DNA of 64,000 nt from assembly GCA_033030425.1 (NCBI GenBank), contig JAUFSD010000009.1, positions 558,001-622,000 of the forward strand, in the 5' to 3' direction. The stretch is from Verpa conica. Its lineage: Eukaryota; Ascomycota; Pezizomycetes; Pezizales; Morchellaceae. Below the pieces are notes generated by a model. The model was not told where the DNA came from. It searched no databases and saw nothing but the letters and a program-made list of their open reading frames with translations. Of this stretch, positions 1 to 64,000 are shown piece by piece (positions within the stretch are counted from its first letter, which is position 1; each line of letters begins with the position of its first letter). The translations under genes were made by a program, and so were the position numbers.

Positions 1-1652
1 CAGGAGAGACAGCAAACCATGACGATAACGAATCCGACCACCCAAGCTGGAAGCTTTGCAACCAAAAGGAAGAATGCGAGACCACCGTATTCGCCTGGGG
101 TCCAGACACCTGACCAAGCTGCGATAAGACCTGTGCATGAAACAAGCAACAGGATGACGAAAACTGCAGCAGTAGCCAAGGAAACACCAATCCAGAGATC
201 CTTATCGGTCTTTGACGCAAATGCACGCATCCAGAAACCGGAAATGAACATATCGTTTGTGATAATTGCGACAAGGAGGATATAGATAAGCTGATATCCC
301 AGCTCAGAATCCTGAGTGAGACTCGAGGGACCAATCTTACTACGATCAATAGAAACAGAGGTTCCAATAGCGATAGCGCAGATAATGATTAATAGACCCA
401 TAATAGCACCCTGTATATTATCGGTGATAAACGAGATCCTGAAACCACCGAGGGAGGTATAAATTGAAGTAACGATAACCTCGACAATCATGATCGGCAA
501 TGGGTCAAGTCCAGTCAATGAGCCTAGGACCTGTTGGATCGAGGAGAGTTCGGCAACCATGTACAGAAACATAGTAGCAACTGACAAGAAGCTTAGGTAT
601 AGACTTGTGATAGTTCCAAATCGATCCTTAACCCACATAGTGAGGATAAAACCCTCAGGCGACTTCTGACGGATAATAGGCGTCAATACAGCGAATGCCA
701 TGAGGGGGAGCGCAGAGCATGCAGCATAAGTAATGGCTCCTTGAACACCAGCAATCGTTGCGATTTCAGGGTAAGAAACTAAGATTGATGATCCCAATGC
801 TGTAATAAACCATTAGTATTTACAGCCAAAGTGAGGGGGTGGGGGTTTAAAGATCAGAGGGGGATCCAATTGCTAGAAAAACAGAGAACTCTGGAAATTT
901 ATTAAAAGCTAGAAAGTCAACTTTTAATAGATTTCAGGAATTCTCTTATTCTCCGACGCAATAAGGATCCCGGAAGCGGCAACACGTTTCCCACGCAAGT
1001 ATTAACTTGTTCGAGTGCAAACGGTTCAATCTCAGCCTAGTTCATCCGGTCTCGTCGCAGGGTCTCTCTAAACATCCTTTACGGAGCAAAAAGTTGGATC
1101 CCACGAGCCGAGGACAGAAAACAAAGCGCCCGTAGTGAAGCCACGCAATCCCTCTCTCCCCCCCAAGAACTAGGTGAGAGGGAGGAACCAGCATTTCTTT
1201 TCAACTGCTTTGCATGATACGAACCTGCTCCATTGACTCAAAACAACTTTTATGCATTTGGGAGTTTAAAACGCTCTGATGCTGCCGCTACCTATCATCC
1301 TTGATTGATAGCTGCACTCACCAGAGGCGACAAAATTAAGTGCGACGGGAATAGCTGGGAGTTGTTATGGAATTAGCTATAGAACTTTTTTCTTTTTTTC
1401 CTTCCCATTTGATTGATTACGATAAGGGAATGTAGAGAAAATTAACTACCCACCTGTTTGGGTTCTGCCCGAATGGATAAAATCCATCTTCGTCTGCTTT
1501 CGAAACTTCCATGCTAAGAACAACCCCAAAAAGCTTCAATGCGCCACGTAATTAGAAGAAATCCATATCATCAGAAATATGGATACTTACAGGAAGACTG
1601 CAAATGTAAGGTAGATCAGTGCCTGCGACACGGGCTCAGAAGGCATCCCCAT
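1..1652 (-). CDS. Sodium/solute symporter family transporter (DUR3-like), 3' end beyond window
   Basis: Membrane transporter of the sodium:solute symporter superfamily, probably for urea or another small solute. Exons read on the minus strand: 1652-1591, 1533-1454, 1354-1322 and 799 to the left edge. The joins stay in phase and give an N-terminus MGMPSEPVSQALIYL, then a cytoplasmic segment ending in HSGRTQT, then IPVALNFVAS and a long run of hydrophobic helices. The SSF signature TSLGGFRISFITDNIQG is present, and the segment SYPEIATIAGVQG is shared by fungal relatives. The third intron (1321-800) is unusually long at 522 nt. The substrate cannot be fixed from the sequence. The gene is cut by the window edge after roughly 320 residues. 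Confidence 0.8.
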
Positions 1653-2111
1653 TTTGCTGAATATTCAGAAGAAAAGATACGGTTAGAAGAATTTATAGGT
1701 GTGTTGTAGATCAACTGTGATGAGGATCCAACTGGTGGGGGGGGGGGAGACGGGAGTTATATACCTACCCTATCTACCAGGCCCGAGGGGATTTTTTTTT
1801 CGTCTGTCCCAACCTAGTCCGCTCTCTAATCCTTATCCAGGTGACGTTAAGTCTCGCTTGAGTTATATTGCATGGGGCATGGCGTAATCCCTGCTACATA
1901 GATTAGACTGGTCACATAGAGTACCGTGTGACATCTAAACATTTGGTTGGGAATCGAACCGTCGTGTTTGTGACTCCGTGTGCATTAGAGCCGGGCTATA
2001 TAAGAAGAGTTACTTTGCCGAAGACGAGAACCAGGGAGACTCTGATATTGCTAGCACCACCAAGATATCACATGTTCAGCTCTTATACTATATTTCCCGG
2101 CTAATTAGATA
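1653..2111. other. Gene-free spacer upstream of the symporter
   Basis: Contains the presumed promoter of the minus-strand symporter and a 10-nt G tract near 1737-1748. A tRNA B-box-like motif sits on the minus strand near 1940-1952, but no cloverleaf could be built around it. Nothing else is supported. Confidence 0.5.
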
Positions 2112-3450
2112 TTGTTGGGTAGCAAAAATACCCGTACATTCGCAGAAATGCATGGCAACGCAACTAACCTCTCTGTAAATCAATGAATACCAACAACCAG
2201 AACATGAAATAAAGCCTGATAAAAAAAGGAAAAGTAATTTAGAATACATTAATACTTTGTATACCACCCATCAGCCTCAATTACTGCTTCTACCCTATTA
2301 ACCATAGATTCTGCCAAGGTGTCAAAAACCCCGGATTTTAGCATCTCCCAACAATGAGTAATTGCGTCCTCTATAGCCTGCCTGACATGATCTCCTTTAA
2401 GCTCATACAATTTAGGGTAGTTCTTTTGCAATAGGTTTTTGATAAGTGACCATATGTGTTCAATAGGGTTGAGATCTGGGGAGTACCGGGGGAGGGCTTT
2501 GAGAGTAACACCTTTTTCCAACAACCACCTCATTAAAGGGAGATGAGGCCTAGCATTATCAATAATAAAGAAAATCTCCCCATTAACATGCTCAGGATCA
2601 TTAATTGCCTCTTCCCATACATCAAGAAAAAATGTATCCATAACACTAATCAATGACCGTGAAGTGACTCCCCCACCAGGTGATTCTGGGTCAGGGAAAA
2701 CAGGAAGAAACATGCCATGTTTATGCCCCATAAAACACCCTGTCATCATTTGACTAACTTTTCTCTCCCCTACTCGTGCATTAGGTTCAATGCATTCTTT
2801 AGTCCATTTTTCACGTGGGTATCGGAAGATCCATGAGCGTCGTTTCCCTCCTCCTTGTTCAACCATCACTTCATCTCCCCACATACACTTTGTTTTCCAC
2901 ATTTTTTTAGTCCAGTGCCGATGTGCAATAGCCCAATCAAGCCTCTCCTGTGCAATTTCATCATCAAGATGCATGCGTTCTTTAGCTTGCCATTTACGCA
3001 GGTGTTGCTCGGCAAGACGTCGTCTTATGGTCCAAGTTGACACGTTCGGCGCAACTTTCTCTGCAATATCCTCGAGGGTCTGATGCCGGTCATCTAGTGC
3101 TTCGCGTAACATTTCTTCGTCTTGCTCTTTTGTCGTCTCTCTCGGGCGCCCTCGGCCTTCTTTTTCTTCTCCCGCAGTTGCCGAGCCTAATGGGTGTTTT
3201 TTTGCGTTCTCAACCACAGTGGAAACAGGTATGCCGAGATTTGCCGAGATTTCACGAAATGGTCGGCCATCATGCCTCATACCAGCTATTTCACCTCTCT
3301 GGAATGCGTTTAAGTGTTTTCCCGCAATTGGCTTATGTCTGTGACTCCTTCTGGGTGGCATTGTGTTGTGGTTTGGTATCGTGTTACAATGTCAAGGTGA
3401 CGCGGGTTGTGTTGCTACGCGAATGTACGGGTATTTTTGCTACCCGACAA
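2112..3450 (-). mobile_element. Tc1/mariner-superfamily DNA transposon, apparently intact
   Basis: A 1339-bp element bounded by terminal inverted repeats beginning TTGTYGGGTAGCAAAAATAC. The outer 32 bp match at 31 positions, and weaker similarity continues inward. A TA dinucleotide flanks each end (2110-2111 and 3451-3452), the target-site duplication expected for this superfamily. It contains one uninterrupted transposase frame. Near-identical ends plus an open frame suggest recent insertion. Confidence 0.92.
2249..3361 (-). CDS. Tc1-like transposase, DD32E catalytic spacing
   Basis: Cut-and-paste transposase of 370 residues, no introns. The N-terminal part has paired helix-turn-helix character (FREISANLGIPVSTVVENAKK, then TLEDIAEKVAPNVSTWTIRR). 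The catalytic core shows the first Asp in MWGDE, the second in FIIDNARPH, and the Glu in YSPDLNPIEHIW. Counting residues between the second Asp and the Glu gives 32, not the 34 of typical Tc1/impala elements. It fills almost the whole element and is not broken by stops or shifts, so it may still be active. Confidence 0.92.
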   Translation of the reverse strand: MPPRRSHRHKPIAGKHLNAFQRGEIAGMRHDGRPFREISANLGIPVSTVVENAKKHPLGSATAGEEKEGRGRPRETTKEQDEEMLREALDDRHQTLEDIAEKVAPNVSTWTIRRRLAEQHLRKWQAKERMHLDDEIAQERLDWAIAHRHWTKKMWKTKCMWGDEVMVEQGGGKRRSWIFRYPREKWTKECIEPNARVGERKVSQMMTGCFMGHKHGMFLPVFPDPESPGGGVTSRSLISVMDTFFLDVWEEAINDPEHVNGEIFFIIDNARPHLPLMRWLLEKGVTLKALPRYSPDLNPIEHIWSLIKNLLQKNYPKLYELKGDHVRQAIEDAITHCWEMLKSGVFDTLAESMVNRVEAVIEADGWYTKY

Positions 3451-4356
3451 TATCTATGTCTTACCGCGCGAAAAGACAGCCGATCCGCAATTTATAGAAC
3501 ATGTTGCACTAATGTTGAGGGACATCATACTATGTAGCTGTGTACAAGAAAAAAAAAATATCTTTTAGTGCCAAATGGTATGAATATAGCTTGACATCCA
3601 ATCCTCCAGCATTCCTTAGCCATGGAGTATCACTCACAACATACAACCCTCACACTTCAAAGTAGTTAGAGCAGTCTCAAACTTATCATTTAACCTGGTT
3701 TCTATAGAGCACACTAGATAACACACCGACACACTCTCAAATAGGGTAAACTATTATGCAAGAGACAGCACTGCTAATACAGTCATATTAAATAATTCCG
3801 TCTTCATTTTGACAATCTCAGGGAATGGCCCACACGTACTAATAAACAGTTACACAGCTAGCGAGTACCAAATACTACTATAATCTGTAACCTATGGAGG
3901 CTCATACGGCAGTAGGCCAAACGTCAGACCTTCACTCGCAAGTCAAACCTTAAGAGAGCCCCCCATTACTCTATTGTCTAGCATTATGATAGTACAACTA
4001 ACCCAGAGCACTACCTCTCGAAATCCATCCCTTTGATTACCCCAAAATAAGCAAAGAACCACTCACTGCTATGACTCTAGAGCATTATGAGCTGATCTAT
4101 CAGACTTGAACTAGCTTATTGGGAATATATTTCATCATGTGTATAATTTACTAGTAAATCCATGCACCAACCATTTTATGTTCTAACCAGACCCTATTAT
4201 TAAGAGGTCTCAAATTCTTAATTTTACGATATGCAGTTATACACTCAACCATCAAACTATAGCTAACCAACGAAACCCCATTTTGAACATGCCAACAAAC
4301 GTGCTAATAGACGGAAATTATCTCTCTACTCTATCCTACACCTTCTACCCCCACTA
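3451..4356. other. Gene-free AT-rich spacer
   Basis: About 900 bp between the transposon and the UBX-gene stop. No frame or repeat worth naming was found. Confidence 0.5.
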
Positions 4357-6101
4357 TCATTCCTTCCGATCCTTCCCCTTCTCGTCCCTCTTTGGCTCAA
4401 AATCCAGCTAGCATTTAATCAGTATCACTTACTCAGAATTGGGGAGAGGCAAGGGGACAAAACATACCTGATTCCCATTATAATATTTTCTTCCCTCTTC
4501 TCCTCCAGCACCGTCCTCCGCACCATCGTACAGCGTTCTGATCCTCCCGTTTGCGCTGTTGGCCCTACTCATACTCTGTCCTGGTTCACCGCGGACTTCA
4601 CTTCTGCCAGCGCGGCCTAGCGTTGCGCCCAGGCCTGGTCCTGCAGAAGCGGTCCGTCCCAATACTGCACTAGGTGGAGGGGTAGGGGCGGCGGCAGGTG
4701 CTGGTGCAGGGGGAGTAGGTGCTGGAGTGGCAGAAGAGTACCCGACACCTAACACTGTCGTAACAGCTCCATAAACCAGTCCATAGGCTCTCCCTAGTAG
4801 TCCAACCTCATTACTGGCTCCTCCACCAGAGTAAGCAGTGGTATAGGTTTGTGCCGGGACTAGCACAAGTGTTGCTGTGGGCGCAAGGCCGAGCTCAAGG
4901 AGAGTGCTGTTCTCGTCGCTGAGTGAGAGTGGTTTATTCGGTAAGGGGGCTAGAATCTGGAGGAAACTGTAAGGGTGGTCGCCATCGTTCCTGTTGGAGT
5001 CAAGCCATGTGCGCACGTCTGTGCCGAGCTTTGATTCTGATGGAAATCGGGACTTGAGGGAGGAGCCGTCTAGGAGACGAAATGATATTGCGGTTTCTTT
5101 CGAGGGTGGGCGTGGGGTAGAAGGTTTTGATATATTTTCTTTTGCTGCAGAGGAAGACGAAGCTTGTTGCTCGGCTTCTTTCCGCTTCGCTTCTTTTTGG
5201 CGACGCTCGATTTTGTCGTTCTCAAGGAGCTGTAGGACCCGTTTACGCTCCTCTTGAGCTGCAAGTTGGCGTTTTCGTTGCTGCTCGAGGTATGTTAAGT
5301 TTCCTGATCTCCCGGGAGGGTCAGTGGTGCCGGCTGAGGATTCGCGACGGGCTGCATTTCGTGCGGCGAGGGCGGCACGGTCGGCGGCTGCTTGTTCGGT
5401 ATGCTGGGCTTCTAGGCGGATACGGCGGTCTTCTAGGGCGGCAGCGTAGGCGGAGTTTGTAGTGGAGGCTGGAGGAGGTGTGGGAGAGGACTCTGGGAGA
5501 GGTGTGGAAGCAGGGGACTGAATAGGCTCGCTGGCTACTGGCTGTGATGTGCCAGCTTCAGCTTCTGGAGCTCCTGAAAGAGCGGTTTTGATTCCGGTGA
5601 TGAAGTCCTCTCGCGACGCGCCAGCTACAATATTAGCGATTAATTGCCCGTTCCTGGACTTTTGTTAGCTATATATATCAGACTGCAGAGCTCAGGCCGT
5701 ACTTAATAATGACTAGGTATGGCACAGCTTGTATAGGGCAGAACGCAGCCAGAAACCCGGCCTCGACAGACCCAGCCTGTAGCCGGAGCAACACACACTG
5801 ACTTTGTAGCAATGGCAGCACCTGCAGCTGTGTTAGCCCAGCTCTCGCCCTTCAATGGCTGGAACAGCCTACCTCTGCGTCCCTCATGAACTCTCCTTCC
5901 CACTTCAAGCTCTCCTCGCCATCATCTTAACCGGAAAGCTGTCAGCAAATAGATACCAGATACCGTAGAGTGACGCGTGCAGGGGTGCATACCAGCTGTG
6001 AAGCAAGCAAGGGAGAGTCCCCTCGATATCGCCGTGCCAATAGCAGTCTCGATCGGACCTGAGAAGAAGATACTGTCCGTGTCCGTGCCCGTGTCAGCCA
6101 T
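4357..6101 (-). CDS. UBX-domain protein, UBXN4/erasin-like Cdc48 adaptor
   Basis: Likely adaptor that recruits the Cdc48/p97 ATPase, perhaps at the ER. Five exons: 6101-5993, 5925-5873, 5827-5703, 5653-4468 and 4407-4357; 507 residues. The N-terminus (FFSGPIETAIGTAI, then DDGEESLKWEGEFM and CPIQAVPYLVIIKNGQ) follows the degenerate thioredoxin-like region of human UBXN4. A charged coiled coil follows (about residues 205-260), then the UBX domain (about 275-355, with FRLLDGSSLKSRF and ELGLAPTATLVLVP). The tail is Pro/Ala-rich and ends YNGNQ-LDFEPKRDEKGKDRKE, split by the last 60-nt intron. It is divergently paired with SURF1 across 257 bp. UBXN4 assignment rests on remembered family layout. Confidence 0.85.
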
Positions 6102-6358
6102 GGTTGATGTTTGTGGGGGTTATGTTTAACTGATAAGAGCAAGGATAGGTACATGTAGTCCTTGCCTCGGGGGTTCTCGTCTTGGTGATCCCCGCCACAG
6201 TTGAGGCTCTGTATGTATGCAAGAGGGCCACAGTGAAGCTTGGCTCTGACTTCATGGGCTGGGTGACATTGGGTGATTTCGACATCTCGAGATTCTGCGC
6301 AGAGAGTTCAATGTAAAAACACCGGTTGAGCAATTGACTACAAATTGAAATACCCACC
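6102..6358. promoter_or_regulatory. Shared divergent promoter, UBX gene / SURF1
   Basis: Two start codons pointing away from each other lie 257 bp apart, so the interval must hold both promoters. No specific binding site was recognised. Confidence 0.5.
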
Positions 6359-7478
6359 ATGAGTCGGTCACTATTCCGTACTCTCCACTCTATTCGCCCC
6401 TTCTCCCGTACCCCCAATGGCCTTATCCGCAATATCCCCCGCCGCCGCAATGCCCACTCCCCCGCCGACGACCCAAACTTCACCTCGATTCTTGACCAAC
6501 CCCCACAACTTATTCGTTCTGGTGGTAAAAAACACGGCCCTGGCCTTCTAGTCCTCGGTCCTCACACCTTCCTCCTTAAAAGAACTCTCCCAAATATAAC
6601 TAACACTCCAAAGCTGCAATCCCAATAACTGCCTTCGCCCTCGGTACCTGGCAACTAAAACGTCTCGAATGGAAAACAAATCTGATAACTACTTACTCCG
6701 AGCGTCTCCTCCGCCAACCTCTACCACTCCCACCCCACATCAACACATCCCTCATCCCCGAATTCGACTACCGCCGCGTCATAGCCACCGGCCGCTTCCG
6801 CCATGACCAAGAAATGCTAATTGGCCCACGAGTCCGCGAAGGTGAAAACGGCTACCAAGTCATCACGCCCCTCGACCGCCCAAACGGCGCATCAACGATC
6901 CTCGTCAACCGCGGGTGGATCTCAAAAGATAAGAAGGAGCACAAAAGTAGAGCTCCAGAGTCCCTACCGAGAGGTGAGGTGACGGTCGAGGGGCTTATGA
7001 GAATGCCGTGGAAGAAAAATATGTTTACGCCAGATAATCGCCCGGAGCGTGGGGAGTTTTATTTCCCTGATGTTCGGGGTATGGCGAGGTTGGTGGGGGC
7101 CCAGGAGGTTTGGGTGGAGGAGACGACGGGTGAGTTTTCGTGATCCGGGTGAGTGGTAGGGTGGATCATTGACATATGGTAGATCCCGATTATATCGTCG
7201 CGATGGATAATCAGGCGAAGGGGATCCCGATTGCGAGGGCTGCGGAGGTAAATATTAGGAATAACCATATGCAGTATATAGTAACATGGTAAGAAAAGCC
7301 AGTCTTATTAATCTCTAGCTATAGCGACACAGAGGTAGCTCTAGAAGCCAAAGTTGACATTTGCTCAACACACAGGTACGGCCTCTCCCTCGCCACTTCA
7401 GTAATGTTCTATATCCTCGTCAAGCGCCCACCGCCTAGCATAACCAAGCGAGTGCGCCACTCGAATGAGTGGTCGTGA
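6359..7478 (+). CDS. SHY1: SURF1/SHY1 cytochrome c oxidase assembly factor
   Basis: Inner-mitochondrial-membrane factor for haem a insertion and early assembly of cytochrome c oxidase. Exons 6359-6557, 6614-7129, 7183-7288 and 7376-7478; 307 residues. The Arg-rich N-terminus (MSRSLFRTLHSIRPFSR) looks like a mitochondrial presequence. Family motifs are ALGTWQLKRLEWK after the first membrane helix, YRRVIATGRF, LVNRGWI and the C-terminal helix YGLSLATSVMFYILVKR. The first intron must use a poor donor, CTCG/gtcctc, to keep phase; the other splice sites are ordinary. Confidence 0.93.
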
Positions 7479-7579
7479 TCCAACCACCAGTGGTAACTAT
7501 TGTAACTATTGTACATTTAAAATTCATTCCCTCTTGTATAAAATTACAGTTCTTTCCCTTCATTACTATATCACTTCGT

Positions 7580-9373
7580 TTACGCTTCTTCACCTTCCTC
7601 TACATCCTCGAGCACTTGTTTGGACCGTTTCTTAGCACGTGTAGGCTTCATAAGCGGCATCCGCACCTCCTGTAATAGTTCACGGGGGAGATGCCGCTGG
7701 GCAAGTGAGAAGGCCGTTTTATTGGCCGTAATTTGTCGCTGCCTATTCACACATCAGTTTCCCAGTCCACCTAACCAATCAATCCACATATAAACTCACC
7801 TCTTCAAAAGCATAACAACATCCCCATCCTCAATTGTCTTTCTACCAGCATGCTTCGCATAAGTCGCCAAATCATCAGACACCTGCTCAAAATACGCCTC
7901 AGACGCAGCAACAATCGCACTGAGTGTCTCGTTACTTATGTTAGCACCTCCTGTAAATGTCTGTGCCATCTTCTTGATTGTCGCCCGTGGAAACTGTGGG
8001 ACTGGATGCCCATGACGTGATAGAGGCAGGGGTTTACGCTTCGACTTCGTTTTATTAGAGGCATTGATGGGTCGAGGACCACGGGTACCCGCCTGTTCCG
8101 CAGATGTTTCCTCAAGGTCGAGATCATCCTCATCAAACCGAACAGAATTATCATAGTTCCCATTAAGCTCGAGTGTCCTGCCATCATCCTCATCCTCATC
8201 CAGATCCAGACCTCCAGGCGGTATTGGGAGAAAATACGAATCCCCTTCATCAAACTGTAGCTCTCCCTGCCCCATTGTAACATCTTCCTCCTCATCCCCC
8301 ACAAACCCCATTCTCTCCTCTTCTTCATCCTCGGTTTCATCTCCAATTCCAATATCCTCACCCACCATAACACTATCATCAGCGATAACGACAGTCTCAT
8401 CTCTCACATCCTCCTCAGCCCCCCGTAGTGCATCAAGGTCCGTGAAGCGGTCATCTAGTTCGATCTCGAAGCTCGGCCGTCTACCCAATGGTGCCTCACG
8501 CCGTCCAAACTCGACGCTATGGTGCGTATTATCCAGGTCCTCCAAGGGCACGCTAAACCGTGGCTCCCGCATAGGCCTTATATCATCGAGGCTCTGGTCG
8601 AGCTCCTCAAGGTTCATGCTCAATATCGGTGCTGGCGGGAACTCATCTTCGTCCTCTTCTTCTTCATGCCCAGGGTCTGAATAAAACATGACATCTGAAG
8701 CCCTACGGTCAGGGCCTAGAGTGCTACGTTTTCTCGACGCTGGAACGGGGGTGGGTAGCGGTGTGGGTTCGAAGGGTACACTTGTGGGTGCTAGCTGTCG
8801 ACTTAGTGCTCGTAGGAGGTCCCGGGGTGTTGCGCGGGCCGGAGGGTATCGTCCACTTTTTCTCCGCTCCCGGCCGGGGGTTACGGCTCGTCGTTCGAAG
8901 GCTCGGGCTGCATGGGGGGAGCGGGCGGTGAGTTTGGCGGCTAGACGGCCGGCGCCGGGGGTGCGGCGGACAGAACGACGGACGGAGGGGCCGCCACCTC
9001 CGGCATTTGTGGGGCGTTGTGGGGTTGCTGGGGGGCGGTTGACGACTTTGGCGAGGTTGATGAGTTGCTGCTGGGGTGTGCCAGCGGGGGAGGAGGGGCC
9101 GGCGAGGGAGTTGCGGGGAGTTACGCGGGGGAGCTTTGTAGCGGGGGGCTTAGGGGGTGGAAGCTGTGGTGAGGGGGTGGGAGAGGCCTGTTTAATAGGC
9201 GATGCCTTCGCGGGTATAGCACGAGTAGGAAGGGTAGTCCTTGCGGGAGTGGGAGTCTCTGCCTGAGGCTGCTCGGGAGTAGGCGGGAATTCAGACAGGA
9301 ACTCTGGTGGTGGAGCTGATGGCTGGCGGGCTGGCAGTGCCATTCCAGGCGGAGGAGTCCTCCGGAGTCCCAT
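7580..9373 (-). CDS. cnp20: CENP-T, inner kinetochore histone-fold protein
   Basis: CENP-T homologue, 578 residues, exons 9373-7800 and 7742-7580. In this family the long N-terminal arm contacts the Ndc80 complex and the C-terminal histone fold pairs with CENP-W at centromeric DNA. Here the first ~450 residues are low-complexity (Pro-rich, then Arg-rich, then acidic), with several SP/TP sites. The histone fold starts around residue 460 (FPRATIKKMAQTF, ETLSAIVAASEAYFEQVSDD, TIEDGDVVMLLKRQRQI) and continues in exon 2 with FSLAQRHLPRELLQEVRMP. The final ~20 residues are basic then acidic. The acceptor tgaatag/GCAG, rather than the nearer cag, is needed for phase. Divergent from CMS1. Confidence 0.9.
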
Positions 9374-9654
9374 TGCTTAATTGTAGTTAACTGACTGATC
9401 CGTGGTTTTTGTACAATATCAAATATCGCACTGTTATGCGGTCTCTTTATGTCGTTGTACCAGTGGTCACGAAACCGTCGCGAATGGAAACAAACGATAA
9501 CGCGAAGAGGCTCAACGCACGTGACCAGCCCACCACAGTGTCAGTTACCCGGTCCTCCATACGAAATTTCCAACCCACCAAAGAAGAAAAATGTCCCCAG
9601 AGATCACAGCTTGGGAATTTCCTACCACAAGATACAAAATTACAAAACCACAAA
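9374..9654. promoter_or_regulatory. Shared divergent promoter, CENP-T / CMS1
   Basis: 281 bp between the two opposed start codons. No recognised motif. Confidence 0.45.
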
Positions 9655-10629
9655 ATGGATGACGATTTCGACGGTGCCGAAGTTCGTGTTGAAGATCCTA
9701 AAACCGCCACCACTGTGGGCGACCCACAATCGAAGCGGAAGCGCAAACGAGAAAAAGAGAAGGCAAACAAGCAAGCGGACCCAACCAATGCAGAAAAAAA
9801 GTCTAAAAAGGGAAAAGTCGACAATCCAAAGCTAAAACCAAGCAAAACCGTCACAGTGAAAGATGAAGGTGGTATCAATGAGGATATCGCAAAGATGGAT
9901 CCAAGCCTAATGGCAGACTACGTTGGACAAAGACTAAAGCACTGGGAAAAGAGTCTAAGCAGCGTTGAGCTAGAGGATAAATACCTCCCAGGTCTGTCTT
10001 TACATGCAGCTCCCTGGGGCCTATTTCAATGGTTTACTGATTACTGAGGGAGAAACAGCGAGTGTGTTTGCGGATACAACTCATTGGCAGTCTCAGCGCA
10101 CCCTCGCGAACCTCCCAAACTACCTCGAGAAGTGCTGTAAGGTCGAAGGCACTAAAAAGTTCAGACTCGATAGTGCATCTGAGGCTATGGGATCCCCACA
10201 TACGCTTATCATTACATCTGCCGCTCTCCGCGCTTTCCGGATTTCGACTGCGCTACGGAAGTACCAGTCCAAGAATGTTACCGTCGCAAAACTTTTTGCG
10301 AAACATATCAAGCTACAGGAGAGTATCGAGATGTGTGAAAAAAATAGGCAAGTTCCTAGTGAAAGGGGTAGGGAATATAGAACTAATAGCTTGTGTATAA
10401 TAGGCTTGGAATAGCCGTAGGAACGCCCTCTAGAATCCTTGAAGTCTTAAAAGAAGATGTGCTCAAACTTGGTGACTTGAGATGGATCGTCGTGGACGCG
10501 AGTTATGTTGATAAGAAGGGTTTGGGGGTATTTGGGGTTAGAGAAACGTATACGGGGATTATGGAGTTTTTCGGGCACGAGAAGACTAAAGAGCGGCTCG
10601 AGGGGGGGGTGAAGGTGCTATTTTTCTAG
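9655..10629 (+). CDS. CMS1: CMS1-like small-subunit rRNA processing protein
   Basis: Nucleolar protein associated with 90S pre-ribosomes, with a degenerate helicase-like fold. 285 residues from exons 9655-9991, 10053-10347 and 10404-10629. The start is acidic (MDDDFDGAEV), followed by Lys-rich stretches and family motifs HWEKSLSSVELEDKYLP, TTHW, NLPNYLEK, GSPHTLIITSAALRA, KLFAKHIKL, VGTPSRILEVL and the terminal VKVLFF. The first intron uses acceptor gagggag/AA to restore phase. The second intron begins with GC, not GT (AG/gcaagt). Confidence 0.9.
10348..10403 (+). other. GC-AG intron in CMS1
   Basis: The exon ends AATAG and the intron starts gcaagt, the standard strong context of rare GC donors. 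It ends ataatag. A 56-nt removal joins AG to G and restores the conserved reading NRLGIAVGTPSR. No GT donor nearby gives an open frame. Confidence 0.85.
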
Positions 10630-11436
10630 TCTTTATAGCTTCTGGTATGCAATGTATATATCAAGATGGATTATAATCCATGTAATTTTTACTGTAGGTC
10701 TAGTACCTGGTCTGGGGTTAGAGGCTGCCGAGTGACTATCTGTGATCTACACAAGAAAGCCCTTTATACACTACGAAACTGTAAAAAATCAAGGAGCCAT
10801 GTTCTACTTGCGAAAAAAAAACAGGTAATCCCACAAAATAGAGCAGTGTCGCTTGCTTCCTTGGTTCGTAGCACAGCTATAGTAAGTAGTGTAGTTTATT
10901 TTAGACACGATGAAGATAATAGTCAGTGAGAAAAGAAAATTCTCTTATGCTCTATGACTCGCTTTTGCCGCTCTAGGAATCGTACGCGATTTGTTTATAA
11001 TAAGTAGACCATCGCATGAAATTCACTGAGCTCAATTATTGACTCCTCATAGGTTATCACTCGTAGCGCTTTACTTAAACCCCAAAAGTAGTCCCGTGTT
11101 AGTTTTCGATTATGGAATCGCTCGGCTTCCGGTTTGGGATATGGTGTTGGAGCTCGGATGTTGCGGTGTTTCTTTTCGGTGATTAGCTTTCCGTGCCGTC
11201 CTTGTTCTCGGGCCCCTCATCTAATTTCCCCAAAATTAAGCCCCCAAGTTGGATTCCCTAACCGGGAGAGTTATCAAGCTTATCCGAAGGTAAATTTCCG
11301 GGGAGCCAATGACCAAATATCAAGAATGAGTCTATACACTTTTGAGAAAGAAGAGAGATGGTACATTATATTTCCAGAGACGGGGCCATTATACACATGC
11401 CAATGATAGTGCTCCCTATCTGACACCATTTTTTAC
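10630..11436. other. Gene-free spacer between CMS1 and MBA1-like 3' ends
   Basis: About 800 bp between two convergent genes. No coding or repeat structure supported; probably holds both 3' UTRs and terminators. Confidence 0.45.
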
Positions 11437-12549
11437 TTATTGGTATGCTAATAGCATCTCGGCTTTTTTCCTTCGCTGTTCTATAAGACGTTCCACTTTT
11501 TGAAGGGTTAATATATGAAAAAACGTGAAAGGGCGGGGAAGATACGTACTTGTAGTCTCCTCGGTGGTTCCCCAGATATACCAAGGACTTTCTTTACCCA
11601 TTTCGTATTTCTTCTCTAAAACAAGATATTCGACAATTTCCTTTGGCTCGTCGGATACTGCAACTAGTTTTCCTTTGGGGGTGGATTTTGTAAGGCTCTA
11701 AAGGGCTGCTTAGTATCTTGTGTCATGTCGATAAGTATTATGGGGACGAACCTGTAAGGAGTGTATTCTGACAACCGCTTGTCGTCTGTTTATTCCAAGC
11801 CCCATGTAATGATGTGCTTTGCTTGAAACAACCTTTGGCCTGCTTAACATGCGATGTAGCTTCCATTCCATCTTAGTAGTTCCTCGTGTTGCAATTCGCC
11901 TCTGAAAAGAGCTGAATAGACCTTCACCGCAAATCAGACGGAGTGTATCTAAATCCCCTCTTGTTGTTCGAGTTAGCCCGGTAAACTGTATAGACAGATA
12001 CTAGAAGACTATTTCTTACTCGGCGAATGCAGTATACATGTCCCTGTGAAGTGATGGCGCCACTTTCTTGGGTTCAAAGATATGGAGTTTGTGTTTTGTG
12101 GCAAATCTAAAGACCACCATACTGCAGAAGAAAAAAGAAGTCAGAGGTTTTATAGAAGAAATAGGACTCCAAAGAGGATATCTACTCTCTCAGGTCTAAA
12201 ATACGCTGTTTTATTCGGGTTTTGATCAATGCTAATCGCACCCCCGGCTTCTTGAGTAGTGACGGTAAGTTCGCTCCGGTAGGCATGATAAATGTATCTG
12301 AGACCAGTCAATAATTCTGCTGGATCCCAGAAGAGAGTATTAGAGGGTATAACTACCGGTAAGCAACCCGATATCTCCCTTTCCACCTACACCGCCGGCC
12401 TTTGAAGCAACCTGCATGTTCTTCTGGGGCCTCGGTACTGGGGCCTTCTCACGCAATGCCGCTCCACTATGCTTGTATCGTAGGAGCTGTAGAGTCGGGG
12501 AAACTCTAGGGAAGGCAGAAGGCCGTATTCGAAAGAGACAATGAGCCAT
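11437..12549 (-). CDS. MBA1: MBA1/mL45-like mitochondrial inner-membrane ribosome receptor
   Basis: Predicted to tether mitoribosomes to the inner membrane for co-translational insertion. Six exons: 12549-12357, 12297-12186, 12121-12020, 11959-11752, 11697-11550, 11495-11437; 273 residues. A mitochondrial-type N-terminus (MAHCLFRIRPSAFPRV) leads into KGDIGLLTDTFIMPTGANLP, the segment that anchors the family call. Then come MVVFRFATKHKLHIFEPKK, a Tim44-like fold with LRLICGEGLFSSFQRRI, VVRIHSLQSLTK, EIVEYLVLEKKYEMG and WYIWGTTEETT, ending MLLAYQ. Every join keeps phase. Frames that look open across 12,150-12,386 are in the wrong phase. Confidence 0.85.
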
Positions 12550-12747
12550 TGCGGGTGGTGGCGATGAAAATGTTTAATCCACGATGTTCGTTTTGGAGTT
12601 GCAAAAGTTGATATCCTAAGTAGCGTAGAAATGGAACAATGCTATGCGACCGGTAAGATATACACGAAATAGGCTTAGACAAATCTCTTAGGTATACATA
12701 TACCTATAATTTCTACATTGACCTGTTATATCAAGTTTATATGTATT

Positions 12748-13470
12748 TTAAAATATCGCGGTGAGCCCCGCTTGAGCCTCATCCCACCACCTGTCCCTTG
12801 TACCTTGCTTCATGCCTAGCTTCTTCCTCGGTAGTGTCAATCCTCTTCGTCGGACGTTCCAGCTCTCAGAATCCACCATAGCGTTTGTATCTGGCCGAAT
12901 CTCGATATTATCTTCCTGAAAGCATCTCATATAGTGCATCGCGGCAGCATATTGCCGCGTAGACAGCTCCGCTGGCTCCGGCTTCCTCGCGAGAAAGTCC
13001 TCGCGATCCTGCAAATTCTTCTAGGACCAGCCTTCAGCACCCCCGGGTGGCGGCAATTCTTGGTGTTGATAGATGCTATCACATACCGTTGATATTATGT
13101 CGAGGACTTTCGGTGTGTCCGAGTATTTTAGGGCTTTCTAAATGTGTTTTGGCAATTTTAAGCAACTCAGGTTTTAGGTGTTCTGTGGTTGAGCTTTGGT
13201 TGGCATGCCTTTGGGTGCGTACAGCTAGAGGGTCTCTCTTTTGAAGTTTTAAAGTTTTAGAGCTTTATATCGTATCACAAAGTTTATCATAGTGATTCTG
13301 ACCGCTCTTTTAGTGTGGTGCTTCTGCATACCTTTCATACATATTTATTAATAACCTCATGGCGAGATGGTATAAACCAAAAGATAACCCCACCTTAGGA
13401 TTTTGCTGATATCTTTAGGCTCATTTTCTACACGCCCAAAGGTCCTCTTCTTTCCTCTACGTTCGGGCAT
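12748..13470 (-). CDS. Possible small multi-exon gene, unrecognised (exon structure tentative)
   Basis: A start-like frame at 13470 reads MPERRGKKRTFGRVENEP and KDISKIL before a possible donor near 13,393. The 3' part reads ALKYSDTPKVLDIIS around 13,090-13,135 and continues in the same phase, after a TAG codon near 13,022, into an 88-codon frame ending 12748 (DREDFLARKPEPAEL, STRQYAAAMHYMRCF, RDRWWDEAQAGLTAIF). Skipping a short intron from ACG/gtatgt to cctag/AAG removes the stop and stays in phase. The middle of the gene could not be joined convincingly. It could equally be a decaying gene. No family recognised. Confidence 0.35.
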
Positions 13471-14613
13471 GGCCCTGGGCAAGAAGTTTCCAAGTTTCTC
13501 CCTTAGGGCTGGGAATATTACAGGAGTCTTAAGGCTGACGATTAATATCTAATAACTAGCTACTATAGTACGACTCTTCTCAATCGGGGCAATAAATGCC
13601 TACTTGACTTCTTGGACACTCCAACTTGTTGGTGCCAATAAGCCGCATATGTTTCTTCCAGCATGGATATTCATAGCTTTTGTGAGTATGGTTTTGTCAA
13701 TACCGCTGCCGACCGCTCTTGCCCGCTTAGCGTATTTACTCTCAATTCTAGGTGCTCACTATTAGCTACCATTTGACTTTACGCAAGATCAACGTCTCAA
13801 GAGGGGAGTTTTCACCGGCCATATCTGTTCTTTGCTTCGTGAGCTTCTGCAGTACGTGTATGTTGCTATACGAAATCCACCTTTGTCCTCCAGTTTATAA
13901 GCGACAACAAGTTTAAATGTGGAAATCGGGCCTTTTTCTCTCTTTCTTGGGAGCTATGTATATACGCGGCCTATGTTGTCTTGGGTGATGGTTGCGTACG
14001 TTTTGAGGCGCTGCCCTTCTAGGGCTTGGTTTGTGTGGTTCAAAATTATTATATTGGAAGTGACATTCGGAGTTAGCAATCATTGGTTCACACTTTTGAG
14101 GTTTTTTGACTAAAGTAAGATTGGATTCAGTTGTAAGTTTGGGAGCTGGTAACTTTTTTATGTATCGTATCAATTTAGAGTGTCTATACTGTAGATACTA
14201 GGATAGGAATGAGGTTTGTGCGAGCAAAGAACTTTGCTGGTTTTTAATTCCTCTATCACTTCTGTATTGTACTTATGTGCCAGCCGTTATGTACCACTTG
14301 ATCCCTGGTCGTCAGCCAGTTGCGCGGCCCCAGCGCCCCATCATCTCCAATTCCCGGCTTGGCAGAGCTTCACCTCGCTGCTTCTCCTCCGCCGCCGCTT
14401 CCCCCAGGTAATACTCCCGCTACTGCACTAGGTACATAAACACCTACGCACCCCACGGAGCACCCCTCCGTCTAAACAAATCTTTCCATCGTGCCACAAG
14501 CATACCGTTCCTGCCCTCACATCGCTTGTGCTCCCCACAACCCTCTACTACTTAACCACAAAACATTCGAGTACACGCCACAGCAGCGAGAGCCATAATC
14601 TTTGCTATCCACC
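13471..14613. other. Spacer upstream of SLA2
   Basis: Roughly 1.1 kb, ending in a C/T-rich stretch (14,280-14,560) that probably includes the SLA2 promoter and 5' UTR. No gene supported. Confidence 0.45.
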
Positions 14614-17600
14614 ATGGCCTACACCGGCACGTCGCGAAATGTCGATATGACTAGGTTCGTGAAATTTTTAGGTGTACCTTTGGGCTGATTGAGAAAGCTG
14701 GATGGAGAGTTGAGGCTAATGACGAATGTATTTTGGCTCCAATAGGTCCGAGTCAGACCTTTCAATCAATATCCGGAAAGCTACCAACATCGGTATGTAG
14801 TATTCAATTCATATCTCCTGGTTAGCGGGGATTGGGCTAACTATTATCGATCTCTAGAGGAAAAGGCTCCTAAACGTAAGTCACCTTCGAAGCTACGGGG
14901 TTTGGAGGGTAGAAGCTAAGAGATTTTTTAATTATAGGGAAACATGTTCGGTCTTGTATCGTTTATACCTGGGACCACAAATCATCGACGTCTTTCTGGT
15001 CCGGCATGAAAGTGTAAGCCTCTAGCTTACTCCTATCATTTAACGTAGCTATGTCCGTGCGCTGACATCAGGATTCGACCTATAGACTACCCATCATGCA
15101 AAATGAAGTCCAAACCTTCAAAGCTTTGATTTGCATCCACAAAGTTCTCCAGGAAGGCCATCCGGTCACAATCCGAGAAGCGCATGCCCATACTGGGTGG
15201 CTAGAATCACTTACTAACGGGACTTCTGAAGAAGGTATTCGGGGTACGGCAGTATCATTCGGAAATCACAATCATCTTTCCGAGCCGCTAACTCCAAGAT
15301 CAGGTTATGGACCTTTGATCCGGGAATATGTGTATTTCCTTTTGGCCAAACTTGCGTTTCATCGGCACCACCCAGAATTCGATGGTATGAAACATGAGAC
15401 ACAATGTTCCAGAATATGAAAGCTAATCCTCGCAAAGGTGTCTTTGATTATGAAGAGTATATTAGTCTGAAAACAATTAATGATCCTAACGAGGGGTAGA
15501 TTTTACCATTCCGGTTTTGTACTTCATGATCTACGCTAATTTCTGGTAGATACGAGACAATTATGGATTTAATGACCCTCCAAGATCAAATTGAGGCTTT
15601 CCAGAAATTAATATTTTCTCATTTCAGACATGGAGTTGACAATGAGTGCCGGATCTCTGCTCTCGTACCATTAGTTCAAGAGAGCTATGGAATTTACAAG
15701 TTCATTACCAGCATGCTGAGGGCTATGCATCAAAGTGCGTTACTATAAATCTTTTTTTCGCTCAAAGTCGCTAATCTAAAATAGCTACTGGCGATGACGA
15801 TGCCCTTGCGCCTTTGCGGGAGCGATATAATGGCCAACATTATCGTTTGGTTCGGTTTTACTATGAATGCTCAAATCTTCGGTATTTGACTGAACTGATT
15901 TCTCCACCCAAACTTCCACAAGTAACATTTAGTTCTACCTCCGTCACCTGCTTTGCGCTAATATATAATAGGACCCACCAAACCTGTTGGGTAATGGGGA
16001 TGCAGCTCCAGCTCTTCCCCGCAGGCCAGTTGAGACACAAGAGGCAGCACCTCCACCTCCACCTCCACCTCCACCTCCCGCTCAACCGGAGGCAGAGGCG
16101 ATTTCTGACTTTTGGTCGAACGACAAACTGCAACAACAGCAACGAGAATATGAAGAGCAGCAGAGACAATTGCAGTTGCAAAGGGAAGCCGAAATGCGGC
16201 AGCAGCAATTGCAAGCTATGCAACAACAAGCACAATTTGAGGAGATGCAGAGACAGCAGATGGAACAGCAGCGACTGGCGCAGGAGCAACTTATGAGGGA
16301 TCAAATGCAAAGGCAGGCGCAAGGACATGTTGCCGAACTTGAGAGACAGTTGTTGGAGTATAAGGGCCACCATGATCAGCATTTGCTATTGCTTGAATCG
16401 TATGATCAGAAAGTAAAGGCTTTGGAAAGTGAAATTGCAAACCTTCAGTCCAATGTTGGTCAACAATTAGCATCCAAGGATGATCTAATCAGATCTTTGC
16501 AAGGTACAGTATTCCTGTACTATGGGTCTTAGAAAATCTCGTCATACTAACCCCTTATAGAACAGGTTAACATGTGGAAGAGCAAATATGAAGCATTGGC
16601 AAAGCTCTACTCTCAACTTCGACACGAACACTTAGAATTACTTGGAAAATTCAAACAAATTCAGCTTAAGGCTGCGTCTGCGCAAGAAGCAAACGATAGG
16701 CGGGAGAAATTGGAACGAGAGATGAAATCAAAGAACCTTGAACTGGCAGATATGATCCGAGAGAGAGATCGTGCTTTATATGATTTGGACCGTGTGAAGG
16801 GGGTGAGTTTATTTTTAGATGTTCCTTACCTATAGTATGAGTGCTAATTCATGATGCAGACCCAAAAAGAGGAAGTTGAGAAGGTTCGACGAGAACTTCG
16901 ATTTGCCCAAGAAAAAGCCGACAACAACGAAAAATCTAAGGGTACTGAACTCTCAGCATTGCTATCTCGACACAATAGGGAAATGGCAGAGATGGAAGAA
17001 TTGTTGCGTAGCAAGCAGCGAGCTCTGGATGACCTGCAGTCAAGGGTTGGTGATCGGGACCATGATATGGAAAGGCGTCTACGTGAAAAGGAAGAGGAGC
17101 TTGAAATCTTTAAAGCTGGGATGGACCAAACTCTTTTGGAGCTTAATGAAATGAGGCTGGTATGAAATTCCACTAAATCTTGACAGTTTACATATTTCTA
17201 ACTATCGAGTCTAGCATAGTAATGAGAATGAACATGGCCTAGAAGCGCAAATAGACGGGGTTCTATTAGATCAGCTGAAGCGTCTGACAGAAATCATAGG
17301 TAATGAAACTGTTTCACCTGGGATATTACAAAGGTTACTAATTTATTGAATAGATTCTGTGTTGCAAAGTGGTGTTCAGCGAGTTGATGATGCTCTGTAC
17401 GAGCTTGAGTCCTCTATGAATGCAGGAAACCAAAATGCATCACCTGGTTATCTTCTATCTCAGGTTGAGAAGGCTCAGCTTAGTGCTACAGAATTTGCCA
17501 CCCAATTTAACAATTTTGTTGTTGATGGCCCTAATAGCACCCAATCTCAGATTATCAAGACACTCCATGTCTTCGCAGGTGCTATTTCAGATGTATTGGC

Positions 17601-18803
17601 AAATGCTAAGGGTGTTACACGATTCGCTACGGATGAGAAGAAGAGTGAGGCTATCATGACAGCAGCACGCCAATCTGCAAACACAAGCGTCAAGTTTTTC
17701 CAGAATCTTATGTCCTTCCGTTTGGATGGGTTAAGCCAAGATCAGAAAATGGATGTTGTTGTGTCCAGTAATTTGGAGGTTCAAAAGAATCTTCAGAAAT
17801 TGACAAAACTTACTGAGCAGTTCGTGGCAAAAGGTGCCGATTTGTCAAAAGCTAGTGGAGACATTGGTGACCTTGTCGATAACGAGCTTAGTAAGGCTGC
17901 GGAGGCTATCGATGCTGCTGCTGCTCGGTTGGCTCAGCTTATGAAAAAGCCAAAAGATAACTTCTCTACCTTCGAGATTAGAATCCATGAGTATGTTTAG
18001 CCTACTTCCCTTAACTTTCTCTTATGAAAGTGCTGCATTTCTGATCACACTATAGCTCAATCTTGGACGCTGCGATTGCAGTTACAAACGCCATTGCTCA
18101 GCTTCTTAAGGCTGCTACCATATCACAGAAAGAGGTAAATTTGCAGAAATTATTTAGGTGTGCGTAGGCTAATTTCCTCAGATTGTGGCTCAAGGGAAAG
18201 GAAGTAGTTCTCGGACTGCTTTCTATAAGCGAAACAATCGCTGGACCGAAGGATTAATCTCCGCTGCTAAGGCAGTTGCTACATCTACCAACATGCTTAT
18301 TGAGACAGCTGACGGTGTTCTTAGTGGGCGTAATAAACTGGAGCAACTGTAAGGACTATTCTTTTATATCCTTATTTGTTCTCTCGGCCTAATAGCTTCA
18401 TAGGATTGTCGTGGCCAACGATGTCGCCGCTTCAACCGCGCAGCTTGTAGCGGCTTCTCGAGTTAAGGCATCGTTCATGTCTAAATCTCAGGAACGTCTG
18501 GAAACTGCTTCAAAGGCCGTAACAGGTGCTTGTCGGTCACTGGTTAAGCAAGTCCAAGAAATTATTGCTGCAAAGAACAATGACGAGAATGAAGCCATTG
18601 ATTACTCCAAACTTAGTGGGTACGAGATCAAAGTACAAGAGATGGAACAACAGGTATATTATTTGTTTTAGTCATTTTTTGATTTATTGATACTGACTTT
18701 TTTATCCTAGGTCGAAATTAAGGAGCTCGAGAATCGGTTGACCCAAGCACGCTTCAGGCTTGGAGAGATGAGGAAGCATTCGTATGCACAAGACTCAGAT
18801 TAA
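14614..18803 (+). CDS. SLA2: SLA2/END4 endocytic actin adaptor (MAT-locus flank)
   Basis: Links clathrin-coated pits and phosphoinositides to actin during endocytosis. 18 exons summing to 1061 residues. An N-terminal ANTH domain (INIRKATNI, VRSCIVYTWDHKSS, TFKALICIHKVLQEGHP, YGPLIREYV, ECRISALVPLVQESYGIYKF) is followed by a run of ten prolines, a Gln-rich then long coiled coil, and a C-terminal talin-like I/LWEQ actin-binding module (WTEGLISAAKAVATSTN, LVAASRVKASFMSKSQ, LGEMRKHSY). Exon 3 (14858-14875) is 18 nt. The 60-nt intron 15244-15303 has no in-frame stop, so its retention would keep frame. In filamentous ascomycetes SLA2 classically borders the mating-type locus, which fits what follows. 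Confidence 0.96.
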
Positions 18804-20282
18804 TAGGATATATGAGATAAGGGATGTGGTGGGATCTGACAAAGTTAGCATTGTCTGGACTTATGAGGGTGCTTTTCTTGTTTCACTTTTTTTTTAACAA
18901 TTATATCTCTTTCAAATAATTCCGCTCTACTGTACGGTAGTGAAATGATGTGAGCGCGGATCGTTCCATCATACATTCTTGTCCTTCTACCATTATTGGT
19001 CATGTCAAGCTTTCTTGCGAATATTTATACCAATTATATTATTGTTTTTTTGGCTGGACAATGTATAGGTGAGCTCAAGTATTTTATTTGTTGTGGGTAC
19101 TGGTAAGATATAGTTTGTAAGTTAGTAATTGAGATGCCACATAGACCCTTAGATTTCAAGGCCGTATAATACATGTAGTACTATGATAATATAGCAAGTC
19201 AGTAAAATTTCCGGTTGGGGGTTATCTACAGGAAAGGAGGCCTACGCGTTTTTTATTTCCCAGTAAACTAAGTTGTATCTTACTATCCTACCTTTATATG
19301 TGCTTGTGTAAGCTATAAGCCCGTCCTAATCTATCGGGTGAGTGGTATCAATCTAATACCAGCTACCAGTAAGCAATTATACTAGTGGCTACGTAGTAAT
19401 TATAAAATAAAAGGAGGCTAGCCCATGAAACTGTAAAGACTTTCCTTTGGCTTTATTTTGCCAAGACTGTCGCGCCGGCTCCCAAGGCCCCCCCAGGCCC
19501 CCCCCCACGGTTCGGGTCTCTGAAAATGAGACATTCGCTGACTGCGACCGGTTATCGCCTCGGAACCCCCTTTGGGGAAAGGGCTTTCAGCTCTATTTAT
19601 TCTTTTGGTCTTTTGGCTATGTATATTGGGTGCAATGCTATTGTCTGCTCTAGAAGGGGATGCATGGTTGGTGACAGACCATAGTCACTACAATGGTGTT
19701 GATTTATTCAGAGGGACGCTTTTTCTTTTCTTCTTTTGTTTGATGGGGATGGGTGTTTTCAAGCCATAGTTTAACTGCATGCCACATTTTGTACCTAGAA
19801 ATCAATAATGAGTTGACCTAAAAAATAAAATAAAATAAAAAATAGATAAAACTAATCGCCTTTTTTTAAAAATTTATTTATCTATATTATCAAAAAAATT
19901 TTCTACTCTACATGTCCTAGAAAAATTCCACTTGATATAACCTCCAACAAAAAACTATAGCCCCTAACTAAGGCAGTCTCACCAAAATTGTACGAATGAT
20001 CTCCTATGATCACTTATAAAAGCAGATTACAAACTAAAAGCAGATTACAACCCGTATTAAAGTCCAAAAGATTTTGAAAGGAAAGCAAGAACGTCTGTCG
20101 GCCCCACCTGTAGAAGCATATTACTAGCCCCATTAAAGTCCAAAAAAGGAAGAAAAAGGAAAAAGGAAAAAAGGGAAAATGGAAATACATTCACTATGTC
20201 TGCTTGTTGCTGATTTTTTAACCTACTAAAAAGAAACTGTAAAATTAATATGAAGTTGCCGAGATTCAGTCTGTGCATTCTT
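18804..20282. other. Spacer between SLA2 and MAT1-1-1
   Basis: About 1.5 kb, convergent gene ends. A C-rich segment lies near 19,475-19,510, and AT-rich sequence with A/T runs spans 19,810-20,000. No gene or inverted-repeat element could be supported. Confidence 0.45.
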
Positions 20283-21464
20283 TCATGCGTAGGGGCTTTT
20301 GGGTACGAATTCTAAGGAGGTTATTAGCTTAATATCTGGGAATTTTAAAATTGGTAAAGGTCGCTCACCTTCAAAATGAAACGAATACTCATTAGCTACG
20401 CTTATGGGCATGCTATCCATTGGATTAAAGTCTACATAAGATAATTGAAGAGTATCTAACTCTTCATGAATTTCGATATTTGCAGGTTTTGTAAAGTAGA
20501 CATTCGAAACCACAGTGGTTCTAGGGTAAGCCCATTCAAGGGCTAAGGTATTAGGGGCGGAGATATTAGGGGCGATTGTAATAGGGGCGATTGTAATAGG
20601 AGCTGCGATGCTAGGAGTTGGGATGCTAGGTATGGTCATCTGAGCATCGAACTTGCTACAATTAGGAACTAATTGCTTTCTCATTTCGTCGATATTGATA
20701 CCACAGCCGAGAAGGAAAGTCCGAGGAGAAGGGTCTTGGTTGTTCCTGATAAGCTCAGCCCTCATGAAATCCCCGAGAACAAGACCTTGCTGGTCTTCAT
20801 TACGAGCATAGGTGTAGAGCCTTGCGATGTTGGACCATAGGGCTTTCCGTGTTTCACGTTGCCATAAACCTTTGGTCAATGAGGAGATTACCATCTGGGT
20901 AAAGCCGAGCCCTCCAAGGAACTTTGATATCCAAGCTGAAAGACGTTTCATTAAGTTGATAAATATTCATAGGAATATGTGATTTTACTTACTGCGGTGT
21001 GCAATATAAGGATTGAGAGCCTTCAAAGCAGAACGCTTAGACGTAGGACCTAAAGATTGGGTCTTTGTGGGTTGATTATCTTTAAAGTGATCACCATAAA
21101 GTCGCTGTACTCCCCGTCGAAAAGAAAGCTTAGGGTCCAGCCCAGTTCTTCCTTGTTGACGTACCGCCTTATGCATAGAGCAAAGCCATCGTTGGTAAGG
21201 CAGAGGCTCACCCTTAACCTTGAATATTAGTCCTCCTGGTGGAGTCATGATCATGGGAGATTTTTTATGTTGGACCCAGACACCGCCGGTTCTATCCTGC
21301 ATCAATATATAATCGTGGACTTCTGCGAGATAGAGAGCACATCCCAAAGTTGCGTTCCGAAGAGCGAGAGCCCGCTTCATGGGGTCAATACACATAGAGA
21401 TGTGTGTCTGAGAAGGAGGATTTGCGCGAACCAGTTCTGTGAGGAAAACTGGGCGAAACGCCAT
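20283..21464 (-). CDS. MAT1-1-1: MAT1-1-1 alpha-box mating-type transcription factor
   Basis: Master regulator of MAT1-1 mating identity; alpha-domain (MAT-alpha1) DNA-binding protein. Exons 21464-20993 and 20935-20283, 374 residues. The alpha box begins near residue 148 (KALNPYIAHR), is interrupted after that by a 57-nt intron, the position conserved in Pezizomycotina alpha boxes, and continues TWISKFLGGLGFTQMV, LTKGLWQRETRKALWSNIA, RLYTYARNEDQ. The N-terminal extension of about 147 residues is long. After the box comes a short repeat (IAAPITIAPITIAPNISAP). The start is the first ATG of the open frame. It lies between SLA2 and APN2, as expected. No MAT1-1-2 or MAT1-1-3 family features were seen nearby. 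Confidence 0.9.
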
Positions 21465-22388
21465 TGCTTCAAAGTTTGCCACCAGTCTTTAGAGCTATGG
21501 CTGAGAAACTAATGTCCTAGACACAGGAATGGTGAAGATAACATTAACAGTGAGTTAATGCATCACCTCGCTAGCCCAGCGATTTTTGAGAATAGCTGTA
21601 GAAGAGAGTTGTTGAAGACTATGGATGAAGGCTGTGGATGAAATTGTGGAAGAGTCGTGCAAGTGACTTTTGGTTTTCACCAGGGAGAAAAATCGAGGAA
21701 TCCAAGACAAACAGCGAAACTGTTGCAACCTTCTTTGTCTTCAAAGTATTCTATGAATTAACTAGGCTAGTGGAGTGCGCTATGACTGAAAGCTCTCCCG
21801 TTGACCCGAAACTTGGCCAATAGTCAATGGATCTGATTCATGTTCTTTATCCACTCCATTATGCAGTGGCTAGTGGTTAGTCTACAGTTACAATGACCGG
21901 TAAGATCGTTATAGCGACGTAGGGTTCGAGATTTCGGTCTTTTAGGCTTACGGTAGCGGTTTTAGTAGTGAGTATTGGTCGTAGAATCTCCGCTCGCAAG
22001 CCTTTGTTTCCCCAATAATATTATTAGAAATTGTATATAGCTCCTCCTCACTTCGCAAATAGAATATATTGTTATCACGTGATCCGGGATATTCGGAACG
22101 ACCGTGGAGGTCATGTACTACGGGTATAGGAGAACTATGTCGAAGTGCGACTGTGAGACTGTGCGACAGTTCTCGTAACTTATTCATCGTTAAGTGTCTT
22201 ACTATAGTGAGTTACCGAGTTCAGCAAAGCGCTGAGTAGATACTTTGTCGTCTATTGGCTAAGTCCCTGTTCATCGCCGTCTAAATTTACCGGCGGTTTT
22301 AATTAATACCAAGAACTCTCTATCTGTGTAATTTATTGACACAGAATTCCGCTTATCCTATTAACCCGAGCTAGCTGTAATATATATG

Positions 22389-22765
22389 TTCTGGCCTGCT
22401 GGGGGGACGTCCCCTCAACGGGCAATCTGTTAGGTGCCCTACCCGTTGGAGGGACACCCATGGGCAGGCCAACAAAGTATAGCCTAATTAATACAGGGAC
22501 ACTCAAAAGAATAAGAATAATAGCTAGGAGATATAAATCTATCTTGAACTATATTTGTGATTTTTTTGGATTTTATACTATGCTTTATTAAACTTGTAGG
22601 AGGCTGGAAGCTTTGTTCTGAGTGTTTTTTTGTAGCCAGGGGTTTTTTTTATGTTGTTACCCATACAGGGGACGTAGGCTGGCCCATATAGAGGACGTCC
22701 CTCCAACAGGTTGGCCCGTTGAGGGGACGTCCCCCGGATAGGCACGTCCCCCCAACGGGCCAGAA
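22389..22765. mobile_element. Non-autonomous inverted-repeat element (MITE-like), 377 bp
   Basis: Both ends read TTCTGGCCYGYTGGGGGGAC inward on opposite strands, and the inverted similarity extends over some 80 bp each side. It includes repeated GGGACGTCCCC blocks and CAACGGGC. Both flanks are (TA)n, so the target duplication cannot be delimited. No coding capacity. The repeated GACGTC blocks are internal palindromes. Confidence 0.7.
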
Positions 22766-23401
22766 TATATATATTATACAAGTCACGTCCGGCCTACGGC
22801 CGGATACAAAGCGTGCGTAGTTCTTTAGTGACATTAACGCTACCAAAAAGCCACTTAGATATAATAAGGGTAAACTACATCTATTTGGCCTGGTATGTTT
22901 GCGCGAGCAAGTCAGGCTCCTAGGCTCTGCCCAGTCCTTCCTCACATATATGTAGGCTATTATGAGGTCGAAGTCAACTAAAATTTGAGGCTCCCTTTCC
23001 CATGAACTTAGAACCAAGATCAAGGCCATCTGTAGATGGCTCTTAGCTCTAGTTTAAGCCGCCCAATAAATTTTAAACTAACAGTGCGTATGGCCTCGAT
23101 CGTTAGAGTATAGTGGACTCGAGACGGCGCCTGCTAGACCAGACCAGGGTGATCTCCATCAAGGAGGGCATCGAACACCCTTCATGAAACAGTCAACCAA
23201 AAGTCTCTTCACTTCGTTCAGAGCATAGTTCTTTCAGAAAACACTAGTTATGTGCATGAAGTGCGAGCCCATCCCCGCGAAGGTAAATCCTCAAAACTAT
23301 AGCTAGTCCCACTAGAAATTTATGGGAAGTCCAAACTACTGGCTAGGAGCTTTTTTTAAGTCAAGTCATTGTTGATTTCTGGGTACAAAATATGGCATGT
23401 A

Positions 23402-23846
23402 TGGCGCGCGCAGTCTTAAATGTGACGCAAAATTTCAGCCGATATTCCGGCTCTCACAGCCAGCCAAAAGACTAACAAAAAGATATGTGGCCTTGTATAG
23501 CATCAATAAAGCTCCATATCTTTTTGTTAAGCTTTGGCATGTGTAGTTGTTGTGGAATAAAACTTCATTTTTGGCTGTAGAAAGTGCCAAATGGAACCAT
23601 TCCTAGAAATACTTAGACATGATGGATGCTACATATAGCCTAACAAGTAAGAAGGGGTATACTAGAGAAAAAACTCCACTGGGGTCATATATTGGTAGTG
23701 TTTGTTTTCTGTTGAGCATACACTTGAGCTTGTAGGATTTTATTTTATTTTTTGCATGCCCAGATTATTGAAGTTTGGCTAAGATTTGGTGTGGGTCGCT
23801 GTTCCACACCCAAACTCGGCTAGCACATTTAAGTCTGTGCGCGCCA
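23402..23846. mobile_element. TA-flanked inverted-repeat element, family A copy 1
   Basis: The termini TGGCGCGCGCAG and its near-complement CTGTGCGCGCCA are flanked by TA on both sides (23400-23401, 23847-23848). The inverted match continues with CTTAAATGTG. The interior contains GTTGTTGTGGAATAAAAC, also found in the element at 53.1 kb on the other strand. No coding capacity. A related, uninterrupted copy of the insertion site is present at 28.4 kb. Confidence 0.75.
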
Positions 23847-24669
23847 TAGTTATAAACTATGGCCTGAAAACACCCAGCTGGCTAGGAGCTTAAGGAAAGA
23901 TAGTTATATAGTTATTTTTTTTATTTAAAAAACTAGTATTTCTCAACTATGTAGTAGAGTCATAAAGGCTAAAGAACGTTTGGGAATTACCCACCGTAGA
24001 AATCATGTATATATATATAACCGCAAGGGATCCTATTGGCGTACGCATATATTTTTCCAACTTTGGACTCCATATTTTAGTTCATCTCCGTACTGTTACC
24101 AAGTATATAGAACGGCTGGGACCAGAAATCTTCTAGAAGTGTTTTCAAGAATTCCTTGCTATATATATACATAGTATACTCCTAGCTGGTGTTGGGAAGT
24201 AGATCTCTAATACTATAATTATAAGCCTTCTACTCGCTACAGTACGTTGGAGCATATCAGTAAAAGAGCTACGGATATATGCATACATAGTCCTGAAAAT
24301 GAGTACATATAGGTCATTCTTGCGGGACTATATAGCTGCATGTAGCCAATAGAACTCTAAAATACGGGGTAGTAAACATTTATATAGCCGCTATATATCG
24401 ATTACTCAGAAATCAACCCCCCCACCCCTCCCCCCAGAAAAATATACCTTCGGCTGATGCAAGGTAGATATTCTTTAGCCATCGTATTGAGATCTAGGGA
24501 TTAAACAAAGTGACCCAAAGAACACCCCCGAACCGACCATCAATAAGGAGTTTAGGGAGCCCCCTTTGTTGGCCAAGAGCAGTGTACCGGCAACATTAAC
24601 ATATACTTAAAGATTAGACAACCTGGCCCCCTAAAGTACTACTCCTACAACCTAGAGGTAGTTTGAAAT

Positions 24670-26355
24670 ATGGCCGAAGCGTACCTAGGTATCATCGCCC
24701 TCTGACCCTTAGTTTCTCTCGGGCTAATTTACATTACAGTCTGTCATGACAATCGTCGTGACGACTCACGACGTGAAGCACTACTTCGGCTAGGGCATGC
24801 CCTGATCAAAGTGAAGAATGATCTAGCGTTTTTTCCAAGTAAACGACTTGATTCACAGATTAGAGATGTTTTAGTGTTCTGTATCGCAATACTAAAAGAA
24901 TTTGAGGTCAAAACACTCCGCCAAGAGTTTTTAGACGAGGGCCAAGACATTTATCCATTAGCAAACCTCTATAACCTTGGTATACAGATCCTAGCTCTCC
25001 AAGAGATCCAGAATAGATTTTTCACTGAGCTTGACCAATGGAAGTACGATGTGGAAGCTGTACAGGCTTCATCGCCGGGAGGTTCGGACGACATTGGGAC
25101 AGTTCTAGCAGAAGTACATGAATTTTTGGTTTTTGCTACCCTTACAAACCGTATTCATCCTTTTCACATTCTCACTGAGTTCTCCATCAAACATGCGGTT
25201 CAAGTAGCAAAGCACTCAGAGTTTTTAACAGAGGCTTCGAATACTATTTCAATTCTTGCAGCAGCACTTTCTATCCAGAATGAGCTCGACTCAGCTTCAG
25301 GCCCTAAAAATAACCGCGTCGTTAGTAGTGCGATTATCCCTCCACAAACAGTTATCCATATTGCTAAAGACTGGTATAAGAGCTATAAATCATCTATATC
25401 TGTTGCAGAGAAGGCATGTTGTCACTCTAATAAATTTCATGTGAAAACAGCTAATTATTACCAGGAATTCCGCCGGGAGGCTCAATTACCTATGATACCA
25501 TTTAACCGTCTTTTTACTTGGTTCAGTAAGCCTCCTTTAATCTTATTTAAAACAACCGAATTATTTCTCACATGAGTAGTCGATGCGCGTAGGCGTATTA
25601 TATCAGTTGGACAAATCATTAACCCCGCTTTGAAAATGGTAGTTAACGACATAATGGCTTCTAAGGTACCATTCAAGCATAGTGCTCAAAAGCTTACACC
25701 TATGAAAAACAAGGGCGATGAGCCCCATTACGATATTCCTTTGACTGAATTAATTCTTGAACTACTCGGTGAGCTTGGAGAAATGCCAAAATTAATACTA
25801 CTCAAACACTCCACAGTTGACCCACCTCTCCCTAGAAATAGGTCTCCTATCTTCTTCAATCTTTTTGTAAACATGGGAGCAGACGGGGTTACCCAAGAAA
25901 CCCAAAACCTTCTGAAAAAGATCTATAATTTATTTAATATGACTGCATATCGTTGCCTCGAAGTTATCCAGAGAGCCCACTGGGTCAACATGGAAAAGCA
26001 ATATGAGTACGCCGTCAGGGCAAAGAAAGAGATTGATAAAAACTACCTTCGGTAATAACCTTTCGAATAATAATAATCCCTTAAAATTAATTGACTGATA
26101 TTTTATAGTGCGGCCGGTATTGCTTTGGCTACCCGGAGACTTAACACAGTTCACTTTGAGGAAGAAATAGTGTGTCGAAAATCTCTAGTTGAACAAAACA
26201 ACCGTAACCCTTTTCTCTTAAAGGTTTTGGATGCAGTTTTTGAGATTTGTAATGACCCAAATATGCTAGAGGAGGAATACCTTGCTTATGTCACCGGACT
26301 GAGCGTAACCCAGGTTCATTCCTGGTGTAAGGAATCCCTTAGTTCTTATGTATAG
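24670..26355 (+). CDS. Unrecognised MAT-locus protein with homeodomain-like C-terminus
   Basis: Four exons (24670-24688, 24740-25525, 25577-26051, 26109-26355) give 508 residues. No known family was recognised over the first ~450 residues, which look largely helical (LFCIAILKEFEV-type heptads, IYPLANLYNLGIQILALQE, TELILELLGELGEMPK). The last 49 residues (460-508) resemble a homeodomain without its N-terminal arm: if the Trp of VHSWCKES is position 48, then Leu16, Phe20, Leu34, Ala35, Leu40, Gln44 and Val45 fall on conserved core positions. Position 49 is Cys, 51 is Glu instead of Asn, and 53 is Leu instead of Arg, so DNA contacts are degenerate. Two introns are exactly 51 nt and each removes an in-frame TGA. 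Sits between MAT1-1-1 and APN2. Function inferred from location only. Confidence 0.7.
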
Positions 26356-27902
26356 CTCTGAGCTAATTTATCTAGTTCTTTATAAACGCCATAAATTGAA
26401 TCGGCCGGCTGTAGTAATAAACGTAACTTAATCCTAAATTTAGTAGAAAATGTGATTCTTAAAACATAAGTGAGTTGGCAGTATTTTTATATAGCTATTA
26501 GTATGTAGTTTTAGACATGAGCTTTTTAGTTAGTGCATGTACTCCCTTAATCATTTAACTACTATGGTCAATGAGGCCACTCGAATACCTTAGCCAAAGG
26601 GCTCCATAAATTTATGATTAATTCATTCGTTCATTCCATGAGGCCACTCGGAGCGAGGCGAGAGGCCTCCAGATACCTCGGCTTTGTAGACCCCCTGCCT
26701 TTGCCCCACGCTTTGAGGCATCAAGGTTTAATTTTGTCTCGAGGTATATAAAGTTTTTAGCTATTATTAAGGTATACTTTGGGCACTATTAGGTTATGCC
26801 AAACTACTTTTATAGTCTATCATCTGTTTAAAATAGTTGAGCTAAGTCTGATAATTTCAGGTAATGAATTGTATTTAGTAAGCGATATCGATGCCTAGCT
26901 AGGGTGATCATGGCCTATTTTACTACTACTAGATCGAAGTCTGTAATACTTTTCAAGATTTATTACTAATGCCATCAAGTCAATAGGAATAAGGCTAAGG
27001 ACTGGGGTGGCTTTTTAGACCCCCAATTTCTCCTATCCTCGAGGCCACTACATGTACAGTGTCTGACTGTCAAGATCACAAAATTAAACGCCTATCATTA
27101 CTTTCCCTCTAAAATCCTCTCAAAAAATAGTAAAAGTAACTTTAACCCAACTTAAATTTGGGCTTTGGCACATGACTCGAGAAACATAGTGTTGCCCTGT
27201 CAATAGCGCATGTATTAATAGAATGGCAGGATTCTCATAGAATGAACCGATATGACAGTTGCCTCGCTAACAAGTGCAATACGAATAGACTACGAGAGTG
27301 CCCATTCACATCCAGGTTAGACTCCGTCTCCCACTCTCTGATATTCTTTAATATTACGTAGCGAATTTATTCTCACATCAATCCTCACAGCGGGCACTCT
27401 AGGATCATGTAGCTATTCTTCCCTATCAATGATATGAATTCACCACTCATGCTCAATGAAGGCAAGACTTGGGATTCTTCAAGATTTTTTCTTTGCTACT
27501 TACATTTATTACAGCAAATGTTTCGAATCATCAAAAGGTTATTTCTAGTGTTGGTAAAATCCTCTCGTAGATAAGGAATGAGCTAGCCTATAAACCAGCT
27601 GGGGCAGTACCGGGTGCCAAAACCAGGGATGTACTTCTCTTTGCTCTCCGAGTTGTCAGGGATTTCAAGTAAAACACCTTAAGATAAACAATCTAAATGA
27701 AAATCTGGACTTCTAGGCTTGAAGAAACATGTGCCTATAAGTCGGAGGCCTCCTGTCATTAGATATGGTTTTTATGTAAATTATTTAGATTAATAAGTAA
27801 ATATAACTATGGCTTTACTTACTAGTAACGTAAAATAGCCTATTCTTCTAAGGCAGAAAGATAGTCACTACTAAGCCAGCTAGGTATCAATGTTGCCTCG
27901 TG

Positions 27903-28100
27903 TGGTTAGTGGCTAATTAGGTTAAACCCTAGTCTCGTTCCCAGCCCCAATGGTTGCTTTTGCTGCGCAGCCACCGTAGGGCAGCAAACTGCGCCGTATA
28001 GGGGATGGGCACGAGACTAGTTAAACCCTAGTATTGTTTTAAGCATCGTGTGTGACGATTGAATTGACAGCTTTGCCACAGGTTCGAACCCTACCGGAAC
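27903..28100 (+). repeat. tRNA-related (SINE-like or decayed tRNA) sequence
   Basis: An A-box-like TGGTTAGTGG at 27903 and a perfect B-box GGTTCGAACCC at 28081 are in order. They are separated by the 92-bp insertion described next. With the insert removed the boxes are about 79 bp apart, too far for a simple intron-less tRNA, and the T-stem pairs poorly. It is more likely a tRNA-derived repeat than a working tRNA. Confidence 0.35.
27929..28020. mobile_element. 92-bp foldback (hairpin) MITE
   Basis: Starts CTAGTCTCGTTCCCAGCCCC and ends with the near-complement, 18 of 20 positions matching. The interior also holds short inverted GCTGC/GCAGC pairs, so the whole element can fold as a hairpin. 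It is bordered on both sides by TTAAACC (27922-27928 and 28021-28027), a 7-bp direct repeat that looks like a target-site duplication. Confidence 0.7.
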
Positions 28101-28344
28101 CGTAAAGGGTTCCTATTATTCTAATATGTCTATCTACCTTTTCAAACGGAAGTTTATAGAAACCACCACGCCCAATAACGTTACATTTTTTCCCCCCAAT
28201 TCCCCAGCTGGTGTCGCACCGAGTCCTATGCCTTGATAATACATGTACCTAGTATTTTTGTACGGTGGCTACCTAATTTTAGGACGGCTCAAGGCTAGAC
28301 GCTTCTTTGACTAACGATAACCTTTTGCAATATTATTTTTTATA

Positions 28345-28410
28345 TCAAGCGATTTTATTTTTTCTGGGTATAAAATCCGGCATGTAGTTCTAAACTATAA
28401 CCTAAAAATA
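28345..28410 (+). repeat. Paralogous empty site of the 23.4-kb element
   Basis: This stretch aligns to the sequence flanking the 23,402-23,846 element: CTGGGTATAAAATCCGGCATG then TAGTTCTAAACTATAACC here, versus CTGGGTACAAAATATGGCATG and TAGTTATAAACTATGGCC on either side of the element. Only one TA is present here, so it represents the uninserted state. Confidence 0.65.
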
Positions 28411-28897
28411 GATAATTAATATACATGGCCCGAGCTACTGTGTATGACATTATGCTGTATAGTGAAGTCACGAGTTATCACTCGGTGTAGGTTGGTACGC
28501 AATGCTCGGGTAGAAGGCAGATATTGAGTATAGAAACTCGAGTTTGCTTGATTAATTCTCTAGGGGGCTCCCGTAGGGCCTACTTTATATACCCTATTCC
28601 AGGTACCTCCGGTGCCCCCACTACATCTCTTCGAGCTTCCCCACTCACATGGTACCGCATTAGGGGGACTCACTTCGCACAAACCTCGGTCTGTAGCCCA
28701 GAAACAAAAAAAAATTCGCCGGGTTAAATAATATAGTTATAATTATTAAAAAAAGTAGTAAAATTAAGTTACTAATATCTATCACGCTTGCAATACAAGA
28801 GAAAGAAATCAACAAACTTCTCAGCCTCGTCGTCGCCTACCTTTAATATATAATAGTGATAAACTAAAGTCCGAAACGAAACAGAGCCGCGTGATAC

Positions 28898-31556
28898 TTA
28901 TATTGGCGAACTATCTCTATCGCTGCTCCACTTGAAAAAATTACATCTCCATTCCCCTACCTGACCATTCGTAAGTTTTTTCCCGCCGGGTCCTAACGGC
29001 CTACAAAATAAAATCAATTCGTATTAGTATAAAGGGGTCAAAATTCGAGTAGGTGAGCACCTACCTAGAGCACATCCAAAAGGCCCTACCAACGTTTGGT
29101 CCAGGTTTCTTTGTTATACGCTTAAGGCAAGGTTCGTTATGTGTCTCACATCTCGGTACCGCAGGTTTCGTGAATAACTGTGACCATTTCTCTTTTGATA
29201 CGATAGGATCGACTGAAGGGAACGACCCTTCCTCCTCATCATGAGAATGTACTATGATATCGCTTTCCGATAGAACCACCTCTATGCGTGAATTTTCGCC
29301 CGGATCTACGTTTTGCAGACTAGGATTGTCGGCACCTAAAATCAAACTTGGTGGGTCTTGCGAGTTTTGCCGACTTGACGAAGGTTCGAATGATGTAGGA
29401 GCTGAATTTTCCATCGTAGGCCTTGGCTTTCTAAAGAAGCCCATCAAGCTCTGTTGACCGTTTGGTTGCGGTTTCTTCGGGGTGGCATTAGATGATTTTT
29501 TCCCCGATGAGCTAATAGCAGTTGTCTTTTGCCGTTTAGCTGGTGGTTCTCGTGGCTGAGAGGATTTTGAAGATATAGCTGACGAATTGCTTTTCTGAGA
29601 GCTATAAACTTCTCCGGTAGTGTCTACTGAAAATAGGCCTCTCGCATCATTTTGCATTGATCCATTACCAAAAGTAGTAGCCTCGTGTACATTGGAAAGT
29701 AAACGAGGATTCCGGGGCCCATTTCCAGATATAGTTAAAGTATCAGATAGTTTTTTCACCCTTTGCGGACTAGAGCTTGTTTGGGCTGTGACTTTTGAAA
29801 ACATGTCTCTTATACTCTGTCTCCCAGCATACTCGCCCATTGTCTGGACTGACAGCTTTAACTGGGGGGCAGCTTCCGAAGACTGGCGCTCCCCATTGAT
29901 AAATAGCCCCGGAGGATTTATAACATCAATAAGATGTTGCTCGTGTCCTCCAATAGTTACTTTTTCATTTATCACTCCATAAACTGGGCAGTGATCGGAG
30001 CCCTTTGCAAGTATTAGCCTCATAGAGAAACCAATTAAGGCATATTCAGAGCTTTACCATCAAACCCTCCTGTATGTTTGCTTCCCCGAACCATGACCTC
30101 ATATCTGAAGAGCATAATATATAATCTATGCGTTGTCCTGTGTGGTTCTTTCTTCAGTAAGTGTATATAAACGCTATTAGGGTGAATTTCTACCGTAATT
30201 CCCTGGCCTATGGTAGACACAATCACGTTAGCCTTGAATTAGTCAGAATTGACAGTAATAGCCGTTATAACACTCATGCCAACCACGAAGACAGTCAACA
30301 CACTTGTTCTACAAGGCTGAATATGATTAAGTCACATCAATGTTTTCTTCAGAAATAGAACAAACCTTCCATTGTTTTTTGTATCCCAACCTAGACACTT
30401 ATTAGCAAAAACTCCCACCAATAGAATATATACACAATAAATGGATTGCCAGATAACGGTATCGCAGCCTGAAAATCATGGCTCAAACCCATGGAGCTGA
30501 GGAATATAATAGGACCTACAGGTATACATCCCCTGTCTTTCTGGGAAAAATTCCCTACAAAGGTCGACCATGACACCATTCTCATGAGGCTCTAGTAGCT
30601 TATGGAGGATTTTCCTGCTTCGCGTATCCTTATAGTCCTCTAGGTTGCACTCTATCATGATTTCCTTTGCAGCAGCATTATCAATCTCATCTCTCGCAAT
30701 ATTTAAATCCCCCACTACTACTACTCTCCGTTTTTCAACTTCCACTAGGTTTCGGATTCGTTCATCCAACGCCGCGGCGAATGCAATTCGGAAATCGTCT
30801 CTAGAAGGGTCTATATGTGCAGGGCAATACAAACCCATGAGAACAAACGCTCCAAAGTCTAAAATAAGGCAGCGGCCTTCGCTATCAAGCAGAGTAGCTT
30901 CCTCACGTGGAAGATCAGGATAACCACCAATAGTCTCGGTAGATGGTAGTGACAAGTATGTTACTCCATCGCGGCCTGGAGGTGAAAGAATTCCGGTTAT
31001 ACCCTCCTCGGCTTTGATAGGGTTGCACTTAGACCGACGAGTATATATTGCCACGCCACTGTATCCTATACGTATCCATCTTTAACAGCATGACCTATTT
31101 AGGAAATTTAAGAATACCAGGAGATCTTACCTTTTTTATATTTCGGAAACGTACAGAAGCAATCCCAGCCCGGCACTAAAACCATGTCATCTCTAAGATC
31201 TTTCTTTTGTATCTTAAGCTCTTGAATGCAAACGATATCGGCTTCTAGAGTATCAAACATCGCCTGAAAAAAATGCATTTAATGCGTATCAACAGAATGA
31301 CGGTATAGAGCCGAGAATTGAGGTAAACATACCTGGAATGTCTTGCCACGCCATGGGTGGTACGAGAATGGATTCCTGGGTCCCAATAATCAAATTCCGC
31401 TCAACTAATCCCTAGCTAGTGAACTCACCGGATACCATTCACTATGATAAGGACGAAACCAAAATAAGTAATTAGCGCGTGGCAAATTTAATACTGGCTT
31501 AACCGGGTAATTGAGTAGGACTGTATACCATTCCATGTTGTTATTCGCAAGGACAT
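28898..31556 (-). CDS. APN2: APN2 class II AP endonuclease (MAT-locus flank)
   Basis: Exonuclease III-type AP endonuclease for base-excision repair. Nine exons, 640 residues: 31556-31529, 31441-31429, 31375-31333, 31263-31131, 31065-30520, 30390-30366, 30151-30058, 30002-29065, 29000-28898. Catalytic motifs are ITTWNVNGIRNPF (Asn), IVCIQELK (Glu), YSGVAIYTRR, VVVGDLNIA (Asp/Asn), RIDYIL and GSDHCPVYG (Asp-His). A long linker holds QQSLMGFFRKP, a PIP-box-like QxxLxxFF. The C-terminus is a GRF zinc finger (PRCETHNEPC, GRAFWMCSR, WRCNFFKW). Two exons are only 13 and 25 nt. APN2 beside COX13 is the standard outer flank of ascomycete MAT loci. Confidence 0.95.
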
Positions 31557-31979
31557 AGCTCTGAATTTCTTGGTTCAATATACGGTGCTTCAAGGTTGTA
31601 AAACTTTGTCTGATCAGTACGTTGTAGTGTTGCTTGAGCTTGCTTATGGAGACGCGGTGCCTTGATGATATCACGCGCTTAGACTACGTTGTCACGGTAC
31701 TGAAGAATATATTGATTCTTGGGATTTTCAGCTTAGGAGACCAAATTCCTACTCCAAATATACTACAACCTATTTGAATAGCTATTAGAAGATTCATAAT
31801 ATAGAAACTTATGTTTGTCTTTTCCTCTGTAGTTTATGTCGTCACTGCTAGACCGTTACATACTAATTATGTAAGCGGCCCAATTCCCAATCTCGAAAAC
31901 CTCACCCCATCGCACCCCACGCCATCCTCGGTCGTACCTCCCCTCAGCGTTTCCGTTTAGAATTCCACAAACAATCACC
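31557..31979. promoter_or_regulatory. Shared divergent promoter, APN2 / COX13
   Basis: 423 bp between the opposed start codons of two genes commonly found together. No specific element recognised. Confidence 0.45.
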
Positions 31980-32563
31980 ATGCTCTCCACTCAAACTATC
32001 GCCCGTGCAACTGCTCGCACTATCGTGAGGCCGCAACAATCCCGCCTTGCTTTCCAGGTCAGAAGATTCGCTTCTGAGGTTTCTAAGGGAACTGAAAGCA
32101 CCTTCGTCAAGGAAAGAGAAGCCGTCAAACACCATGCCGCCGAGTCGAGTGGTCCGTCGTCTCGTTGTGTTTTTTAACCGTTGAAAACTGTACTGACAAT
32201 CACCTCAGCACTCTGGCGCAAGATTTCTCTCTAGTTTGTCTCACCCAAACCCCCACCCCACCTAAAAAAGTAGCAGCATGTGGAAGAAACCGAATGATTT
32301 TGACGGAACAACCTTGAAACAAATACAGTGTCGTTCCTCCATGCTTAATCGTCACCTCTATCAACGCCTATAACCTCTGGAATGAACATTGGGAGCACTG
32401 GGAACATTTACCTCCTCTTGAGGAGCGTCCTGAGTACCCCTACCAGAACATCAGGAGCAAGAACTACTTCTGGGGAGACGGAGATAAGGTCTATTCCTCT
32501 GTACCTAGTATCTTATGTTTACAAATGCTAATGTTAATTATGCGTTGATAGACATTATTGTAA
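31980..32563 (+). CDS. COX13: Cytochrome c oxidase subunit VIa
   Basis: Nuclear-encoded regulatory subunit of complex IV, one membrane helix. Four exons (31980-32151, 32209-32233, 32329-32488, 32552-32563), 122 residues. A mitochondrial presequence (MLSTQTIARATARTIVRPQQ) is followed by LWRKISLYVVPPCLIVTSIN, NEHWEHWEHLPPLEERPEYP, YQNIRSKNYFWGDGDK and a short TLL end. Exon 2 is 25 nt and the terminal coding exon is 12 nt. The APN2-COX13-SLA2 set supports the MAT-locus call. Confidence 0.93.
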
Positions 32564-34478
32564 GATTCTGATGGTTGGTTATAATATTTCCTTAGGCCTA
32601 TTGCTGACACCTCCGGAACTTAGCTGGAATGACAAGGTCAACCACCATAAACAAGACGAATAATTATAAGTATTCAACCTATACTTCAGGCGTAGCAAAG
32701 AATGGTGATGTAAATGATTAGAATAGCAATACCTTGGGGTCAGGTATGGAGGTACCTTTGAGTAAATAAATATATCAGTTTAAACTTTCCATTTTCTCAC
32801 AATTCAAGTCTAAAACAATAAGATCTTTAATCAACGAGTGAGAAGGCAGCCAATCCTTCCCACCTATTAAACGGAGCTCCCAAAAATAGTATTCACCCCC
32901 GAGATGTTCTTTGCCGATCATTTCTGAGACAAAGCATCGGTAGTATCTAGCATTTTCCCTAGGCCCATCGTAAGGCGAACATCACCGGGGAAGCTTTATT
33001 CGGTGCTTCAGGATATCACAAATCAATTAAAGTCTCTTGATTAATCCCTACACGAAAATCTAGCCATTAAGGGCTGGGTGTCCCTAAATGTAATCCGATA
33101 CATGTACCTAAGCGATTTAGATATGAAAGAGTGAGGCTTCCACCTACATAGTAAAGCTTAAGCCCTAGTTCCTAGTACTAAAGAATTTACGGAGATTATT
33201 GATATTCTATGTAGCTCAATATATCACAAAGGCCCCTATACTTTGAGGCTTATGTCTCTTTTCAGGCATGCGATCTAGTATTTCATGACGTGCTGTACTT
33301 CCCTAGATAGGTACTGTCCAATAGTAATAAATATTCTTGAGCGACCAAACACTATATAATTCTATAGAGAGCTTCTCAGACCATTGGCCAATGTTTCTAG
33401 GCTATTCAGGAGGTGATTTTAGACTATCGAACAACAGCGTAGCCTGACTACTTTGGTCGTATGTTGAAGTCGTTGTTTGTGTGGTGACACAGTGGGTGGC
33501 GGGCAAAACACACCAAGAAGGGCTTAGGGTGCATAGCTTACCCAGCCTGGCCAAACCCGGATCTTCGTCACCCTCCTTCTCCCGTCTCCCTTCCAGCTGT
33601 GTGCGCCCTCTGCTCGCGTATTCCCACTTCGACCTCCTTTCCCATCTGCCCATCTACTCCTTGTTCCCCTCCCCTTCCCTCTTCATCTACCTTCCCCCTT
33701 CTTCTTCCCCTTCCTCCGGCCATTTCCCCATCAACCAGTCCGACAAAGACGCGATTTACCTTAGCACTTTCAGCTTTACCAGTCTTCACGCTTACGACTC
33801 GAGTCATCGAGGAACATCGTGATCTGGTTACGGGCTACAAATTGTTTCTCTTCTGTTGTTGGAACTGAGAGGACATTCTGTTTCTTTATTATCTTTTTGT
33901 TGCTGGTGCAGCACACTGACCAGTCTTGTATCCTCGCCTGTGAGGGAGAAAACAATCATTTTTGCTGGGGATATAAAGATCAAGAAGAATTTGTGCCTCA
34001 TTTCTTGGTGTAACAAGCAAGCGAGTGAGCAAAGCAAGAATATCCTGTGCTACGAGAGAAAGATAAGAGAGCTAGTATTCACACTTCCGGCAGTGTACGT
34101 ATCACCACCCTTTTTGTTCTGTATAGGCTTGGGTTACGGTGAACCCTTGCCTGGGCGTGGATTTTGACGGCGAGGTTTTACTTCTATTTTTGGCATTTGC
34201 GCCCTCCGTTTTATTCCCCTGTTCTTTGCTCGCTTTGCTTTGCTAGACTTTGTCTTCATTCTCACGCGTTGTTTTATTTGCTGTGTTGCAGTCCGTTTGT
34301 TTTTTCACCTTGCTCTGTTTTCTTGGAAGCTGATTTACGAGATGAATTGTACAGACCCTCCTGTAACTTGTTCCTTGACAGAGCAAGAAAAAGAGAATTT
34401 TAGGAAGAAAAGCAAGTCACCTAAACAAAGAAACAGTCTATACTCACCCAAATCTCGTGAATCACCCACATCCTCAAA
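32564..34478. other. Spacer and probable long 5' leader of the RRM gene
   Basis: The left half is AT-rich with no signal. From about 33,580 to 33,760 the + strand is strongly pyrimidine-rich, followed by mixed sequence up to the start codon at 34,479, probably a promoter and 5' UTR with possible introns. The open frames here are low-complexity and lie on both strands, so none is called. Confidence 0.45.
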
Positions 34479-35914
34479 ATGGCTGACGATTTCGATATCG
34501 ACATCTACGGCGATCTTAACCCCGATGAACCCACCACATCGTTCAAGAAAGAAGACGATGAGTTGCTACTTGATGATCCTGGCAATCAGGGCGATTCTAC
34601 TGAGGTTAAGACTGAGCCCGCTGGTGAAGATACAAACATGGGCTCCGCTGCTGGTGATGGTGATAACTCCGGTAATTCGAACATTGTAAAAGAAGAGGAA
34701 AATATCCAGCAAAAACAAAAAAGAAAGCTTCCGGACGATAGACCCTATGATCCAGCTGCAACTAGTGCCTTGTATATTGCTGACTTACATTGGTGGACTA
34801 CTGACGATGATGTTCGTGGTTGGGTTAACCAGTGTGGCTGTGAAGACGAGCTCAAGGATATTACATTCAGCGAACATAAAGTGAATGGAAAATCGAAGGG
34901 GTATGATGTCACCCTAGTAGACACTATTATCACTATGCTAATATTGTTTTCAGTGTTGCTTTCGTTGAGTTTACCTCGCCCCAAGCAGCCACTGCTGTTA
35001 AGCTCAAGATTGAAGCTGGTGGGAACCAGCCCGCATATATGGGCAAGCGTCATACTGTGTCGTATACCAACCCTGGAATTAATCCTTTCCGTACCCTTCC
35101 CAAAGATGCTCCTCAACGTGATAGGCCTCGTGATGGGTTCCAAGGTGGTAGAGGTGGTAGTAGTAGTGGTGGAGGCGGTGATCGTTCAGGACATTCTGCT
35201 CCCTCTAATATGCCCCCTGTCAGTATGAACACAGGTGGTGGTATGAATACGGGTGGTGGTGGAAACTTCAGAGGTAACCGTGGAGGTGGATTCGGAGGTG
35301 CTCGAGGCAATATGGGAGGTGGGTTTATGGGTAACCGTGGTGGCTTCGGAGGACCCGTTGGCGCCCCACAAGGTTCACCGCAGCAAGGATTCCAGGCTCC
35401 AATGACTGGCTTTGGGACACAGGGTATGCCAATGCAACAGTTTGGAGGTGGAAACTTTCAAGGTGGGGGAGGTAACTTTCCGCCGCGTGGTGGTATGAAC
35501 CAGATGAGAGGTGCAGGTGGAATGAGAGGTGGACGAGGTATGGGACCTAACGGTATGATGGCTGGAGGAATGCCGGGTATGGGCGGCAACATGGGCGGCG
35601 GAATGGGAATGGGAGGTAATATGGGCGGTATGGGCGGAGCTATGGGTGGCCAGATGGGTAGTGGTGATATGGGTGCTATGTTCAATCCAATGGGAATGGG
35701 CGGCTTCAACCCCACCGGTATGGGTATGTATAACACTCAGGGATTCCAACCGGGTGCGCGTTCACTTACGACCTATTCAACCGTAGCAGGACCAGGGGGA
35801 TTTCCAGCACCTCACTTTAACCCGGCATTCTTTCCTGGAGGGCCACAAGGAGCGAACCAAGGACAATGGGACACTATTAATCCTCACGGTATCAAGAGAG
35901 CTCGCAACGACTAA
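34479..35914 (+). CDS. RRM protein with Gly/Met-rich tail, CPSF6-like
   Basis: Probable pre-mRNA 3'-end processing or splicing factor. Two exons, 34479-34900 and 34954-35914, 460 residues. The acidic N-terminus (MADDFDIDIYGDLNP) is followed by one RRM at about residues 95-175: ALYIADLHWWTTDDDVRGW as RNP2 region and KSKGVAFVEF as RNP1, the latter split by the 53-nt intron. This RRM style and the tail match metazoan CPSF6/7. The rest (about 190-440) is GGN/GGM/RGG-rich and likely disordered, ending PHGIKRARND. No symbol is given because fungal naming varies. Confidence 0.85.
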
Positions 35915-37229
35915 ATCAATTGACCTTTTGCCACCCTGAAGCGCTGGTAAGGCTAAGCGGCAAGCGGAAACCTTCAGAGACAAGGTCGGAAGTTTGACCA
36001 TTAAGTGTTTTCTCGTTTGTACCGGGGGGAATTTGTTTTCGCCAGTTCTTTCTTTTCTACAGATTTTTCTTTTGTTATATGATGGATTTTTTTCGGAACG
36101 ATCTCAATTGGAAAAATAAAAAAAACGAAGGGTTTGTCTAGGGCCGGGGGTTTTTTTTCCTTTTTTCATCTCGCTTTTCATTTTTTTCTCTTTTACCTCA
36201 GGTCGCCCTTGTAGTTTTACTCCACAAAAAGCCCTTTTTAGTACTTTACAGGTTTTTTTTTTCTTTTCTTTTTTCCAAAAATGAATCTTGCCGTTGTTGG
36301 AGTTTTTCGTGCTATCATGATTTTATTTTAAGTATCACTTTTATTGTCGCAACTTTTGTCTGGAAGGTTCTATTTCTATTTCTATGATTTTTTTTTTTCT
36401 GGACTTGGACCTCGGTTGTTGGCATCAAAGTTTATAGCCCAATTTTTAGAAAGTAATCACGTACGGTGTCCTGTCTGAATTTTGGGTACTCTTGGGAGCT
36501 CATGGAAGGGATATGAATAATACTTTACTATTTCTGACCACTATTTTCAACCATGGTATGTACTTTCAGGGTGTCAGTGATTGTATGTGACATGAGGAGG
36601 ATCTACACCAAGGGGTTAGAGCTCATGGGGTATCACTCGCTCTCTTTGTATCTAGATATCCCCTCCTATGGTCTAATTATAATGGATTATGATTAATAGG
36701 GAGTTGAACTACTTGGCTGAAACTTCCTAGAGAAAGTGTAGTAGGAGTAGATTAAATGTTGAGCAATAGAGAGCCCCCAGTGTAGAGTATGTATAGTACA
36801 GCTGGGCAGTAGGATTAGGTAAGACAATACTGTATGCAGGCTTGGCCGACAATACATGTAGAATGCAGGACCACAATCAACACTGGAAACCACAAGGGAA
36901 AGAACAACCCTCGCTGAGGCTCCAAAAACAAGAGTTCCTACATATGCAGACAGGGGTCCCCCCTTCCAGAAACCGTCGTTCCTTTTTCCGGCCCAACGAC
37001 GCGGACACCCGTGACAACAGAGCCGCCTCTCGACAGCCCATAGCCAAGCTCCAGCTAACCTGAGTCAATCTCAGCACCGCCCTCCTGAAAAGAAAATCTC
37101 AAAAAAGGCCAACCCACTGTAACTCACTCTCTCACACACACTCTCTCGTTGACAACCTCCTCTCCTGTACACTCGATCCCTACATATAACTTTTTGTTTT
37201 TGTCTTTGTCACCCGGCTCGATCGTAACT
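35915..37229. other. Gene-free spacer between the RRM gene and TFA1
   Basis: T-rich first 500 bp (likely 3' UTR and terminator of the RRM gene), then unremarkable sequence and the TFA1 promoter, with CT repeats at 37,120-37,150. Confidence 0.45.
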
Positions 37230-38830
37230 ATGGAGACCGCGAAATCGCTCGTCAAATGTGTAGCGCGCGCGTTCTATGATACGAAACATATCTTGGTCGT
37301 GGATGCGCTAATGATACATAACGCGTATGTTCACCCGGCTAGCTAGATAGCTAGATAGCTCCGGGTTCTTGTTCTGTCTTCTCGGGGGGAGAGGTGCTGA
37401 TATGGTGGGGTTTCCGCGAACAGTGTCCGCGACGATGAGCTAGCGAGGTTACTGGGTCTGCAAACAAAAGACCTCCATAAGCTCTGCGGAAAGCTAAAAG
37501 AAGATCGCATGCTCAACGTGTATGTCTCTACCCTCACCCTTTGATGCCCCCCCCCCCCCCTCCTCCTCCTCGGAAACTGACATTCGAGCTACGGATCTAT
37601 AGACACACCCGCCCTGAAACTAAAGAAGGCCAGCAGCGCCCCGTAAACCGTACCTACTACTATGTCGAGTTCCGGGGCACAATAGATGCCTGCAAGTACC
37701 GAATGCATGGGGTTGTGAAGGAGGTTGAGAAGAAGATGAACAAGGACGCGGACACAAAGGGATATGTATGTCCGTACTGTCAGAAACGGTTCTCGGTGCT
37801 TGATGCAGTATCACTGGATAGGGACGACGATGGAATGTTTGTGTGTGACCGGTGTTCGACGGGCTTAGTCGATGATGATGACAGCGTGGAGGTTAAAACG
37901 AGTCAGGAGCGCTTGGGACGTCTGATGGAGCAGATGAAGAAGATAATTGAGCTGTTGAAGATGATTGACGATGTGGTTGTCCCGGCGTATGTTACAATCC
38001 CTTCCCTCCTTTCCCTTTTTGTGGTTCTCAACAGGGTGCGCGCAGAAATGACTTTGAAACCGCCATTGCGAACTCTGTTCCCGTTCCTCGCGATAAGAAC
38101 CAGCTTTCCTCGATCCCAACAAACAGTGGCAAGTCTACTGCTACATCCCGTGCCAATGCAACCACTTCACTGAAGATCAGCATCACTTCTACGTCTGACA
38201 AAACGGCGGCGGAATTGGCGGCAGAGCAGGCGAAGAAACAGATGCAGGCGGAGAAAAACGCGTTGCCGGTATGGCATACGCAGTCTACTGTTGATCCTAC
38301 AGCTATCACTACCGCTGGTGCTAAGGAGGCTGCGGAGAAAGAAGCAAGGGCTCTTGATGGAATTGGTATTGCTGCGAGGACAAGGGAGGAGGAGGAAAAG
38401 AAGGCGGCGGCAGCGGAGGGGACGAATGGGGTACAAGCGGATGGTACTATTGTCTACCTTGTCTTTACGACTAGGAGTACTTATACTAACTTTACCCGTA
38501 GCTATCGCGGAATACTACGCCGCTCTTGCAGCTCAAAAGGCAAAGGAGGAGGAAGAAGAGCAAGAAGAAGATGAAGACGATGATGAAGACGAGGAAGAGG
38601 AAGAAGATGCATTTGAAGATGTTGTCAACAGTAATGCTGCCACCCCACCGTCTGCTATGGCTACAGCTGTCCTCTCGAAAGTCGGGAATGGAAATGGGGG
38701 CACAAAGAGTGCAGATGATTCAGACGACGATTCTTCGACTGCGCCGGCGCAGAAGAAGCAGAAGCTGACGGAGCCGGAAGAGGAGGAGGAGGACGATTCG
38801 GACGAGGAGGCAGACTTTGAGGATGTATAA
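37230..38830 (+). CDS. TFA1: TFIIE alpha subunit
   Basis: General RNA polymerase II initiation factor that recruits and regulates TFIIH. Five exons (37230-37324, 37424-37519, 37603-37986, 38046-38443, 38502-38830), 433 residues. An extended winged helix at the N-terminus (LARLLGLQTKDLHKLCGKL, TYYYVEFRGTIDACKYR) is followed by the C4 zinc ribbon CPYCQKRFSVLDA...CDRC near residues 115-145, a helical segment, and an acidic Glu/Asp-rich C-terminus. The second intron contains a 14-nt C run followed by TCC repeats. The fourth-exon acceptor gcgcag/A is required for phase and joins VVPA to NDFETAIANS. Confidence 0.92.
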
Positions 38831-39714
38831 TCATATTCTTTGGATGAGTTTCTAGGCGGTACGTTTTTTATTTTTTTATTTTTTTCAGTTTCTGTTATTT
38901 TTTATGGGTTGCCGTACGTGTGGGAGTTATGGTGAGGTGATGCCTAGAAATTTGACAATGAGAGAATACCGGGGAAAGAAAAGCAACTGTTGTTTTGGCT
39001 TTCCCTGGTTAGAGCTCACCAGGAGTATAGATGGGCAATTCAGGGGATAAATTGGCTCCGACATTCGGGAATATTCAAGACTAAATTGACAAATAGGGTC
39101 AGATTTTTCTTCTTCTCCTTATATCACTTTCTTGGGAGGCTGTGATTGAGCGCTACCCCTCTAAAAATTGATTTCGTGGAGGAGGTTAATCAGTAACTAC
39201 TGCGGATCTTTGCCCTAATTTGTCTCTTCGCTGGACGAGGAAGGTTGGCATAGATGTGTCTTTCGGGGTTTCTTTCTTCGCACATAATGGAATTGGGGTG
39301 TTATTTGCGTACCGGTACTACAACTAGGTGCTGCTGGGGTTAGAATTCAAAAGAATACTATTTTACACGTACATATTGGATTTTAGGTATATTCTGAGAC
39401 TGGTGGTGAATTCAGGCTGGGCTCTTGGAGTGAATAGAGGGTTGATAAATGATTTAAATCTCTGCCCTCTCGGGGCAAACCAGCACCGCCCAAGTCCGAG
39501 TGATACTCCCATGCTCCTCACCAAGCCTTTCATCCCTGCCCAGCCACCCTAACCCTGAGCCCTCCACCCCAATCACACCCAGCCAGGCGGCGACAACTCC
39601 CGACGTCGTTTCATCACCCGGAAAACACCATCGCCCATCCAAACCCGATCAAAGACATCGAATCTCCCCTCCGCACCAGCAATTGCTCTCACCCGTCCCC
39701 CTCCTCTCTCCACA
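38831..39714. other. Gene-free spacer between TFA1 and ATP4
   Basis: About 880 bp: presumed TFA1 3' UTR (T-rich at 38,860-38,905) and ATP4 promoter. The C-rich frames at 39,450-39,720 occur on both strands and are not called. Confidence 0.4.
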
Positions 39715-40702
39715 ATGTCTATGAGGCTGGCCAAATCTCTCTCGGGTAACCCATCCCCCCCCACCAAGAAAAAATTACATCACCGCCCAAAGCATCTACT
39801 AACCCCGCACCACCCGCAGGCGCTGCCCGCCTCCGACCCACCACCTCCCTACTCCCTCGTCTCACCCCTGCACTCGCCGCCTCCAGCGTCCGCTTCAACA
39901 GCACCATCCCCACACCGACGTCGGACCCCAAGTCGAAGGCCCAATCCCTCCTCGACTCCCTCCCCGGCAACTCCCTCATCAGCAAGACTGCGATCCTGTC
40001 TTCGGCTGCCGGTGTGAGCATCTGGGCGATCTCGAACGAGCTCTATGTCGTCAATGAGGAGACCATCGTTGCATTCTGTCTCATTAGTGTGTTTACCGCT
40101 ATCGCAAAGTATGGTGGGCCGCTGTATAAGGAGTGGGCGGATACACAGGTTGGGAAGATTAGGGATATCTTGAATAGTGCGAGGGCGGACCATACACAGG
40201 CTGTCAAGGATAGGATCGAGAGTGTTGGGCAGATGGGAACCGTTGTGGAGGTTACGAAGGATCTGTTTGCGGTTTCTAAGGTGCGTTGGAAATATATATA
40301 TACCTGTGGTTGGCTTTTTGGGGGGTGGAAATGGGGGGAGGGAGAAGATGGAAAGAGAAAGAGGAGTTATGTTGACATTCTTTTTTTTTTGCGTATACAG
40401 GAAACTGCCCAGCTTGAAGCAAAGGCTTTTGAACTCGAACAACAAACTAATCTCGTCGCTGAGGCAAAGTCTGTTCTTGACTCTTGGGTCCGCTACGAAG
40501 CTCAGGTGAAGCAGCGCCAGCAGAAGGAGCTTGCTGAGTCTTTGATCGCAAAGGTCAAGAAGGAGCTTGAGAACCCAAAGACCCTTCAACAGATCCTGCA
40601 GCAGAGTGTGGCTGATGTGGAGAGTACGTATTCTCTAGCCTAATTCTGGAGAATGTAAATGCTAATTGGGTGTGAAAAATAGGGATCATTGCTGCTAAGT
40701 AG
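39715..40702 (+). CDS. ATP4: Mitochondrial ATP synthase subunit 4 (b)
   Basis: Peripheral stalk subunit of the F1Fo ATP synthase. Four exons (39715-39745, 39820-40280, 40401-40623, 40683-40702), 244 residues. A presequence rich in Arg/Ser/Ala (MSMRLAKSLSGAARLRP) is followed by SLLDSLPGNSLISKTAILS, a double membrane segment with AISNELYVVNEETIVAFCLI, and a long amphipathic stalk helix (KDRIESVGQM, AEAKSVLDSWVRYEAQVKQR) ending VERIIAAK. The last coding exon is 20 nt. Confidence 0.93.
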
Positions 40703-41238
40703 ATTTTATTTGCGGAAAATTCTGGTGACATGTAGCATTTATTTTTCAACCCCTCCCCCCAACTACCCTCTTACCTTACCGGAAATATAGAATCTTGTTC
40801 ATTGGTGTAAAGAATACGGCTATGTGTATTGAAATGTAAGGTCGTAAAAATTTGGGGGTTTATCGTTCATTTATGGGGGTTGTGATAATTTTGACTTTTT
40901 CTTATTATATAACGTGAAACGAAATGAGCGAGTGCAAAATGGTGAAGGAAACAAAAAAAAGAAACCTTCAAATATCATGCACAATGTATTCAAAAGAAAA
41001 ACCGCTCTCAGCCACCCCAAAAGGAAAAAGAAGAAAAAGAAGGAAAGAACACTACCGGGTCTTATCCGGCTATTCATCCATGTATAGGGAAAACCCAGAG
41101 GAGCCAATTATCTACTTTTTTTTCGTTTATTGAGTAGGTAATGTATTTGGAAAGAAAAAAAAGTATACACTGCGCTTCCCTTTTCACTACCTTCTCCATT
41201 GCGCCGAAACCAAAGCCCCCCACCCACCACTTTCACAC
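40703..41238. other. Convergent 3' spacer ATP4 / SDH2
   Basis: Two genes end towards each other here. A/T-rich sequence with A runs near 41,150; no gene. Confidence 0.45.
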
Positions 41239-42308
41239 CTATGAGCCGAACGCCAGTTCCTTCCTGATCTATTCCCGCCACCAATTAGTCATCTAAACCG
41301 AGTGATAAAAAGAGAGGCAAAAAAAAACATACCTTAGCAATAGCCAACCCCGGATTCAATCCCTTGGGGCAAGTTCTAGAGCAATTCATGATGGTGTGAC
41401 ATCTAAATAAACTCATTTCATTCTCCAACGCCATTTTCCTCTCCGCCTTGAACTCGTCTCGCGAGTCTGCAATCCAGCGGTAAGTCTGGAGGAGGATTGC
41501 AGGGCCGAGATAGTCGGATGAATTCCACCTATTTTTTAAAAAAAAAAATTATTCCTTGTTAGTATATCTTTAATGAGGTAGTGAGAGAGGGGGGGGGGGG
41601 CTAACCAGTATGAAGGGCATGAAGTAGAGCAGCATGCACATAGAATACATTCATAGAGACCATCGAGCTTGTGGCGATCTGCGATAGATTGACGGTTCTC
41701 TCTACCATCTGCCGCGGGGGTCTTGCGCTGTAGGTAAGGCTTGATGGATTTATATTGCTTGTAGAAATGAGTGAGATCCGGAACGAGGTCCTTGACGACG
41801 TATGTATGAGGGAGAGGATAGATCTTGACCGGAGCAGCTGTAGAGGTATCGATACGGCCTACAATACAAGCACCACCACCACCACCATCCACCCACGCAT
41901 CAGCCATCACTCGAGAGATGGATAGAGATTTGGCAACAACATACACAAACAAGCCAATGTATTGGTCCCCTGGATATTCATGGCACAGCTTCCGCAAATA
42001 CCCTCTCTGCAACTCCGTCTGAACGTCAATGTGGGATCAATCTCGTTCTTGAGCCTGATTAGAGCATCAAGTACCATGGGCCCGGTCTGGTTCAGATCGA
42101 GCTCATATGTCTGCATGAATGGCTTCTTCTCGGGCGTGTCCGGGTTCCAGCGGTAGATTTCAAACTTTTTGACATTGGGCTGTTTCTCCCCAGCTGCTGT
42201 GGGGGCGCTCTGAGAGGTTGCTACAGAGGCAAGAGTACGTACTCCAGCGGGACGAAGAGAACCTGAAGCCGCGCGCAAGGCTGTGCGCGAGAGGAGAGAA
42301 GCGGACAT
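41239..42308 (-). CDS. SDH2: Succinate dehydrogenase iron-sulfur subunit
   Basis: Complex II / TCA-cycle subunit that carries electrons from FAD to ubiquinone. Exons 42308-41945, 41858-41606, 41528-41333, 41268-41239; 280 residues. A mitochondrial presequence ([20 protein letters not shown]) precedes the 2Fe-2S ligands [14 protein letters not shown] and NTLACLC, and the 4Fe-4S/3Fe-4S ligands [16 protein letters not shown] and [18 protein letters not shown]. The His next to the cysteine of CHTIMNC is intact; in other fungi this position is a known SDHI-fungicide resistance site. Ends IRKELAFGS. Confidence 0.96.
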
Positions 42309-43333
42309 GGTTGTGAGTGGAGAATTGGTATATGTATATCGAGGTTGTATTAATTCGAGAAGACGAATTGGAATACACAAGGATGGGTTTCGACTCGCTA
42401 CTTTCAAGGCCTGGGTGTGGGAGGCGAAAAAAGAAGTATTGAGGGGAGAAGGCGGCGAGCGGCGAACGTTCACAAGTTGATGCGGGTTCACCTTTGGAGG
42501 GGCTCGTGATTGCCCACGGAAATCAAACCCTTTCAACCTCGGGAATCGGGTTGTTGCTTAGCTAATGGTGGATATTCCCGGGAGGGCTTGGCGGGGTAAA
42601 TTGCTAACGTCGGCGCTTTGATTGGAGGGGGAGTCTCTGGGGTTGCCGAAAAGCGGTGTCGTCACTGGGGTGCATGTGCTAGGATCTGCTTCATGCGATT
42701 ATCACTCGGAGGTACTGCTACTAAGTGGGCTATTAGATAGTAGGGCCTACAATTACAATATTAGGTCTTACAGCCCCCTTTTCTCTTTTAGGATACTAAC
42801 ATCGGATGGAAGAGATCTGGCCAAGTCGCTTCGTAGCGGTCGCTAAATTAGGCGAGATCTTGTAGCAATGATGGTGGGTGGAACCTAGTAAGACATCGAT
42901 AACTATGTAGGGCATGGGTTCCCTCAGTGAGTATGGGAAGCTTGCGAATCAATTCTAGGATAGTCTAATACCTCGGTTTTAATGGCAGAGGGAAAAATTC
43001 TTTAGAGTTAATTTTAGAGTAGAGAGTGGTAAGAGTCTTTGGTGGGACTTAGAATCTAAATTATGAATCATGCCTGGGAGTGGGAGCGAGCGTGTTTGGG
43101 GAATACATACATCCAAGGCAACGAGTGACGTGCTATGACTCACATTTTCAATTCTACAAGTATATATATGTATGCTCGAATATTCTATTTGGTGCTTGAA
43201 ATTTTGAGCTCTCATAAAATCTCTACCTCGCCTTTATAAATATAGGAATGGTATCACTCTCACTCTTTATACAGAGTCGGTCGCTAAAACCATAGCTTTT
43301 TCTTTAATCTTCACTAGGAGATATATATCGGCT
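42309..43333. other. Spacer between SDH2 start and the TrpRS stop
   Basis: Probable SDH2 promoter next to 42,309, then AT-rich sequence with no supported gene or repeat. Confidence 0.45.
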
Positions 43334-44823
43334 TTAAGCTACAACAGTATCCTTCTTCTTACCCTGACTCCATTCTAGCGGTTTCGGTGTCATATAACCC
43401 TTCACAACCTCATCCGTAATAGCCTTCTTCCTCTCCTGGAACGCAGCAACGAAGGTCTGTAGCTCCTTAATGCACTTTGCCTTTAGTTCGCCGGTAAGCA
43501 GCTCCCCTTTGAGATAACTCTGTCGGATCGATTCGAGTTCATCATCATCTTCGAGGAAGAAGGTCAAGTATTGAAAAGACACATCAACGTCAGGGTTTCC
43601 GCCAAACTTTCGTTGTTCTTCGGTGGTGGTCTGACCCCCAGAGAAGGCATATTTGTTGATCTTCTTTTTACTGTGTAGGGTTGATCATGGGTTAGCACTC
43701 GACTGAGTTTAGTAAAGGGGAGATATACATGGCGTTCATGGTGTCGTTCATGAATATTGCGCTAGTATCGATAGATGCGCTCATTTTGCTTCCTGGGCCA
43801 CCAAGAGCGGGAAAGAACTGGGCGTGGATCAAGGAAGGTTTCTGGTATTTTAGTCTGCTCGCGACGTCTCTAGTAAGGCGGAAGTAAGGATCCTGGTCAA
43901 TTGCGCAGGGGATTAGCGAGGGAATTTCCCTGACTTTGTTAGAGTCTTCTCCGAAGATGTGGGGGAAGGTTGTAGCAAAAGCTGTAGAGGCCTGGATTGC
44001 TGTGAAGTGTATTTTTCCAATATTGTCACTATTTATTTACTATTAGTATTGGCTTCTATTTGCGAGAATAGGTGAATTACATGTCATTAAAACCGAAAGT
44101 AGCCTTGCTCTGGTTCGCTGTGATGCATCGAGAGACCTTTACGACGTTCTCATAGAAGGCACCCCCCATAAATTCCAAGTCAGAGAAGATGAAGGTTTTC
44201 TTTACATCAAATCCGACGGCGATGATATCCCTGGCATTATTGCGAGAGAATCCCTTGACGTCTGAGATAGTGAGGTTCTGTTTGAACAAGAACTTCTCGT
44301 CGTCTGTCATCATAATAACTAGAGGAACGTCAAAGACATCTTGTAACCACCTAATCATTGATAAAGTCAGCTCCACCTTGAGCAAGCAAACAAGGCTGGT
44401 GCTCAATTACTTGGTAAACATGAATGGAATCATGTGGCCCAAATGCATACTCTCACTACTTGGCCCTCTACCAGTATACAAGAAGAACGGCTTCCCTTGC
44501 TCATATCTGTCGAGAATTTTTTCTAAGTCTCTGTGCGAAAAGAACATTCCTCTCCTTAAAAATATATGAGGTTTGTGACCAGTGAGCTTCTCGAATCGTT
44601 CTAGAAGCTCAGGAGAGATACGGCGGGTTCCAAAGTCTTTAAGAAGCTTTTCATAGTCAATAGCCTGAACCTTGCCATCAACTACAGCTCCCTTAACGTC
44701 AAAGGGGTCAATTTTCTGCTCTTGGGTGATGGGAGCCTCAGCAGGGGGGACTGGAACTTCTTTGGTAGTCGTAGGGAGGGCCTCAGGCTCGAGCGCCGGC
44801 GGCTGAGGGTCGTTTGTAGCCAT
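43334..44823 (-). CDS. WRS1: Cytosolic tryptophanyl-tRNA synthetase
   Basis: Class I synthetase charging cytosolic tRNA-Trp. Four exons (44823-44411, 44350-44081, 44028-43729, 43670-43334), 439 residues; no mitochondrial presequence. The HIGH motif appears as MHLGHMIPF after [10 protein letters not shown], and the KMSKS loop as GSKMSAS. Other family segments are [41 protein letters not shown] and [20 protein letters not shown]. The N-terminal ~60 residues are Pro/Glu-rich. The gene is divergent from the DSC2-like gene. Length and motifs match the eukaryotic cytosolic, not the bacterial/mitochondrial, enzyme. Confidence 0.95.
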
Positions 44824-45208
44824 GTCGTAAATTTTGTTCACTGGGTACTTTGTGTATTTGAAAAAGAGGGGATGTACTTAGTGAAACGTGGGAGATTCAG
44901 TTTATTCGTATGACTCTTTCAGGTAAATCATCAACGGTTAAACTATTTTGGCGGGGTGCATGTGGCTGATAGCATCGAGGGGCATCTCTACAGCCACATG
45001 CGGCCACATGCAGCAACGGTGGCAGTGAATCTATTCTACCCCTAACCCCAACGTGGCCTTTACCCCTACCGGTTTCCAGGCACACGCATAAGGCTAAGAG
45101 GAGCACTTCGGAATTACCCTCCAACAGCACCATTAATTAAACCACTGGACCCCTCGCGGGCTTGTCTTAGGAGTTCCTCCTTCAGATTCCAAATAAAATA
45201 AAATAAAA
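44824..45208. promoter_or_regulatory. Shared divergent promoter, WRS1 / DSC2-like
   Basis: 385 bp between opposed start codons. It contains two close GCCACATGCGGCCACATG-type repeats near 44,958-45,012, a possible regulatory repeat; no factor assigned. Confidence 0.45.
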
Positions 45209-46066
45209 ATGCAACAGTCAGGATTCCGTTCGGCGCCAGTTTCTAAAGCTTTCCTCTTTGCTCTAGTCGCTTCATCTCTATTAGCCTCCATTGTCGATGT
45301 CAAGCATTACTTCCATATCCAGATTGTACCACATCTATGGGTTTACAGGCAGCTATGGCGGGTGTTGATATGGCAGGTTTGTTCCTCCTTTATTACTCAT
45401 TCACGATTGAGCTTGTATTGACCTCTGTAGATGTGCTATGCCAACGCCGGCGAGCTTCTATTCGCTTCACTAGTAATCTACCACCTCCGTACGATCGAAC
45501 GCCTCTTCGGCACGCGTAAATTCGCTTCATTCCTAGTCTATACTTTCATATCTACCTCTATCATAGCACCTATTCTCCTGGCAGTCATATTCCGGCCCTT
45601 TACAGCATGGAAAATGAACTACCTCCCTCCCGGGCCCACTCCAATCATCTTCGCCGCGCTCGCCCAGTACCACGCAAGCATTCCTGGCATCTACAAGTTT
45701 AAGCTACTCACTACTTCCTCTGGTACTGATAGCGATGGTGATGCTCCCGGTGTTACACTATCTGATAAATTCTATGTCTACTTCCTCTCTGCGCAGTTGG
45801 CACTTTGCCAGCCTCCTGGGTCTATGCTTGCTGCTGCGGTGGGATGGGTAGTGGGCTATGCATGGAGAATGGACCTTCTGCCAAAGAGTAAATGGAGATT
45901 ACCAAGTTGGTTGTTTACAGACAGTCATTCTGGGGAGTTTGAGACTTTGAGGAGGAGGTTGAGGGATCAAGATGGCGTGGCGACTGGGGCAACACAGGCG
46001 ACTGTACCCGCCGCGCCGAGGCCATTAGTGAGGCAGGTTTTAGACCAGTTTAGGGGATCTTTTTAG
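45209..46066 (+). CDS. DSC2-like rhomboid pseudoprotease (UBAC2 family)
   Basis: Probable subunit of the Golgi/ER Dsc E3 ubiquitin ligase involved in SREBP processing and membrane-protein degradation. Exons 45209-45376 and 45431-46066, 267 residues, several membrane segments. Family segments are APVSKAFLFALVASSLLASI, HIQIVPHLWVYRQLWRVL, ELLFASLVIYHLRTIERLFG, NYLPPGPTPIIFAALAQYHA and the terminal RPLVRQVLDQFRGSF. Catalytic Ser/His of active rhomboids are not evident. The C-terminal UBA domain known in some Dsc2/UBAC2 relatives is absent. DSC3 lies 10 kb downstream. Confidence 0.8.
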
Positions 46067-48075
46067 TGGCTGAGTTGTTTTTGATGTAGCAGGGATTGCA
46101 GGAGGTTAGATACAGGGCAGTGTATAGTAGGTGCTTCTGAGGTGAAAGTGTACGATAAGTTAATGCTTCTTTAGTACTTGAAGCATTAGTCCATCAGACT
46201 ATCTTCTACGTATTGAAGAATTAGGTCTAAACGATACATATGAAATGAAGGCTCCTATAAACTTATAGTCTTCGCAAGTCTCCCTTTCGACAGTTGGTGG
46301 CGTAATAGTGGTTCTTGAGCTGTACTTGGTAACAAATCATGGTGGACAACTCATAGCATGACAAAATAAATTATCCTTCAATTTTATAAACCTGTTATCA
46401 TCCTGAGGGAATCACTATATGTACGACCTATTTAATTTACAGGTTCCTTAGATCGTCTACAACCGCTTAAGAGGAATGAGAAAATTTCTGACCCAATTTC
46501 TAGTTAGGGTGCTACTAGACACTTAATGACACCTAAAGATCTAGAGAGAAACGAACCCCCTGATAGAGTGCCGGATTGAGATCATCTAGTACAAACAAAG
46601 CCTATTATGTAATGTTCAATCAATAGGACACCAATTGTTATGCCCTACAATTAGGTTAAGCCTATATGAACAACACGTATAAAGCACTTTATAGGGCTAC
46701 CCTACTGAAGATTGATTATAGCTTAGCCTATAAGGTTCTCACGAAGAGATAGAACAAGGTAGCATTGAGTAAAGACCTCTAGAAGTCCTCATAAACTACC
46801 TTTGGTGGATAAAATAAAAGACTAGCATTCAAAAATATTTAAGTGTAGGTAATACATGTAGCTTTTCAACTAGGGCTACGCGTAGGTTGATGTATACATG
46901 ATGGTGGAGATAAGATTAGATTCCCTATGTAATGGCCTAGCAGAGAAAACTTTTATACTACGTGTATACGTCACTTTAGTTCTCTCAGGGGTCATGGAAA
47001 ACACTAGAGTAGCGTATAAATTATAGTACAAAAGGGCGTTGTAGTCCTCCTCTCGGGTTTTATTATCACCGCTTGTAGGCTAGAGTAACTATTTTCTAGG
47101 GTAAGTTTTTATACTATTACATCTCTCAGCTGCTGATACTCACTCAATAGAACGAACCAAACCTAAGCGTACTAGCAGATGTCTCTATGTACGCCTACCC
47201 CTGAGTCTTAAGTTTTCCAGCTGATATTGGGTAGCATCGACCTTTATGAAAATTGGTTTAATCCAATTATTACTTTTTTGAGTGCAACTACTATTATAGT
47301 GATGAATAGAAGATCATATAAGACACTCAACCAGGAACTTGATCAGAAATTTAGTAAGGGGGTCAAAAAAAGTGGCAGAACTCGATGAACGGCATGAATA
47401 AGAGCCAATTGCAGTAAAAGTAATATGCTTTAGGATCAGCGGTGACATTTTTAAAGGGAAAGGATGATATGAGGCTTGTTAAAGAATCTGAAACTACTAT
47501 ATATGTATTACCGTGATGAGTGGTAGGGTTTTACAATTAATAGTGATTACTAAAGACTATGGTATGGCTACTGCGCTTGCTTAGGTATAAAGATGTAAAG
47601 ATTCTCTTTGAGTATTTCAGAACCCTTTCTGGCGACATGTACTTTAGTTAATTCGATCCATGGAAGACTTCATTAGTGAAGAACCCTTCGGCTGTATATT
47701 ATTAACCCTAACCTTTAGCATGATGCGGCTTCTCCGTACGCCAAGGACACTGACATTCAACACCTCACCTGAGCCGGTACCAGAAGCCTGCATAAAAGAT
47801 AACTTGTTCGGTATGGCTATTATTTGATCGCGAACGTTCAATCACACTTCTATATCTTTACCGTACACATCACTGCGTTCTACTATCACACCTATAAGTT
47901 GGGCGCTTCTTCACATACGATCTACATCTCTGTATGCAGCGAGGTACTGAGGGTAAAAATCCAGTCTTATCGATTGGGAGTCCCCAAAGAGCAAGCTCAG
48001 GGGAAAGCGATATAGGTCAAAGTGAATTCAAAACACATTATTTGTTCTTATATATAACCTCGCTAGTTTGATAGC
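46067..48075. other. Gene-free AT-rich spacer
   Basis: Two kilobases with no supported gene. A 65-codon minus-strand frame at 47,644-47,841 has no recognisable features and no splice partners, so it is not called. Probable relic repeat sequence. Confidence 0.45.
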
Positions 48076-49957
48076 ATGGCGATACTGGGTACGTATAGAT
48101 ATAGTGGAGCTTTCTATGTGCCCTGTTCTAATATCGAGATTTACAATTTAGATATCTTCCTCGGGCTACTTCACGTAGTCGTGATAGTTCTGCATCTGGT
48201 CGCAGCACCGTACACAAAGGTTGAAGAATCGTTTAACCTACAGGCGACACACGACATTTTACGATATGGGATATCAACGAGTAATGTTACGGCATCGCTG
48301 AAGGAGGATTATGATCATTTTACATTTCCTGGAGCCGTTCCTAGGACGTTTGTTGGGCCGGTGGTGTTGGCAGGGCTCAGTAAACCAGTAATCGATATAT
48401 TGGGGGATGCTGTGAACGATCAGGTTATTGGTACGTTTTCCCCATTATTATTTAATATGAAACGGGTACTTATGGGGTAGCGCATTACATCTAGTCCGTG
48501 GAGTTCTTGGACTTCTTACCGCGCTGTCGCTGAATCTGTATACTCGTGCTGTGCGCCGCGCCTACGGTCGCACAACCGCGGTCTTTTACACCCTCCTCCA
48601 AGTGTCACAATTTCACCTTCCATACTACGCTTCACGGCCACTACCAAATACATTTGCGCTGATCCTGTCGACAACGGCGCTATCCTACCTTCTTCCACGC
48701 CCTGGAGCAACCCCAAAAGAACGGAGAGGAACCTATAAACTTGGCATCTACATTCTCACCTTCGCTACTGTTGTTTTCCGTTCCGAGCTCGCAATACTAC
48801 TTTTTTTTATAACTTTACAGCTCCTCTTAACACGTCGTGTCTCGTTATTTAGAGATGTTATTCCTGCTGGGATTGCAGGGGGTACGATTGGGCTCGCGAT
48901 CACCCTCACAGTTGATTCATATTTCTGGCAGTCTCAAGATCCAGAAGTTAGATATTTTACAACACCATTTTTAACGGAGAAGACGGGCTTAATCTGGCCG
49001 GAGCTATCGGGGTTCTTGTATAATGCCGTTGAAAATAAGTCTTCGGAATGGGGCGTCTCCGCATGGCACTACTATTTTAGTTCCTCACTGCCTAAGCTAC
49101 TGCTGAACCCATCTGTGTTACTTGTATCACTGCCATTTTGCTTTTACGGATTCCCTGTAGCTACAAAAGAGCTTCTGATCCCAGCGCTAGGTTATGTGGC
49201 GGTATACTCATATTTGCCACATAAAGAATGGCGATTCATAGTATACGTTGTTCCAGCGTTGACACTCTGTGGGGCGCTTGGGAATGCGTGGATTTGGAAT
49301 AGGAGGACAAAGAACATGGTTTATACACTCCTAGCGATGGGGATTTGCGGATCGATGGTACTGGCAGCATTGGGGGGGACGGGCATGATGCTTGTTAGCT
49401 CGTGGAACTATCCAGGTGGAGATGCTGTTGCGAAGTTACATCATGCACTTGCTAAGGAGGGGGTACATGGGGTGGAAAAGGTCCATCTGGATACGCTTGT
49501 GTGCATGACAGGTGCTACGAGGTTTCTACAGGAACGCCCATTGATGCCTTTTTCTGCCGCAGATGATGCGAAATGGGGTGTGGCAATCAAGAAGGTCATA
49601 TTTGATAAAACAGAAGATGAGGATGTCCTACTTACGCCAGAATTTTGGGAAGATATTGACTGGGTTGTCACCGGTGATGTTGCGCGTGTCATTGGAAAGT
49701 GGAGAATTGTGGATAGTGTTGTTGGGTGGAAGGGGATTAAATTATATAAGCCTGGTGAGATAGTTCACGTCGGTGCACCAGTACTTGGGGAGGAAGAGAC
49801 AGAAGAATTGGGTTTGGCGAAGGCACATAAGCCTTCATCCGTGTGGTGGAAAAGGGTATTAGAGGATGGGTATGGGCTAAGGGAAAAAGTGTTTAGGGGT
49901 TACTGGGTTGGTGCAAAGATGGAGGAGATGGTTTGGGTTTTGAGGAAAGAGATATGA
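48076..49957 (+). CDS. ALG12: ALG12 dolichyl-P-mannose alpha-1,6-mannosyltransferase
   Basis: ER lumenal GT22 enzyme adding the eighth mannose to the dolichol-linked N-glycan precursor. Exons 48076-48088, 48152-48430, 48495-49957; 584 residues, about ten membrane segments. The family N-terminal motif [19 protein letters not shown] and [16 protein letters not shown] are present, with [32 protein letters not shown] and [13 protein letters not shown]. The first intron, 63 nt, contains no in-frame stop, so a transcript retaining it would add 21 residues; the spliced form [11 protein letters not shown] matches the family start better. The C-terminal soluble tail is lumen- or cytosol-facing. Confidence 0.93.
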
Positions 49958-50356
49958 TGGATATTTCATGTTATTGTGTATTGGTATAGCGGGTGTTGGT
50001 GTTATTTGGATATATTGTTGCAAAATCAAGTGCACAGAGAAGCTTTCATACACCTGGGATCTAATGCGGGGCAGGGTGATATTAAGGCTAGAATTTTGGG
50101 TCGTCTAGAACCCAATAACATCCAAAATATTACCACAATTGTTCTGATAATAGTCGTTATGGGTAATCGCTAAGGTACGCGTGTAGCTGGCAGAGGCTCT
50201 GCTGAACCCTCACCCTACCGGTGCTCAAGCCACACCTACTACGCAACCTCCCCCGCTTGGTGCTAGGAACATCACCAACTCCCAACCACAACAGCATCAC
50301 CCTTCCCACCTATCAGCCTTCCTTATTGGGTCTTATTTGTCTCCAGCTTCATCAAA
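49958..50356. other. Spacer ALG12 / ARP3
   Basis: 400 bp with the ALG12 3' end and a C-rich ARP3 promoter and 5' UTR. Nothing else seen. Confidence 0.45.
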
Positions 50357-52143
50357 ATGGCTAATCAAACCCCCGCCGTTGTCATGGACAAGTGAGGACC
50401 CCCTCATTGCCTCATAAACCGTTCACCAAGCTAACTATCCACAGCGGTACGGGTTACTCGAAGCTAGGTAAATACATACCAATCACCCAATTCCTCCCAG
50501 TATCATATTAATAGCTCCTATATAGGTTTTGCTGGAAATGACTCCCCATCCTTCGTGTTTCCCACGGCCATCGCCATAAAAGGCCCTACCGGTGGAGGGG
50601 GTGGGTCCGGTTCAGGACGCCCGGCGGTCGCCCAGAAGCCATCATATCTTACCGGAGGAGCCGGGCCGAGTGGGCACCTGAGTGCGAAGAGGGGTACCGA
50701 AGATTTGGATTACTTTATTGGAGATGAAGCACTTGCACAGGGCAGTGGGCCGGGTATGAATTACTTTCTCTATGCTTGGTCGATTAAGAGGGAAGTGTAG
50801 TCAAATAGAGTGTGACTAGGATTGATGGGTGAGTTCGGGATTGTGGACTAATAAGATATGTAATTAGGATATGGCATTCACTATCCGATTAGACACGGCC
50901 AAGTTGACAACTGGGTGCGTGCTTTTATGCATTGAAGTGTAATTGTAGTTATATGCTAACTAGATCAACAGGATCATATGGAACGATTCTGGCAAAATTC
51001 AATCTTTAAGTACCTCCGAGTCGAGCCTGAAGACCACTATTTCCTCCTTACCGAACCGGTAACTCTTGTCTACTCTAATTCCACAATGGACGAAGGTGCT
51101 AAGCCATTGTCCTGCAGCCGCTAAACCCCCCGGAATCGCGTGAGAACACGGCCGAGATTATGTTCGAGACCTTCAATTGTGCAGGTCTGTATATCGCTGT
51201 GCAGGCCGTGCTGGCATTGGCAGCAAGTTGGACTAGTAGCAAGGTCCAGGACCGAAGTCTAACTGGTACTGTCGTTGATTCTGGTGATGGTGTTACTCAT
51301 GTTATCCCAGTCGTACGTTCAAATATGCTCCCTAGGATTTTATTCTTCCACTAACATGGAACCTTCCATAGGCCGAAGGTTATGTTATCGCCTCATCCAT
51401 CAAGTCAATCCCTATCGCCGGTCGTGACATCACATTCTTCGTGCAATCTCTCCTACGTGACCGCGGAGAAGCCGATTCGTCTCTGAAGACAGCTGAGCGT
51501 ATCAAAGAGGAGTTCTGTTATGTGTCTCCAGACATTGTGAAAGAATTCACACGCTTTGACAAGGAGCCAGAGAGATTCCAGAAGTATCTTGTTGAGCAGG
51601 CTGGTGGCCGTAGCGTCACAGTTGATGTGGGATATGAGCGATTTCTGGCTCCGGAGATATTCTTTAATCCAGAGATTTATTCGAGTGACTTTTTGACACC
51701 ATTACCAAATGTCGTGGATACTGTTATTCAGACGAGTCCGATCGATGTGAGGAGGGGACTTTACAAGGTACAGTTCACCACAAATACACTCCTCCGTGAA
51801 TTAAAAAGAGGAGAAACTGATGTCTCTACCTTTTTAGAATATCGTGCTTTCCGGAGGCTCAACTCTCTATAAAGATTTTGGTCGTCGTCTCCAACGTGAC
51901 ATCCGCCACCTTGTTGATGCGCGTATCAAGAAGTCAGAGGAAAAGTCTGGTGGTGCGAAATCTGGGGGCCTCGAAGTCCAGGTCATCACGCACAAAAGGC
52001 AGCGTCATGGGCCATGGTTTGGTGGATCTCTGCTAGGACAGACACCTGAGTTTAGGAGCTACTGTCATACTAAGGCTGAGTATGATGAGATTGGGCCGAG
52101 CATTGTTAGAAGGTTTGCACTATTGGGTGGGCCAGGCCAGTAA
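50357..52143 (+). CDS. ARP3: Actin-related protein 3, Arp2/3 complex
   Basis: ATP-binding subunit of the Arp2/3 actin nucleator. Eight exons (50357-50391, 50445-50467, 50526-50753, 50868-50914, 50972-51058, 51118-51312, 51372-51767, 51838-52143), 438 residues. Actin-fold motifs are [18 protein letters not shown] (phosphate 1), [14 protein letters not shown] (phosphate 2) and [18 protein letters not shown] (adenosine). Arp3-type insertions are visible, including a Gly-rich loop after AIKGPTGGG and the C-terminal [20 protein letters not shown]. Exon 2 is 23 nt. With SLA2 in the same window, it is a second endocytic-actin gene. Confidence 0.95.
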
Positions 52144-53112
52144 AAGATGTATGAAGGTGGAAATCTTTAAAGGTAGAAAGAGAACCTAGCATGGGTCGAT
52201 GGATCGTTGGACAGAGGTGCATAAATACGGTTAGCGGGGAGGCGAGTTCGCTTTAAAAAAGATATATACCGGTAAACAGTGAATTGTTTTTCTGTCTGTG
52301 AATTAACTATTGATACTGGAAAGCTGTACTTTGTGAATTCTTTGGTCTTCATAAATTTCTGAACAAGACTTTTTTGGGAAATGCATTAGACTAAGAAGTG
52401 ATTCTATAACCGTAAAGTAGAAAGTTTAGGATAAAAAACGATTTTTAGAAATACTATGTATATCTGCGAGTTTATATATTTCTAGAGGCGCTTCGGCTGA
52501 GTAGGAGGTACCAGCTGCTAATTGTTTTCCTAGGTGGCGAATTGGTCGTTCTAAGTTCTCTGATGATAAAGACTCTGAGGGTTATAAGAATTTTTGGCGT
52601 TTTGACAGACAAGATGACTCAATATATTACTGCAATCGTATGTAAGTTCTTGATTTATAGTATAGCTCAGCCTAAAACACCCGGGTTTTCTAGTTCATCA
52701 AATACGTATTATCAATAGGAAACTATAATTGTAAGATTTTTTTTAGTCTATACTCGGGTTTATCCGTGTGTAAATCTCACCCACTGACTAGAATGTCAGA
52801 ACTAGAGAGTTTGAACTGGAAGGAAGAAAGTATATTTTAGATGACCTGTAGTCATACATAGATATATTGTTTGTAGTTTGTCTAAGAATAGTTATCCTAG
52901 GATAAGATGCGCGATAATTATTTATAGAGTACGTACTGAAGTATTTAAATATTCATTAGTAGACTCTATCATAAGTTCTGTGTAATCTGACTCACTCAAC
53001 CATCTATCGTATCTTATCTTTCCTCTTTCTTCATGCTTTTAAGTGTGGGGGCTTCCGACTGCGGCCCTTACGCTAGAGTCTTAGGCTTACCTTAGAACCC
53101 TCTGTTGTAGTA

Positions 53113-53754
53113 TGGTGCGCACGGCCATAAAGGTGTACCGGCAAATTTGGCATGTGGAACACCCCTATTAGGCCTAAGCGTGCCCCAAGCATGCCCAAGT
53201 ACAGTCGCACCTCGATATGCCGGATGGCAAGAATACAGAGGATTTCGTACGGGATAGCAAGGGATCCGGGATAGCAAATTTATTTTGTAGTAGAAAAAAT
53301 GTTTTAGTCAGGGCATTTCATACGGGACAGCAAGGGATCCGGCATAGCAAGGTACGACTGTATGCCCAAGTATGCCAACTTTTTTGGCTGCTTTATCCTC
53401 TAAAAAAAAATATTTAGATATCTATGCTAAAAGTACTTTTAGTAGTATACAAAAGCACCCAGATACTTTCAATACACAAGATACCTCTCTTATGTATAAT
53501 TTTTAGAAATTTTTGCCTAAGTATATATGATCATGTAAAGTGTATAATGGAGAACGTTCCACATGGCCCCTTTTCACACCCAAAAGTGAGGTTTTATTCC
53601 ACAACAACCATAGCTCTTGTTAGGCTATAAAAAGTTGGAGACCTTTAAAATTACAATACAAACCTTTCCAACTTTTCTTGGAGGGTTCTGGTAATTATTG
53701 GTGTTGGAATATCGGCTTCAAAATCGCGGTACACCTTTATAAGCGTGTGCACCA
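53113..53754. mobile_element. TA-flanked inverted-repeat element, family A copy 2 (with nested insert)
   Basis: The ends read TGGTGCGCACGGCCATAAAG and, on the other strand, TGGTGCACACGCTTATAAAG, and both continue GTGTACCG. TA borders each end (53111-53112, 53755-53756). The interior shares about 50 bp with the 23.4-kb element in the opposite orientation (around TTTTATTCCACAACAAC here). No coding capacity. A second element is inserted at 53,202-53,360. Confidence 0.75.
53202..53360. mobile_element. 159-bp pogo/Fot1-like MITE nested in the 53.1-kb element
   Basis: The left end CAGTCGCACCTCGATATGCC and the complement of the right end CAGTCGTACCTTGCTATGCC form 20-bp inverted repeats with 3 mismatches, extending inward with GGAT...GCAAGG. 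TA on both sides (53200-53201, 53361-53362). CAGT...ACTG ends and TA duplication are typical of pogo/Fot1 derivatives. Internal direct repeats carry GCAAGGGATCCGG twice. Confidence 0.8.
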
Positions 53755-54279
53755 TATATGGTATCGACTATGTTTAATAAGGATCAAAGTATCGGTCGGG
53801 GGCGTATAGAACTAGGAGATTGAGTCTCCTTTAAGCATCAAGCGAGTAGTCAATCTACTCTCTCTATTCTATTGTATCATGGGTGTCGAATAGGTATTGT
53901 GACCCGAGTATTAGGAGGCTTGGCTAGGAGATTATGGGAGTATTCCGGGGAGCGGGTCCTCCTAAGCAAGCAATTGGCTCTCGTTCTCTCTATAAAACAA
54001 TAATCTCGGTGTTGTATATCACGAGTGATATTTTATGACGCAATAACACACTGTAGACAAGAGAATGGGTTGATAGATATTTTAATACTCCACAAGAACA
54101 CGGTGAGAGGAAAATGTCTATCTAGAGTGAGAGAAGTGCCAAAATGTAACACTGAGCCTATGGGTCTAGCCCAGCCGAGCGCTACTAACCCTCCACCAAA
54201 TAAAAAATAAGCACTCGAAAACTTCCAACCCATTATATAGCTACGCAACCCCCCCCCCCCGAAAAAAAAATCCTCCGAA

Positions 54280-55756
54280 CTACCAAGCAATGGCAATCGT
54301 AAAACCCACCACAATCCCTACAAGTCCCAATCCTACCCACCCCAGAAAAGCCTTCCCTCCCGTCTTTTGAATCCCTTCAAACTCCGCTTCCAGCCTCTCC
54401 GCCATCTTCTCTTTTGAAAATTCTGCTATAACTCTCTCCCTTCCCCTTAATCCCATCTGCTTTAAACCTTGCGGCTTCATCTCGAAAAGCACTGTTTTTA
54501 TTACCAACGCCCACGCCTCTTCGTCTTGAGGCCGCAACCACCCCGTCACCCCCTCCGAGACAGTCTCTAATGGGCCACCAGAGTTGACAGCTAGCACAGG
54601 GACACAGGAAAGCATAGCCTCGAGTGGGACAATGCCAAAGTGCTCACGATCGGGTGTGTATACAAGGAGGGTTGCAGTCTTGAGGAGATGGGTTTTAAGG
54701 GACGCAGGGATGCTCAAGAGGAACAGTACATCTGTTTCTGGCGGTACAGACAAAGAAGAGATGAAATTCTTTGACGTTGCAGACTTGAGGCCAAGGCTAC
54801 TACAGAGTGCAATGAGGTCCGAGTGGTAACTCACGTTTTCAGATACTCTAGGGTCGTAACCACCTGCTACGACAAGACGACTCTTTGTACGCTCCCATGG
54901 AGAAAGAAGCGCAAATGCACGAATGGCGAGGTCGATGTTCTTCTTGCGCTCAAAACGATTGATGCTTAGTATTATCTTCTTTCCGTCCTGTAGGAAGTCT
55001 GGTTCGGCGGAGACGGCATCATCGACTTTGCTTTTTGGCCTTCCGGCTGGGGGCGCTGTGTCAACGCATGGGTATACGACTCGAGGGGTTGTAGCGATTC
55101 GGGGGAATGCATCTCGGAATACACTCTTTGTAAAGCTACTATTCACGACGATAGCATCTGACAGGCCAGTTGTGGCAGCTTCGAACCAGTCGAAGGGAAT
55201 GCGGTAGAGAGATTTTATGAGGCTGGCGCGGGAGGCGAGAAGGTAGTCGGGGAAGTGGCAGTAGAATAGAATAGGTGTTGAGGGACTAAAGAGACGTAGG
55301 ACGGGGATGCAGGCGGAGAGTTGGTCGATGAAGATGTAGTCGTAGTTCTGGAGTTCTGAGGTGAGAAGGAGGTGCAGTGTTAGGTGTAGTTGGCGGAGGA
55401 TAGCGCAGAGGATGCTGAAGCGGCCGAGAAGATTGGGGGGGACTAGAGTGTTGCCGGCGACACGGACTTTGAGGGTACCTGTGAATAGATTGGAGGTCAG
55501 GAGCTTGGACTTGGAGGTTACGCATATAGTTTTATATTATTTCTAGACATGAATAGATGCTCGAGAGGGACTCATGTTTGAGCTTACCATTACGAGCTTC
55601 ATCGAAGCAATGTCGTGGATCACAGTGCGAGGTGTAGATAGTAACCTCATGCCCTCGATCCTGCAAACCCACAGCCGCATCCACAACCAGCCTCTCAGCA
55701 CCTCCGATCCCAAGGTCCGGGTGGATGAAGAGTATCCTCTTTGGATACTTTGACAT
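54280..55756 (-). CDS. ALG2: ALG2 alpha-1,3/1,6-mannosyltransferase
   Basis: ER cytosolic-face GT4 enzyme adding the second and third mannoses to the dolichol-linked glycan. Exons 55756-55588 and 55478-54280, 455 residues. GT-B motifs are [19 protein letters not shown] and [13 protein letters not shown] at the N-terminus, [46 protein letters not shown] and the nucleotide-sugar site [14 protein letters not shown]-terminal hydrophobic helix ([20 protein letters not shown]) fits a membrane anchor. Divergent from DSC3 by 213 bp. Confidence 0.95.
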
Positions 55757-55969
55757 AGTGGGTAGAGAGATGGCTGATGTGTTTGTTTGCAGGAGGAAGC
55801 AATTGCCCAAGCTATCGTGACATGTAGTTTCCACGTATGCACAACGTCGACGCGCCTAATTACGTACAGCCACGTGACCGCGGTGAACCCCTGCAGCAGC
55901 TCTTCCACTCGACAAGCTCCAACGTCTGTCCTTCACAGCTTCTCACCCCACCCTCTCCCCGCATCAAAC
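55757..55969. promoter_or_regulatory. Shared divergent promoter, ALG2 / DSC3
   Basis: Only 213 bp between the start codons of two ER-resident pathway genes. The palindromic CACGTG-like core CCACGTGACC occurs near 55,871, a candidate bHLH site; no function proven. Confidence 0.5.
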
Positions 55970-56817
55970 ATGGGCGAGCCCTCCTCCTCGTCACTTCCAC
56001 ACTCACAGCCAGGCTCTACGGATATCCCAGATGAACCTCTGTCACCAATATCACTAACTATCCGCTTTGCGATAGCCCTCCCAGACATCTCCATCTTCAT
56101 CCCCTCAGCCACAACAACAACTGTTTCAGCGCTCAAGAAACAAATCCGAGATGCACTCCCGGCTGAACAGTCACGTCGACGGCTGCGGCTGATCTACTCC
56201 GGGAAAGTGTTGACGGATTCTGCGACGCTAGGCTCACAGATTACAGTGCCGAGGAGTGTTAAGGGGAAAGAGAAGGCGGATGAAGTAGCGGAGGAGGGTA
56301 GGGTGGTTTATATACATTGTAGTGTTGGGGATGAACAGAGTGATGAAGAACTTGCAAAGGAGGCGGCAAATGAAGATGTATTATCCCTCCCTCTCTTTCT
56401 TTCTATTACAATCTAACAAGTCAGACCACCCCTGCGGCTGCACCGCCACGGACGACGCTTCCCCAGCCTCTCGGTTTCGATAGGCTCCTGTCTGCTGGGT
56501 TTACAGAGTCTGATGTAGCTTCTCTGCGCTTACAGTTTAACCGGCTTCATGGATACAATAGGGACGAAGAAGAAAATGCGCGCTTGCTCGAGGATCGATG
56601 GATCGATGAGTCCGCAGGGCAGGGGCAAGAGCTTGCAGATGGGAGTCCGGCAGGGAGCTATGAGGATATGTTTGTGGGTACTGCGATTGGTTTCTTTTGG
56701 CCGGTTGCGATATTTCTTATGAGGGAGGAGGGTGTGTTTAGTAAGAGGAGGCAGATGGCGATTGTGGCGGGGTTGTTGGTGAATCTGGCATTTTCGGTTT
56801 TAAGAATTTCGTCGTGA
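55970..56817 (+). CDS. dsc3: DSC3-like subunit of the Dsc E3 ligase (DUF2407)
   Basis: Membrane subunit of the Dsc ubiquitin ligase that in fungi activates SREBP. Exons 55970-56377 and 56425-56817, 266 residues. The N-terminal ubiquitin-like domain (ISLTIRFAIALPDISIFIPS, SALKKQIRDAL, RRRLRLIYSGKVLTD) is followed by a conserved GFDRLLSAGFTESDVASLR / NRLHGYNRDEEE block and two C-terminal membrane helices (VGTAIGFFWPVAIFLM, AIVAGLLVNLAFSVL). Acceptor aagtcag/ACC is needed for phase. It shares its promoter with ALG2. Confidence 0.9.
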
Positions 56818-57499
56818 TGGAGGGAAACTAGAGGTACCAATGGACTGGGAATGGCGTTATATTTGGGCTTTGGGTTTGTACCATAAGACTTTCTGGCAGT
56901 CTTTATGCTTTATATCTCTACTACATATATTGTATATCCAATTAGAGGGACTTTAAGAGAATGAATGAATGAATAAATCATAAATAGATGGAGCCTTAAG
57001 GGGCTCTAAGAGTATCGCTATCTCACCTTAGCTCAATACTCCCTTCTTTTTAGAGATCTTATGGACACATCACCTCTCTAGTGCGGTGATATGTGTTCTA
57101 AATGCCAGAAAAAATTCAGTAAGACTAGTTATTATAAGTAATTGTAAACTAGGGACTGTTTAAGCGCCTGGCGTTTTGGTGCCACTCGAATTCGAGATTT
57201 TTAATCCAGACCTAGGTAGATGGTGCTTGAGGGACACTGTCAATTACAAGGGGAGGGATTATAGAAACACATTAAACCCTCCTCTTTGCCATCTTTATAA
57301 TATCTAGGGTGGGGAAACACCCCTGCCTAGCCCCACAATCACCAGCCATCACTCGTATACGCCAAGACTTTTCACCACCGCCAAGATTTCACACTAGCGG
57401 CTCCAAAAGTTTTCCCACAACCAAAAAGAAAACTCACCTCCGAGTATTCTTCACGCACGCACGATCCCTCCACTCACACATTGAGGACAAACAAACAAA
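56818..57499. other. Spacer DSC3 / ENP2
   Basis: 680 bp. A CA-rich segment at 57,340-57,498 is the probable ENP2 5' UTR. No other feature. Confidence 0.45.
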
Positions 57500-59947
57500 A
57501 TGTCACTCAAAGTAACTCAGCAAAATGGGATCTCGGTGTACACAATCAGCGGCTCGAATACCGGACGTTCACTACCAGACTGGCTTGCGCGAAAACGGAA
57601 GAGGTCATTGAAGAACGACGAGGCATGGCAGAATCGTATTGAGCTTATTCAGGATTTCGAGTTTGAGGAGGCGAGTCAATGTATTAAGGTCTCGGAGGAT
57701 GGGGAGTACGCTATGGCTACTGGTTAGTGTTGCTTTTGCCTCTCTGGTGGGGAATTGAGTGGGGTAGGGTTGGAGGAGGGACTGGAAGAAAGTCGGGATT
57801 GGGGTGAAGATTGAAGCTAACGGTGGGTTATAGGGACTTATAAACCCCAGCAGCACATCTATCATCTTCCCTCGTCAGCGCTGAAGTATGCCCGTCATAC
57901 TTCCTCCCTCAATGTCAAGTTCATCCTCCTCTCTACAGATTACACGAAATCCCTCCACCTCCAAACCGACCGTTCCCTCGAATTCCATACCGCAATGGGC
58001 TGTCATCACACTACCCGGATACCTCGCTATGGACGAGACCTAGCATTTCTAAAACCTTTTGCCCATGCTATTATCCCTGCCGACGGCAAAGAAGTATTCC
58101 GACTCGACCTTGAAGGTGGCCGCTTCCTGAAACCTTTCGAACTCGGCGGTTACGAAGGCGACGGTTTTGAAGGCGACGTGAGCTCAGTAGAATGTGTAGG
58201 TGTTGCCGAAGGTAGCCATGGACTCATGGCATTTGGAACAGACGTAGGCACAACTGAATTCTGGGACCCCCGAAGTCGAAACCGGATCGGTGTTCTCGCA
58301 CCCCCACCAAAAACTAGTATCTATAACAACTCTCTCGGCGAAGCTATCACCCCCGGTATCACTGCAGTTGAATTCGCTTCTAACGGTCTCACCATGGCAA
58401 CTGGTAATTCGGCTGGTATAATTACTCTCTACGACCTCCGTTCTCCGACTCCAATGCTTTCTAAGGACCAAGGTTACGGTTTCCCAATCCAGAAACTCTC
58501 CTTCCTCCACTCTTCTACAAACCGCGCAACAACAGGTGGTATCGAATCTGCATACGAATCTACCTCAACCCCTAAGGTTCTTTCAGCATGTAAGAGAATC
58601 ATCAAGATCTGGGATGCGACCTCTGGGAAGCCATGGACATCGATTGAGCCAAGTGTTGATATCAACGATGTCTGTGTTGTGCCTAATTCCGGGATGATTT
58701 TTACCGCCAACGAGGGCCGTGAAATGCACTCATTCCTTATACCAGCGCTTGGACCATCGCCATGGTGGTGCGCTCACTTGGATACGCAGATTGAGCAGCT
58801 TGCAGACAAGTTTATCAATGACCCCGACGCATATGTTTCTGGTGCTGGAACGACGGGTATAAATGAGGTGGTTACATACGACAACTACAAGTTCCTTACT
58901 AAGATAGAGCTTAAGAATCTCAATCTTGATCATCTTCTCGGCGCAGGTAAAGAGGGTAAGGTGCAGAAGGGTGGGAACCTGGTTAGGCCTTACATGCACG
59001 GTTACTTTGTCGACCAGCGTCTCTATGATGAAGCACGACTCATCGCTGATCCATTTGAATGGGAGAGGGAGCGGACTCGCATGGTTAAAGATAAGATTGA
59101 GAAGGAGCGTGAATCCCGTATTCGCACGTCTGGCAAAGCACCAAAAGTCAAAATCAACAAGCGGCTTGCAGAGCGCCTTACAACTCTTGAAGGTAAGCTC
59201 GAGCGAACACGGAAACGTGCCGCCGAAGAAGCAGGTGAAGACGAGATGGTGGAAGAAGAAGAGGTCATGGTGGAGGGTGGGAAGAAGGCACCTGGTGCCG
59301 TGCTCAAGGATGACCGTTTCAACCGCCTGTTCCAGAACCCTGATTTCGAGGTCGACGAAAATACCCTTGAGTTCCAGCAACTCAACCCGTCTACTAAGCC
59401 CCGCGGCCGCACCGCTGCAGAGGAGGAGGAAGACGATGAGGCCCCAGTGCACCGGAAGGCAGTCAATGTCGATTCGGATTCAGGTTCTGACTCAGAGGAA
59501 ATGTCCGACGACGGGAAACAGCATAATCAGAAATCAGCCAGGAAAAAAGAGAAGAAGAAGGAACCGGAAATGCGTATCTCCACCTCCTCTTACAAGAAAT
59601 CTGGTCACGATACTCGCGGCTACCCATCATCGAATGTTCAGAAACGCATGAACAAAGAAAAATCATTCGCTTCACGGGCAGCATCGAGTTCTTTCTCATC
59701 TGGTAAGCCGAGGGGTGGAGGAGACAGAACTTCGCAAGTCACGGGAGATAAAGAAATTACTTTCTTTGCAAGTAATTCCAAGAGTGGTAGAGTCGAGAAG
59801 AGCGGAAAGGGTGAATCTAGTGGTAGGGGTGATAGGGGTGGAAGGGGTGGAAGGGGTGGAAGGGGTGGGAGAGGTGGCGGAAGGAATATGAAGGATAGAA
59901 GAAGCGCAAGTGGAAATGCATTTAGAAGAGAAGGTCTGGCGAAATAA
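57500..59947 (+). CDS. ENP2: ENP2/NOL10 nucleolar ribosome-biogenesis protein
   Basis: WD-repeat component of the 90S pre-ribosome needed for 18S rRNA maturation. Exons 57500-57722 and 57834-59947, 778 residues. WD-like blades fill about residues 1-370 (FEEASQCIKVSEDGEYAMA, TYKPQQHIYHLP, GLMAFGTDVGTTEFWDPRSR, KIWDATSGKPW). Then come PYMHGYFVDQRLYDEARLIA, a charged coiled coil, and the NUC153 motif DDRFNRLFQNPDFEVDENT near 565. The tail is acidic/Ser-rich and ends in RGG repeats (GGRGGRGGRGGRGGG), encoded by a near-perfect tandem repeat of GGTGGAAGG. Confidence 0.95.
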
Positions 59948-62900
59948 AATTCTGGAGGTCTGAACTGGTGTTAATGGTGTATGTGTGGATATACCCTAGA
60001 GGGAATGTGTATAACTACATTTATAATCAAGAGGGAGGAGGTTTGTATTTACCTCGCGGGCTTGTATATAATTACAAGGTCATGATCAATTGACCTGGGT
60101 GGGCGTTCTTTGGGACTTTTATTTTTAAGATATCGCGAGAAAAAGTTCTTTGTTTATTGTACTTTTACAGTATTTAAGCTAGCGGTTTCAATCACTGGTT
60201 ATTCACGTTTATGTGCAGACTTTATCAGCCCCTCAAAACCTCTGTATCTATGCCAGAAAAAAAGATATTTTATCCCTATGGGTACACCTAACCTAGAGAG
60301 GAGGAGGGTCGTTTTAAAGAAACTGTAAAAATGATTAATTAGTGAGCTGCGTGCTACTCCACACTACAGAGATACTCACTAATACACCCCACCTGCGGTT
60401 CAAACGGGCGTCTTGTAATACTTTCATCACTCGCTAGCTACCCCGTAGACTGTTAGGCTATATAGGCTTGAATGTATGCCTTAAAAAGTGGCCTTTGAAC
60501 CCGTTATTGAGCTAGGAGGCTCTCTGCTAAGGCCTGACTCAGAATTTCTAGGACCGAGCGAGTGTATTTGGTTCATCTAGTGTTTCAGGAACCCGTCATC
60601 TCCTTTCTAAAAGCTTGGAGACAGGGTAAAGCTAATAAGGAAAAGGGTTAATCGTCACCTTATACATGGATTATAACGTCTAGAACCCTCTATCCCTTAC
60701 ATATCTACCCGTGTAGGCCAGATCCGTATAGGTAATAGTAATGGTTTAGTCATCAGTCAAATTAGACTATTTTATTCAAATCCCAATCTTCTCTATTCTA
60801 TCATATCTATAGGTGGAAGTATTAAAATCATCAAAGAGCTTTCTCAATACTCATTAAATTTCATGCTTAGCTGGCCGTGTTGAGGGTTTGGGGCCTGTCG
60901 GCTACCTTACTCGGGACCATCTAAATATCTTGTTCGGTCCGCTGGAGTAGGGATGTATCGGAGAGCTGATGGAAGATTTCAAGCTACCATCCTATGGAAC
61001 CTGTATGGAGAAATTTGAAAATTGTCTCATAGGCTAATGGTAGAGAAAGAGATGTCCACAGCGGGGAGGGCCCAACATATAGTAGTATTAGCTAGCAGCG
61101 AATAACCCTGACCTGAATATATATGTACGTTGGTCTAGTATTAGGACATATTTTTAATTCCTAAAACCCATTCTAATATTTGGTTGTGTGATACAGTATA
61201 TATTTGTACCTATGATCCTTTTAATTTTATTTTGAAGGGGACTCGAGCCTTGTGGCTTGCCCAATATCTATTTCTATCAATAAAAAGAAAAATAGTCACT
61301 GGGGTAAGATACCCAGCTGTCCACTAAACTACAATTACAGCGCAGTTTTTGTATAAAAACTCGGATTATAAGAATCTTCACCTTATAATGATATGCAGTC
61401 TGGCCCGGGTAAGATTATTTTATGCGTACCAGTACTCTCCTATAAAATATGATATCGTGCTAAAAGCATATTCTCATAGGTCGATTTTCATATACAGATT
61501 TCTAGAAATTTCTTCTGTCTTTCCTTTGTGTGCAGCACAGGCCAGGTTAAAGAAGGCTTTTTGGTTCATCCTTGACTGACATTGACCTTGATTTCATCTT
61601 AGTAAAATAACGCTACTAGCTGAGAAGAGATCTCTTGAGATTGGGGTAGCTTACATTTCAATCTTTACGGTTGTAATAGCTTTGGGACACAATTTTAAAG
61701 TCTAGCACGTAAACTATAGGGGAGTCGATTCTTAGTAAAATAGGATACTGATATAAGCTAGTAGAATAGGGAACCTAAACTCCTAATACCGGTAAAACCC
61801 TCACCGAAACCGGTGCGCATTGTCCAAAGCCCTTTGTAATGACACACTGCTAAAAAAGGGTCGTCTTTATCGTGCTCTTTCCTATTAACCGGACCTGCAA
61901 TGAGACATGATCGCGGTTCTTTTTTTCTTCCAGAGGGGTTCTCAAGCCCTTCATCCCCCTTTATAAACTAGCTAGAATGTCTTGCTCTAGCTCCCAGCCT
62001 ATTTTTCTACAAGAACCTTGCTCCCTGGTTCTGATTTTGGGGTACACGGGCTGCCACGCATGTCCTAATCTGAATACATAGCCTAATATGGAACCAGTAG
62101 CAGCGAATAGAAAAGTAGAAGCGAGAAAATAGCTATGGGTCTTATGGATGTTTCAAAAAGCTTTGACTCAAAAGGCAATCATTCTGCCTTAGGAGTAGCT
62201 AGATTGAAACAATTTCTTAGTAGTTGTAATAAAAAAATAGTGTCTTCTTGGTCTTCTAGAGACACTAGGGGCATACCTACGTAGGGCCTCCTCAAAGAGG
62301 ACCTTTAGGGTGATATTTCTTATAGAGATATTGAGAGGGGCTTTGGGGTGCGTTCAAACCTTTGCTGATAGTTGATTACACTCAACCTTTGGGCATGTAT
62401 AACCCTTTGTCTTGGTCATGATGATGCAATCCCCGTTATTTAGCGCATCGACCGTTTTTCCGTGTCATTATCGGTGGCTTTCGTAGTCTGCTATCCTATT
62501 ATGATCCCCTCAATATTAGTATCAGCCTCTGGTTCCTTTAGCTTTTCCGCCTGTTTTACCGGCTTTATTGAGGCTTTCTTTGCTCATACGTTTACTGCCG
62601 GCTATTTAAAGTTTGACATTGTTAGAGTCCAAGCTATCGTGAACCTGAATTTTATAAAGAATGGGTAGGAAAGAACGGTAAAACTGTAATATTAAATGTC
62701 AGCATTGTAGCTTAAGAACTAGGGGTAGATGTATATTGAACTTCCATGTTTGATGAATCTAGGTACGAATCCGGTGTAGGTCCGATGACTCTGAGATGGA
62801 TGACGAGAAATAACTGGGGTAGGTCATAATCGATATCGCAATGCATCTTAGGCACTGCGGTGCATGAAATAAGCACCTAAGTCTTTAGCCATCTGAGATT

Positions 62901-63867
62901 TTAGTAGTAGATAATGGCTGTAATGATAGCCTTAGAGAGATGGATTGAACTGAGACCCATGTTATACATTAATTAAGTGTGATGAGTAATGTAGTATTTG
63001 TCTGGTGCGCTTGGTCGTAGTGAAGGTCTGATATGTGGGTGGTGTAATGGACCGAACGTCATTTGAGTTGCTTCACCAGTATTACATCATAACGCATCAC
63101 TCGATACTAATTGATAGTGTTATATACAAAAGTATTTGAGAGTACTAGGCTATAGGTTACAACTTCACGTTTGATATTTATACCCGGAGATAAAATATCA
63201 CTTAACTAAAAGAAAAGAAAAAAAAAGAGGTAAAGAGTAGAGATGCATAGGAGACTAAGGGAGAAAGCTAAATCGTGTGCTACCATGGGCCCTATATATG
63301 GCCCTATAATAGGATGCCTGAAGGGATTTTCAGGCCTCCCAAAGCCCCCTACATCACCTTACTGCTAGCAAGAGGCCTACTTCTATACTGGTCTTTGGTC
63401 TACATAATTTTAGTTCTATAGTATAGGAAAGTGGATTGTTTTTGGTCTAGTATTGATACGGTATTCTGGAGAGTGGCAGATTAAGTCAGCTGTATTATAG
63501 GAGTTTTTTCTAGCCTGATAGTACTGGTAGCTGAAAGTCATACTTTCCGAAACCATAGTAGTGAAAACACCCTCTACCCGCCATTATGTTTCAATATGTT
63601 TGATGCCCTCCCTAGGATGCTATATACGTATATTGGCAGTGCGATCTTGATAAATTTTGGTATCAATTCAGGCACTCAATTCCTAGGAATTACTTTTTAC
63701 AAGATCAGTGACCGCTATGAGTCAAGAGAAAAGCTATAAAATATATGGAGTGGGTGAGTACTGTAGTCTTGGCACTGGCTGCCTGGAATTGAGTCAACGT
63801 ATATATCTCTCGATACCTTCACCTTTCTCTACATACACAAGCGCATTGATACCGCAGACACACAAAC
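59948..63867. other. Gene-poor AT-rich interval
   Basis: 3.9 kb without a supported gene. Sequence looks like degraded repeats. The one distinguishable item is a tRNA-like stretch on the minus strand near 61,249-61,335. Short frames at 60,110, 61,349 and 62,462 have no coding features. Confidence 0.45.
61249..61335 (-). repeat. tRNA-like remnant (possible SINE head)
   Basis: On the minus strand TAGTTTAGTGG (A-box-like) is followed by an anticodon-arm-like CTGGGTATCTTACCCCAG and, about 60 bp on, GGCTCGAGTCC (B-box-like). The loop size and the long gap before the B-box argue against a functional tRNA. Weak evidence. Confidence 0.3.
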
Positions 63868-64000
63868 ATGTCTCTCCTTAGCTTGCCTAATGAGCTCCTC
63901 CTTCAAATCACTGGGTATCTCAAAACCGCTGGTGACCTCTACTCCCTCATCTGCTCGAACCGCCGTTTCAGCCTCCTCCTCACCAAGAACCTTCGTAGAT
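63868..64000 (+). CDS. F-box protein, N-terminal fragment (cut by window edge)
   Basis: 44 codons are visible, open to the edge: MSLLSLPNELLLQITGYL, then TAGDLYSLICSNRRFSLLLT. This is a good F-box (LPNELLLQI...L...DL..L...NRRF), the Skp1-binding module of SCF ubiquitin ligases. In related fungi such starts often precede ankyrin or leucine-rich repeats, but the rest is outside the window. Confidence 0.75.
   Translation, partial: MSLLSLPNELLLQITGYLKTAGDLYSLICSNRRFSLLLTKNLRR

Follow-up and report, generated by a model that had tools for sequence, protein, structure and literature searches.

In the Pezizomycotina the genes that define the mating-type idiomorphs encode alpha-box and HMG proteins, and homeodomain regulators of mating are reported from yeasts, fission yeast and basidiomycetes (PMC2999568). 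Such homeodomain proteins meet after mating, as described for a1/alpha2 and HD1/HD2 (PMC5871698) and likewise for the post-mating pair Pi/Mi (PMC10085805). When homeobox genes were deleted in Podospora, the question of homeodomain control of the dikaryon common to ascomycetes and basidiomycetes was answered in the negative (PMC3360767), and a homeodomain regulator at MAT is not expected in this fungal group. Cultivated morels carry the mating-type genes MAT1-1-10 and MAT1-1-11, the function of which is reported as unknown. In the available text of the Morchella and Verpa accounts MAT1-1-10 is given motifs but no known domain (PMC9318749, PMC10745113), and no occurrence of "homeo" was found in the texts on MAT1-1-10 that were searched for it. 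A gene adjoining MAT1-1-1 in M. crassipes was labelled "homeobox class (IPR001356, 362-407 aa, 5.99e-7)" by a transcription-factor database; in the portion of the paper that deals with it, the gene is not called MAT1-1-10 and its relation to mating type is said to need study (PMC7014384). In the openly accessible papers on morel and Pezizomycetes mating loci that were searched, this label was the sole mention of a homeobox found in print, and no naming of an internal homeodomain, of paralogy or of a homeodomain role was found.

The window analyzed here is a stretch of 64,000 nucleotides of the Verpa conica genome (C9:558001-622000; assembly of 45.8 Mb in 25 contigs). The flanking gene SLA2 was located at 15066-18671 (+ strand, limits taken from two scanned frames; ANTH E = 1.9e-19, I/LWEQ E = 8.9e-29) and the flanking gene APN2 at 29061-31081 (− strand; Exo_endo_phos E = 1.6e-4 and GRF zinc finger E = 5.9e-5, each just below its cut-off). 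Between them lie the divergently oriented genes MAT1-1-1 and MAT1-1-10. The alpha-box gene MAT1-1-1 (20283-21464, − strand) comprises 1182 bp with one placed intron of 57 nt, in agreement with the length published for V. conica No. 21110 (PMC10745113). Its protein, obtained by joining the exons by eye, matched PF04769 with E = 1.8e-6 and 27.8 bits, just below the cut-off of 28.1. A PF04769 family search of the same genome gave no match and was uninformative, the control likewise giving none; the gene was recovered with the joined protein because the intron splits it. The V. conica primers c1f, c1r and c10f matched the window exactly and c10r with two mismatches. No site for c2f and c2r (MAT1-2-1) or for c11f and c11r (MAT1-1-11) was found genome-wide at up to two mismatches, while the control primer c10f had one genomic site at the expected place, which fits a MAT1-1 isolate. 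Primer sites and gene lengths together point to V. conica or a species very near to it. A search of the genome for HMG boxes gave nine matches, none of them on the MAT contig C9, and Rfam gave no match within the window.

The spliced MAT1-1-10 gene spans 24670-26355 (+ strand), exactly the interval between MAT1-1-1 and APN2 in which the sequence-only reading had placed a gene. It consists of four exons (24670-24688, 24740-25525, 25580-26051 and 26109-26355), that is, 1686 bp with three introns encoding 507 amino acids, as published for V. conica No. 21110 (PMC10745113). The length of 508 residues proposed earlier holds if intron 2 ends at the acceptor 25576; the acceptor 25579, 3 bases later, gives the published 507 residues and lets the intron-2 join be aligned to the Morchella proteins with no gap. 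Intron 2 (25526-25579, + strand, 54 nt), for which other in-frame acceptors include 25576 and 25606, carries an in-frame TGA at 25573 and hides a homeodomain from a reading of frames. The third intron (26052-26108, 57 nt) preserves the frame. A frameshift or pseudogene reading of the TGA codons at 24703 and 25573 was rejected, since each lies within a GT-AG intron (51 nt and 54 nt, respectively). A further candidate GT-AG intron of 63 nt (25402-25464) spans a Verpa-specific insert of the internal homeodomain; the published c10 product measures 819 bp, which is what remains of the genomic 993 bp once introns of 54, 57 and 63 nt are taken out, and the published protein of 507 amino acids keeps this stretch unspliced (PMC10745113).

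A homology search with the window protein scored 7996 candidates and returned three proteins at E ≤ 10. The best two were MAT1-1-10 of Morchella sp. Mes-20 (E = 4.2e-109) and of M. rufobrunnea (E = 1.9e-102), both with 40-41% identity over 99% of the query; the third was MAT1-1-11 of M. sextelata (E = 4.6e-41). By sequence, position and orientation in the MAT1-1 idiomorph the gene is the MAT1-1-10 orthologue, and in Morchella and Verpa this gene has the same place in the idiomorph, opposite to MAT1-1-1 (PMC9318749, PMC10745113). The description of the gene as undescribed and of its protein as matching no family was accordingly given up, the name MAT1-1-10 being already in use in both genera; in the present analysis MAT1-1-10 is read as a two-homeodomain protein. 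A profile search for wider homologues recovered, from about 8000 scored candidates, the two MAT1-1-10 entries of Morchella and nothing else; its reach was limited, as it missed MAT1-1-11, itself one of the query rows. With the MAT1-1-11 protein P0003 as single query, only MAT1-1-11 entries were found among about 8000 scored candidates. The precomputed Pfam label of the Morchella protein P0001 is PF05920.

The internal module of MAT1-1-10 (residues 207-276; 25339-25602, + strand) is, by profile and spacing, a TALE-class homeodomain with a WFxxxRRR recognition helix. For this stretch a profile (A5) was built from five rows, the window protein and Morchella proteins; compared with the PDB, it matched 12 sequences at E ≤ 10, all but one of them TALE homeodomains; the matches to Meis1, Meis2, TGIF1, TGIF2LX and PKNOX1 had E values from 9.3e-5 to 1.3e-3, and the control with reversed rows gave two matches, neither of them a homeodomain. 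Alignment with hhalign to Meis2 extended over 54 columns, from helix 1 to helix 3, with P = 1.9e-9, and was followed by TGIF2LX (P = 1.4e-8) and by the TALE gene L005 of the same genome (P = 2.5e-7), none of 60 shuffles reaching the score in any of the three cases. The non-TALE homeodomains L007 (P = 2.2e-4, 0/60 shuffles) and L008 (P = 0.014, 1/60) were worse. After removal of the window row Meis2 was still matched with P = 7.7e-8; the window row by itself aligned with TALE templates over the recognition helix only (14-18 columns). Pfam scans of single profile members were weak: Homeobox_KN appeared in two of the five (best E 0.03), other families were matched too (best Hikeshi-like_C, E 0.0055), and for one of the rows the higher score went to an unrelated family.

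The recognition helix (25519-25602, + strand), aligned with the Morchella rows, reads W48 F49 I50 D51 A52 R53 R54 R55 followed by two Ile residues. Intron 2 splits it within codon 50, the Asp51 codon being 25582-25584, and the four rows aligned at this join read TWFIDARRRII (window), TWFTNARRRII, TWFCNGRRRII and GWFENSRRRIL. Residues W48, F49, R53, R54, R55 and the following Ile are invariant across all rows, the paralogue MAT1-1-11 included. The canonical contact set W48, F49, N51 and R53 is complete in the Morchella proteins P0001-P0004; the window protein has Asp for N51 and is therefore a homeodomain by profile, but is not classed as a canonical DNA-binding one. The spacing between the Trp of helix 1 and W48 is 31, 31, 31 and 29 residues in the Morchella rows and 31 in Meis2 and L005; the 48 residues of the window row are due to an insert, of about 17 amino acids, between helices 1 and 2 of the Verpa copy.

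The sequence-only reading had pointed to a degenerate homeodomain at the C-terminus, and the positions on which it relied were all found: L16, F20, L34, A35, L40, Q44, V45 and W48, with 27 residues between F20 and W48, and Glu51 and Leu53 at the contact positions in place of N51 and R53, the protein stopping shortly afterwards. This module (residues 456-507; 26197-26352, + strand) matched PF00046 with E = 0.0095 in the whole protein, 0.00082 in exon 4 and 0.00039 in the last 59 amino acids, every match lying below the curated cut-off of 22.9 bits. A five-row C-terminal profile aligned with yeast MATa1 over 37 gapless columns (P = 1.9e-5; 0/60 MATa1 shuffles reached the score), so that the relation goes beyond chance. 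The fold model of exon 4 has three helices with homeodomain spacing (26209-26247, 26263-26295 and 26305-26343), and all 50 of the 50 structural matches listed were homeodomains or homeodomain-bearing proteins, with a Foldseek E of only 0.2 and middling Z scores; an unrelated fold, which would have spoken against the earlier proposal, was not what the model resembled. In profile and model, then, the C-terminus looks like a homeodomain-like fold without the DNA-contact residues. The label in M. crassipes is taken to denote this module, since it covers residues 362-407 of a 419-aa protein (PMC7014384). The proposal of a relic or repurposed dimerisation domain is fair for the C-terminal part, but it overlooked the main and better homeodomain, the internal one, which retains W48, F49 and the three Arg residues. 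Comparison of the internal with the C-terminal profile (A5 vs A6) gave P = 0.18, and an internal duplication is thus unsupported.

A model of low confidence (block pLDDT 37-67) predicts helices in the N-terminal part (about residues 7-195; 24740-25305, + strand). Residues 17-195 are the best-conserved long part of the protein, with 53% identity to Morchella MAT1-1-10 and 33% to MAT1-1-11, and may form a dimerisation region. The fold model of the whole protein (six rows, P0001 first) had a mean pLDDT of 43.9; of its 124 Foldseek matches at E ≤ 10 none reached E ≤ 0.001, and the model was left unused.

MAT1-1-10 and MAT1-1-11 are, judged by their sequences, paralogues, the window protein matching M. 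sextelata MAT1-1-11 at the E value given above, with 28% identity over 96% of the query. Like MAT1-1-10, the Morchella MAT1-1-11 protein carries a WFxNxRRR helix in its interior, and its C-terminal module likewise shows WF in the corresponding position; a Pfam scan of this protein (P0003) gave one weak match, CSN8_PSD8_EIF3K (E = 0.011). The two genes are handled separately in the available parts of PMC10745113, and the word "paralog" is absent from its main text. Between MAT1-1-10 and APN2 the window contains a remnant similar to residues 16-75 of MAT1-1-11 (27502-27684, + strand; 41% identity over 61 aligned columns, E = 9.7e-10, two in-frame stops), a site at which MAT1-1-10 as query gave no match. 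The window thus holds only a broken MAT1-1-11, whereas an MAT1-1-11 gene has been reported from V. conica strains of the MAT1-2 type: the single MAT1-1 strain yielded MAT1-1-10, with MAT1-1-1 as the only other gene listed for it, and both MAT1-2 strains yielded MAT1-1-11 but no MAT1-1-10 (PMC10745113). In these three strains MAT1-1-10 is thus reported from one mating type, not as the ordinary gene of both that the sequence-only reading had named as evidence against itself. The Verpa remnant parallels truncated copies of two Morchella species, and MAT1-1-10 and MAT1-1-11 share one idiomorph in M. importuna, M. sextelata and M. eximia, while MAT1-1-11 is described as missing from M. rufobrunnea and the four yellow morels included in that study (PMC9318749). 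A broken copy in the MAT1-1 idiomorph suggests that the ancestral idiomorph probably had both genes, as M. importuna still does. Expression, the lack of which had likewise been named as counter-evidence, is reported for Morchella MAT1-1-10, which is transcribed and alternatively spliced (PMC9318749).

MAT1-1-10 is most likely a MAT-linked homeodomain regulator that dimerises, the partner and targets of which we infer, and it is quite probable that the V. conica gene encodes a mating-type homeodomain regulator working as follows. The conserved N-terminal helical region and the C-terminal module would hold MAT1-1-10 in a dimer or complex, which the internal homeodomain would direct to DNA. Together with the alpha-box protein MAT1-1-1, this complex would tune expression around fertilisation or growth of the ascogenous hyphae. 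In Verpa the DNA contact would probably be weakened or altered, because Asn51 is replaced by Asp.

Several features would suit a worn-out regulator that has lost DNA binding in both homeodomains and now either serves another MAT protein only as dimerisation partner or co-regulator, or is drifting: the internal homeodomain has Asp51 and a 17-aa insert, its C-terminal counterpart has Glu51 and Leu53, and the best-conserved long region lies in the N-terminal helical part. We consider this doubtful: besides the invariant residues of the recognition helix, helix 3 (residues 259-280) is 64% (14/22) identical to Mes-20 as against 41% (56/137) for residues 301-455, which suggests selection on the recognition helix, although its identity to MAT1-1-11 is only 36%. 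An accidental homeodomain spacing in a helical protein that belongs to some different family would agree with the lack of any Pfam match of the window protein above the curated cut-off and of any PDB match at E ≤ 0.001 for the whole-protein model of the orthologue. It is nevertheless very improbable, as independent signals occur at two sites of one protein, the reversed controls gave no homeodomain and the TALE templates 0/60 shuffles, the spacing is TALE-like, and one Morchella orthologue exceeds the Pfam cut-off.

A homeodomain regulator at MAT may also be of later origin. The MAT locus of the morel lineage would in this case have received a duplicate of an ordinary TALE gene from elsewhere in the genome, with no common source shared with yeast alpha2 or with Pi of S. 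pombe. In our judgment this has about an even chance, and such capture is at least as likely as shared descent with alpha2. The internal homeodomain is far nearer to Meis, TGIF and the TALE gene of the same genome (P from 1.9e-9 to 2.5e-7) than to alpha2, for which hhalign gave a non-significant P = 0.03 with 2/60 shuffles scoring as high, and the homologues returned were all from Morchella. But alpha2 is a TALE protein that is itself fast-evolving, so that its weak match says little, and each homologue search scored about 8000 candidates, which limits the weight of the Morchella-only result. The intron in helix 3 also differs from that of the TALE gene L005, after Gln44 in the latter and in codon 50 in MAT1-1-10. 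As a mark of descent, intron position was discarded, since none is shared, those of L007 and L008 (read by eye, as was that of L005) lying near Arg52. Divergent transcription from the alpha-box gene is also found in yeast alpha1/alpha2 and in the S. pombe P cassettes, and orientation alone is a weak sign of shared origin.

Whatever its origin, the regulator proposed for MAT1-1-10 resembles yeast MATalpha2/MATa1 and S. pombe Pi in being a homeodomain protein from the mating-type locus, and its gene lies beside MAT1-1-1 as those of alpha2 and Pi lie beside an alpha-box (or P-specific) gene. It is unlike them in having two homeodomains in one 507-aa chain, of which the internal one is nearer to Meis/TGIF than to alpha2 and the C-terminal one is MATa1-like without Asn51 and Arg53. 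The basidiomycete HD1/HD2 proteins (bE/bW), likened here by description, also have an N-terminal helical region followed by a homeodomain, and by analogy MAT1-1-10 could be one of two partners, each from a different mating type. The candidate partner would differ from HD2 in being a paralogue and not a separate class, and the locus differs in its alpha-box and HMG genes. The published distribution in V. conica (PMC10745113) would allow one homeodomain protein per mating type: the MAT1-1 nucleus would supply MAT1-1-10 and the MAT1-2 nucleus MAT1-1-11, and the two would form a complex only after fertilisation and so mark the mated cell. We hold this unlikely and keep it as a bold reading, as Morchella species have both genes in one idiomorph or lack MAT1-1-11. 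If true, it would mean that filamentous ascomycetes kept some homeodomain control of mating, which either persisted or was re-established within the alpha-box/HMG idiomorphs of the morel family. If the two genes are read as homeodomain paralogues, their role can be put to a direct test, by DNA binding and by pairing between mating types, and the question of homeodomain control of the dikaryon common to ascomycetes and basidiomycetes is reopened.

Some minor features of the window were also observed. Primer b2f, listed for MAT1-2-1 of V. bohemica (PMC10745113), fits MAT1-1-10 at 25182-25201 with one mismatch, and b2r had no match in the window at up to four mismatches; the b2 and b10 labels in that primer table may be swapped, which would bear on the homothallism test. 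The coding sequence of MAT1-1-1 contains tandem units of 15 bp (20567-20630, − strand) encoding ITIAPITIAP-like repeats, and a long open frame at 2249-3391 (− strand) encodes a Tc1/mariner-type transposase with HTH_Tnp_Tc3_2 and DDE_3 domains.
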